Origin: ANME-2 cluster archaeon
Lineage (GTDB): Archaea; Halobacteriota; Methanosarcinia; Methanosarcinales; Methanocomedenaceae
Direction: 5' to 3'
Assembly: GCA_019429385.1 (NCBI GenBank)
Contig: JAHYIS010000024.1
Span: 1 to 42,282, forward strand
DNA length: 42,282 nt
Of the stretch, positions 1 through 42,282 are shown in pieces. The notes below the pieces were generated by a model. It was not told the DNA's origin. It saw only the letters and a list, made by a program, of their open reading frames with translations, and ran no database searches. The stretch's first letter is position 1. Each line of letters opens with the position of its first letter. The translations under genes and the position numbers were made by a program.

Positions 1-3000
1 GTGATGTAGTACCCCAGGCACCGGCATTCAGACTATGTTCGGGAACACTTGCATTGAATGTAGGATTCACCATTATGCCGGTACTGTTGAACGCTGACCC
101 TGCCTGGTGGCAGTAACTGCAATTCACACCACCCGACCAGGTACGAAGGTCTGTTCTCTTCCTGCCATAGTGGGCGATAAGGTAACTATCATTGGTCCGG
201 TCGGCCGGGTCTGCAGCCGCAGGACCGATATCAAGGAGTTTCATCTCGGTAAGATTGTGGCATACTACACAGGACGACATGTTATTCGTGCCATTACCTG
301 CTTTGAGTTCGCTGCCGCCGTAAAAGTGTTCAACTACTGCAGGAATTACACCAGCACCTGATAGGTTGGTTGGTTTATTGGTACCAACATGGCATTCCTC
401 ACAGGTGTAAGGTTCAACCCCATTAAAGTCACCCAGACGGTCAGCATGTGACGTTGCCGTTGCAGGATAGGTACCGTTATTGATGTGGCATGCCCAGCAG
501 ATCTTGTTGGTGTCACTTATGGCATACGGGTTGGTGATAGTTGATAGATTCTGGATATTCTGGTGAATTGATAGTGAATCATTCATTACCGTGAAATTGA
601 CCTTGGGTGCAGTACCGCCAATATCATGGCATGATATACAATCAGCCCCGAATCCACCCACTGCCACTCTATGCACGAAATCTTTCGTAGTAGGAGTTGA
701 TATCGTGAGCAATAGAGCACCGTGACAGGGCTGGCATGTACTGTCATTGACATTGCTCCCCATGAACGAGTGATTGTACCATACCTGGCCGGAATTATCC
801 CATGCAGTGCCATTGAGCGTATTGTTCAGTACAATGGTCGGTGGAACCGGGGTCCACTGGGTACCGTTATAGTAGGGTGCAGAATTGACATGACACCCTC
901 GGCACCAGGTGTTGGTGCTGGTGATGCTGGTGTTCAATGCCTGGCCGTTGCGGATACTCTCGATAAGACCCGTGGCAGGGTCGCTGTGCCTGGTATCGTT
1001 GTGACAGTATTCGCAGGCTTCGTTGGTGGTGTTCCAGTAAACAGTGCTATTCCACCGGCTGCCGTTATTGAGGTTATCGCTGTGAGCGAACATGCCGCCG
1101 GTATTTGCAACGAGCGGTCGGGTGGGAGTGAAGTTGGAAAGGGTGGCGTTGTTGCTATGACAGCGGACACAGTCAATTGCAGTAACGTTGGATGTGCTGA
1201 AGGTATCGTCCTGCTGGAGATAGTTCATAGGATGAATTTCAGTGGAATTATAGGTGTGACAGGCAGTACAGTTTACAGCCTGGTTATGGCGCGTCTTGTT
1301 TGTAGTAACCATGTTACCGCTGTAAGTCTTTGATATCCCATGACATGCCAGGCAAAGAGTATCGTTTATTATTGGCTTCTTGAGAGGTTCATCATGGAAC
1401 TGGTATCCCGTGCTATTGTGGCATTCGCTCGCATTACAACCCGGGTTCGTGCTATTGTATCTCAGGCTGTGGTTATTTATCGAAGTATTCGAAGGGTCTG
1501 TAAATACACCGCTGAATTCAACGGTGGCGTTTTTATGGCAGTAGGAACAATAATCAGCACTTCCCGGTGTTTTGCCGAATGCTGATCTGTTCTTGCCATA
1601 ATGGTAGAAACTCAGGTTCCCACCTGTGAAGCGCTCTCCATCACCGATAAAACTGCCGGTGTCGGTATCGTTATTGTAAAGTACCATGCTGGAAACATTC
1701 TCATGGCAGTCGATACATGAAGCCTGGGCGCTGGTCGTATTCCAGAGTGCAGAGATATTCCCTCCGTTGAAATGGTTTGAAACGGGTTTTGCAGGTTGCG
1801 GGTCTCCATTGAAAGTAACCCCATATTTGGCTCCCCCGGCAACATGGCAGTCCACGCACATAAAAGGATTCGCAAATCGGTCACCCATTCCGCCGGTTAC
1901 ATTACCAGCAGAATCATGACATGCCCAGCAGGCCCCATTATCTGAGAAGTAGCCCTGTGACGAAGCATTCAAGGAATTCATGCCCGCATGCACACTGCTG
2001 TTGAAAGTGGTTGTATTGATATGATGGGTCACGTTTGTGCTTGACATCTGATGGCATTTGATACAATCAGGGTCACCTCCCCGGGTCACATTGGCTGAAT
2101 GGAAATCCAGCGGTTGAGCTCCCCCGGCATGGCAGTCCCAGCATTCCTCTTTAGTGACCGTTGCATTTACATGTTGAGGAACACCGGTAACAAGAGCAGT
2201 TACATTGGACGGTGCACCCCACCAGGTCGATTCGACCAGGGTGCCAATGCTCGTATTAGCACCAAGATGACAGATCCTGCAATCACTGGTATTGGGCATA
2301 TGGTCTATGGTCTGCGTGAACCGGTAGGGACTCATATTTGAGTCAGGCAATCCGAAGTTATAAAAAGCATAATACCCGCCTGCAGAACCGTTCTTCTCCC
2401 GGCCTACACCATGGCATGAACCATTGCCTGTATTATTATCAAAACTAAAACATGTTGAGGGTGTTATCTGGGTGGTGGTGGAATAGGCAGCACTTTGATT
2501 GGGTACCTGTATCAAGGTCAATGGTCTATTGATATGGTTGACCACTCCGGGCATTGTTTCGTTAATATCGCTTCTCAGCTGGATCTTATCACTGAATGGC
2601 CCGGAAGGACTCGAATAATGACACTCTTCACAGATATTGGTATTATTATCTGATATAAATGTCATTGGTTCTACGTCTTCTTTATGGCAGGCATAGCACC
2701 CTTCATTATCCTGCCGCTGCTGGCCCGCCTGGACCTCATAATCAATACCGTCACCCTCCCAGTCAAAACCAAAGGTATGGATGTCAGCGGCCTTGGATAG
2801 GTTTTCCCTATGGAATGTTGTATCATTGCCATGACAGTTGCTGCAAAATCCTGCTGTCTTATTCACTGGATGCCGTATCTGGTCTGAAACGTTCCACTGG
2901 ACACCAACACTTGTATTCTTATGACAAAGGCTGCAATCAACAACCGTGGAGATAAGAGTAGAAGTGTTGGCGTAATGAGACACATTTGATAAGAGGGTAA

Positions 3001-3514
3001 CATTAGATGCATTATTGTCATTTAATATCCTGGGGGTCAGGCTTTGATTATGGCAATAGCTGCAATTATCAAAAGTATCGATATCTGTAGATAGATTTAT
3101 ATTCTGAATATGTTCCAGTACAATGGGAATAGATGGGCCACTGATGTTACTGCCGGGGAGTGTCCCGTTTATATGACAATCCCCCTCATTGCAATTCAGA
3201 GGATTCGTGTAATTGGCAGGATTGGTGGCATTCACTGCAGCATCTGAGTGAGTTCCGATAGGAGCAGTTCCGTTCCCATGACATGCCCAACATACCCGGT
3301 TCAATGGGTCTATTGATGCATTATAAGGTGTACCATTGTTCAAATCAGCATGCACACTGGCATTTATTGCTGAAATATTGACATCAAGATAGGGGGCTGT
3401 ATTATTATGACAGCTAAGACAATCTCCGTTCGATGCATCTAATACAGGCAAAAGGGCCAATAAAAATAAAATTAAAAAAGTAGCTCTAACTGCATTTGTC
3501 TCTGCCCATTGCAT
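1..3514 (-). CDS. Giant secreted multiheme c-type cytochrome (C-terminus outside window)
   Basis: One reading frame of 1171 codons is open from the ATG to the left edge, with no stop, so the protein is longer than what is seen here. It starts with a signal peptide (hydrophobic core TFLILFLLALLPVL, residues 12-25), and the first heme motif, CLSCH, follows at residue 32. I count 25 CXXCH motifs, two CX4CH motifs (CNEGDCH, CNASECH) and one CX11CH motif: up to 28 covalently bound hemes so far. N-x-S/T sequons are very frequent, as expected for a glycosylated archaeal cell-surface protein. An AGGTG ribosome site lies about 9 bases before the start. The family carries electrons across or along the cell envelope; the partner is not identifiable here. 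The plus-strand ORFs in this stretch are shadows of this gene. Function as an extracellular electron conduit is inference. Confidence 0.95.
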   Translation of the reverse strand, partial: MQWAETNAVRATFLILFLLALLPVLDASNGDCLSCHNNTAPYLDVNISAINASVHADLNNGTPYNASIDPLNRVCWACHGNGTAPIGTHSDAAVNATNPANYTNPLNCNEGDCHINGTLPGSNISGPSIPIVLEHIQNINLSTDIDTFDNCSYCHNQSLTPRILNDNNASNVTLLSNVSHYANTSTLISTVVDCSLCHKNTSVGVQWNVSDQIRHPVNKTAGFCSNCHGNDTTFHRENLSKAADIHTFGFDWEGDGIDYEVQAGQQRQDNEGCYACHKEDVEPMTFISDNNTNICEECHYSSPSGPFSDKIQLRSDINETMPGVVNHINRPLTLIQVPNQSAAYSTTTQITPSTCFSFDNNTGNGSCHGVGREKNGSAGGYYAFYNFGLPDSNMSPYRFTQTIDHMPNTSDCRICHLGANTSIGTLVESTWWGAPSNVTALVTGVPQHVNATVTKEECWDCHAGGAQPLDFHSANVTRGGDPDCIKCHQMSSTNVTHHINTTTFNSSVHAGMNSLNASSQGYFSDNGACWACHDSAGNVTGGMGDRFANPFMCVDCHVAGGAKYGVTFNGDPQPAKPVSNHFNGGNISALWNTTSAQASCIDCHENVSSMVLYNNDTDTGSFIGDGERFTGGNLSFYHYGKNRSAFGKTPGSADYCSYCHKNATVEFSGVFTDPSNTSINNHSLRYNSTNPGCNASECHNSTGYQFHDEPLKKPIINDTLCLACHGISKTYSGNMVTTNKTRHNQAVNCTACHTYNSTEIHPMNYLQQDDTFSTSNVTAIDCVRCHSNNATLSNFTPTRPLVANTGGMFAHSDNLNNGSRWNSTVYWNTTNEACEYCHNDTRHSDPATGLIESIRNGQALNTSITSTNTWCRGCHVNSAPYYNGTQWTPVPPTIVLNNTLNGTAWDNSGQVWYNHSFMGSNVNDSTCQPCHGALLLTISTPTTKDFVHRVAVGGFGADCISCHDIGGTAPKVNFTVMNDSLSIHQNIQNLSTITNPYAISDTNKICWACHINNGTYPATATSHADRLGDFNGVEPYTCEECHVGTNKPTNLSGAGVIPAVVEHFYGGSELKAGNGTNNMSSCVVCHNLTEMKLLDIGPAAADPADRTNDSYLIAHYGRKRTDLRTWSGGVNCSYCHQAGSAFNSTGIMVNPTFNASVPEHSLNAGAWGTTS

Positions 3515-3545
3515 TCTATACACCTATCGGCAACACACTGTATGG

Positions 3546-3552
3546 TTTTATA
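3546..3552 (-). promoter_or_regulatory. Candidate TATA box of the multiheme cytochrome gene
   Basis: On the minus strand this reads TATAAAA and sits about 32 bases before the cytochrome ATG, a spacing that gives a short leader carrying the AGGTG site. The box lies inside a small dyad (ATGGT...ACCAT, 3542-3556), so a repressor could cover it. The rest of the 3515-3755 gap is AT-rich, with a further TTTATAAAT-like element near 3690 and no gene. Confidence 0.4.
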
Positions 3553-3755
3553 CCATTAATGTTAATACCTGTTTAAAGTATTTATTCAAAGAGTCAATTC
3601 AGGATAATCGTGTTTCTTGTATTCTCATAAATGTTTTGATTTCATATCCATTCTAATTTTTTTTAAGAATTTATAAACTCAATATTATTTATAAATGCCT
3701 GAAATTCTTATATTTTGTATGTTCTTGTATGTATCATCCTTATAAAAATACCTTT

Positions 3756-4370
3756 TCAACCTTTGAGATATACTGGTGTCAATCTCCTCTCAAGGAATGA
3801 AAATGACACATCAATGAATAATGCGAGCACTATAGCAGGAAGGGCTCCAGCCAAGATCTTATCCGTGTTAAAAGCTATCAGACCTTCAAATACCAGTTCT
3901 CCCAGTCCACCGCTACCAATAATTGCGGTCAGTATAGCGATACTATTGGCCAGGATAGCTGCAAATTTTATACCTGCGAACATTGCAGGGTATGCATTTG
4001 GTATTCTAATGTGACGGTTGATCTGCCAGTCAGTTAATCCAATACCTTTAGCATATTCTATTAATAATGGATCAATATTGGTTAGGCCTATATAGGAATT
4101 TTTAATAATGGGGAGCAAAGCCCTTAGCATAATGGCTATTATAGCCGGGGTGAAACCTATTCCAATAAGTGGAACCACAATTGCAACAACAGCAAAACTC
4201 GGTACTGCCTGGGCCAGGTTTGCAAATTTTATTACGATAGAAGCCAGCCTGGTACTATACAATGAGGCAAATGCCAGTGGAATAGCTATGACGATACTTA
4301 TGAAAAGAGCTGAATATGTGAGAACAATATGCTCAACAGTAGCATCTGCAATAGTGGAAAATATTACCAT
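3756..4370 (-). CDS. Osmoprotectant ABC transporter permease (OpuCB/ProW-like), second subunit
   Basis: A 204-residue integral membrane protein of the binding-protein-dependent transport permease family, with about five to six hydrophobic segments. It has the conserved EAA-type cytoplasmic loop (around residues 104-125, Y-A-K-G-I-G-L) that docks on the ATPase. It is the last gene of a four-gene operon (binding protein, ATPase, permease, permease) and overlaps the upstream permease gene by 7 bases, which suggests translational coupling. The two short permeases would form a heterodimer, as in OpuC-type quaternary ammonium importers. The substrate (glycine betaine, choline or carnitine) is inferred from the family only. 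Confidence 0.88.
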   Translation of the reverse strand: MVIFSTIADATVEHIVLTYSALFISIVIAIPLAFASLYSTRLASIVIKFANLAQAVPSFAVVAIVVPLIGIGFTPAIIAIMLRALLPIIKNSYIGLTNIDPLLIEYAKGIGLTDWQINRHIRIPNAYPAMFAGIKFAAILANSIAILTAIIGSGGLGELVFEGLIAFNTDKILAGALPAIVLALFIDVSFSFLERRLTPVYLKG

Positions 4371-5008
4371 GAACCATACCTCACCTTGAGTCTGTTTTCA
4401 ATAACACCAGCAATTGCATCCAGAATAACTGCAAGCATTCCGGTCCATAATCCTGCAACCAGAATGGTATCCACATCATACAGGTAAATACCCGTCTGCA
4501 ATGCCGTTCCAAGGCCACCTGCTGCAATTAGGCCACCCAGGGTGATCAAGCCCATAGTAAATACCAGTGCTATCCTGAAACCACCAGCAATGAGTGGAAG
4601 TGCCATTGGCATCCTTACCTTGACCAATATCTCTTTTGATGACAGTCCTATTGCCTGTGCGATGTAAATATACTCTTTGTTGACACTTTTCAGACCCACA
4701 TAGGTATTCCTGGTGATAGGCAGGATAGAATACAGGATCGATGCAACAATAGTAGGTTTTGCCCCTAAACCAAAGAAGGGAAGCAATAGAACCAGAAGTG
4801 CAATATCAGGTAGGGTTTCGATAATATTGAGGATATTCAATATCGGATTGGCAATTCTTGGATGCAGAAATACAATGATCCCCACACTGATACCAATGAC
4901 TGTGGCTGAAAAAAGGGCAATACTGAACATATACAAATGCTCCATTGTACGCATGGTTAACAATTGTGAATCCCATACATCCATTATCTGTACAATGAAT
5001 TGTTCCAT
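4364..5008 (-). CDS. Osmoprotectant ABC transporter permease (OpuCB/ProW-like), first subunit
   Basis: A 214-residue membrane protein paralogous to the permease downstream. It has about six transmembrane segments and an EAA-type loop (A-Q-A-I-G-L-S-S-K-E, about residue 117). The segment ETLPDIALLVLLLPFFGLG matches the start of the transport permease core in this family. The gene follows the ATPase by 30 bases, and its last codons overlap the next permease. It would form the translocation pore with that second permease. Confidence 0.88.
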   Translation of the reverse strand: MEQFIVQIMDVWDSQLLTMRTMEHLYMFSIALFSATVIGISVGIIVFLHPRIANPILNILNIIETLPDIALLVLLLPFFGLGAKPTIVASILYSILPITRNTYVGLKSVNKEYIYIAQAIGLSSKEILVKVRMPMALPLIAGGFRIALVFTMGLITLGGLIAAGGLGTALQTGIYLYDVDTILVAGLWTGMLAVILDAIAGVIENRLKVRYGSW

Positions 5009-5038
5009 AAATCCAACCTTGCCTATTGATACTATTTA

Positions 5039-6166
5039 TCAAATGAGTTTCAGGAGCACTTTGTCTAAAAAGAAAATTCCACATGGACGGCCTGCTTCTA
5101 TCACAATTCCTAATGATTCGGCTTGGTCTTTTAATTTCCCCAATGCTGATGCAATATGATCATTTGGTGAAAAAACAGGGATAGCTCTTGCAATATCCCG
5201 AAGTGCTACATTATCGTATGTTTGTTGAAGCAGGTCCACCATTGCAACATATCCTATTGGATCAGAGCTATCAAGTACGATAGCTAGTTCCACATTGGTT
5301 TTTGCCATCCTATTAACAGCTTGCTGTGCGGTCATTCCGGCATCAAATAGATATTTCTCAGTTATAGGAGACATCATATCCTTTACCTTGAGGGTATCCA
5401 TGTGTTTGAATTTCCTTTTTGCATCAACAATATCAGAAACCAGTTCATTTTCAGGGTTCAGGATCAATTCTTCAGGAGTACCTATCTGGATGAGTTTAGC
5501 ATCAGACATAATACCGATTCTATCCCCCAGTTTGAATGCTTCATCAATGTCATGGGTAATAAACAATATTGTCCTGCCTATTTCCTGTTTTATTACATTG
5601 AACTCATCCTGCAACTGCTTTCTCAATATTGGGTCAAGTGCTCCAAACGGTTCATCCATCAACAATAAGGGCGGGTCCATGGCAAGTGCCCTGGCAAGTC
5701 CGACCCGCTGCTGCTGCCCACCGCTCAACTGACTGGGATACCTGTCCATAAATGATTCGGGGGGAAGTGATACAAAATCAAGGAGATGTTTTACCCTGTC
5801 TGAGATATCCTGGTCGGACCACCCCTCCAGACGGGGGACCAGCCCTATATTCTCCTTGATGGTCATATGGGGAAAAAGACCGATATCCTGGATGACATAA
5901 CCGATGTTCCTTCGCAACCTGACAGGGTCAAATTCCATTATGTCATGGTCGTTTATCGTTATGACTCCCTCATCCGGTTCAATAAGCCGGTTTATCATCC
6001 TGAGGGTGGTGGTCTTTCCAGAACCACTGGGACCTATCAGTATCAACAGTTCACCGCCCTGTATATCAAGGTCCAATTGTTCAACAGCAAAGTGTTCGTC
6101 GTATTTTTTCGTGACCTGCTGAAGATGAACTGAGTCGATCCTGTCAAATAGTCTTTGAGTAGGCAT
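5039..6166 (-). CDS. Osmoprotectant ABC transporter ATPase with CBS domains (OpuCA/ProV-like)
   Basis: A 375-residue ATPase. Walker A GPSGSGKTT is near residue 45, the signature [15 protein letters not shown] near 147, and Walker B LLLMDEPFGALDP follows. After the nucleotide-binding domain comes a tandem CBS module (about 265-370, starting DMMSPI). In this family the CBS module senses ionic strength or cyclic dinucleotides and gates transport. Homodimers energise the two permeases encoded downstream. Gene order (binding protein, ATPase, two permeases) supports one quaternary ammonium importer. Confidence 0.93.
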   Translation of the reverse strand: MPTQRLFDRIDSVHLQQVTKKYDEHFAVEQLDLDIQGGELLILIGPSGSGKTTTLRMINRLIEPDEGVITINDHDIMEFDPVRLRRNIGYVIQDIGLFPHMTIKENIGLVPRLEGWSDQDISDRVKHLLDFVSLPPESFMDRYPSQLSGGQQQRVGLARALAMDPPLLLMDEPFGALDPILRKQLQDEFNVIKQEIGRTILFITHDIDEAFKLGDRIGIMSDAKLIQIGTPEELILNPENELVSDIVDAKRKFKHMDTLKVKDMMSPITEKYLFDAGMTAQQAVNRMAKTNVELAIVLDSSDPIGYVAMVDLLQQTYDNVALRDIARAIPVFSPNDHIASALGKLKDQAESLGIVIEAGRPCGIFFLDKVLLKLI

Positions 6167-6217
6167 GGCTATCTATGAATCTCGTCATGTTTTATAAATA
6201 AATCAAAAAGGGTTGAA

Positions 6218-7114
6218 TTACTCTTCAGCAATTAACCCCTGCTGTACGAGAAAATCCCTGGCAATATCCCGTGCTTCTTTTTTGTCCACATCATATTGAT
6301 AATTAAGTTCCCTCATTGAATCAGTATCAATTCTGCCGTCCAGTTCCTTGATGATATCAACAACATCCGGATTTTCAGATGCGAACTTCTCTGTAACAAT
6401 AACTATGGCATCATAGGGTGGCAAAGCGTTCTTATCATCTTCCAGTATCCTGAGATTGAACAATTCGTTCCTGGTATCGGTCGTATATGCTGACACTGCC
6501 TCTACATCACCCTGTTTGATAGCTTCGTACATGATAGTGGCCAGTCCCTGCCGGTAATTTTTGAATTTAAAACCATATACTTCTTCTATGCGAGGAAGAC
6601 CATCTTCCCTTTGTGCAAATTCAGGGTCAGTCCCAATTACCATTTCCGGTGCAAATACTTCAAGCTCACTGATTCTGGACACGTTATTTGCCTGCGCCCA
6701 ATCTTTCTTGACCGCTATAGCGTAAGCATCCTCAAAACCCAGGTTGTTGACAATAAGCACGCCATCCTGTTCAAGCAAACCTTTTTCTGCTTCTTCATAT
6801 ACTAGCTGGGGGTCCCATACCTCAAGTGGTGGTTTATTCAATATCTGGCTGTATGCTGTTCCGGTATATTCCACATACGTGTTGACCTGACCTTGTTTCA
6901 GGGCTTCATAATTGACGAAGGTACCACCTAACCCTTCTTTTACATCTGTTTCATATCCATGCTCTTCCAGCAGGAGGGATATCATATGTGCAAGGATATA
7001 TGATTCCTGAAATTGTTTGGACCCGATGACAATGGTATTGTCATCTGATTGTGTGCATCCACTTGTCAGTACTGCAATTACTATAATAAAAGCGATTAAG
7101 ATATTCAATTTCAT
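6218..7114 (-). CDS. Osmoprotectant-binding lipoprotein (OpuCC/OpuAC-type)
   Basis: A 298-residue substrate-binding protein. The N-terminus is a lipoprotein signal with lipobox LTSGC (Cys20), so the protein is anchored on the outer face of the membrane. The mature part opens with IVIGSKQFQESYILAHM, typical of the glycine betaine/choline-binding group, and the conserved YVEYTGTA segment follows. A GGGG ribosome site sits 8-9 bases before the ATG. This is the first gene of the minus-strand operon, and its promoter must lie in the gap shared with the proline dehydrogenase gene. The ligand cannot be fixed from sequence alone. Confidence 0.9.
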   Translation of the reverse strand: MKLNILIAFIIVIAVLTSGCTQSDDNTIVIGSKQFQESYILAHMISLLLEEHGYETDVKEGLGGTFVNYEALKQGQVNTYVEYTGTAYSQILNKPPLEVWDPQLVYEEAEKGLLEQDGVLIVNNLGFEDAYAIAVKKDWAQANNVSRISELEVFAPEMVIGTDPEFAQREDGLPRIEEVYGFKFKNYRQGLATIMYEAIKQGDVEAVSAYTTDTRNELFNLRILEDDKNALPPYDAIVIVTEKFASENPDVVDIIKELDGRIDTDSMRELNYQYDVDKKEARDIARDFLVQQGLIAEE

Positions 7115-7275
7115 GTAAAATTCCCCGATAATTAATCTATTTCAGAGTTACTTATAGTTTCCTCTAAGGATATATTTCCAGGGTGAATGGTTTCAGTTAT
7201 GGATAATTGAACTGGATAGTTATTTGAGATGATAAAGGGGATACTTTTTTAAAGTGATATTACCAATTTAATCAT

Positions 7276-7289
7276 AGGGAATTTTCCCT
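7276..7289. promoter_or_regulatory. Inverted repeat AGGGAA-TT-TTCCCT in the proline dehydrogenase leader
   Basis: A perfect 6-bp dyad with a 2-base spacer, about 17 bases before the proline dehydrogenase ATG and just ahead of its GGAG ribosome site. It lies in the divergent gap between that gene and the osmoprotectant operon. It could be an operator shared by both, or chance in AT-rich DNA. Confidence 0.3.
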
Positions 7290-7306
7290 GAGTGGAGTAA
7301 ATAGAT

Positions 7307-8155
7307 ATGGGAATTCTGATACATCTGGCGAAACGCTGGGTTGCCGGTGAATATCTTGAAGATGCTGTTGAGAGGGCAAAATCTGCAAACACCCGGGGAA
7401 TAACCGGTATTATCAACCACGTGGGAGAACATAACGAGAATATCTCAGAGATAGAAGCCTCAGCAGAAGAATATAGCAGGCTCCTGGATGGCATCAAACA
7501 GGAACAGATAGACAGTGCCATTTCCATCAAACTCACCCAGTTGGGGCTTATGAAAGATATGCAGACGTGCATCAGGACGATAGCACCTCTGATAAAGAAG
7601 GCAGCCGCCCGTGGCATTTTTGTATGGATAGATATGGAAGGGAGCGCCTATACCCAGGACATCATTGATATCTACAAACAACTCTATTCCGAAAATAAGA
7701 ATATAGGATTAGCCATTCAGGCATACCTGTTCAGGACGCCGGGTGACCTGAAAGACCTCTCGTCAATCGGCGCAAAGATACGCCTGTGTAAAGGAGCATA
7801 CAAAGAACCGGCTGATATAGTTATTAAGGAACATTGTGATATCAGGAAAGCCTATGCAGATCAGATGGAGATGCTGTTCAGGGATGGCGGACCTGAACTG
7901 ATTGCAGTGGCTACCCACGATGATGAACTTATCGAACTGGCCAGGCAATTGAACCGGGACCATCCCCGGAATTTCGAGTTCCAGATGCTCATGGGTGCGC
8001 ATGACAAACGGAAGGAAGAACTGGCTCGGGATGGGTACAGGGTCTGCGGATATATCCCCTACGGCAAGGGCTGGCTTGGTTATTTCCTGCGCAGGTTGAA
8101 TGAGCAGAAGCGGGATATAAAGACTGCAGCGGTTTGTATTATTAAAGGGGATTGA
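7307..8155 (+). CDS. Proline dehydrogenase (monofunctional)
   Basis: 282 residues. The enzyme oxidises L-proline to pyrroline-5-carboxylate with FAD. The beta/alpha-barrel landmarks of the PutA/PRODH family are in order: IKLTQLGL, WIDMEGS, YLFRTPGDL, RLCKGAYKEP, ATHDDELI, FQMLMGAH and the C-terminal substrate-binding helix YGKGWLGYFLRRL with its paired arginines. The start has a GGAG site about 11 bases upstream. The length fits the short single-domain enzymes; no pyrroline-5-carboxylate dehydrogenase lies nearby. It is divergent from the osmoprotectant importer and convergent with hdrA. Proline may be handled here as an osmolyte or as a carbon and nitrogen source (inference). Confidence 0.88.
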   Translation: MGILIHLAKRWVAGEYLEDAVERAKSANTRGITGIINHVGEHNENISEIEASAEEYSRLLDGIKQEQIDSAISIKLTQLGLMKDMQTCIRTIAPLIKKAAARGIFVWIDMEGSAYTQDIIDIYKQLYSENKNIGLAIQAYLFRTPGDLKDLSSIGAKIRLCKGAYKEPADIVIKEHCDIRKAYADQMEMLFRDGGPELIAVATHDDELIELARQLNRDHPRNFEFQMLMGAHDKRKEELARDGYRVCGYIPYGKGWLGYFLRRLNEQKRDIKTAAVCIIKGD

Positions 8156-8173
8156 GTTCAAAAGGTGACAAAT

Positions 8174-10414
8174 TTACACCTTCACCCCTTCCGCAAACAC
8201 ATTGAACAGGTTCCCCATCTTCTCATACTGCGCCGTTTCCACATGCGAATACCTTATAGGCTTTTTCTGCTCCCGTGTCTCTTTCTTGAGCATATTGTAG
8301 AGCGCCTTGGACCGCTCCACCAGCCGCTCATCAGTAGTCCCTTCAACCAGCATCACACCTCCAGCTCCACTCTCAAAAGCAAAGTTCACGATATCCGCAT
8401 CCAGTATATGGATGGATGGCACCTGCACAAAAAGTATCTTTGAGGAATACTGATTGCGGTTCACCCCTGCCAGGTCAGCAGCTGCATAGGCCGCAGGGTC
8501 GATGAACACAATTACACCCGGGCCTGCCTCCAGCATTCCTTTAACCTGCGCCTTGAGCTGCTCGCGCGTGTAGTTCTGGATATCAATAGCCTGCTGCGGG
8601 CACACGGCAGCGCACACACCGCAACCCGTACATGCCAGCGGTTCAAGTTTCGGTCTGCCCGGTCCGGACAACGCATCATAGGGACACTCCTCGATACATA
8701 TACCGCACTCGTCACACCGGTCATTGATGACGGGTTTTTCCGGAGATATGGCAATCCTGCCCTTCCCCAGGAACTGGTGTGTCTTATGAGCGGCACTGAT
8801 ACCATCGGTCACCGAATCATGGATGTCCTTGGGACCTATTGAGCAACCAGCCATGTACACTGCCTGGTTCAGGGAACTGACAGGGTCTATCTTTACATGC
8901 TTCTCCTCGATAAAACCATCATCACCTATCGGGACATTCAACTGCCGGGCCAGTTCCTGCGACCCTTCGGCAGCCTCCAGCGAAGGGCACAGCACGACCA
9001 TATCGAACACATCTTCCTCCTTGGAGTTGAGCAGGGTATCTTCATATCTCACCTTCAGGTCACCGTTCTTCGTTGGTGTTATTTCCGCTATCCTGCCCCT
9101 GATGAACTGTACACCCTCCTTCTGGGTATTATAATAGAACTCTTCAAAACGGCGCCCTGCAGCCCGCATATCAATGTAGAATATCGTCACCTCAGCATCC
9201 TTGTTCATCTTCTTAACCAGGTGCGCCTGCTTCATCGAATACAGGCAGCATACCCTGCTGCAATGCTTGTTATATTTCTCGAAATCCCGGCTGCCCACGC
9301 ACAATACGAACGCTACCCGTTTTGGCATCGTTCCGTCTGCTTTCTGGAGTCGCATGCCGGTATGGCTCTTTGCTGAAAGCATATCCTCGAACTCCACTGC
9401 AGTAATAATATCCGGATGGTCGGTAGTATATTCCTCGATACGCGATACGTCAAAAATCTTAAAACCAGTAGCAATCACCACCGAACCCACTTTTATGTCT
9501 TCAGTCCGGACCTCATCCTCAAGCCTGATGGCATCCACAGGACAGATCTTTGCGCATGCTCCACAGTCAATACACTTTTCCTTGTCAATAATATACACCT
9601 GGGGTATGGCCTGGGCAAATGGCAGGTAAATGGCGTCAACCGGACATTTTGCAGCACACCTGCCACATGAAGTACATGTTTCCACATCCACGTACCTGGG
9701 AGAATGTTTTAATGCAACCGTGTAGTCACCCACATTTCCCTGTACACCATCCACTTCCGTGTTTGTGAACATAGTAATATTGGGATGGTTGTACACTGCC
9801 ACCATCTTTGGTGTCAGGGTACACTGGGAACAATCATAGGTGGGAAAGGTCTTGGACAATCCTATCATATGACCACCGATATAAGGTTCCTTCTCCACCA
9901 GCACGACCTCATGGTCATCTGCCAGCTCCAGCGCTGTTGTTATCCCTGCAATACCGCCGCCTACCACCAATACCCTGTCTACAAGGTCTTTTTCTATGGG
10001 TGCAAGTTCTGACAATGCCGCCATTCTGGCCACTGCTCCTGTGATCAGGGACTTTGCCTTGCTCGTAGCTTGTTCGGGTTCATCAGGATGTACCCATGAA
10101 TCCTGCTCCCGAAGATTCGTTATTTCCAGCATCATGGGATTGATACCTGCTTTCCCTGCCATTTTCCGGAATGTTTCCAGGTGAAGTTTTGGAGAACAGG
10201 AACCTATGACCACTTTATCCACGTTACCACCCCTGATATCCTGTTCAATGGATCCCTGTCCGGCTGAGCTGCACAGATAATCCTGAATGGTTACCGATGC
10301 CACATTGTCCTTTCCTTTCATTGCCCCGGCCACGTCATCAATATCGACAACATCCGAGATATTGCCACCACACCTGCACAGGTACACGCCTATCTTGCTG
10401 CTGCTCATTTTCAC
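8174..10414 (-). CDS. hdrA: Heterodisulfide reductase subunit A with C-terminal MvhD-like domain
   Basis: 746 residues. HdrA is the FAD-containing, electron-bifurcating core of soluble heterodisulfide reductase. Visible in order: N-terminal cysteine cluster region (Cys13, 15, 48, 73); FAD Rossmann motif VVGGGIAG (150-157); the HdrA signature YDCSQCTLTPKM (193-204); two inserted [4Fe-4S] motifs (CTSCGRCAAKCP from 247, CIDCGACAKICP from 281); two more near the C-terminus (CDECGICIEECP, CTGCGVCAAVCP, about 567-606). The last 113 residues resemble MvhD/FlpD (AADLAGVNRNQY is recognisable), but the domain contains no cysteine, so it cannot hold the usual [2Fe-2S] cluster. It is the third gene of hdrC-hdrB-hdrA, starting one base after hdrB stops. 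CoB-S-S-CoM as substrate is family knowledge. Confidence 0.95.
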   Translation of the reverse strand: MKMSSSKIGVYLCRCGGNISDVVDIDDVAGAMKGKDNVASVTIQDYLCSSAGQGSIEQDIRGGNVDKVVIGSCSPKLHLETFRKMAGKAGINPMMLEITNLREQDSWVHPDEPEQATSKAKSLITGAVARMAALSELAPIEKDLVDRVLVVGGGIAGITTALELADDHEVVLVEKEPYIGGHMIGLSKTFPTYDCSQCTLTPKMVAVYNHPNITMFTNTEVDGVQGNVGDYTVALKHSPRYVDVETCTSCGRCAAKCPVDAIYLPFAQAIPQVYIIDKEKCIDCGACAKICPVDAIRLEDEVRTEDIKVGSVVIATGFKIFDVSRIEEYTTDHPDIITAVEFEDMLSAKSHTGMRLQKADGTMPKRVAFVLCVGSRDFEKYNKHCSRVCCLYSMKQAHLVKKMNKDAEVTIFYIDMRAAGRRFEEFYYNTQKEGVQFIRGRIAEITPTKNGDLKVRYEDTLLNSKEEDVFDMVVLCPSLEAAEGSQELARQLNVPIGDDGFIEEKHVKIDPVSSLNQAVYMAGCSIGPKDIHDSVTDGISAAHKTHQFLGKGRIAISPEKPVINDRCDECGICIEECPYDALSGPGRPKLEPLACTGCGVCAAVCPQQAIDIQNYTREQLKAQVKGMLEAGPGVIVFIDPAAYAAADLAGVNRNQYSSKILFVQVPSIHILDADIVNFAFESGAGGVMLVEGTTDERLVERSKALYNMLKKETREQKKPIRYSHVETAQYEKMGNLFNVFAEGVKV

Positions 10415-10415
10415 C

Positions 10416-11300
10416 TTACCCCCTTAACCGGTCAATGAACTGTGCATCTGTTATGAAATTCAGGTCCACACCCACCTCTTCAGGTGAATGCCCCATAGCA
10501 ATAGCCAGCAACTGGGAATAATGCAGCACCGGGATATTGTATTCATGCCCGAACTTATCTTTTATCTCTACCTGCCCAAAGTCCAGCTGCAGGTGACAGA
10601 ATGGACATGCATTGACGATACAGTCTACTCCTGCCTCGGCAATATGCTGCAATTTTGCTTCTGCCATCTCCAGTGACGTATCCAGTAATGCAGAACGTAC
10701 GCCGCCTCCTGCACCGCAGCACGCCATCTTATCCTCATAATCAATACTCTGTGCGCCAAGCGCTTCCACAAGTTCATCAAAGAACACCGGGTTCTCCACG
10801 GTCCCCAGGTCCCGCTCTTTGGAAGGTTTGATGAGATGGCAGCCATAATGCAATGCTACCTTCAGGTCAAGCTGATGCTTAATGGTTTCTTTTATCGTCC
10901 CGGGTCCGATTTCCTTGGACAGGAACTCGATGATATGACGGACCTCAACTGAGCCGTTGTACTTCATATCCACTTCTGCGAGATGCTTATTGACCTGCCT
11001 GGCCAGACCCTGGTCATGCTTGAGTTCATGGTTGGCATCAGTCAGGGAACCGAAACAACCGTTACATATAGTCAGTACATCCCGGTTCATTTGTTCAGAT
11101 AACACGATATTCCGGGCTGCAAGGGTCAACCATGTGACCTTATCAAATGACCTGAACACACCCGGGGCAGGGCAGCATGACGCACCGGCCAGGTCAGTCC
11201 AGTCGATACCCAGTCCGTCCAATACCAGCTTTGTAGCTTTTTCAATGCCAGGATAACGGTTGGGAATAATACATCCCAGGAACAGCGATACAGGTTTCAT
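10416..11300 (-). CDS. hdrB: Heterodisulfide reductase subunit B
   Basis: 294 residues. HdrB carries the noncubane [4Fe-4S] clusters that reduce the CoM-S-S-CoB heterodisulfide. The two CCG-domain halves show their cysteines: ASCCPAPG, CNGCFGSL and YGCHLIKP in the first part, then MACCGAGGG and NACPFCHLQL. Length is normal for the family. The start overlaps the hdrC stop by 4 bases, so the subunits are probably translated together. Confidence 0.96.
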   Translation of the reverse strand: MKPVSLFLGCIIPNRYPGIEKATKLVLDGLGIDWTDLAGASCCPAPGVFRSFDKVTWLTLAARNIVLSEQMNRDVLTICNGCFGSLTDANHELKHDQGLARQVNKHLAEVDMKYNGSVEVRHIIEFLSKEIGPGTIKETIKHQLDLKVALHYGCHLIKPSKERDLGTVENPVFFDELVEALGAQSIDYEDKMACCGAGGGVRSALLDTSLEMAEAKLQHIAEAGVDCIVNACPFCHLQLDFGQVEIKDKFGHEYNIPVLHYSQLLAIAMGHSPEEVGVDLNFITDAQFIDRLRG

Positions 11301-11806
11301 TGCCCTCCCTCCTTTTCTTTTCCTTCCGTATCCTTGACCAGTTGGACAAAACCAGTAGCTATTAGCAGTTTTTTCACCTGGTCAAGAGCATCCGGGTACT
11401 TGTGGACCGTTTCAGGGAGCTCGTCCATCCCCAGTTTCTTTCGTTTGTCCCGGTTAGTATCATTTATAGGTACTGCATGGCCCTTTTCTATAACCAGCCC
11501 TGCCACTTTGCGATGATCAGGAAGCATGAGTCCCATATGAACCGATTCCGTCCTCAGGGCCAGAATCCCATCAACGATATTTATTCCTCTTGGACACCGT
11601 TCCTGACACTGGTAACAGGTCGTACACATCCACAGGTCTTTATCGTGATACACATCCTTATTCCGCCTTGCAGACAGTACTATACGTCTGGTATTCAGGC
11701 TGGTGTACCGTCCGGAAGGGCAACTTCCGGTACATGTCCCGCACTGCATGCAGGTTAAAAATGTCAATCCTTCATCATCAAGCAGTTTTACCGGTTCCTT
11801 TGTCAT
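11297..11806 (-). CDS. hdrC: Heterodisulfide reductase subunit C
   Basis: 169 residues with two [4Fe-4S] motifs, CMQCGTCTGSCP and CTTCYQCQERCP, which relay electrons from HdrA to HdrB. I chose the internal ATG (protein begins MTKEPVKLL) over an ATG 51 bases further upstream, because a GGAGTGG ribosome site stands 3-9 bases before it and the upstream extension has no family resemblance. First gene of the hdrCBA operon. A TTTATACTT element lies about 20 bases ahead of the ATG and others lie further up; the real promoter is uncertain. Confidence 0.93.
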   Translation of the reverse strand: MTKEPVKLLDDEGLTFLTCMQCGTCTGSCPSGRYTSLNTRRIVLSARRNKDVYHDKDLWMCTTCYQCQERCPRGINIVDGILALRTESVHMGLMLPDHRKVAGLVIEKGHAVPINDTNRDKRKKLGMDELPETVHKYPDALDQVKKLLIATGFVQLVKDTEGKEKEGGQ

Positions 11807-11962
11807 TGTTCCACTCCAATTGATAAGTATAAAATGTTCAATATTTCCTGATCTCACTATAACATATCGTTAAACAACATTGATTTCAGTGATTATTATA
11901 AGTATTGATTTTATCGATCACATTTTGCACTGTTTTGTACAAACCTTCCAAAATATATACTA

Positions 11963-12184
11963 CTATTTTGAGCGTCCTGATATGTTCAATACGGTTATTG
12001 CGCCCACAGGACACGCCCCTGCACACCTCTTGCAAAAAAGACAAAAAGCAGGTTCTTTTGCATAATATACAACTCTGCCATTGTCCATCTTTCGAATATC
12101 CCAGATAATAGGACCTTTTGGGCAAAGGTTCCTGCAGCGTCCACATCCCGTACATGAGTCATTGACCGATATTTCTACAGGCAT
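11963..12184 (-). CDS. 2[4Fe-4S] ferredoxin-type protein
   Basis: 73 residues with two four-cysteine clusters: CTGCGRCRNLCPKG near the N-terminus and CLFCKRCAGACPVG near the C-terminus. Between them is a short insertion (WDIRKMDNGRVVYY), a spacing seen in stand-alone archaeal ferredoxin-like proteins and in small oxidoreductase delta subunits. It lies about 150 bases upstream of hdrC on the same strand, so it may share transcription or simply feed electrons to the Hdr complex. Partner inferred from location only. Confidence 0.85.
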   Translation of the reverse strand: MPVEISVNDSCTGCGRCRNLCPKGPIIWDIRKMDNGRVVYYAKEPAFCLFCKRCAGACPVGAITVLNISGRSK

Positions 12185-12244
12185 TTACTCACAGAATTAT
12201 TTTTTAATCCATTTAACTTATTGGATTGAAAATGAGACCACAAT

Positions 12245-12272
12245 AATCTGATGACCCTAAATTAGTCAGATT
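12245..12272. promoter_or_regulatory. Inverted repeat AATCTGA-14-TCAGATT in a divergent promoter region
   Basis: A perfect 7-bp inverted repeat between the ferredoxin gene (minus) and the membrane protein gene (plus). A related CAGATGAC follows at about 12285. The location fits a regulator site controlling one or both genes; there is no direct proof. Confidence 0.3.
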
Positions 12273-12390
12273 GCGTCAAAGTAGCCAGATGACACAAAAC
12301 TATTAATACTAATAAAAATCACTTTACTATATTAATTTGTTTCAAAAAATAATTAGACTTGATTTAGGGTACTTCTCGTGAGATATGTAT

Positions 12391-13440
12391 ATGGATAATT
12401 CAAATGAAAGACTGATAGATGTAGTCAGTGCATCTCTCTCAAATATTACTGCAGGAATCGTATTAATCATATTTACGGTCCTGGTATACTTAGACATGTT
12501 CAGTCTTTTAAGAAATCCGCTGTTCACTGGTTTTCTGGGACTGGTATTTTTTATCACGTCTTATGTCAGCATGGAATCTGAGAAAAACCAGCATAGTGGA
12601 AGTGCTCTACTTAACCTTGACCTCAATGGCATTATAGCAGGGGTGTCACTCCTGGCTGTTTCAATAGCAGGTGCTGCAGGACATTTTGAAGTTGTACGGA
12701 ACTTTCTCTTTCCACTTATACCTGGTGTTATCCTGATGACAGCTGCTTTTGCCAGGTCATTTATAAAAGCCAGTTATCCAAATCTGCCTATAACACGCAC
12801 AGACCCCTGCACCATACTGGGCGGCCAGATACTTATTCTCTATTCTATCCTGCTCTATATGGGTTTAGCATCATTTACCTGGAGTCCATTGTTCCCACTG
12901 CTAGTGGCAGGGGCACTTTATACTACATTGTTCATGGAAGTGCTCCCTCACCTGGCAAACAGTTCGCAGGATATCCATAACGTGGCTGTCTGGATGGCTG
13001 AAATTGAAGAAAAAGCATACAACCTTAGGCGTGAATTCGAATATATCAAACTGAATAGTGGTGACCTGGATATTGATGCAAGTCTTGAACGTCTCAATAT
13101 TATACAAAAAGCTGTAGCCCAGCTTAAAGAATTGAGCGGTTCTATAATGCTGGGTGAAGTTGCCCAGCCGGCCCTTGAAATTCAGAGGGCTATCCCCATT
13201 CAACATGTTGTAACCAAGCCTACTAAAACAGGATGGAATATGAATCCAGAAAGCATGCAGGCAGTAGAAATCGAATCCCACGAACTCGAAAGTCTGGTCC
13301 AACCAAGAACCACTGAAGAGTTGTTCTATGAAAGTATCCAGAAAGAAATTGATGTACATGGACTTCGCAGTATAATCAAGGAAGCGAAAGAGATGCGGGA
13401 ATCAATGTATGCACAGCGAAAGACTCTGGAAGATATTTGA
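12391..13440 (+). CDS. Uncharacterised membrane protein with cytoplasmic helical region
   Basis: 349 residues; I do not recognise the family. The N-terminal half has about six hydrophobic segments (roughly residues 18-37, 42-55, 76-92, 105-120, 140-160, 168-185). The rest is soluble, charged and mostly helical, with heptad-like stretches (about 200-260 and 320-349). I prefer the ATG giving MDNSNERL because GTGAGAT sits 6 bases before it; an ATG six bases earlier would add two residues. Its end overlaps the start region of larB, so the two are probably co-transcribed. Confidence 0.75.
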   Translation: MDNSNERLIDVVSASLSNITAGIVLIIFTVLVYLDMFSLLRNPLFTGFLGLVFFITSYVSMESEKNQHSGSALLNLDLNGIIAGVSLLAVSIAGAAGHFEVVRNFLFPLIPGVILMTAAFARSFIKASYPNLPITRTDPCTILGGQILILYSILLYMGLASFTWSPLFPLLVAGALYTTLFMEVLPHLANSSQDIHNVAVWMAEIEEKAYNLRREFEYIKLNSGDLDIDASLERLNIIQKAVAQLKELSGSIMLGEVAQPALEIQRAIPIQHVVTKPTKTGWNMNPESMQAVEIESHELESLVQPRTTEELFYESIQKEIDVHGLRSIIKEAKEMRESMYAQRKTLEDI

Positions 13441-13442
13441 TC

Positions 13443-14213
13443 ATGGACCTTACCCGACTACTTGAAGATGTAAAAACGGGCAACATTGATATTGACGAAG
13501 CTGTAAAACAGATACGTATCAATAACCTCCATACCCTTGAAAATGTCGCCTGTATCGACCCTCACCGCGCAAGACGTACCGGAATTCCTGAAGCTGTTTA
13601 CGCTCCCGGTAAAACTATTGATGACCTGGTTGGTATTGCCTTATCCCATCTTGAGCATGAATCAACGGTTATTATTACCAGGGTCTCGGATGAACAGCTT
13701 GAAGCGTTAAAACAAAAACATCCAGTGGAATGGAACCGGCATGCGAGGATTGCAATACTGCGCAAAGGCGGTTCACATGTTGAATCAACCGGGGGGGTAA
13801 TCGGTATCATCACTGCAGGAACGGTTGATATTCCTGTTGCAGAAGAGGCTAAGGTCATAGCACAGGAGATGGGTGTGACAGTGCATACCATTTATGATGT
13901 GGGTGCTGCCGGCATTCACAGGCTGTTCCCTGGTCTGGCAGAAATGGTGGAGAAGGGGGTTGACGCCATAGTGGTGGCCGCTGGCCGGGAAGGTACTCTC
14001 CCCACCATTGTATCAGGACTGGTGGATGTGCCGGTGATAGGAGTGCCGGTCTCATCCGGATACGGGGCCGGAGGTGGCGGGAAGGCAGCGTTGCATACCA
14101 TGCTTCAGTCATGCTCTGTGCTGAGCGTGGTAAATATTGATGCCGGGTTCGTGGCTGGAGCGTTTGCTGCTCGGATTGCCAATATGCTCGCTATGGCAAG
14201 ACGGAAAGAGTGA
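13443..14213 (+). CDS. larB: LarB, pyridinium-3,5-biscarboxylic acid mononucleotide synthase family
   Basis: 256 residues with the C-terminal AIR-carboxylase (PurE)-like fold. Family landmarks are VYAPGKT, GTVDIPVAEEA, YDVGAAGIHRL, VVAAGREGTLP and VSSGYGAGGGGKAAL. In characterised systems LarB carboxylates and hydrolyses nicotinate adenine dinucleotide as the first step to the nickel-pincer cofactor. No larC or larE lies in the window, and the enzyme that would use the cofactor is not seen. A TTG two codons earlier overlaps the previous stop and is an alternative start. The upstream membrane protein overlaps it, so they may work together. Confidence 0.9.
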   Translation: MDLTRLLEDVKTGNIDIDEAVKQIRINNLHTLENVACIDPHRARRTGIPEAVYAPGKTIDDLVGIALSHLEHESTVIITRVSDEQLEALKQKHPVEWNRHARIAILRKGGSHVESTGGVIGIITAGTVDIPVAEEAKVIAQEMGVTVHTIYDVGAAGIHRLFPGLAEMVEKGVDAIVVAAGREGTLPTIVSGLVDVPVIGVPVSSGYGAGGGGKAALHTMLQSCSVLSVVNIDAGFVAGAFAARIANMLAMARRKE

Positions 14214-14287
14214 TTATTACATTTCTTAAAAAAAGAATGCCAAAAAGGTAGTTGATAGCTCAATCTGCCTATTTGACCGTATTCTCC

Positions 14288-15490
14288 CTATTTGACCTCA
14301 TCGTAACCGATCTCATCTTTGGTAAGATAACATGCCGGGTCATCAGCCCATACATTATCATAGATGGCCTCTGCCCGGACCCTGAAGTTGCCATTGCATA
14401 TCTCCAGCCATTTACATTTGGCACATCTATCTGCATTTGCCTTTATCAGATTTTTACGGTCCTTGAGACCGGCCATGAGCTTATCACTGGTATCCATCCA
14501 TATCTCACTGAAAGGCCTTTCCTTTACATTACCAAAAGAATAATGCCTCCAGAACTGGTCAGCGTGTACAGAACCGTCCCATGATACGCAGCCGATACCG
14601 ATACCGGATGAATTACCCTGGTTCATCATAAGCAGTTCATAGACTTCGGCAGCGCGCTCCGGGTCTTCTTCCAGCAACCGGAAATAAACATAAGGCCCGT
14701 CACAGTGGTTGTCCACGGTAAGTACTTCCATAGGGAAACCTTTGTCATGCATCTCCTTTGTCTTATCCATGATAAGGTCCACTACACGGCGGCTCTCTTC
14801 ATGGCTCAGGTCTTCTTCCACCATTTTTGAACCGCGTCCTGCATAGACCAGATGGTAGAAACAGACCCTTGGAATACCTTCCTCATACAACAGGTCGAAG
14901 ATGGCAGGTATGTCCTGAGCGTTTTTCTTGTTAATGGTAAATCTAAGACCGACCTTGATACCTTCCGCCTTACAGTTGCGCATACCCTGCAATGCTGCAT
15001 CAAAAGCACCAGGCATACCCCTGAACTTATCATTGGTCTCCCTCATACCGTCCAGTGATACACCTACATACGATAGTCCGATGTCCTTCAAGACCCTGGC
15101 CATCTTCTCATCGATCAATGTACCATTCGTGGAGATAACGGCACGCATTCCCTTATCCCTTGCATACATGGCGAGTTCAGGAAGGTCTTTTCGCATGGTG
15201 GGTTCACCACCTGAGAACAGTATCACCGGCGCACCGAACTGGGCAAGGTCGTCTATCAGTTCCTTGCCCTGCTGGGTGGTCAGTTCATCTTTATATTCAA
15301 TATCCCTTGACTGGGCATAGCAGTGCACGCAATGCAGATTGCAGCGACGTCCCATATTCCAGACCACTACAGGTTTTTTATCCTTTGAGAACTGCAACAA
15401 GTGAGATGGAAGTTTGCCTGATTCCCGCCCGTACCTCAGGGCATCGGATGGTTCAACGGTCCCGCAGTAAAGTTTTGAAATGCCTATCAT
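14288..15490 (-). CDS. ahbC: AhbC-type radical SAM enzyme, 12,18-didecarboxysiroheme deacetylase
   Basis: 400 residues. AhbC removes the two acetate side chains of 12,18-didecarboxysiroheme to give Fe-coproporphyrin III in the siroheme-based heme pathway. The radical SAM cluster motif is CNLHCVHC (Cys50, 54, 57), followed by FSGGEPTMR. The C-terminal SPASM-like extension has further cysteines (CVSWDGS, CAKCKWLEIC). The N-terminus MIGISKLYCG and the location downstream of hemL-hemC-cobA-hemD favour AhbC over the related AhbD or NirJ. It is the last gene of the cluster, 21 bases after the small CC-motif protein. Confidence 0.88.
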   Translation of the reverse strand: MIGISKLYCGTVEPSDALRYGRESGKLPSHLLQFSKDKKPVVVWNMGRRCNLHCVHCYAQSRDIEYKDELTTQQGKELIDDLAQFGAPVILFSGGEPTMRKDLPELAMYARDKGMRAVISTNGTLIDEKMARVLKDIGLSYVGVSLDGMRETNDKFRGMPGAFDAALQGMRNCKAEGIKVGLRFTINKKNAQDIPAIFDLLYEEGIPRVCFYHLVYAGRGSKMVEEDLSHEESRRVVDLIMDKTKEMHDKGFPMEVLTVDNHCDGPYVYFRLLEEDPERAAEVYELLMMNQGNSSGIGIGCVSWDGSVHADQFWRHYSFGNVKERPFSEIWMDTSDKLMAGLKDRKNLIKANADRCAKCKWLEICNGNFRVRAEAIYDNVWADDPACYLTKDEIGYDEVK

Positions 15491-15511
15491 CTTTATTACA
15501 CCATTCGTTAT

Positions 15512-15796
15512 TTAATCAATATTGTAATTCATGTTCACCAAAAGCATCTGCCTCTCTTCATCAAGCGTGATCTCGATGGAAGATGCATTGGAATCCAGGT
15601 ATTTTTCCACATGGAAGGTGACACCTTTCTCGATATACTTAACATCCCTGGCAATTTCCTTTTCCACGGTTGCAATGCCAAGTTGCTGGCAGCAGCCGCC
15701 GCCAGTTATGGATAAGCGTACAGCAGGTGATTGTTCCTTCTCCAGTTCAGCCCTTATGAACTCAATGGCCTTATCATCTACAATGAGTTTAGTCAT
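15512..15796 (-). CDS. Small HesB/IscA-like protein with a Cys-Cys motif
   Basis: 94 residues. The central GGGCCQQLG motif and the flanking beta-strand pattern resemble the CC/Se-motif branch of the HesB/IscA family. The C-terminal CxC of true IscA is absent: the only cysteines are the adjacent pair. It lies between hemD and ahbC in the same orientation. A role in iron or Fe-S supply to the radical SAM enzyme, or in metal handling for heme, is inference from position. Confidence 0.7.
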   Translation of the reverse strand: MTKLIVDDKAIEFIRAELEKEQSPAVRLSITGGGCCQQLGIATVEKEIARDVKYIEKGVTFHVEKYLDSNASSIEITLDEERQMLLVNMNYNID

Positions 15797-15889
15797 ATTG
15801 AATACCGAATTCTTTTTTCATAGTACATAAAGTATAACTTTTTTAGTTCAACTTTGTTGGACACCCTGGACAAACTCCAAAGTCTCACG

Positions 15890-16735
15890 TTAACCCGGCA
15901 CAAAGAAGAATTTTCTTGTTTCCTCTATCAATGCTTTGAATGTATATTCATTTGAAATAATAGTAACTGGAATTTTATATATATTTAATGTATTGGAAGT
16001 TGGATGTCCGATGGCAGCCACAACGATACCCTCATCATTCAATTTCCTGATAACCTCATCCTTAAACCCTATCTGTGATGCCATCCCAAGGAAATTCCGG
16101 ACCATCATTGAACTGGTAAATACCACAGCATCAACCGTTTTATCCAGAATTGCCTGTATCAGTGCTTCCTGTGCACTCCCCCTTACAGGGCTGGTAATCT
16201 CATAGACCTGTGTTTCAAAAACATCGGCACCGGCAGCCTTTAAACCTTCCACCAGTACAGGTGCACCATGGGAACTCCTGGCAATGTCAACCACTTTCCC
16301 GTACACATTATTTCTGATGGCTTCAACCAACCCTTCCGAACTGTACGACTCTGGCATGAACGATATCAAAATCCCCTGCTCCAGAGCTGCTTCCCTGGTC
16401 TTGGGACCGATAGCAATAGTGGTAAGTCGGTTCAATGCAGCGATAAAAGCATCCCGGTCAGGCACCTTATCCAGCGTATGGTCTATGCCGTTTGCACTGG
16501 TAAAAATTACAATATCCGACTGTCCGGCCAGTATCCGGGACACAAACCCGTTAAAATACTCATCCCTCTTATCCAGTATCGCTATCATGGGAGCAGATAT
16601 AACATCAAATCCGGCCTGCTGGCATACCTGGATGGAATCCTGTTCGTAGCGGACGGGCCGCATTATGGCAACCGTAGGTCTGGTGTCGATGTTGATGTGA
16701 GTGCTGGCATCGGAACTGAAAGAGGTACTGGCCAT
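15890..16735 (-). CDS. hemD: Uroporphyrinogen-III synthase
   Basis: 281 residues. HemD closes hydroxymethylbilane into uroporphyrinogen III with inversion of ring D. The two-domain pattern is visible: TVAIMRPVRYEQDSIQ at the start, VIFTSANGIDHTLD, TIAIGPKTREAAL, and in the second half VVFTSSMMVRNFLG and VVAAIGHPTSNTL. I chose the ATG; a TTG four codons earlier, right after the cobA stop, is also possible. It follows cobA directly in the heme cluster. Confidence 0.9.
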   Translation of the reverse strand: MASTSFSSDASTHINIDTRPTVAIMRPVRYEQDSIQVCQQAGFDVISAPMIAILDKRDEYFNGFVSRILAGQSDIVIFTSANGIDHTLDKVPDRDAFIAALNRLTTIAIGPKTREAALEQGILISFMPESYSSEGLVEAIRNNVYGKVVDIARSSHGAPVLVEGLKAAGADVFETQVYEITSPVRGSAQEALIQAILDKTVDAVVFTSSMMVRNFLGMASQIGFKDEVIRKLNDEGIVVAAIGHPTSNTLNIYKIPVTIISNEYTFKALIEETRKFFFVPG

Positions 16736-16749
16736 AATTCCCAACAAAA

Positions 16750-17505
16750 CTACCTGAGTTCACCCAGTTCATCATGCAGGGTGACCACGCCACCTATTAT
16801 GGTAATGGCCGGAGCCTTGACGCCTCTTTCCTCTGCCAGTTTGACAATGTTTTCCAGCGTACCTACTGTGGTCCTCTGGTCGGGCCGGGTTCCCCGCTCG
16901 ATAAGTGCCACCGGGGTTGCAGGGTCTTTGCCATACTTCATCAGTTCATTCACGTTTCTGGGCAGCATGCTGACTCCCATCAGGATGACTATGGTTCCGC
17001 TGAACTTTGCCAGTGCGTCCCAGTCAAGGGCCGAATCTTCCTTTGTGGGGTCTTCATGCCCTGTGATAAATGTCACCATACTGGCATGGTCCCTGTGGGT
17101 AACAGGTATGCCTGCATAGGCCGGTGCCGCAATTGCAGATGTGATGCCGGGCACGATTTCAACTTCTATGCCATCTCGTACCAGCACCTGCGCTTCCTCG
17201 CCGCCACGTCCGAATACATAGGGGTCGCCGCCTTTCAACCTGACCACCATCTTTCCCTCTTTAGCTTTATCCACCAGTACCTGGTTGATCTGCTCCTGTT
17301 TGAGAGTGTGGCTGCCTGCATATTTGCCGGCATCTATCTTTTCCGCGTTTTTTGGCATGCTGGCCAGGATCTGCTCTCCGGGAAGCTGGTCATATACTAT
17401 GACCTCGGCCTCGTCTATGAGCCTGCGTGCTTTTAGCGTGAGCAGTTCCGGGTCACCCGGACCGCTGCCTACAAGGTATACCTTACCCAGTTTTTTGCTG
17501 TTCAT
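16750..17505 (-). CDS. cobA: Uroporphyrinogen-III C-methyltransferase (SUMT)
   Basis: 251 residues. The enzyme methylates uroporphyrinogen III at C2 and C7 to precorrin-2, the branch point to siroheme, heme and cobalamin in archaea. Motifs: VGSGPGDPELLTLKA at the N-terminus, RLKGGDPYVFGRGGEEA, and VPGITSAIAAPAYAGIPVTH, all conserved in the SUMT family. It is a single-domain enzyme, not the CysG fusion. It sits between hemC and hemD, consistent with the order of reactions. Confidence 0.95.
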   Translation of the reverse strand: MNSKKLGKVYLVGSGPGDPELLTLKARRLIDEAEVIVYDQLPGEQILASMPKNAEKIDAGKYAGSHTLKQEQINQVLVDKAKEGKMVVRLKGGDPYVFGRGGEEAQVLVRDGIEVEIVPGITSAIAAPAYAGIPVTHRDHASMVTFITGHEDPTKEDSALDWDALAKFSGTIVILMGVSMLPRNVNELMKYGKDPATPVALIERGTRPDQRTTVGTLENIVKLAEERGVKAPAITIIGGVVTLHDELGELR

Positions 17506-17541
17506 ATGTTAGTCTCCGATGTATGCACTCATGAATTGAAC

Positions 17542-18468
17542 TCAATTGAATTTCCGACCATTTGATAACATTTCTACCGCCTCACTGACCAGTTCGGCGC
17601 CTCCCTGCTCAACAATTTGATGACCCAACCGTTTTGCTTCTTCCTCACACCTATCAAGAGGCACAACCTCGTCCACTTTGACAAACCTGTCGCCTTCCAG
17701 TGACAGCACCTCAGCCCGTATCCTCATACCACTGCCCACCCTGGTAGCAAAAGCGGCAATAGGCACCAGACAGCCCCCCCCAAGGATTCCAATTACAATA
17801 CGCTCAAGCCGGGTCTCAAGATTCGTGGGAGGATGGTCCAGCAGCGATACGGCTTTGTGGCCTTCAGTATCCTTTGGCGTCACCACCACAATGGTCCCCT
17901 GGTTGGCGGACGGGCAGAAATTATCAGGGTCAAGCTGCACCACGTCCAGTTCCCAGCCCATACGCTGCAGTCCGGCCTCTGCCAGCAGGATACCATCATA
18001 CTGACCTTCCTCAAGTTTTCGGCGGCGGGTATTGATATTACCCCGCAGGTCCTGAATATTCAGGTCGGGCCTGTATCTAAGAAGCTGGGCGCGCCTGCGC
18101 ATACTTGTGGTGCCGATGATAGCCCCTTCAGGCAGTTCATCCAGCGTGGAACCGTCGTTCGTCAGCAACACATCCAGGGGCGAATCACGTTCCAGTACGG
18201 CAGCGATGGCCAGTTTATCAGGTCGCTCCGTGGGGATGTCCTTCATGCTGTGGACCGCGATATCGATCTCGCCTTCCAGCATCCTGTCATCCAGTTCGCG
18301 CACGAATGCACCCACTCCCGGCACCTCGTGCAGGGGGCGGTCAGTGAAGGCATCACCGCTTGTCTTTATGATCTTGCGCCTGGTATCAAATCCGCGCTCC
18401 TTTAGCATAGCAGCTACCTTGTCTGCCTGCGCCAGGGCCAGGGCACTTCCCCGTGTACCGATTATCAT
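17542..18468 (-). CDS. hemC: Porphobilinogen deaminase (hydroxymethylbilane synthase)
   Basis: 308 residues. HemC joins four porphobilinogens into hydroxymethylbilane using a covalent dipyrromethane cofactor. Motifs: IIGTRGSALALAQ at the N-terminus, AVHSMKDIPTE, TTSMRRRAQLL, and the cofactor-attachment loop GGGCLVPIAAFA. The ATG comes 3 bases after the hemL stop, so the two genes are probably coupled. Confidence 0.96.
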   Translation of the reverse strand: MIIGTRGSALALAQADKVAAMLKERGFDTRRKIIKTSGDAFTDRPLHEVPGVGAFVRELDDRMLEGEIDIAVHSMKDIPTERPDKLAIAAVLERDSPLDVLLTNDGSTLDELPEGAIIGTTSMRRRAQLLRYRPDLNIQDLRGNINTRRRKLEEGQYDGILLAEAGLQRMGWELDVVQLDPDNFCPSANQGTIVVVTPKDTEGHKAVSLLDHPPTNLETRLERIVIGILGGGCLVPIAAFATRVGSGMRIRAEVLSLEGDRFVKVDEVVPLDRCEEEAKRLGHQIVEQGGAELVSEAVEMLSNGRKFN

Positions 18469-18471
18469 TGC

Positions 18472-19740
18472 TCAGGGCCTCAGGTTCTCTTCATATGCCT
18501 TGAGGGTGGCATCAATATCTTCATCAGTATGTGCAGCGGACAGGAAATTGGTCTCGAACTGCGACGGTGGCAGGAACACGCCGCTATCGAGCATCCTGTG
18601 GAAGAAATTAAAGTAACCTTCCTTATCACAGTTCAAAGCTTCCTGGTAATTGGCAGGCATCTCGCCAAAGAACACCTTGAACATAGAACCTACACCGCTG
18701 ACATTGTAGTCCAGTCCCAGGTCGTTCACGGTATCCCGCAACATGGCGCGCAGGCCGTCTGATTTCTGGTTCACCTTTTCGTGTACCTTCTCTTTTTCAA
18801 GCACGTCAAGAGTGGCAAGTGAAGCTGCCAGTGACAATGGGTGTCCGTTAAAGGTCCCTGCCTGATACACTTTACCGGCAGGTGATATGTGTTGCATAAT
18901 ATCACGGCGACCGCCTATCACACCAATCGGAAGACCACCTCCCACTATCTTGCCCAGTGTGGTCAGGTCGGGTGAAACATTGTAATATTCCTGTGCACCT
19001 CCCATGGCAAGCCTGAACCCCGTTATCACTTCATCAAAGATGAGCAGGACATCATTCTCTTTCGTTACTTTCCTTACCTGTTCCAGATAACCTTCTTCAG
19101 GAAGGATCGGGCCGATATTACCCATGACAGGTTCCATGATGAGGGCTGCCACCTCGCCATTATATCCATCTATGGCTTCAACAATGGCATCAATATCATT
19201 GTATGGGACCTGCAGGGTATGCTTCGTGAAGTCCCTGGGAACACCCAGAGAATCCGGTGCACCCTGCGTGGTCGCACCGCTCCCTGCCTTTACCAGGACC
19301 GCATCATGGGCTCCATGGAACCCGCCCTCTATCTTGATGATCTTGTTCTTGCCCGTATAACCCCTGGCTGCCCGGATAGCTCCCATAGTGGCCTCAGTAC
19401 CGGTCGACACGAACCTGACCATATCGATACTGAAATAATTGTCACAGATACGTTCTGCAAGTTTCACTTCCATTTCGGTAGGCGTCCCGTAGAGCCAGCC
19501 CTGGTCCAACTGGGCACGGATGGCTTCCTTGATAGCCGGATGGTTGTGTCCCAGCATAAGTGGCCCGTATCCCAGACAATAATCGATGTACGTATTACCG
19601 TCAACATCAGTGAGTTTTGAGCCGTCGGCACTTTTTGTGTAGAACGGGTACGGGTTTATTGCCCTTACCGGGCTGCTTACTCCGCCGGGGAGCAGGTCCT
19701 TTGCTTTGCTGAACAATTGTTTCGATTTTTCGCGCTTCAT
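18472..19740 (-). CDS. hemL: Glutamate-1-semialdehyde 2,1-aminomutase
   Basis: 422 residues. HemL isomerises glutamate-1-semialdehyde to 5-aminolevulinate with PLP. Landmarks: [12 protein letters not shown] near the N-terminus, [26 protein letters not shown] and the PLP-lysine region [14 protein letters not shown] use the internal ATG ([10 protein letters not shown]), since the ten residues upstream are not family-like. It is the first gene of the heme cluster; hemA and hemB are not in the window. Confidence 0.95.
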
Positions 19741-19820
19741 ATGAAATACCACAGGAATGTAGATAACCAAATATTTTTTCTATTGATTCTTTTACAGAAC
19801 TATGCTCCTAAAATGATAGT

Positions 19821-19839
19821 TTATACATATATTATATTC
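19821..19839 (-). promoter_or_regulatory. Candidate TATA region for the heme operon
   Basis: On the minus strand this AT-only stretch reads ATATAATATATGTATAA, about 80-100 bases before hemL. It is the strongest TATA-like element in the gap between queH and hemL. The exact box is not certain. Confidence 0.35.
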
Positions 19840-19923
19840 GCAGAATACATTCCAAATCTTTTTCATCGATTTGTTGTACAGATTAATCTCGTACTACTGG
19901 CAGGATTATGAATATTGTCACGC

Positions 19924-20463
19924 TCATTTCTCTACTAATTTTCGGTAATACCTGTCCTTTTCACTAAAGATACATCCGCAATAAGGTTGGCGGTACAGTT
20001 CCAGGTCCCTGCACAGCTGGTAGGTTTCCTTATACCCGGGACGGTAATCCCGGTAAAAAAAATCCACCCCGTATTCTGATGCAAGACCCTCGCCGATATC
20101 TTTTATCATCTCATGTTTCTGGTAAGGGGAAATGAGCAAGGTAGACGTGTACACAGGAATGCCCATGTCAGATGCCTGTCTGGCTGCTGCCTCCAGCCTG
20201 AGGGTGTAGCAGAGGTGGCACCTGTCTTCCACTTCAAACGCCTGTTTTATAAATTCTTCAAGCATGTACTCATCACGGTACACCACATCCAGTTTCACGA
20301 CCTCAGCATACTGCTGCAGTGTCTCCAGCCGGCGACGGTACTCGGTGAATGGATGGATGTTGGGATTATAGAAATAGCCTACCGGCTCGAAACCTTCGTC
20401 CCGCAGTGCCCGTACCGTATAGGTGGCGCAGGGGGCACAGCATATGTGGAGCAGCATTTCCAT
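19924..20463 (-). CDS. queH: QueH-family epoxyqueuosine reductase (DUF208)
   Basis: 179 residues. QueH reduces epoxyqueuosine in tRNA to queuosine in bacteria that lack QueG. The metal-binding cysteines are in place: HICCAPC at the N-terminus, RCHLCY in the middle and YCGCIFSE near the end. I chose the second ATG (MEMLLHICC), which has GGTGAA about 7 bases upstream; an ATG 27 bases earlier is possible. It is divergent from nrdJ. Archaea normally make archaeosine rather than queuosine, so the substrate in this organism is an open question. Confidence 0.82.
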   Translation of the reverse strand: MEMLLHICCAPCATYTVRALRDEGFEPVGYFYNPNIHPFTEYRRRLETLQQYAEVVKLDVVYRDEYMLEEFIKQAFEVEDRCHLCYTLRLEAAARQASDMGIPVYTSTLLISPYQKHEMIKDIGEGLASEYGVDFFYRDYRPGYKETYQLCRDLELYRQPYCGCIFSEKDRYYRKLVEK

Positions 20464-20571
20464 GTTCAGTTCACCAACGTTAATATTCATTGGAACCGAA
20501 TTATATACTATTGTATTGTGGGCAATATAGGAATTATTGCATTATGGCTATTATTGCGGGGTTGGTAACTA

Positions 20572-22311
20572 TTGGAACTCTCTGATAATGCACAAAAGGT
20601 GCTAAGGCGCAGGTACCTGCTAAAAGATGAACATGGCAATGTCACTGAAACGCCTGAGGAAATGTTTTGCAGGGTTGCCGGTTATGTGGCTTCTGCAGAT
20701 GACCTGTACGGGGACGTGACAGGTTCTGAAGAGGAATTTTACTCAATTATGTCCAATCTTGAATTCCTACCCAACTCTCCTACTCTTATGAACGCCGGTA
20801 CCCGCATCAAACAGCTTGCAGCCTGTTTTGTCCTGCCGGTCGGTGATTCCCTTGATGAGATATTCGAGACCCTGAAGAATGCAGCTATCATCCACCAGAG
20901 CGGCGGTGGTACGGGTTTTAGTTTTAGCAGGTTGCGGCCCAAAGGAGATATCGTTGGCAGTACCGGTGGGATTGCCAGCGGTCCGGTGTCATTTATGAAG
21001 GTATTCGATGCAGCAACCCAGGCCATCAAACAGGGAGGACGGAGGCGCGGTGCGAATATGGGTATCCTGAAGGTGGACCATCCCGATATTGTGGATTTTA
21101 TTTCGGTGAAGCACGAGCCCGGTGTGCTCACTAATTTCAATCTCTCTGTGGGAGTGTCCGATGCTTTCATGGATGCGGTTGAGGCAGGGCAGTCCTTCGG
21201 ACTGGTGAACCCCCGCAACGGTGAGGTCACAGCGTACAGGGATGCCATCGAGATATTCAAATTCATAGCAGCTTCGGCATGGGAGAGCGGTGAGCCGGGT
21301 CTGCTGTTCCTGGACCGTATCAACCGGGATAATCCTACCCCGGGGCTGGGAACAATTGAAGCCACCAATCCTTGTGGAGAACAGCCCCTTTTGCCTTATG
21401 AGGCCTGCAACCTGGGTTCAATAAACCTTGAAAGAATGGTTGATGGAGGCAACATTGATTATGATAAACTGGGCCGTACCGTGGATATTTCAGTGCGGTT
21501 CCTGGACAATGTAATAGACCTGGAGCAGTTCCCGCTTGAGAATATCGACCGGATGGTTAAGGGAAACAGGAAGATAGGGTTGGGTGTGATGGGGTTTGCA
21601 GACATGCTCATCTGTTTGGGTATTCCTTATAATTCTCCTGAGGCTGTGGAACGGGCTGAGGAGGTCATGACATTTTTGTGTAACCGGGCCGTACAGGCAT
21701 CCGAAGAGATTGCACAGCGCAGGGGTGTATTCGGAAATTTCAGTGGCAGTATTTATGATAGACCTGGCTGGCCAGCGGTGCGCAATTCCACGCGCATTAC
21801 CATTGCACCTACAGGTACCATTAGCATAATCGCAGGATGCAGCAGCGGTATCGAACCTATTTACGCCGTTTCGTATGTGAAGACCGTAATGGAAGGAGAG
21901 AAATTGATGTTCACCAATCCTCACTTCGAACAAATTGCAAGAAGTGAAGGATTCTATTCACCCAAACTGATGGAACGCATAGCCAGCGCCGGCTCCGTCA
22001 AGGGTATGCCTGAGGTTCCGGATGCTGTGCAACAGCTCTTCGTCACCTCCCACGATATGAGTTACGAATGGCATATCCGGCTGCAAGCCGCCTTCCAGAA
22101 ATATGCTGACAATGCAATTTCCAAGACAATCAATTTCAGGCATGATGCTACAAAGGAAGATGTAATCAGGGCTTTCAGGCTGGCATATACGCTGGGATGC
22201 AAGGGTATCACGGTGTACCGGGACCGCAGCCGCAGCGAACAGGTGCTGACCACGGTGGACGATGTGCTGCAGGATTGTGATTACTGCGGGGTTGTACTGA
22301 ACCCCACCTGA
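20572..22311 (+). CDS. nrdJ: Adenosylcobalamin-dependent (class II) ribonucleotide reductase
   Basis: 579 residues. The enzyme reduces ribonucleotides to deoxyribonucleotides with a B12-derived radical and no oxygen. Motifs: NSPTLMNAG, the first redox cysteine in LAACFVLP, the substrate loop HQSGGGTGFSFSRLR, the active-site segment NPCGEQPLLPYEACNLGS, and PTGTISIIAGCSSGIEP. A CDYCG motif at the extreme C-terminus would supply the shuttle cysteines. An in-frame stop just upstream leaves TTG as the only plausible start; GGGG stands about 14 bases before it. TTATATAC in the gap shared with queH is a likely TATA box. Confidence 0.95.
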   Translation: MELSDNAQKVLRRRYLLKDEHGNVTETPEEMFCRVAGYVASADDLYGDVTGSEEEFYSIMSNLEFLPNSPTLMNAGTRIKQLAACFVLPVGDSLDEIFETLKNAAIIHQSGGGTGFSFSRLRPKGDIVGSTGGIASGPVSFMKVFDAATQAIKQGGRRRGANMGILKVDHPDIVDFISVKHEPGVLTNFNLSVGVSDAFMDAVEAGQSFGLVNPRNGEVTAYRDAIEIFKFIAASAWESGEPGLLFLDRINRDNPTPGLGTIEATNPCGEQPLLPYEACNLGSINLERMVDGGNIDYDKLGRTVDISVRFLDNVIDLEQFPLENIDRMVKGNRKIGLGVMGFADMLICLGIPYNSPEAVERAEEVMTFLCNRAVQASEEIAQRRGVFGNFSGSIYDRPGWPAVRNSTRITIAPTGTISIIAGCSSGIEPIYAVSYVKTVMEGEKLMFTNPHFEQIARSEGFYSPKLMERIASAGSVKGMPEVPDAVQQLFVTSHDMSYEWHIRLQAAFQKYADNAISKTINFRHDATKEDVIRAFRLAYTLGCKGITVYRDRSRSEQVLTTVDDVLQDCDYCGVVLNPT

Positions 22312-22324
22312 AAAAAGACAAAAA

Positions 22325-22346
22325 CGAGGCCTACTTTTTGGCCTCG
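22325..22346. terminator. Hairpin after nrdJ
   Basis: A 7-bp stem, CGAGGCC/GGCCTCG, with an 8-base loop containing five T residues, 14 bases after the nrdJ stop. It also overlaps the end of a decayed minus-strand ORF. The position suggests a terminator or 3'-end stabiliser; archaeal terminators do not need hairpins, so the role is uncertain. Confidence 0.4.
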
Positions 22347-22570
22347 GCGTATGCCACTACGGTCTCTTTTACTCCCTACCCGAATGCAACCACTACTGCG
22401 AATCTCCAGGCCAGTGGTCCCAGGAATACAGAGAAGATACTGGTCCTGATCAGCATGGTATCAAGGGAAAGCAGGAATACCAACAGGAAAAGAAAACCTC
22501 TAAGAAGCGGCAGCATCATATCAGCTTCCTTTACATTCATCCCTTTCATGGCAGACTGTACATAATCCAT
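22331..22570 (-). pseudogene. Small two-helix membrane protein ORF with an in-frame TAG
   Basis: From the ATG, 64 codons run to a TAG at 22376-22378, and the same frame then continues for 14 more sensible codons (ending AYAEAKK) to a second TAG. The product is strongly hydrophobic from about residue 22, with two possible membrane helices (LRGFLFLLVFLLSL; PLAWRFAVVVAF). I do not recognise the family. The internal TAG may be a nonsense mutation (TGG to TAG would do it), or a recoded or pyrrolysine codon if the organism uses one. A rhodanese fragment just upstream suggests decay. Confidence 0.4.
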
Positions 22571-22704
22571 GAGGAAATCGATGACCAGTGACCTTTGGCA
22601 TAATCACTTGCAGTCCTGACATCTATTATTATGGTCCCAGTATCATCAATGCGGTCTTTCAGCATTTCCACACTGATCAGGTCCGGATTCGATTTTTTAC
22701 CCAT
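22546..22704 (-). pseudogene. Truncated rhodanese-domain gene
   Basis: 52 codons. The N-terminus reads like the start of a rhodanese domain: LISVEMLKD, then TIIIDVRTASDYAKGH, the conserved D-V-R...Y..G-H block. After the GH, where IPGA(I/V) is expected, the frame gives unrelated residues and stops; the active-site cysteine loop is missing. AAGGGG stands about 9 bases before the ATG, so the remnant may still be translated. Most likely a deletion relic. Confidence 0.55.
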
Positions 22705-23217
22705 TTTCAAACCCCTTTTTCGCTATTTCACACAGACCATATTTTAGTCCCTTGTATACCCCTATTCACTCGATCTCAAGTGGTTCTTTTCGTGGCAACT
22801 GCCTTTTGAACTCATCTTGTTCATCCAGTCTGGATCTTCGAACAGGGCATATACGACCCCCATCAACTAACATTATTACATGTATCATTCTTCTTCATAT
22901 TTTTTTCTCTTTGGTGGCTTTTTCTGCTGGCATTCAAATGAATACGTGAACATTCATACATTAAATAGTATGAATTAGACAAAATAATTACATCTTAGCA
23001 GAAGATGTACAAACTCATCTCACTCTGAAAAAAGAAATTTTTAACAAGGGAGTCCTGCCTCAACTTTGAACTATATACCAGATTAATCCACCCAATGTTG
23101 AGGTATTCTGTTATCAGTTAATACAATTCAGACCAATTATTTAGTTTAACGAAGTGTGTATTATATGGACAAAATATTTAACTACGGTATAAACATTACA
23201 TCAAAAGGGTGAGTACC
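22705..23217. other. Gene-poor stretch upstream of pstS
   Basis: About 500 bases with no convincing gene. A 40-codon minus-strand frame (beginning MIHVIMLVDGGRICP) and a plus-strand frame of similar size exist, without clear ribosome sites or family likeness. The right half is AT-rich and carries TATA-like elements for pstS: TTATATGG near 23161 and AAATATTTAA near 23172. A phosphate-responsive operator may lie here, but I see no obvious dyad. Confidence 0.5.
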
Positions 23218-24129
23218 ATGAATAAATACTTCCGAATCCTGGCACTTGTAGTGATAACTTCCTTTACCTTTGGATGCACCGGCCAGCCGCCCGGTGAATC
23301 TCTGGATATCAAAGGTTCGGACACTCTTGTCCAGCTGGTTGCAGATATGGCCCAAACCTATATGGAAAATAATCAGGGGACTGATGTATTGGTCACCGGC
23401 GGTGGTTCCGGCACAGGCATCGCAGCTTTGATAAACGGTGAGATCGATATTGCCATCTCGTCCCGCTCAATAACGACAACAGAAATTGATACAGCCAGGA
23501 AGAAGGGTATTGAGCCCTGGGAATTCATCATTGCCAGGGACGGACTGGCCGTGATTGTGAATTCGGACAATCAGCTCAAAAACCTCACACTGGAACAGAT
23601 AGGAGCTATCTACAGGGGCGATATCACCAACTGGAACCAGCTCGGTGGTGCTGACCTGGAGATAACACTGTACGGCAGGCAGAGCACATCAGGTACATAC
23701 GAGTTCTTCCTGGAGCACGTGGTTAACTGGCAGCAGACCCGGAAAAATGATTATTCTCCCAAAATGCGCAATATGGAAGGTAACAAGGCAATAGCAGATG
23801 CAATTACCGCTGACCCCTCAGGCATAGGATATATAGGGATAGGTTATGTTACTGATAAAATACAGGTAATTTCTGTAGCCAGGGACACCTCGTCAGAATA
23901 TATTTCCCCGCTGGAGGAGAACAATATCGAGAACGACCTGTACCCCATAACCAGACCCCTGTTCCAGTACACCAGCGGAAAACCTGATAAGGACAGTCTG
24001 CTGTATGCTTTTATCAGGTTCGAACTGAGTGAATCAGGACAGGATATCGTACGACGTTCCGGATTCTATCCAATAAATAAGGATGACAGGGCACAGAACC
24101 AGGACAAAATTTCAGACATAGAAGGGTAA
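23218..24129 (+). CDS. pstS: Phosphate-binding lipoprotein PstS
   Basis: 303 residues. PstS captures phosphate outside the membrane for the PstCAB importer. It has a lipoprotein signal with Cys20 (TFGC), then IKGSDTLVQLV, the phosphate loop TGGGSGTGIAAL, and RQSTSGTYEFF, which matches the second phosphate-binding segment. I use the ATG preceded by GGGTGA at 6-11 bases rather than an in-frame GTG inside that site. First gene of pstSCAB-phoU. Confidence 0.95.
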   Translation: MNKYFRILALVVITSFTFGCTGQPPGESLDIKGSDTLVQLVADMAQTYMENNQGTDVLVTGGGSGTGIAALINGEIDIAISSRSITTTEIDTARKKGIEPWEFIIARDGLAVIVNSDNQLKNLTLEQIGAIYRGDITNWNQLGGADLEITLYGRQSTSGTYEFFLEHVVNWQQTRKNDYSPKMRNMEGNKAIADAITADPSGIGYIGIGYVTDKIQVISVARDTSSEYISPLEENNIENDLYPITRPLFQYTSGKPDKDSLLYAFIRFELSESGQDIVRRSGFYPINKDDRAQNQDKISDIEG

Positions 24130-24193
24130 CACCCCAATATTTTTCTAAAATGCAGCACATAGCTGGAAATAACATCTCCATGGGTTAGGGGGG

Positions 24194-25099
24194 ATAACAG
24201 TTACTAAAGGTTCTATACAATTCAGACAAAAAATAAAAGAAAGGCTCATTGCATGGTTCTTCGCAATAAACGGCATATCCACCATAGTCTTAGTCCTTGG
24301 CATCTTTATATTTCTTGCACTCACCGGGCTGCAGGCATTTACCCAGATCTCCCCTTTAGAGTTCTTTTTCAGTACAGACTGGAATCCAACATCCTATGTA
24401 CAGCCCAGCTGGGGCATTCTGTCGCTGGTGGTGGGGACCCTCTATATCGCCGGTTTCTCCCTCATCATTGCCGTACCCCTTGGTGTGGCGTGTGCCATAT
24501 ATCTTGCACAGATCGCATCACCTTCGGTCAGGGAACTGCTAAAGCCTGCCATAGAGATGATCGCAGCCCTTCCCAGCGTGGTATTGGGGCTGCTGGGGCT
24601 GTTAGTACTTGCCCCGGCAGTTGCAGATTTTTTCGGACTGAGCAATGGACTGAATGCATTCACAGCATCCATACTGGTAGCCATAATGGCCCTTCCCACC
24701 ATAATTAGCCTCTCAGAGGATGCCATAACCTCGGTACCAAAAGGATATACTGAGGCCAGCCTGGCCCTGGGTGCCAACAATTGGCAGACCATCAGAAATG
24801 TGGTGGTACCATCTGCCATGTCAGGTATCATAGCTGCTGTCATGTTGGGACTGGGGCGTGTGGTGGGTGAGACCATGGTGGTGCTTATGGTGGCTGGGAA
24901 TGCCAGGGCTTTTCCTGCCGGTTTTTTTGACCCGGTCCGTCCCATGACTGCAACCATCGCTATAGAGATCAAGGAAGTGGTCGTGGGAGACCTGCATTAC
25001 CAGGCACTGTATGCTGTGGGTCTGGTGCTCTTTGTCATGACTTTTATTGTGAACTTTGCAGCAGACCTCTATCTACACAGGCAGGAGGGGAAGATGTGA
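24194..25099 (+). CDS. pstC: Phosphate ABC transporter permease PstC (non-standard or lost start codon)
   Basis: The family-like reading frame is open from just after a TAA at 24170 to the stop, about 300 codons, the usual PstC length. The N-terminal part includes the first membrane helix (ISTIVLVLGIFIFLAL) and the SPLEFFFSTDWNP periplasmic segment. Yet no ATG, GTG or TTG occurs in this frame before the GTG at 24428, which would delete that helix. AGGGGGG at 24187-24193 looks like the ribosome site, so translation may begin at a rare codon such as the ATA used here as boundary; otherwise the start has been mutated or the sequence has an error. PstC pairs with PstA to form the phosphate channel. 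Confidence 0.8.
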   Translation: MTVTKGSIQFRQKIKERLIAWFFAINGISTIVLVLGIFIFLALTGLQAFTQISPLEFFFSTDWNPTSYVQPSWGILSLVVGTLYIAGFSLIIAVPLGVACAIYLAQIASPSVRELLKPAIEMIAALPSVVLGLLGLLVLAPAVADFFGLSNGLNAFTASILVAIMALPTIISLSEDAITSVPKGYTEASLALGANNWQTIRNVVVPSAMSGIIAAVMLGLGRVVGETMVVLMVAGNARAFPAGFFDPVRPMTATIAIEIKEVVVGDLHYQALYAVGLVLFVMTFIVNFAADLYLHRQEGKM

Positions 25100-25947
25100 A
25101 GAACCACGTTAAACAGAAACTGTATTTCAACCTTTTCCGGCTCACTGGCCTTGTCAGCCTGGGGATCCTTGTAATAGTGCTACTCTATATTACATACCTG
25201 GGATCAGGGGTCATAAGTTTTCGTTTTCTCACCCAACAGTGGGTGAACCGCGATATTACAGCCGGCGGGATCTACCCTGCCATCGTGGGAACTTTTTATC
25301 TGGGACTGGGGGTGGCAGTGTTCAGTATACCTGTAGGAGTAGCCTGTGCTGTCTATCTAAATGAATACGCAGGCCATTCATTCCTGGTCCGGATGATCAA
25401 GCTGGCCATTCGAAATCTGGCAGGAGTGCCATCCATTATCTACGGGTTGTTCGGGTTCGCAGTATTTGTCCAGATGCTGAATTTTGGGACCTCTATCATT
25501 GCAGCCTCACTTACCCTCTCAGGTATGACTATCCCCTGGGTGATCACTGCCAGTGAAGAATCCCTGAAAACTGTACCCCAGTCTTTTCGGGACGGCGCAT
25601 ATGCTCTGGGTGCCAGCAGATGGCAGGCCGTTCGCACGAATGTGCTGCCCTATGCAGCATCGGGCATGATCACAGGTTCTATTATCGGACTGGCCCGGGC
25701 TATGGGTGAAACCGCACCCATTATCGTGGTTGGGGCAACCTTTTATATGCGGGGACTGCCCAATTCTCCCTTTGATAAGTTCATGGCCCTGCCGTATCAC
25801 CTGTTCATCCTTACCACCCAGCATGTTCACCCCCAGGCCCAGGCATATGCGGCAGGCACGGCACTGGTGCTGGTGGTGTTGATATTTTCCATGTCATTCA
25901 TTGCAATGTTTGTTCGATACAGGTACAGGAATAGGAAGGACTGGTAG
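25096..25947 (+). CDS. pstA: Phosphate ABC transporter permease PstA
   Basis: 283 residues, about six membrane helices, with the family pattern TAGGIYPAIVGTFYLG and the EAA loop (DGAYALGASRWQAV). It starts with GTG and overlaps the pstC stop by 4 bases (GTGA), a sign of translational coupling. With PstC it forms the membrane channel. Confidence 0.94.
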   Translation: MKNHVKQKLYFNLFRLTGLVSLGILVIVLLYITYLGSGVISFRFLTQQWVNRDITAGGIYPAIVGTFYLGLGVAVFSIPVGVACAVYLNEYAGHSFLVRMIKLAIRNLAGVPSIIYGLFGFAVFVQMLNFGTSIIAASLTLSGMTIPWVITASEESLKTVPQSFRDGAYALGASRWQAVRTNVLPYAASGMITGSIIGLARAMGETAPIIVVGATFYMRGLPNSPFDKFMALPYHLFILTTQHVHPQAQAYAAGTALVLVVLIFSMSFIAMFVRYRYRNRKDW

Positions 25948-26715
25948 ATGCTGGAAAATGACGAAATAATACTACAAAGCACTGGTTTGAACATCTGGTT
26001 CGGCTCCAAGCAAGCTATAAAAAATGTTGACCTGAAAATAGCCAAACATAAGATCACTGCTATTATCGGACCTTCAGGCTGTGGTAAATCCACGTTCCTG
26101 CGGGCATTGAACCGGATGAACGAAGTAATTCCCATATCCAGGACACAGGGAAGCGTATTCTATAACGGCCAGGATATTTATTCATCTGATGTGGACGTGG
26201 TGGAGCTGAGGAAGAACGTGGGTATGGTATTCCAAAAACCCAATCCTTTCCCTAAATCCATTTATGAGAACATTGCCTATGGACCAAAGATACATGGGAT
26301 AAAGAATAAGACCCAACTGGATGCCATCGTGGAAGAAACGCTGAAATCCGCCGCTTTATGGGATGAAATAGAAGATCGGCTCCATTCCTCGGCCATGGGT
26401 TTGAGCGGGGGACAGCAGCAACGGTTGTGCATTGCGAGGGCCATGGCAGTAAAGCCGGAAATAATTCTCATGGATGAACCGTGCTCAGCCCTTGACCCCA
26501 TATCTACTGCCAAGATAGAAGACCTGATGGCCGAATTGAAGCAGGATTATACCGTTATCATTGTAACGCACAATATGATGCAGGCAGCAAGGGTCAGCGA
26601 TTATACCGCATATTTCCTGCTGGGAGAACTTATCGAATATAGTGAAACAAAAGATCTATTTGAATATCCTAAGGATAAACGTACGGAAGATTATATTACA
26701 GGGAGATTTGGATAA
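25948..26715 (+). CDS. pstB: Phosphate ABC transporter ATPase PstB
   Basis: 255 residues. Walker [10 protein letters not shown] is near residue 45, followed by the PstB-specific LRALNRMNE; the signature is [15 protein letters not shown] and Walker [13 protein letters not shown]. The ATG directly follows the pstA stop. PstB drives phosphate import by PstCA. Confidence 0.96.
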
Positions 26716-27368
26716 TGGTCAGAAAAGTATTCCAAATGGAAATGAACCGTCTGGAAACAGATGTTATTAGAATGGCGCAGCTCACCAGGGATGCAGTCAG
26801 TTTATCAGTGGATTCCCTCAGGAACCAGGATGTTGAGATGGCAGCCAGGGTTATCGAACTGGAAGAAAAGAGCGATGTTCTCAATATTGAGATCAGCGAT
26901 CGCGGTATGATGTTGACTGCCACCCAGCAACCGGTCGCCAGGGATTTGAGGTTCTTATCCTCGATGATGAAGATATCTGATTCTTTTGAGCGGATTTGTG
27001 ATTATACTGAGAAGATAGCAAGGATCACCATAAAATCTGCACATAAACCGTTACTGAGGCCATTGGTTGATATACCAAGAATGTCAGAAAATATCCAGAA
27101 GATGATCGACCTGGATATCGATGCCATACAAAATCGAAATGCAGGACCAACTGAGCGGCTATCACCGCTGGATGATGTAATTGATGCCCTGTACCAAACG
27201 CTATACACTGAATTGCTTAATTTTATGATTAATGACACAACTACCATAGATGATGCCACTGACCTGCTGTTTGTAGCCCGTTATCTTGAAAGGATAGGGG
27301 ACATCACATGCAAGATAGGGTCCATGATCGTGTTTATGCTGGAAGGGAAGCGGGTCTGGATAAAATAA
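26715..27368 (+). CDS. phoU: Phosphate-system regulator PhoU
   Basis: 217 residues, all helical, with the two PhoU three-helix repeats. The family segments DLRFLSSMMKISDSFERICDY and FVARYLERIGDITCKIG, with metal-ligand E/D residues, are present. The ATG shares its A with the pstB stop (TAATG). PhoU restrains phosphate uptake and relays phosphate status; the signalling partner is not in the window. Confidence 0.94.
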   Translation: MVRKVFQMEMNRLETDVIRMAQLTRDAVSLSVDSLRNQDVEMAARVIELEEKSDVLNIEISDRGMMLTATQQPVARDLRFLSSMMKISDSFERICDYTEKIARITIKSAHKPLLRPLVDIPRMSENIQKMIDLDIDAIQNRNAGPTERLSPLDDVIDALYQTLYTELLNFMINDTTTIDDATDLLFVARYLERIGDITCKIGSMIVFMLEGKRVWIK

Positions 27369-27519
27369 GGATTGGATCTGCTTTTGCTTGTTACCGCTAC
27401 CTTTGCATATGTATCAATATAGTATAACCAGCCATGCTGCTATATAGATGTGAAAAAAATAAAAAAAGTTGAACAGTTTAAAAAATAAACAAACCGGTGA
27501 TAAAACTTTTATTCAACTA

Positions 27520-27735
27520 TTAGTCTTTAAATGCTCCTCCCAGAACACCGCTTGCCGACAATATTGCTGCTGCCAGCACTGCAAAATTTGCATCCAATCC
27601 CGGACCGAAGAAAAGATCGCTGCCAATCTTTACAACCATTAACGTTATTCCGAAATATATTATCGTTACTATTATTAGTAATACCGATGCGAATATTACT
27701 AACAAAGTTGATTCTAGACTATCTCTAATTCCCAT
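27520..27735 (-). CDS. Small membrane protein of unknown function
   Basis: 71 residues with one long hydrophobic stretch (about 11-35, LLVIFASVLLIIVTIIYFGI) and a second, weaker alanine-rich one (about 50-66). A short amphipathic start and GGAFKD at the end are polar. It stands alone between phoU (convergent) and the sodium symporter. No family recognised. Confidence 0.6.
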   Translation of the reverse strand: MGIRDSLESTLLVIFASVLLIIVTIIYFGITLMVVKIGSDLFFGPGLDANFAVLAAAILSASGVLGGAFKD

Positions 27736-27833
27736 AAAATCACCACATAAAATATGTTGTAATGAGATAAATAACTATGTTTCAATTATGGGGTCTCGGT
27801 TGTGATGTGACCCTTTTTTGAAAGTACAGAATT

Positions 27834-29141
27834 TCACAGGTTCAGGTAGAATTTGATTCTCACGGCCAATACATATATGAGAATAACAGGAATTACATAT
27901 TTTACCATCACAAACACGATTTTGCTGGCATTCCATTGTGTGTTCTTTTTCATCTGGTCCTTCATGACGCCGTTGTCCATGAAACAGGTGACTGAAACTG
28001 AAATGAGCAATGCTGTAACCATGAGTCCTATAGATCCGAATAACGTGTCCAACAGGTCGAAAACAGGAGTATTGAACAGTGTAAGCTTCATCCCTGAATA
28101 ACTTAAAGCGGAAGGGAAGCCCAACACCAGGATGACAAATGTCAAAATGGATGTGGCTTTATTTCGGGTCATTTTCAATTCGTCTACAAGGGTGGACACG
28201 CCCACTTCAAGCATGGAAATGGCAGAGGTCAGTGCAGCAAAGAACAGCAGGAGGAAAAACACTGCAGCCAGCAGGAACCCATATGGCACCTTATCAAAGA
28301 TAATCGGGATAGTAGAGAAAGCAAGTTTTGGTCCTGCTGCTGGTTCGAATCCAAATGAAAATACTATGGAGAATACAACCAGTCCGCTGATAAAGGATAT
28401 AAGCAGGTCCGAGATAGTGATTATTATTGAATTATTGGGAATACTTATCTTTTCATCAAGATAGCTTCCATAGGTCAGCAATATCCCTGAACCCACTGAA
28501 AGTGAAAAGAACGCCTGCCCAAAAGCCGCAGCCCAGACAGAATAATCAGAAAGTCTTGAAAAATCAGGTGTCAGGTAAAATGAAATGCCTTGAAATGCAT
28601 TAGGAAGGGTGAGAGCGTAAATTACCATCCCCATTAATAGAATTACAAGAGCCGGAACCATTATCTTACTTGTTTTTTCGATACCCCCTTTTATTCCCTT
28701 CATGACAATGTAGGATGTTACAAGTGTTACTGCAACGAAAAAAATGGGTGAATAATATGTCAGAGTGAACTCATCAAAGATGATCTTTTTACCCAGTAAT
28801 GTCAGTATAAGATAAGCAATGGTCCAGCCTGTGACCACCAGGTAATAACTTAGCACTACGATGGAAACTATTACGACAATGATTCCCACCCACCTGAGCT
28901 CGCCTTTGATCTTCTTCATGGATGAGACCACTGAACCTTTGAATTCCCGACCAACTGAGAATTCCAGCATCATAAGAGGCAAACCAAGGACAAATATCGC
29001 AATAAGATATGGGATTAAGAAAGCTCCCCCACCATTTTGGCCAACAATGTAGGGGAATCTCCACACGTTGCCAAGACCCATTGCAGAACCAATACCTGCA
29101 AGTAAAAATCCTGTTCTTGAACTCCATTTTTCTCTGGCCAT
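27834..29141 (-). CDS. Sodium-dependent symporter of the NSS/SNF family
   Basis: 435 residues with about 11 membrane helices. The NSS hallmark GLGNVWRFPYIVGQNGGGAF is at residues 22-41, with the sodium-site residues around unwound helix 1. Prokaryotic family members carry amino acids or related solutes with sodium (LeuT, TnaT, MhsT); the substrate is not readable here. It follows the four-repeat helical protein by 29 bases on the same strand, so they probably share a transcript. Confidence 0.92.
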   Translation of the reverse strand: MAREKWSSRTGFLLAGIGSAMGLGNVWRFPYIVGQNGGGAFLIPYLIAIFVLGLPLMMLEFSVGREFKGSVVSSMKKIKGELRWVGIIVVIVSIVVLSYYLVVTGWTIAYLILTLLGKKIIFDEFTLTYYSPIFFVAVTLVTSYIVMKGIKGGIEKTSKIMVPALVILLMGMVIYALTLPNAFQGISFYLTPDFSRLSDYSVWAAAFGQAFFSLSVGSGILLTYGSYLDEKISIPNNSIIITISDLLISFISGLVVFSIVFSFGFEPAAGPKLAFSTIPIIFDKVPYGFLLAAVFFLLLFFAALTSAISMLEVGVSTLVDELKMTRNKATSILTFVILVLGFPSALSYSGMKLTLFNTPVFDLLDTLFGSIGLMVTALLISVSVTCFMDNGVMKDQMKKNTQWNASKIVFVMVKYVIPVILIYVLAVRIKFYLNL

Positions 29142-29170
29142 TTTTCTATCCCCGTATTAATAAGAATTTA

Positions 29171-29692
29171 TCAGATTTTTTTTAATATGTTGTTAATATC
29201 TGCTTTGATCTCGTTTGCCAGTTTTTTAGCAGCGTCCCCGGTCTGGTCCACCAGTGTGTCTATCTTCGCAATAATATTGTAAATCTCATCTTTAACATCA
29301 ATGGATGTAATGACTTTAACTATTGATGTTAAATCAAATTTCAATTTGGTTCCCAGTTTGGTGGCTTCAATGCCTGTCTTTTCGGCCAGCTCGTCCAGTT
29401 CACTGACCAATTTTGCCATGCGGTCCTGGAGAGCCACCCTTGCTTTGATAGAATCCAGATCGGTTTTTATCTCTGTTGTTAATTGTTTTGCTGAACTGCC
29501 GGTTTTATCCACCAGATCGTCTGCCTTTTTTGTCAGATTCTTGATATCGTTCTTAAGATTTATAGATTTTACAGATGAAGCGACCGAATCCAGTTCTGTT
29601 TTAATTTTACTATTAATCTTCTTTGCTTCCTCACCAGTACTTGCTGCCAGTTTATCAATATCCTGACGGATATCTTCCAGAATTCTTAACAT
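29171..29692 (-). CDS. Four-repeat amphipathic helical protein
   Basis: 173 residues, almost wholly helical and with no cysteine. It is built from four repeats of about 44-45 residues, each with the pattern D-x-L-x-x-x-T-G-x-x-A-K-K-L-x-x-x-I-K-x-D-L-x-S-I: compare LAASTGEEAKKINSKIKTEL, LVDKTGSSAKQLTTEIKTDL, LAEKTGIEATKLGTKLKFDL and LVDQTGDAAKKLANEIKADI. The heptad pattern suggests a bundle, or a helical surface that lies on a membrane. AGGGAG and AAAGGA stand close before the ATG. It is upstream of the NSS symporter in the same direction. No known family was recognised. Confidence 0.8.
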   Translation of the reverse strand: MLRILEDIRQDIDKLAASTGEEAKKINSKIKTELDSVASSVKSINLKNDIKNLTKKADDLVDKTGSSAKQLTTEIKTDLDSIKARVALQDRMAKLVSELDELAEKTGIEATKLGTKLKFDLTSIVKVITSIDVKDEIYNIIAKIDTLVDQTGDAAKKLANEIKADINNILKKI

Positions 29693-29887
29693 GTTCCTTT
29701 ACTCCCTGGATTTCAGAATGTTGGTTCAAACGATTTAATAGTTGCGATTCAACCTAACTAACCACTCTTTGAATTACTGTGCAAATAGATGCAACCTTAA
29801 GGGTTCAAAATCAAATATTATTTTACTAATATATGAATTTATCCAGAAGTGGAAGCTGTAAAAAAGTTTGGTGTTGTTAATTTTTCG

Positions 29888-29910
29888 CTACAAATCAGGA
29901 TAATTTGTAG
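29888..29910. promoter_or_regulatory. 8-bp inverted repeat upstream of the ATPase-MscS operon
   Basis: CTACAAAT, 7 bases, ATTTGTAG: a perfect dyad placed 13 bases ahead of a clear TATA box. This is where an archaeal activator or repressor would bind. It lies in the divergent gap with the four-repeat protein gene and may serve both. Confidence 0.5.
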
Positions 29911-29922
29911 TTGACAAAATAT

Positions 29923-29930
29923 TTATATAA
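29923..29930 (+). promoter_or_regulatory. TATA box of the ATPase-MscS operon
   Basis: TTATATAA, about 57 bases before the ATPase start, which would give a leader of roughly 30 bases containing the GGAGTG ribosome site. Confidence 0.55.
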
Positions 29931-29986
29931 GAAAAATCAACCTTTTACAAGTTAGGGGATATTCGTCCTAATCTGGAGTGGTTATT

Positions 29987-31000
29987 ATGGAAACACGTCT
30001 TGAAACATCTTCTGGAACTGGGAGATTCGAGAAAGAAATAACAGCTATTAATGATACAATTTCTGAGTCCGGATCGGGGAGAATATCGAACATCGCAATA
30101 ATAGCCGAGCCATTTGCAGGCAAGACCACCCTGATAAATGAAATAGAGATGAAGAACCCTGACAGGACAGCAAGGTTATCTTTTTCGTCATTGGTAAAAC
30201 ACAGGGATGAAATCGCTATACCTGAAGGTTCAATTGTAATAGTAGATGATTGCCAGTACCTTTATATGCGAAAGATTGGGGGATTCGATGTTCTTGAAGA
30301 TTTCCTGGTAATGGCTGCTGAATCACAAAACCTGTTCATCACTACCTGGAACCTCTATTCATGGACATATCTTGACGAGGTCATGGATTTGGCAGTGCAT
30401 TTCCCGGTGCAGATAAAGCTCCCGAAATTACCTGCCGATGCTATTAAAAATATAATCCATTCCAAATATGGAGACGGGGAGATACAGTTTGCAGGAGAAG
30501 TGGTATCAAAAAAGAAAATAATTGAACATGTCAAACATCCCGTCACACTGAAACCCTTGAAAAAGGAGATCAACCTTCCTGGCATTAGAATACATTTTGA
30601 TCTTTTAGATATCTGGTTCTTCAGAAAGCGTGAAATGATGACAATTGAGGATATCATTTACAGGAGAATTAACAATATCTCGAATGGAAATCCCGGTGTT
30701 GCTAAAGTGATTTGGGAAAACAGTCTCCAGTATCCCGTGATCAAACCTGAATTTATCAATGATATTTCATATGAATTCAGGCTCAAACATAAAGAAGCAT
30801 TCGTGTTGAGCATTATCGTATCAATGAAATCCATAGGTAAGGAAGAATTGGATGATATAGCAGGGTTCCAGACAGTTCATATATTATCCACTTTATCACG
30901 GCAGGGATTGATCAAGATGGAGGACGGCCAATTCGGGATAAGGCCCGAAGCATTGAAGAGCACTGTGGAATTCTTAAAAAAATTACGCCTGGTGTGGTAA
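29987..31000 (+). CDS. P-loop ATPase with C-terminal winged-helix-like region
   Basis: 337 residues. A degenerate Walker A (AEPFAGKTT, first glycine replaced by alanine) lies at about 40-48, and Walker B SIVIVDDCQYL at about 83-93. A sensor-like FITTW follows, and the C-terminal 80 residues look like a winged helix (IGKEELDDIA ... LSTLSRQGLIKMEDGQFGI). This layout resembles archaeal AAA+/STAND-type ATPases. I use the ATG preceded by GGAGTG, not the GTG inside that site. The next gene, an mscS homologue, begins 1 base after its stop, so the two are coupled. A regulatory link between ATPase and channel is inference. Confidence 0.72.
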   Translation: METRLETSSGTGRFEKEITAINDTISESGSGRISNIAIIAEPFAGKTTLINEIEMKNPDRTARLSFSSLVKHRDEIAIPEGSIVIVDDCQYLYMRKIGGFDVLEDFLVMAAESQNLFITTWNLYSWTYLDEVMDLAVHFPVQIKLPKLPADAIKNIIHSKYGDGEIQFAGEVVSKKKIIEHVKHPVTLKPLKKEINLPGIRIHFDLLDIWFFRKREMMTIEDIIYRRINNISNGNPGVAKVIWENSLQYPVIKPEFINDISYEFRLKHKEAFVLSIIVSMKSIGKEELDDIAGFQTVHILSTLSRQGLIKMEDGQFGIRPEALKSTVEFLKKLRLVW

Positions 31001-31001
31001 T

Positions 31002-31814
31002 ATGGCAGATAACAATCTTATTTATCCTTCACTTGATGCTACTATAGTCCTGAACATTGCCTTTACCATCCTCCTTGCATATCTGCTGGTCAGGATCATC
31101 ACATTCCTGCTCACCCATTTATCTGAACGGGCATTCCAGTATCGGATTACAATAAAAATGCTGATACCGCTCTTGAAATTCTCGATATATGGGTTTACAC
31201 TTTACGTTATTCTTGCCAGGATCCTGGTGGTAACATCCGAACAGCTGTGGGGTTTTGGGGTGCTGCTGGGTGCAGCCATCGGGTTTGGCCTTAAGGACCT
31301 GTTTGCGGGAGTTATAGGGGGAATCCTCATCAGTCTGGGAAAACCCTATCAGGTTGGCGACAAGATCAGGATAGGGGAATACTATGGTGAAGTAAAGGAT
31401 ATTGGGCTCATATCCACCACCCTGGTAACACCGGACGATAATCTTGTGTCCGCACCCAATTATATGGTCTTCACCCAGCCGGTGGCCAGTGCCAATGCCG
31501 GGAACCGTGAAATGATGGTGGTCATCGACCTGTATGTAGACCACGATGCTGATGCCGGTCTGGCATTTAAAATTCTGAAAGAAGCAGTGATAACTTCAAT
31601 GTACGTTTATATATCCAGTAAGCATCCAGTAACCATACTTATCAAGGAATACCCCTATTATAGAAGGCTTCGGGCTAAAGCATACGTGACAGACCTCAGG
31701 TATGAGTTCCAGTTCGAATCCGATGTTACCAGGAGATCCCTGGACGAGTTTACATTGAAAGGGATAAGAGCACCACGGATCATGGTGATACCTGGCGGAT
31801 CAGGACCTGGGTGA
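31002..31814 (+). CDS. MscS-family mechanosensitive channel (1 of 4)
   Basis: 270 residues. Two N-terminal membrane helices precede the pore-lining segment GAAIGFGLKDLFAGVIGGILI, the MscS signature, and then the beta domain starts (KPYQVGDKIRI). MscS channels open under membrane tension to release solutes on hypo-osmotic shock. This is a short version, about the size of E. coli MscS. It is cotranscribed with the upstream ATPase, and its 3' end overlaps the convergent second channel gene by 15 bases. Confidence 0.92.
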   Translation: MADNNLIYPSLDATIVLNIAFTILLAYLLVRIITFLLTHLSERAFQYRITIKMLIPLLKFSIYGFTLYVILARILVVTSEQLWGFGVLLGAAIGFGLKDLFAGVIGGILISLGKPYQVGDKIRIGEYYGEVKDIGLISTTLVTPDDNLVSAPNYMVFTQPVASANAGNREMMVVIDLYVDHDADAGLAFKILKEAVITSMYVYISSKHPVTILIKEYPYYRRLRAKAYVTDLRYEFQFESDVTRRSLDEFTLKGIRAPRIMVIPGGSGPG

Positions 31815-32807
31815 TTTTAAAAAGTTTTTCATGTTATCCCCCATCCCCTCATCATGCAGAACCAGTTCCATATGGGGATATGCTATCTCCACTTTATCCT
31901 TATTTTCAGGATTGTTGAATTCCTCCAGCACCTTCCTGTACACCTCGGTCCTGATGGCAGGTACCAGTTTGGGAAGGCACATCACCCTTACGGTCACCGT
32001 TACGCTGGAGTCTGCAAATCCCACTCTGAGCACAGGCTCTTCCAGGGCGAACTCCACCTGTACGCTCTCAGGTGTCTTGACCCGCATCAACCTCGCTGCC
32101 TGCTTCATCTCCTCACCTGCTACCTCTTTGGCAGCGTTAAAGATTATCCGCTCAGCCAGGCCAAGGTCACTCTCATACGTCACACTGACGGGTATTGAGA
32201 GCCAGACCTGGGGGATATCGTAGGAATAGTTTATGATGGGTTCCAAAAAAACGACACTGTTCGGGATGATCACGTTCTTGCCAGTAACGGTCTCGTCCCC
32301 GGTCACGTCCTTGAGCACGGTGAACAGCATAGTGATGTTCTCTACATCACCAAGAATGTCATTGCTCTTGATATAGATCCTGTCACCTATCTTGTAGGGA
32401 CGCTTAACCATGATCAAGAACCATGCTGCAAAGCTCAGTATCACCTGCTGGAGCGCAAAGGCCAGTCCCGCACCCAGTAAGCTCAAAGAGATCCCGAGTG
32501 ATGAAAAATTTCCCAGTACACCGCTGATAATTATTATCAATGCAAGGAACCATACAAAATAGATATAGAGCATCCGGACAACTTTCCATTCCCCTGATTT
32601 GAAATGTGGTTTGACAGCCCGGTTCAATATGGGTAATGAGATTTTCAGGAATATTTTGACAATGAACAGGGTTATGATCACGAACGAAAATTTTGGCAAT
32701 AACAGTTCGAACACGCTGGTGAATGTCGACACATCAATATATATCCTCCAGTAGATAATAAGGAGTACAATGGCCAGGACAAGCCCCAGAAACCACAGGA
32801 CATCCAT
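31800..32807 (-). CDS. MscS-family mechanosensitive channel (2 of 4)
   Basis: 335 residues with about four membrane helices. The pore segment is GAGLAFALQQVILSFAAWFLI, followed by KRPYKIGDRIYI. The pore helix is bulkier than that of the first channel and lacks several of the Gly/Ala positions, so gating may differ. The cytoplasmic part has the usual beta and alpha/beta regions. Convergent with channel 1. Confidence 0.88.
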   Translation of the reverse strand: MDVLWFLGLVLAIVLLIIYWRIYIDVSTFTSVFELLLPKFSFVIITLFIVKIFLKISLPILNRAVKPHFKSGEWKVVRMLYIYFVWFLALIIIISGVLGNFSSLGISLSLLGAGLAFALQQVILSFAAWFLIMVKRPYKIGDRIYIKSNDILGDVENITMLFTVLKDVTGDETVTGKNVIIPNSVVFLEPIINYSYDIPQVWLSIPVSVTYESDLGLAERIIFNAAKEVAGEEMKQAARLMRVKTPESVQVEFALEEPVLRVGFADSSVTVTVRVMCLPKLVPAIRTEVYRKVLEEFNNPENKDKVEIAYPHMELVLHDEGMGDNMKNFLKSPRS

Positions 32808-32887
32808 TTTTATACTGCGGTGCTCATTTTCAGTTATAATGCATTCCCCTCATCGTCTCATTTTCGTGCACAAGAAAAAGAGAATGG

Positions 32888-33844
32888 TCATTTCTCCATC
32901 CTCACAGCCGGGAACCCTACGATCTCATAGGTTGCCGATGCGATCTTAATATCTTTTTCCTTGAGAAAAGCATCAAGTATCTTTTCATTCAGCAGATGCT
33001 TATTTGTCCTGCGGCGGCGCGGATCGACCACATATCTGAGTTGCATATCGATCCAGTTATCAGTGATCTGGGTATATATCTTGCTTTCAACATCAGCAGG
33101 AGTTATCAGGTATTTATCTCCCATATCCTTGAGTTCTTTTTTTGCAGATATCTCAAACTCCTTCGTGACATCATTCGCGATATCAACTGCAATTGTCTGG
33201 GCTTTTCTCCAATTACTATCATACGTCAGCATAAGATGTATCTCATCCCAGATAAAAGAGAAATCCCTGGTATAATTCTTCACTGTCTTGTTCAGGATGA
33301 AACTATTGGGCAACTGGATGATCCTTCCTGAATACTGGTCCCCGTCAACCCATTGCCTGATCTCCATTATTTTCGTGTTAAATACATTGATATCCAGTAC
33401 ATCTCCCATGTCGGTTTCTATCTGTATCCTATCTCCTGCCCTGAAGGGTCCTGAGAGAAAAATAATGAGCCCACCGGCCAGGTTTTTTAGTACATCCTGG
33501 AGTGCAATCGCAATACCCGCACTTATTATCCCATATGCAACTATTAATGAAGTAGTTTCCTTGAACCATACAGCTATCAATGCTCCCATTGCGATGATTG
33601 CAATAATGGTTGAGACGGCTTTTTTAAAGGCATATCGTTCTTTAATTTCCTGTATCTGTCTTTTAATAATGATGCTGGTGAAATAGTTTGCCAGATAGCC
33701 AACCAGTAGTATGATTGTAGACTGCAGGAACTTGCTCAATTCCTGGCTGTATTCACTAAGATAGTCCGTAAAATAATTGATATATATTGTAATTATCGCC
33801 AATAAGCTTAATAAAAAGATGTATAATTCTCGATTCGAATTCAT
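32888..33844 (-). CDS. MscS-family mechanosensitive channel (3 of 4)
   Basis: 318 residues with about four membrane helices. Pore segment SAGIAIALQDVLKNLAGGLII, then GPFRAGDRIQIETDMGDVLDI. The C-terminal region is charged (PRRRRTNKH). It is transcribed in the same direction as channel 2, with 80 bases between them, and divergently from corA. Confidence 0.9.
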   Translation of the reverse strand: MNSNRELYIFLLSLLAIITIYINYFTDYLSEYSQELSKFLQSTIILLVGYLANYFTSIIIKRQIQEIKERYAFKKAVSTIIAIIAMGALIAVWFKETTSLIVAYGIISAGIAIALQDVLKNLAGGLIIFLSGPFRAGDRIQIETDMGDVLDINVFNTKIMEIRQWVDGDQYSGRIIQLPNSFILNKTVKNYTRDFSFIWDEIHLMLTYDSNWRKAQTIAVDIANDVTKEFEISAKKELKDMGDKYLITPADVESKIYTQITDNWIDMQLRYVVDPRRRRTNKHLLNEKILDAFLKEKDIKIASATYEIVGFPAVRMEK

Positions 33845-33943
33845 CAGTAGTTAATTCACATGCCCGAATATGAAGTTTATGAGGATTGTGATTTTTTTGA
33901 TTGCTTTTAGGAATACAACGCTATCAAACCCGTATAATAAAAC

Positions 33944-33952
33944 ATTTATAAT
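33944..33952 (+). promoter_or_regulatory. TATA box of corA
   Basis: ATTTATAAT about 41 bases before the corA start, in the divergent gap with the third MscS gene. Confidence 0.5.
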
Positions 33953-33992
33953 GTGGTGTCAATGAATATACCATGTACAGAGATGGTGAATA

Positions 33993-35054
33993 ATGTCCCG
34001 ATTTTTCAAAACATCAAAGAAAGTTGGTCTTCCTCCTGGTACTCTTCAACATATCGGGGAAAAAAAAGCAGAGACGGTAAAGATTTCCATCTTGGATTAT
34101 GATGAGACGAATCTGGAAGAGAAGGTAGCAAAGACTGTTGAAGAATGTTTTCCCTTTAAGGAGAAGCCCACTGTCACCTGGATAAATGTGGATGGGCTCC
34201 ACCAGGTGGATATCATTGAAACCATAGGGAAGCATTTTGATGTCCACCCCCTCATCATGGAAGATATTGTCCACACTGACCAGCGTCCAAAAATGGAGGA
34301 CTTCGGACATTACATTTTTATCGTAATGAAAATGCTCCAGTTCAACGAATCGAACAATGAAATTATGGGGGAACAGATAAGTCTTATCCTCGGTAACAAC
34401 TTTGTGATATCCTTCCAGGAAATGGAAGGCGATACCTTTGATCCTGTACGGGAAAGGATCAGGAATTCCAAAGGCCGCATCCGGAAAATGGGTCCTGATT
34501 ACCTGGCCTATGCCCTGGTCGATTCCATTGTTGACAATTATTTCCTGATACTTGAGAAACTGGGTGAAAGAATTGAGGATAGAGAAGAGGAACTGGTCAC
34601 CAATCCCATACCTGAGACCCTGCAAACCATTCACGAAATGAAACGGGAGATGATATATCTTCGTAAATCGGTCTGGCCGTTGCGTGAATTGATCAGCGGA
34701 CTGGAAAGAGGCGAGTCAACGCTTATCCTGGATTCCACAACCGTCTACCTGAGGGATGTGTACGACCATACCATCCAGGTCATAGATACCATCGAGACCT
34801 TCAGGGATATGCTTTCAGGCATGCTGGATATCTATCTCTCAAGTGTGAGCAACAGGATGAACGAGGTCATGAAGGTGCTGACCATCATAGCCACCATATT
34901 CATCCCCCTTACCTTTTTCGCAGGGGTATATGGGATGAACTTTGAATACATGCCTGAACTGGGGTGGCAGTGGAGCTATCCATTGCTCTGGGTAGTGTTC
35001 ATCGGCACAGGTTTTTCAATGTTCTTGTTCTTCAAACGGAAACGGTGGTTATAA
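33993..35054 (+). CDS. corA: CorA-family magnesium/divalent cation channel
   Basis: 353 residues. A long soluble N-terminal domain is followed by two C-terminal membrane helices joined by the selectivity motif YGMNFEYMPELG; the tail is basic (FKRKRWL), as in CorA. CorA forms pentamers that admit Mg2+, Co2+ or Ni2+. A GGTGA ribosome site is 6-10 bases before the ATG. Its place among four MscS genes suggests a shared ionic/osmotic response. Confidence 0.95.
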   Translation: MSRFFKTSKKVGLPPGTLQHIGEKKAETVKISILDYDETNLEEKVAKTVEECFPFKEKPTVTWINVDGLHQVDIIETIGKHFDVHPLIMEDIVHTDQRPKMEDFGHYIFIVMKMLQFNESNNEIMGEQISLILGNNFVISFQEMEGDTFDPVRERIRNSKGRIRKMGPDYLAYALVDSIVDNYFLILEKLGERIEDREEELVTNPIPETLQTIHEMKREMIYLRKSVWPLRELISGLERGESTLILDSTTVYLRDVYDHTIQVIDTIETFRDMLSGMLDIYLSSVSNRMNEVMKVLTIIATIFIPLTFFAGVYGMNFEYMPELGWQWSYPLLWVVFIGTGFSMFLFFKRKRWL

Positions 35055-35164
35055 ATAAGACCGACATACCCATTAAAACTGTGTGATATGTGGTCGTTGT
35101 GGGACTACAATACATGATACTTCATTCAAATAAAGCATAATTGTTATATTACCTGCATACAATA

Positions 35165-35881
35165 ATGTCAGCAATGTATGGGTCGTATGATATTCCGTTA
35201 AAGATTGAGCATGAAAGTTTCTCTCTTTCAATTGAAAAGGCTGGAAACTTGCATATATACAAACGAGAAGTTTTTTATGGAACTGAAGAGAAGGTCCTGT
35301 TGTTCGATGATGCAAAGATCATATTGAATCCCATCGAGCCGGTGAATAAACCCAAGAATATTACCGCATTTTTGCTTATAGAATTTGAAAAGCCCTTTGT
35401 AGTAGGACCGGGCACATCCAATCCTGTCTATATAAAATTCCCTATCGAAATAGGTGTTTTTATATCAAATAACAAACAATTTGAAATTCTTGATGTCCTC
35501 ACGCTGGTTAAACAAAAGTTCACCCTGTACGGTGACCCGGCCAGAGGTATGATATGCAAATACTGGAAGAGTGAGGTCTATCCAGGCATTCCTGAAGCTG
35601 ACCCGATGATGGAAGGAGTCATGGAGGTCAAGATCGAGAATACAACATCCCGCTGGATCGAAATATCAAAAGCCGTGTTCAATGCGTATGATATGAGGCT
35701 TTATTATAATAATGACATGGTTTCCATGAAGTCCAAAATGAAGATAATGGGCGAACAGATAGCAAAAACGGTTTTTTTCAATTCCCCGATTAGAAACGAG
35801 ATGGAAAAATCCATCGAGCGCTATACTGCGGGTAAAGTCTCAGTAATGGGTCCGAAATTCATGATGGAGGGGGGTCTATGA
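35165..35881 (+). CDS. DUF432-family protein
   Basis: 238 residues, soluble, beta-rich, no membrane helix. The start MYGSYDIPLKIE and the DPARGMICKYWKSEV segment match archaeal DUF432 proteins as I know them. I use the first ATG; a second one three codons later is equally possible, and no strong ribosome site decides. Its stop overlaps the start of the fourth MscS gene (ATGA). Function unknown; the fused translation points to a partner of that channel. Confidence 0.78.
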   Translation: MSAMYGSYDIPLKIEHESFSLSIEKAGNLHIYKREVFYGTEEKVLLFDDAKIILNPIEPVNKPKNITAFLLIEFEKPFVVGPGTSNPVYIKFPIEIGVFISNNKQFEILDVLTLVKQKFTLYGDPARGMICKYWKSEVYPGIPEADPMMEGVMEVKIENTTSRWIEISKAVFNAYDMRLYYNNDMVSMKSKMKIMGEQIAKTVFFNSPIRNEMEKSIERYTAGKVSVMGPKFMMEGGL

Positions 35882-36735
35882 ACGTTACTGACGTTTTTAG
35901 CTCCATACCTGGCGGGGATGGCCCGGTCTTGAAATTCCTCATAGTCCTTCTGACCATTATTGGAGCAGTCTTTGTCAGTAAGGTAGCCACGATCTATCTC
36001 AGAAGAACTCTCAAAGAGAAGATGAGCAAAGACCACCTGGAGATCATTCTCAAATTAACCTCATACTCAATCATTATTGTCGCTATTTTATTCTTCATGC
36101 TTCCGGCCCTGAATGTTGAACCCTCAAGCATACTTGTGGCTGGCAGTGTTGTTGGTTTCATTATAGGTTTTGCCAGCCAGAATATCGTAGGCAACATGGT
36201 ATCGGGTTTGTTCCTGATGACCGAGAGACCCATAAAGGTGGGCAATATCGTGAACATAGATGGAAATTCAGGCACAGTAGAGGATATTACCCTGATCTCC
36301 ACCATTATCAGGACCTATGATGGATTATATGTGAGAATACCAAACCAGACAGTGTTCACAACGACCATTACCAATTATGTGGCCAATGTGGCCAGAAGGT
36401 TCGATTATGTGGTGGGGATACGCTACAACGACGATGCTGACAAGGCCATAGAGATCATCAAAAATATCATCGAAGATCATCCTTTTACCCTCAAGAACCC
36501 ATCGCCCGTTGTGTTCGTGGATAATCTGGGGGATAATGCGGTCAATATTGTTGTCAGGATATGGGCGCCCAGTACCGATTGGTATGGAGCTAAGACCGAG
36601 CTTCTCTGGATAATGAAGAAAACTCTGGAGGAGAACGGCATGGAGATCGCTTTCCCGCAGCGCACATTATGGTTCGCCAATGAGCTGCAGAGCAAGCAGA
36701 TAGATAAAAAAGAAGTACCATCTGGTAATGGATAG
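35878..36735 (+). CDS. MscS-family mechanosensitive channel (4 of 4)
   Basis: 285 residues with three membrane helices. The pore segment GFIIGFASQNIVGNMVSGLFL is the classical glycine/alanine-rich helix with the conserved FASQN turn. PIKVGNIVNIDGNSGTVEDITL follows, the best match to MscS in the window. ATGA overlap with the DUF432 gene upstream; the DUF389 gene follows after 9 bases. Confidence 0.95.
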   Translation: MNVTDVFSSIPGGDGPVLKFLIVLLTIIGAVFVSKVATIYLRRTLKEKMSKDHLEIILKLTSYSIIIVAILFFMLPALNVEPSSILVAGSVVGFIIGFASQNIVGNMVSGLFLMTERPIKVGNIVNIDGNSGTVEDITLISTIIRTYDGLYVRIPNQTVFTTTITNYVANVARRFDYVVGIRYNDDADKAIEIIKNIIEDHPFTLKNPSPVVFVDNLGDNAVNIVVRIWAPSTDWYGAKTELLWIMKKTLEENGMEIAFPQRTLWFANELQSKQIDKKEVPSGNG

Positions 36736-36744
36736 GAATCAACA

Positions 36745-37764
36745 ATGGCTCTTCGTCAGATTGAGATATTTATTCCCTCAAAGGAAGAATATCGCGTTCA
36801 GGACGCGTTGAAAGACTTACCGGTCCTGGGAATATGGCAGGAAAGGTTTTCAAAGGATTTCATCCAGATAATAATACTTCTTGATGCAGAGACTAGTGAA
36901 TTCGTTCTTGATAGATTGGAACAAAATATATCCCTGGTGGAAGGATACAGGATAATAATTCTTCCTGTTGAGGCCACTCTGCCAAAACAAAAACCATTAC
37001 ATGAAAAAGTACCTGAGAGGGAAGAACCGGTCCTGGAAGATAAAACCAATGAAAAACCCGCCAGGATAAGTCGTGAAGAACTCTATTCTGATATTGAAGA
37101 GACCATCAATCAGACCAGGATATTTATTGTCCTGGCCTTTTTATCTTCTGTGGTTGCTGCTATTGGCATCCTGCAAAATAATGTTGCTGTTATTATAGGC
37201 GCAATGGTTATCGCCCCCTTACTGGGCCCGAACGTTGCACTCTCGCTTGCAACCACTCTTGGTGATATTGACCTGGCCAAACGGGCCCTGAAAGCCAATA
37301 TTAAGGGTATACTTACTGTCCTTTCATTTGCTGTAATTCTGGGATTTGTGTTTAAGGTAGACCCGAATATCCCCGAACTGATTTCCAGAACAAAAGTCAC
37401 TTTCGGTGACATTATTCTCGCCCTTGCCGCAGGCAGTGCAGCTGCGCTGTCATTGACCACAGGCGTTCCAAGTGCCCTTATCGGTGTCATGGTTGCTGTG
37501 GCCCTGCTCCCGCCGCTTGTTGTTTTCGGGTTGTTGCTGGGGCAGGGAGAATGGGTATTGGCAACGGGGGCACTGCTTCTGGTGCTCACGAACGCGATAT
37601 GCATAAATCTTTCAGGTGTTGTGACCTTCCTGATACAGGGAATACGTCCCCGCAAGTACAGGGATGCAGACAGGGCCAAAAAGGCGACAATAATTGCTCT
37701 TATTCTGTGGACATTTCTGTTGATATTGCTCGGAGTATCGATTGTTCTTTCGCAGAAATGGTAA
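36745..37764 (+). CDS. DUF389 (TIGR00341-type) membrane protein
   Basis: 339 residues. The N-terminal 110 residues are soluble, followed by about six hydrophobic segments. The family stretch GAMVIAPLLGPNVALSLATT is present, then ALSLTTGVPSALIGVMVAVALLPPLV. DUF389 proteins are widespread predicted membrane proteins without an assigned transport role. It is the last gene of the DUF432-MscS-DUF389 set, convergent with the methyltransferase (5-base gap). Confidence 0.85.
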   Translation: MALRQIEIFIPSKEEYRVQDALKDLPVLGIWQERFSKDFIQIIILLDAETSEFVLDRLEQNISLVEGYRIIILPVEATLPKQKPLHEKVPEREEPVLEDKTNEKPARISREELYSDIEETINQTRIFIVLAFLSSVVAAIGILQNNVAVIIGAMVIAPLLGPNVALSLATTLGDIDLAKRALKANIKGILTVLSFAVILGFVFKVDPNIPELISRTKVTFGDIILALAAGSAAALSLTTGVPSALIGVMVAVALLPPLVVFGLLLGQGEWVLATGALLLVLTNAICINLSGVVTFLIQGIRPRKYRDADRAKKATIIALILWTFLLILLGVSIVLSQKW

Positions 37765-37769
37765 AACAT

Positions 37770-38795
37770 TCACGTAACTTGTTCCAGCAGGTACATCATG
37801 TCCGTAATCCGGAACAGGTGCACTGTACTCTTTCCTGTCAGACCTGCCTCTATCCTGTTCCTTACATCCCAATAGTCATCTGGTTCCACATGAAAACGTA
37901 TTACAGCCTTCCCCACTCCATTCTTCCTGAGAGAATGGTTTATTGAGTTACAGTCGAATGCGACCCTGTCAATCACACGATATCTATTCTTAAAAAATGG
38001 TGAATCAATGTTCGATTCCGAGGTTAAGAGGCTCCGCCTGGCATCGATCTTTACGAGGCTCATATCAATGTTCAATTCGGCTGCAAGCTCCCCCAGCAGT
38101 CCCGCCTTCACCACAGCAGGGTCTGGCTCAAAAGCATAGGTCAGAAGTTCGTTAACCTCTGGTATTCCGGTCGGTGCTGCTTCACCCGACTTCAGCCTGT
38201 AATACATATCCCCTTGCAATACCACAGCCGACCTTTCACACTCCTTCAGAGGCCCGAAGTACAGCGTCAGCCTGTTCAGTTGCCCATCCAGGCTCAGGTA
38301 CTCCCTTTCACAATCAAAATCGATCCGCTCGGGCGGCATCTGTGGCGGTGCCTCGAAAGCGAAGCTGCCGGTAACATCCCTGTACGCCTCCAGCACCTTT
38401 GGTATCCCGGGTCGCAGGTTATCGGTCTGCCGCATATCTTCAGTGGCAGGCCGGGCCGGGTCGCTGAAAATAATGTCGGCATCGGCAAGTTGTTCCATCA
38501 CCTGCGGCGACAGGGCATCACCCTCAATAAAGGTGATATTGTCAACGCCATACACTCCCGCATTACGGCGGGCGCACTCAAGCCTTTCACCGTCTATATC
38601 CACTCCATAGACCCTGCCGCATTCCTCTGCGAAGCAAATGGTCTGCCCCCCGATACCGCAACTGATGTCAGCCAGCACACCGCACGTAAGCCTCCCGGCC
38701 CGGTAGCTGGCCACTATTTCAGGCGTGGCGAATCGCACTCCATCACCGCAGGTATATACAGGCTTGCTGAACTTGGGGCTTCTTATTCGTTTCAT
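37770..38795 (-). CDS. Class I SAM-dependent methyltransferase with THUMP-like C-terminus
   Basis: 341 residues. SAM-binding motif I is LADISCGIGGQT; the acidic loop VYGVDID and the catalytic-region SDPARPA follow. The C-terminal third resembles the THUMP-like/PG_1098 type of RNA methyltransferase relatives. The target is probably RNA, but the family has no fixed substrate that I can read here. An AGGTTGA site lies before the ATG. It marks the left border of the accessory island. Confidence 0.78.
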   Translation of the reverse strand: MKRIRSPKFSKPVYTCGDGVRFATPEIVASYRAGRLTCGVLADISCGIGGQTICFAEECGRVYGVDIDGERLECARRNAGVYGVDNITFIEGDALSPQVMEQLADADIIFSDPARPATEDMRQTDNLRPGIPKVLEAYRDVTGSFAFEAPPQMPPERIDFDCEREYLSLDGQLNRLTLYFGPLKECERSAVVLQGDMYYRLKSGEAAPTGIPEVNELLTYAFEPDPAVVKAGLLGELAAELNIDMSLVKIDARRSLLTSESNIDSPFFKNRYRVIDRVAFDCNSINHSLRKNGVGKAVIRFHVEPDDYWDVRNRIEAGLTGKSTVHLFRITDMMYLLEQVT

Positions 38796-38908
38796 TGGTC
38801 AACCTTAATTGTTTGCTAACTCTACAACTTGCTTATTTGTGTGATTCTCTAAATCTTCTTTATTCAAATAAGACTGATAATCTACCTTTTTAGTCAGAGT
38901 ATTTTTGA

Positions 38909-39750
38909 TTAATCCTTGATTTGTTTATTTAATTTCTTATCAGTTAAGTGAAGATAATTCTCATTTGAAACAATGGATTTACCTGTTTTTTGCTCTATTT
39001 CTTTGCGGGTATTCTTTGCAATAGTACCACCTTCAAGAGCAGAATCTTTGCATTCACTAAATCCCTGCGAATCTTTTGAGATTGTGATGTCTGTTGTTGC
39101 TTTTTCGCCAACCATTGTAAGGATCAACTCCCAGTCATTCATATGGTCTCTAAGGTTCTGGTTGTTTTTTTTTACCTTTTGAATTTTTTATATTCACCGA
39201 CTGTTTTACCAAATGTAGCTTTCGATATCTCATTGGTAAGTATCGCAAAGTCTTTTTGCTGCTGAATGTCCCTGTTTTTCCATTCATCTGTCAAATCCTG
39301 CCTGATTGCTATGCCCCGGAGTCTCTTTTCAATCCATTCCGCAGGGTATCCTTTAAGCTCGTAATAGTCCTTGACTCTGTCCTGTGCAATTTCGGGGTTT
39401 TCTATTTCCTGCACCCGTTCATAACCGACTTTAGCGAGCCACCTTTTGAATGGTTCGACTTTTGGGGATGAGATGGACTGGATTACCCTGAACATGGACT
39501 CTGTATTTGCGCAATCTGTGCTGTAGTATTTACCATCAGATGATGGCAGTTTCAGTTGTACGATTATTTCGTACAACTGGAATCCTTCCTCATCAAGCTT
39601 GATTTTTAGATCAGACCAGTATCTTCTAGGTATGGAACTGTCTGTTAAGGCTCCCACTATATCAACAACTGAAAAATACCATTGTCTGTCGTGCCAGATT
39701 CTTCTTATTTTAGCACTCTCAAAAACTACAAGTGCATCATTTGAGTCCAT
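38909..39750 (-). pseudogene. DinD/BRO-type protein gene split by a frameshift
   Basis: The first part (39172-39750, 192 codons) begins with a Bro-N domain (WHDRQWYFSVVDIVGALT) and continues like DNA-damage-inducible protein D up to GEYKKFK. It then stops at a TAA beside a run of nine A residues (39165-39173). The expected continuation, NNQNLRDHMNDWELILTM and on to NYLHLTDKK, is in another frame and runs to 38909. The joined length, about 275 residues, is that of DinD. AGGTGG precedes the ATG. The break is a small indel around the A-run; programmed frameshifting or a sequencing error are alternatives. The flanking 38820-38908 stretch holds a 32-codon open tail without a start. Confidence 0.75.
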
Positions 39751-39861
39751 TTTATTCCACCTGAAGGGATTATCCTGTATTGCTAAGTTGGTGTCAGGGA
39801 TTAAAAAGACTGGGGGAGCAGAGTGAAAGTAATTTAATAAATTATGTTTGCTGAGTCCAGC

Positions 39862-40017
39862 TCATGTCCCCTCATTGAACCCCGCGACAATCTGTATCTC
39901 TTCGGGGGTCAGGTCGTAGAGTTTATAGACGAGCTGGTCGATTTGGTTTTCAAATCCTGTTTTATTTTCAAGTTTTCTCTTTTTAGATCTGGGATGTCCT
40001 TTTGCACTACTTGCCAT
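39862..40017 (-). CDS. Standalone LVYKLxDLTPEEI tail mini-ORF, copy C
   Basis: 51 residues. A basic start (MASSAKGHPRSKKRKL) is followed by ENQIDQLVYKLYDLTPEEI and the end AGFNEGT. The same tail occurs in two other mini-ORFs of this island, with about 90 bp of similar DNA. GGAG stands 6 bases before the ATG. The gene overlaps the 3' end of the hepT-like gene in another frame. This sequence resembles the C-terminal tail of many Eco57I-type restriction-methylation and helicase-type proteins, here free of any enzyme domain. It could be an adaptor, or the stump of a lost gene. Confidence 0.6.
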   Translation of the reverse strand: MASSAKGHPRSKKRKLENKTGFENQIDQLVYKLYDLTPEEIQIVAGFNEGT

Positions 40018-40286
40018 GTCAACTCCAGATCAGTTCCGAAGTATTTATGGATAAGGACATCTCTCATACCGGCTATTTTTTTCCATGGAACATCAGGATA
40101 ATTGTTCTTAACTTCGGTAGGTAAATTCTTGAAAGCTTCTCCTATGATTTCTATTCTACGAATAATCGAATCCTGAAGTTGAACTGATTCAATGAAATCA
40201 CTGAATGTTTTATTTGCGGTATAATTTTCAATAAGTTCAATACTCTCTAAAATATGGTCTATAAATACTTAGGAATCTTTTTTCAT
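39909..40286 (-). pseudogene. HepT-type HEPN toxin gene with an in-frame stop at codon 6
   Basis: The ATG overlaps the mntA stop (ATGA), the usual arrangement. After MKKDS comes TAA (40269-40271), where a Lys codon would fit; the frame then continues unbroken for 119 codons as a HEPN/DUF86 protein: DHILESIELIENYT, then the nuclease motif RDVLIHKYF (R-x4-H-x-Y). One substitution, AAA to TAA, explains the stop. No good restart codon is visible before the core, so the toxin is probably dead while the antitoxin is intact. The 3' part is overlapped by tail copy C. Confidence 0.8.
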
Positions 40287-40570
40287 AGTATCACTTCCTG
40301 TTCGCGAAGTATCCTGTCCTTTAAAAGAGGATGCAGAGAATTGTATGTAAGAACATCAACCTTCCTTTTCAGCATCTCTTCGAGTTCTAATTTTAAGCCT
40401 ACAAGGTCAAGCAGGCTTTTTCTCTCTTTGAATTCAATGAGAATATCTATGTCGCTTTCATCAGTCAATTCTCCTCTTACAACAGAACCAAAAAGGGATG
40501 CACGTTTAACGTCATTCTGTTTGAGTGCATTGAGAATTTTCCCTCTTATTTCGATTATTTGTTCATTCAT
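40283..40570 (-). CDS. MntA-type minimal nucleotidyltransferase antitoxin
   Basis: 95 residues. The nucleotidyltransferase signature GSVVRGELTDESDIDILIEF holds the catalytic GS (28-29) and the D-x-D pair (40-42). In MntA-HepT systems this protein AMPylates HepT near its RX4HXY motif and thereby neutralises it. The gene overlaps the hepT start by 4 bases. AAGGTT stands before the ATG. Confidence 0.9.
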   Translation of the reverse strand: MNEQIIEIRGKILNALKQNDVKRASLFGSVVRGELTDESDIDILIEFKERKSLLDLVGLKLELEEMLKRKVDVLTYNSLHPLLKDRILREQEVIL

Positions 40571-40596
40571 TTATGTAACCTTCTTTTTGATTCATT

Positions 40597-40815
40597 TTAA
40601 TTCCCCTCATTGAACCCCTCGACAATCTCTATCTCTTCGGGGGTCAGGTCAAAGAGTTTGTAGACGAGCTGGTCTATCTGGGATTCCAAGAGTTGTACCT
40701 GGGATTGTTTTTGTGGGTTGTCGGGATAGTCGGGGACGCTTCGGTTTTTAAGATTCTTCCCGCAATCTTGCGTCAACCTTTGCGTCAACTCTTGCGTCAA
40801 CCTATTTAATGACAT
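40597..40815 (-). CDS. Standalone LVYKLxDLTPEEI tail mini-ORF, copy B
   Basis: 72 residues. It begins with three LTQ repeats (LTQELTQRLTQ), then a polar linker (PDYPDNPQKQSQ), then ESQIDQLVYKLFDLTPEEI and GFNEGN. The ATG lies inside the last codons of the Fic gene, 14 bases before its stop, with CAGGG about 10 bases upstream; a TTG 33 bases earlier is possible. It may be the detached tail of the Fic protein, since one base shift would join the two frames. Confidence 0.6.
   Translation of the reverse strand: MSLNRLTQELTQRLTQDCGKNLKNRSVPDYPDNPQKQSQVQLLESQIDQLVYKLFDLTPEEIEIVEGFNEGN
40768..40803. repeat. Three tandem 12-bp repeats
   Basis: Three units of TTGCGTCAACCT (middle unit ends CTC) encode the LTQ repeats of tail copy B on the minus strand. 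The length is a multiple of three, so copy number changes would keep the frame. Confidence 0.9.
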
Positions 40816-41884
40816 AATATATTGCCCTGCCAGCACCTTTTTGCTCAATAAGATCTATTTCGGTTAGCTTTATAATTTCCTTATGCGCTGCCTGGCGTGA
40901 GATTTTAAACATCGTTTGGATTTCGCCGCTTGTTATTTGCCCATTTGAAATTATATTTTCCATAATTTTCATTTGCTTTTCTGTGAGTGCAATCTGTCCC
41001 CTGGATTCTTTTTTATGTTTTTCCAGAGAAAGTTGTAGTGCCTTCTCTTTTACCTTTGTGATGGAGAGAAGAACGCCATCTGTGAAATATTCAAGCCAGT
41101 CGGTAAGATCGAGTGTTTTCTGGTCAACTGATTTTAAAGCGTGGTAGTATGCATTCCTCTCGCTATCGTAATAGTCATCAAGTGCAAAAAATTTCTTAAT
41201 ATCAAATTCCCTTCCATAAAGGATAAGTGTAGCTAATGCCCTTGCTGTCCTGCCATTACCATCAATAAAAGGGTGGATTCTTACAAATTCATAATGTGAT
41301 ATGCCTGCAACAAGGACAGGGCTGAACTGGGATGAGGTATTTGAGTTGAGCCATTCTATGAACTTGGCCATTAACTCCGGCACTTCTTCGGGGGGCGGAG
41401 GCATAAAAATAACCTCTCCTGTTATCCTGCTTCCAACATATACCTGAAGTTCTCGATATTTTCCTTCATGCTCAGGATTTTCTAAAGTTTCTGTTGTTAT
41501 ATCCCTCTGCAATTTCAAAACCGTTTTTTCAGTGATCTTACCTTGCTCCTGATAATTATCTATATTATCTAAAACTTTAAGATAATTAATCACTTCCTGT
41601 TGCGCTTTTCTTGTTGCTGTGACTTTTCTGCCCTGAGCAAGCTGGCTGACTTCTTCTAATGTTAGAGGATTTCCTTCTATTGCTGTGGATGCATGTGCTG
41701 CTCTTATCAGTGCATCTCTTCTGAGCGAGATTTCCCATTTTGGCACGAGATAGGCGTTGAGAATGGTCTCTCTGGCTGAGGCTATGTCAACGAGATTTTT
41801 GACCATCCGGTGGGTGTACCTGAAGTTCGGGTTAAAAATTCTATTCACCTTCTTTAATAGAATTGAACCATGTGTATCTGGCAT
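40802..41884 (-). CDS. Fic-domain protein with N-terminal inhibitory motif
   Basis: 360 residues. The Fic active site HPFIDGNGRTAR starts at residue 204, so AMP or another nucleotide part could be transferred to target proteins. The inhibitory motif STAIEGN (66-72) is N-terminal to the Fic core and matches (S/T)xxxE(G/N), giving a self-inhibited enzyme. The C-terminal part (about 295-360) is a winged helix (ITSGEIQTMFKISRQAAHKEI). No good ribosome site precedes the ATG, and the DNA just upstream carries the GC-rich insert, so the 5' region may have been rearranged. Followed by tail copy B. Confidence 0.9.
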   Translation of the reverse strand: MPDTHGSILLKKVNRIFNPNFRYTHRMVKNLVDIASARETILNAYLVPKWEISLRRDALIRAAHASTAIEGNPLTLEEVSQLAQGRKVTATRKAQQEVINYLKVLDNIDNYQEQGKITEKTVLKLQRDITTETLENPEHEGKYRELQVYVGSRITGEVIFMPPPPEEVPELMAKFIEWLNSNTSSQFSPVLVAGISHYEFVRIHPFIDGNGRTARALATLILYGREFDIKKFFALDDYYDSERNAYYHALKSVDQKTLDLTDWLEYFTDGVLLSITKVKEKALQLSLEKHKKESRGQIALTEKQMKIMENIISNGQITSGEIQTMFKISRQAAHKEIIKLTEIDLIEQKGAGRAIYYVIK

Positions 41885-41908
41885 CAGATGGATTTTCTGA
41901 GTTCATTG

Positions 41909-42090
41909 TCATTTCCCCTTATTGAACCGCCGAGTTGCGCTTCGGCAGGACGCACCCACGCAGAGTTGCCTCTCTGCAGACGGCGCCCACCGGCGGCGCT
42001 TTGCGCCTTGGTAGGGCAATTGTGTTTCGCGGCGATAGCCGCCCCAGTCTGGCAGGACTCTGGCTCCATCTCATTTCCCCTTATTGAACC
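41909..42090. mobile_element. GC-rich 142-bp insert between exact 20-bp direct repeats
   Basis: TCATTTCCCCTTATTGAACC occurs at 41909-41928 and again at 42071-42090. The sequence between is markedly GC-rich, with short palindromes (GCCGA...TCGGC at its left end, GGCGCC-like blocks in the middle), against AT-rich flanks. The repeat is the 3' end of tail copy A. A 61-codon frame on the minus strand spans it but has no family likeness. It may be a small non-autonomous element or repeat cassette; a 20-bp target duplication would be long, so recombination is an alternative. Confidence 0.45.
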
Positions 42091-42205
42091 CCTCTACAAT
42101 AGCTATCTCTTCGGGGGTCAGGTCGTAGAGTTTGTAGACGAGCTGGTCGATTTGCTTTTCAAGAGTTTTTACGCGGGCATGTTTTTCTGTTAGGTCGAAT
42201 TTCAT
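42071..42205 (-). CDS. Standalone LVYKLxDLTPEEI tail mini-ORF, copy A
   Basis: 44 residues, almost nothing but the tail: MKFDLTEKHARVKTLEKQ, then IDQLVYKLYDLTPEEI and GFNKGK. AGGAGAT stands 7-8 bases before the ATG, a near-ideal ribosome site placed at the end of the DinD-like gene, whose stop codon lies 3 bases before this ATG. The strong site suggests it is translated, probably coupled to the upstream gene. Confidence 0.65.
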   Translation of the reverse strand: MKFDLTEKHARVKTLEKQIDQLVYKLYDLTPEEIAIVEGFNKGK

Positions 42206-42208
42206 GAA

Positions 42209-42282
42209 TTAATCTCCTTTTCGATCCTCATTAGATTGTTCTTCAACCAGTTTTCTTTGTTTCTTTCCTGTTAAGTGAAGAT
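42209..42282 (-). CDS. C-terminal end of a second DinD/BRO-type protein (partial)
   Basis: Only the last 23 codons are in the window. They begin LHLTGKKQRKLVEEQS, matching the end of the DinD-like gene on the left side of the island (LHLTDKKLNKQ); the 13 bases GTTAAGTGAAGAT at the right edge also occur at 38944-38956. The upstream part lies outside the window, so I cannot say whether this copy is intact. Confidence 0.6.
   Translation of the reverse strand, partial: LHLTGKKQRKLVEEQSNEDRKGD

Follow-up and report, generated by a model that had tools for sequence, protein, structure and literature searches.

The foremost candidates for electron export from methane-oxidising archaea are S-layer cytochromes, and a model in which they serve as conduits at the S-layer has been published for ANME cytochromes (PMC9012536). 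The class ANME MHC-A, as described by Chadwick et al. (2022; PMC9012536), combines a signal peptide, many CXXCH motifs, an S-layer domain with one linker heme, and a C-terminal helix; a further helix with a heme-bearing C-terminal extension is an elaboration found in ANME-2a and ANME-2b and does not belong to the class definition. The largest cytochrome published for the ANME-2a MAG KA2 from the Karabetova Gora mud volcano possesses 67 CXXCH motifs (PMC8470020), and S-layer cytochromes with 86 hemes in ANME-2c (PMC9012536) and 113 hemes in Methanoperedens (PMC7082337) have been reported. The ANME-2a MAG B4-03, which together with its relatives represents a genus-level lineage adjoining Methanocomedens, was described to encode the S-layer multiheme cytochrome MCL7415845, comprising 1,647 amino acids and 32 hemes (PMC10052568).

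The stretch of DNA analyzed here (the window; 42,282 nucleotides) represents the entire contig C24 of a 2.40-Mb genome consisting of 70 contigs (100% complete), whose McrA is 96% identical to that of B4-03 and 88% identical to that of ANME-2b HR1. The frame at its left edge is proposed to be the 5' third of a single gene encoding a multiheme cytochrome c of very large size, fused to an S-layer domain and belonging to the ANME MHC-A class, in an ANME-2a archaeon, with a role as electron conduit at the S-layer. A probability of about 0.85 was assigned to this reading. The features located within the window are summarized in Table 1.

Table 1. Features of the window (positions refer to the 42,282-nucleotide stretch).
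Feature	Position	Strand	Remarks
Repeat that broke the assembly	1..154	-	Same sequence at C18:43906-44059; in C38 it continues to the 127-base overlap with C18
5' part of the giant multiheme cytochrome gene	2..3514	-	1171 codons; runs off the left edge
First copy of the 478-residue, 12-heme module	20..1453	-	Residues 691-1168 of the joined protein
CX4CH heme motif CNASECH	1418..1438	-	Homologues have CXXCH or CX4CH at the identical column
CX4CH heme motif CNEGDCH	3173..3193	-	
Probable ATG start codon with hydrophobic N-terminal export signal	3429..3514	-	Hydropathy only
Glycine-betaine-type ABC transporter genes (permeases, ATPase with CBS, OpuAC)	3756..7114	-	Same order beside the B4-08 orthologue
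HdrA-FlpD, HdrB and HdrC genes	8174..11857	-	Same order in B4-08

The Frame at the Window Edge

The initial annotation of the window had reported an unbroken frame of 1171 codons, still open at the left edge, with 25 CXXCH motifs and three unusual ones behind a signal peptide. Both the codon count and the coordinates were reproduced exactly, since the stop-to-stop frame starts at position 3523, has an ATG at position 3514 and runs down to base 2 of the minus strand with no stop codon. The motif count was likewise accurate, with 25 CXXCH, two CX4CH and one CX11CH (CFSFDNNTGNGSCH), compared to a mean of 0.13 CXXCH motifs (maximum three) in 2000 residue shuffles of the same frame. The N-terminal hydrophobic stretch ATFLILFLLALLPVLDA is compatible with the proposed signal peptide, as judged by hydropathy, and the first CXXCH motif is located at residue 35. 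Pfam matches within the window part comprised MtrC/MtrF-like, Cytochrome_C7 and c3 domains; matches to the NCBIfam decaheme and NrfH-like models were all far below the cut-off, and phmmer found no solved structure matching the window part.

Reconstruction of the Complete Gene

A stop codon or frameshift right beyond the window was looked for and found to be absent. Contig C38 is redundant with C24, sharing 20.5 kb at 99.98% identity, and lengthens the frame by 106 bases. The 127 bases at the start of C38 are identical to the 127 bases at the end of contig C18, and the frame crosses this overlap unshifted; an overlap of this length is expected of adjoining edges in an assembly graph with k presumably set to 127. 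The frame then continues through C18:45358-38840 to a stop codon approximately 6.5 kb further on, by which an artefactual frame ending just outside the window is ruled out. The joined gene is closed and encodes 3,341 residues with 69 CXXCH and five CX4CH motifs (~363 kDa without heme), the window contributing roughly the front third of the protein and the other contig the remainder.

The assembly broke at the window edge because of a 233-base exact repeat at the junction, which lies between two tandem modules of 478 residues. Apart from the start of C38/C24, the junction sequence was found at the end of C18 and in the second module on C18 but nowhere else, with the next-best match in the genome being 74% identical. 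Moreover, the B4-03 contig carrying the orthologous gene starts just past the same repeat, so that two assemblies were broken at one place. The join is supported by the orthologue of MAG B4-08 (L030, JAMJFV010000024.1), which is located on one unbroken contig, is closed at both ends and has the same upstream genes. This protein shares the domains, signal peptide and gene neighbours of the giant cytochrome, but comprises 2,859 amino acids and 58 CXXCH motifs, having one 478-residue module fewer. Identity between the two amounts to 86–90% over the second module and beyond (most of the C-terminal ~2170 residues), 72% over the last 141 residues and 70–82% over the N-terminal 485 residues.

The published B4-03 protein MCL7415845 is likewise an orthologue, being 89% identical in the S-layer region. 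The corresponding frame (L113) agrees with it in length and heme count and is open at the 5' edge of its contig, which identifies the catalogued protein as a truncated piece of a longer one.

Both the join and the module copy number were deduced from contig overlaps and comparison with relatives, and in a mixture of strains the two parts of the gene could derive from different strains. That C24 and C38 represent two copies of the gene is not favoured in view of the 20.5 kb shared at 99.98% identity, with divergence setting in where C38 enters a transposase-like frame. The departure of C38 (20651-21811; L010 920-1285) from the window at about position 20545 is located between queH and nrdJ. By eye, the C38 frame beyond this point reads as an IS-type transposase, and an insertion polymorphism between strains is a possible cause of the departure.

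Domain Architecture and Class Assignment

The S-layer, Ig-like and transmembrane domains, which the initial annotation had suggested searching for, were all detected in the C18 part. The signal peptide is followed by 69 heme sites (64 CXXCH and five CX4CH), an S-layer domain with one linker heme, four heme sites and then a membrane helix flanked on either side by an Ig-like domain; thus, 69 of the 74 CXXCH/CX4CH sites are located N-terminal to the S-layer domain. The latter matched Pfam PF07752 (DUF1608) with 59 bits (cut-off 30), and its linker heme motif CYACH at residue 2786 is invariant in 21 homologues. A profile of the protein tail matched the S-layer protein MA0829 of M. acetivorans (3u2g) with an E-value of 2.1e-9. 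In the structural model of the B4-08 tail, the S-layer part is confident and the top Foldseek match is again 3u2g, with low TM-scores owing to the poor quality of the model elsewhere. The membrane helix (~3209-3230, hydropathy about 2.0) is the sole helix besides the signal peptide and is also present in the B4-08 orthologue model. The Ig-like domain after the helix (~3231-3341) has counterparts in close relatives, and the more distant L116 features a different tail; a membrane-spanning helix would place this domain in the cytoplasm. Furthermore, the joined protein contains 185 N-glycosylation sequons (5.5 per 100 residues), which agrees with a surface glycoprotein.

With 69 CXXCH motifs in the joined gene, 25 of them in the window, the protein is a multiheme cytochrome c, for which covalent heme attachment is predicted. 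In a tree of the S-layer region, it formed the sister to the MHC-A-like proteins of its family (support 100/99), and the MHC-B-like clade was separate from it. This grouping, the S-layer domain, the single and invariant linker heme motif and the C-terminal helix agree in indicating a giant archaeal cytochrome of the ANME S-layer type, as anticipated for the window fragment, and of the MHC-A class. Compared to most MHC-A members of the family, which have about 1,170–1,390 amino acids and 27–30 CXXCH motifs, the protein is considerably larger, and it differs from the ANME-2a/2b MHC-A proteins in lacking the second helix and the heme-bearing C-terminal extension, and in carrying the second Ig-like domain past the helix instead. 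ANME MHC-B was ruled out, since the position of the first CXXCH motif leaves no room for a heme-free peptidase M6-like N-terminus, for which no Pfam match was obtained, and since the tree separates the two. ANME MHC-C was ruled out by the presence of the S-layer domain and the absence of any pectin-lyase-like match at the N-terminus. An additional MHC-A-like protein of normal size (about 1,341 amino acids) is encoded in two relatives of the same genus, so the giant cytochrome is probably a paralogue of the normal-sized MHC-A; no such protein was seen in the window's own genome.

Regarding size, it had been suggested that the protein could rank among the largest archaeal cytochromes. Its 69 CXXCH motifs are indeed the highest number in its own genome (compared to the published 67), but a record is ruled out by the 86- and 113-heme S-layer cytochromes mentioned above. 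The giant cytochrome therefore belongs to a known class as one of its very large members, and the complete architecture of the largest S-layer cytochrome in an ANME-2a genome is now available; what is modestly new is that modules were duplicated and that published records are fragmentary. The same genome also encodes a protein with 67 CXXCH motifs (C5 614-20407) and heme modules related to those of the giant. In contrast to the latter, it comprises 6,598 amino acids, starts with a long heme-free part and ends in CSTCH, and a search with the tail of the giant gene gave no S-layer match in it. Its heme-free N-terminal part features repeat-like beta domains.

The 12-Heme Module and Its Duplication

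Judged from its sequence, the giant cytochrome is an N-terminally enlarged ANME MHC-A whose growth appears to stem from the 478-residue, 12-heme module having been duplicated in tandem. The second copy, located on C18, shares 77% amino acid identity with the first, whereas older copies share 30–44%. Over 276 bases, the duplicated modules are identical at the DNA level, indicating that the duplication is young or was recently homogenised. When 26 modules from several families were compared, almost every heme motif proved invariant, as did a number of additional histidines. The site at the module start is CX4CH in 15 and CXXCH in nine of the 24 readable modules, and this exchange suggests that the CX4CH sites probably bind heme. 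An AlphaFold model of the module was unusable (pLDDT 43).

Modules of the same kind were also found in the 113-heme S-layer cytochrome of Ca. Methanoperedens manganireducens (PMC7082337; L038), which has an S-layer domain and tandem duplications of its own, but comprises 5,615 amino acids and 113 CXXCH motifs, its modules being 39–40% identical to those of the giant. Between modules of one protein, identity amounts to 42–88% (L038), 83% (L039), 62% (L040) and 61% (L041), whereas these modules share only 37–43% with that of the window, which points to separate duplications in several lineages. Module duplication may be a simple way for the length of the outer heme chain to change between close relatives. 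A broader proposal, which we consider tentative and slightly less than evenly probable, is that tandem duplication of the 12-heme module repeatedly lengthens the extracellular arm of ANME S-layer cytochromes, with independent events in the ANME-2a genus of the mud volcanoes and in several lineages of Methanoperedens, and that short-read assemblies tend to break at these duplications, leaving the published numbers of hemes too low.

Proposed Role and Alternative Explanations

The conduit role is proposed by homology, following the published model. According to this proposal, the protein would be exported and loaded with heme by the Ccm system, the C-terminal helix would hold it in the cell membrane, and the S-layer domain would mark the point of passage through the S-layer, with the linker heme in the plane of the layer. 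The N-terminal heme chain, and thereby 69 of the 74 heme sites, would be located outside the cell. Electrons from reverse methanogenesis could then pass via the four membrane-side hemes to the linker heme and the outer chain, and from there to a partner cell, to a mineral or to further cytochromes; a duplicated 12-heme module would make the outer chain longer.

The number of modules in the cell may differ from the assembled one: if the repeat was collapsed or mixed between strains, the 69 CXXCH motifs would be an artefact, with 58, 80 or more in reality. The exact repeat at the junction and the presence of C24 and C38 as variant contigs of one region are in line with this explanation, and removal of one module would result in 2,863 amino acids and 58 CXXCH motifs, a size all but equal to that of the B4-08 orthologue. 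However, C18 carries the second module, the repeat and the C-terminal part in one uninterrupted stretch, so that the repeat must precede the second module, and C38 is the only other contig ending in it. Moreover, the B4-08 module is 86.2% identical to the second module, in keeping with the identity over the rest of the gene, and only 76.4% identical to that of the window. A wrong module number is thus considered unlikely, although more copies than assembled could exist.

Cytochrome filaments are known from other microbes, and the giant cytochrome might form filaments rather than act as single anchored copies. The strong preponderance of heme sites N-terminal to the S-layer domain would be compatible with filaments, as would the redox conduction measured in ANME-2a consortia (PMC12372872). 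A fixed position in the envelope is nevertheless indicated by the S-layer domain with its linker heme and by the C-terminal helix, and no solved structure with sequence similarity to the window part was found, making filaments quite improbable. Even less probable is that the extra heme sites are largely functionless, reflecting a recent strain-level expansion under weak selection: the partial DNA identity of the modules fits a recent origin, but the invariance of nearly all heme motifs and of several histidines among modules of several families and the separate duplications in several lineages argue against it. The anchored S-layer conduit of the MHC-A class is the preferred reading.

Genomic Context

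In total, nine Ccm-type (PF01578) genes were identified in the genome, two of which (C22 38018 and C43 11506) are situated near other giant cytochrome genes. Further giant cytochrome frames, all cut at contig ends, are located at C43 12201-17594 (47 CXXCH), C35 3-5999 (41), C19 2-4015 (25) and C18 2-3646 (19). Within the window, about 11 kb from the cytochrome gene, a heme biosynthesis cluster (14288-19770) encodes AhbC, HemD, an SUMT-like methylase, HemC and HemL.
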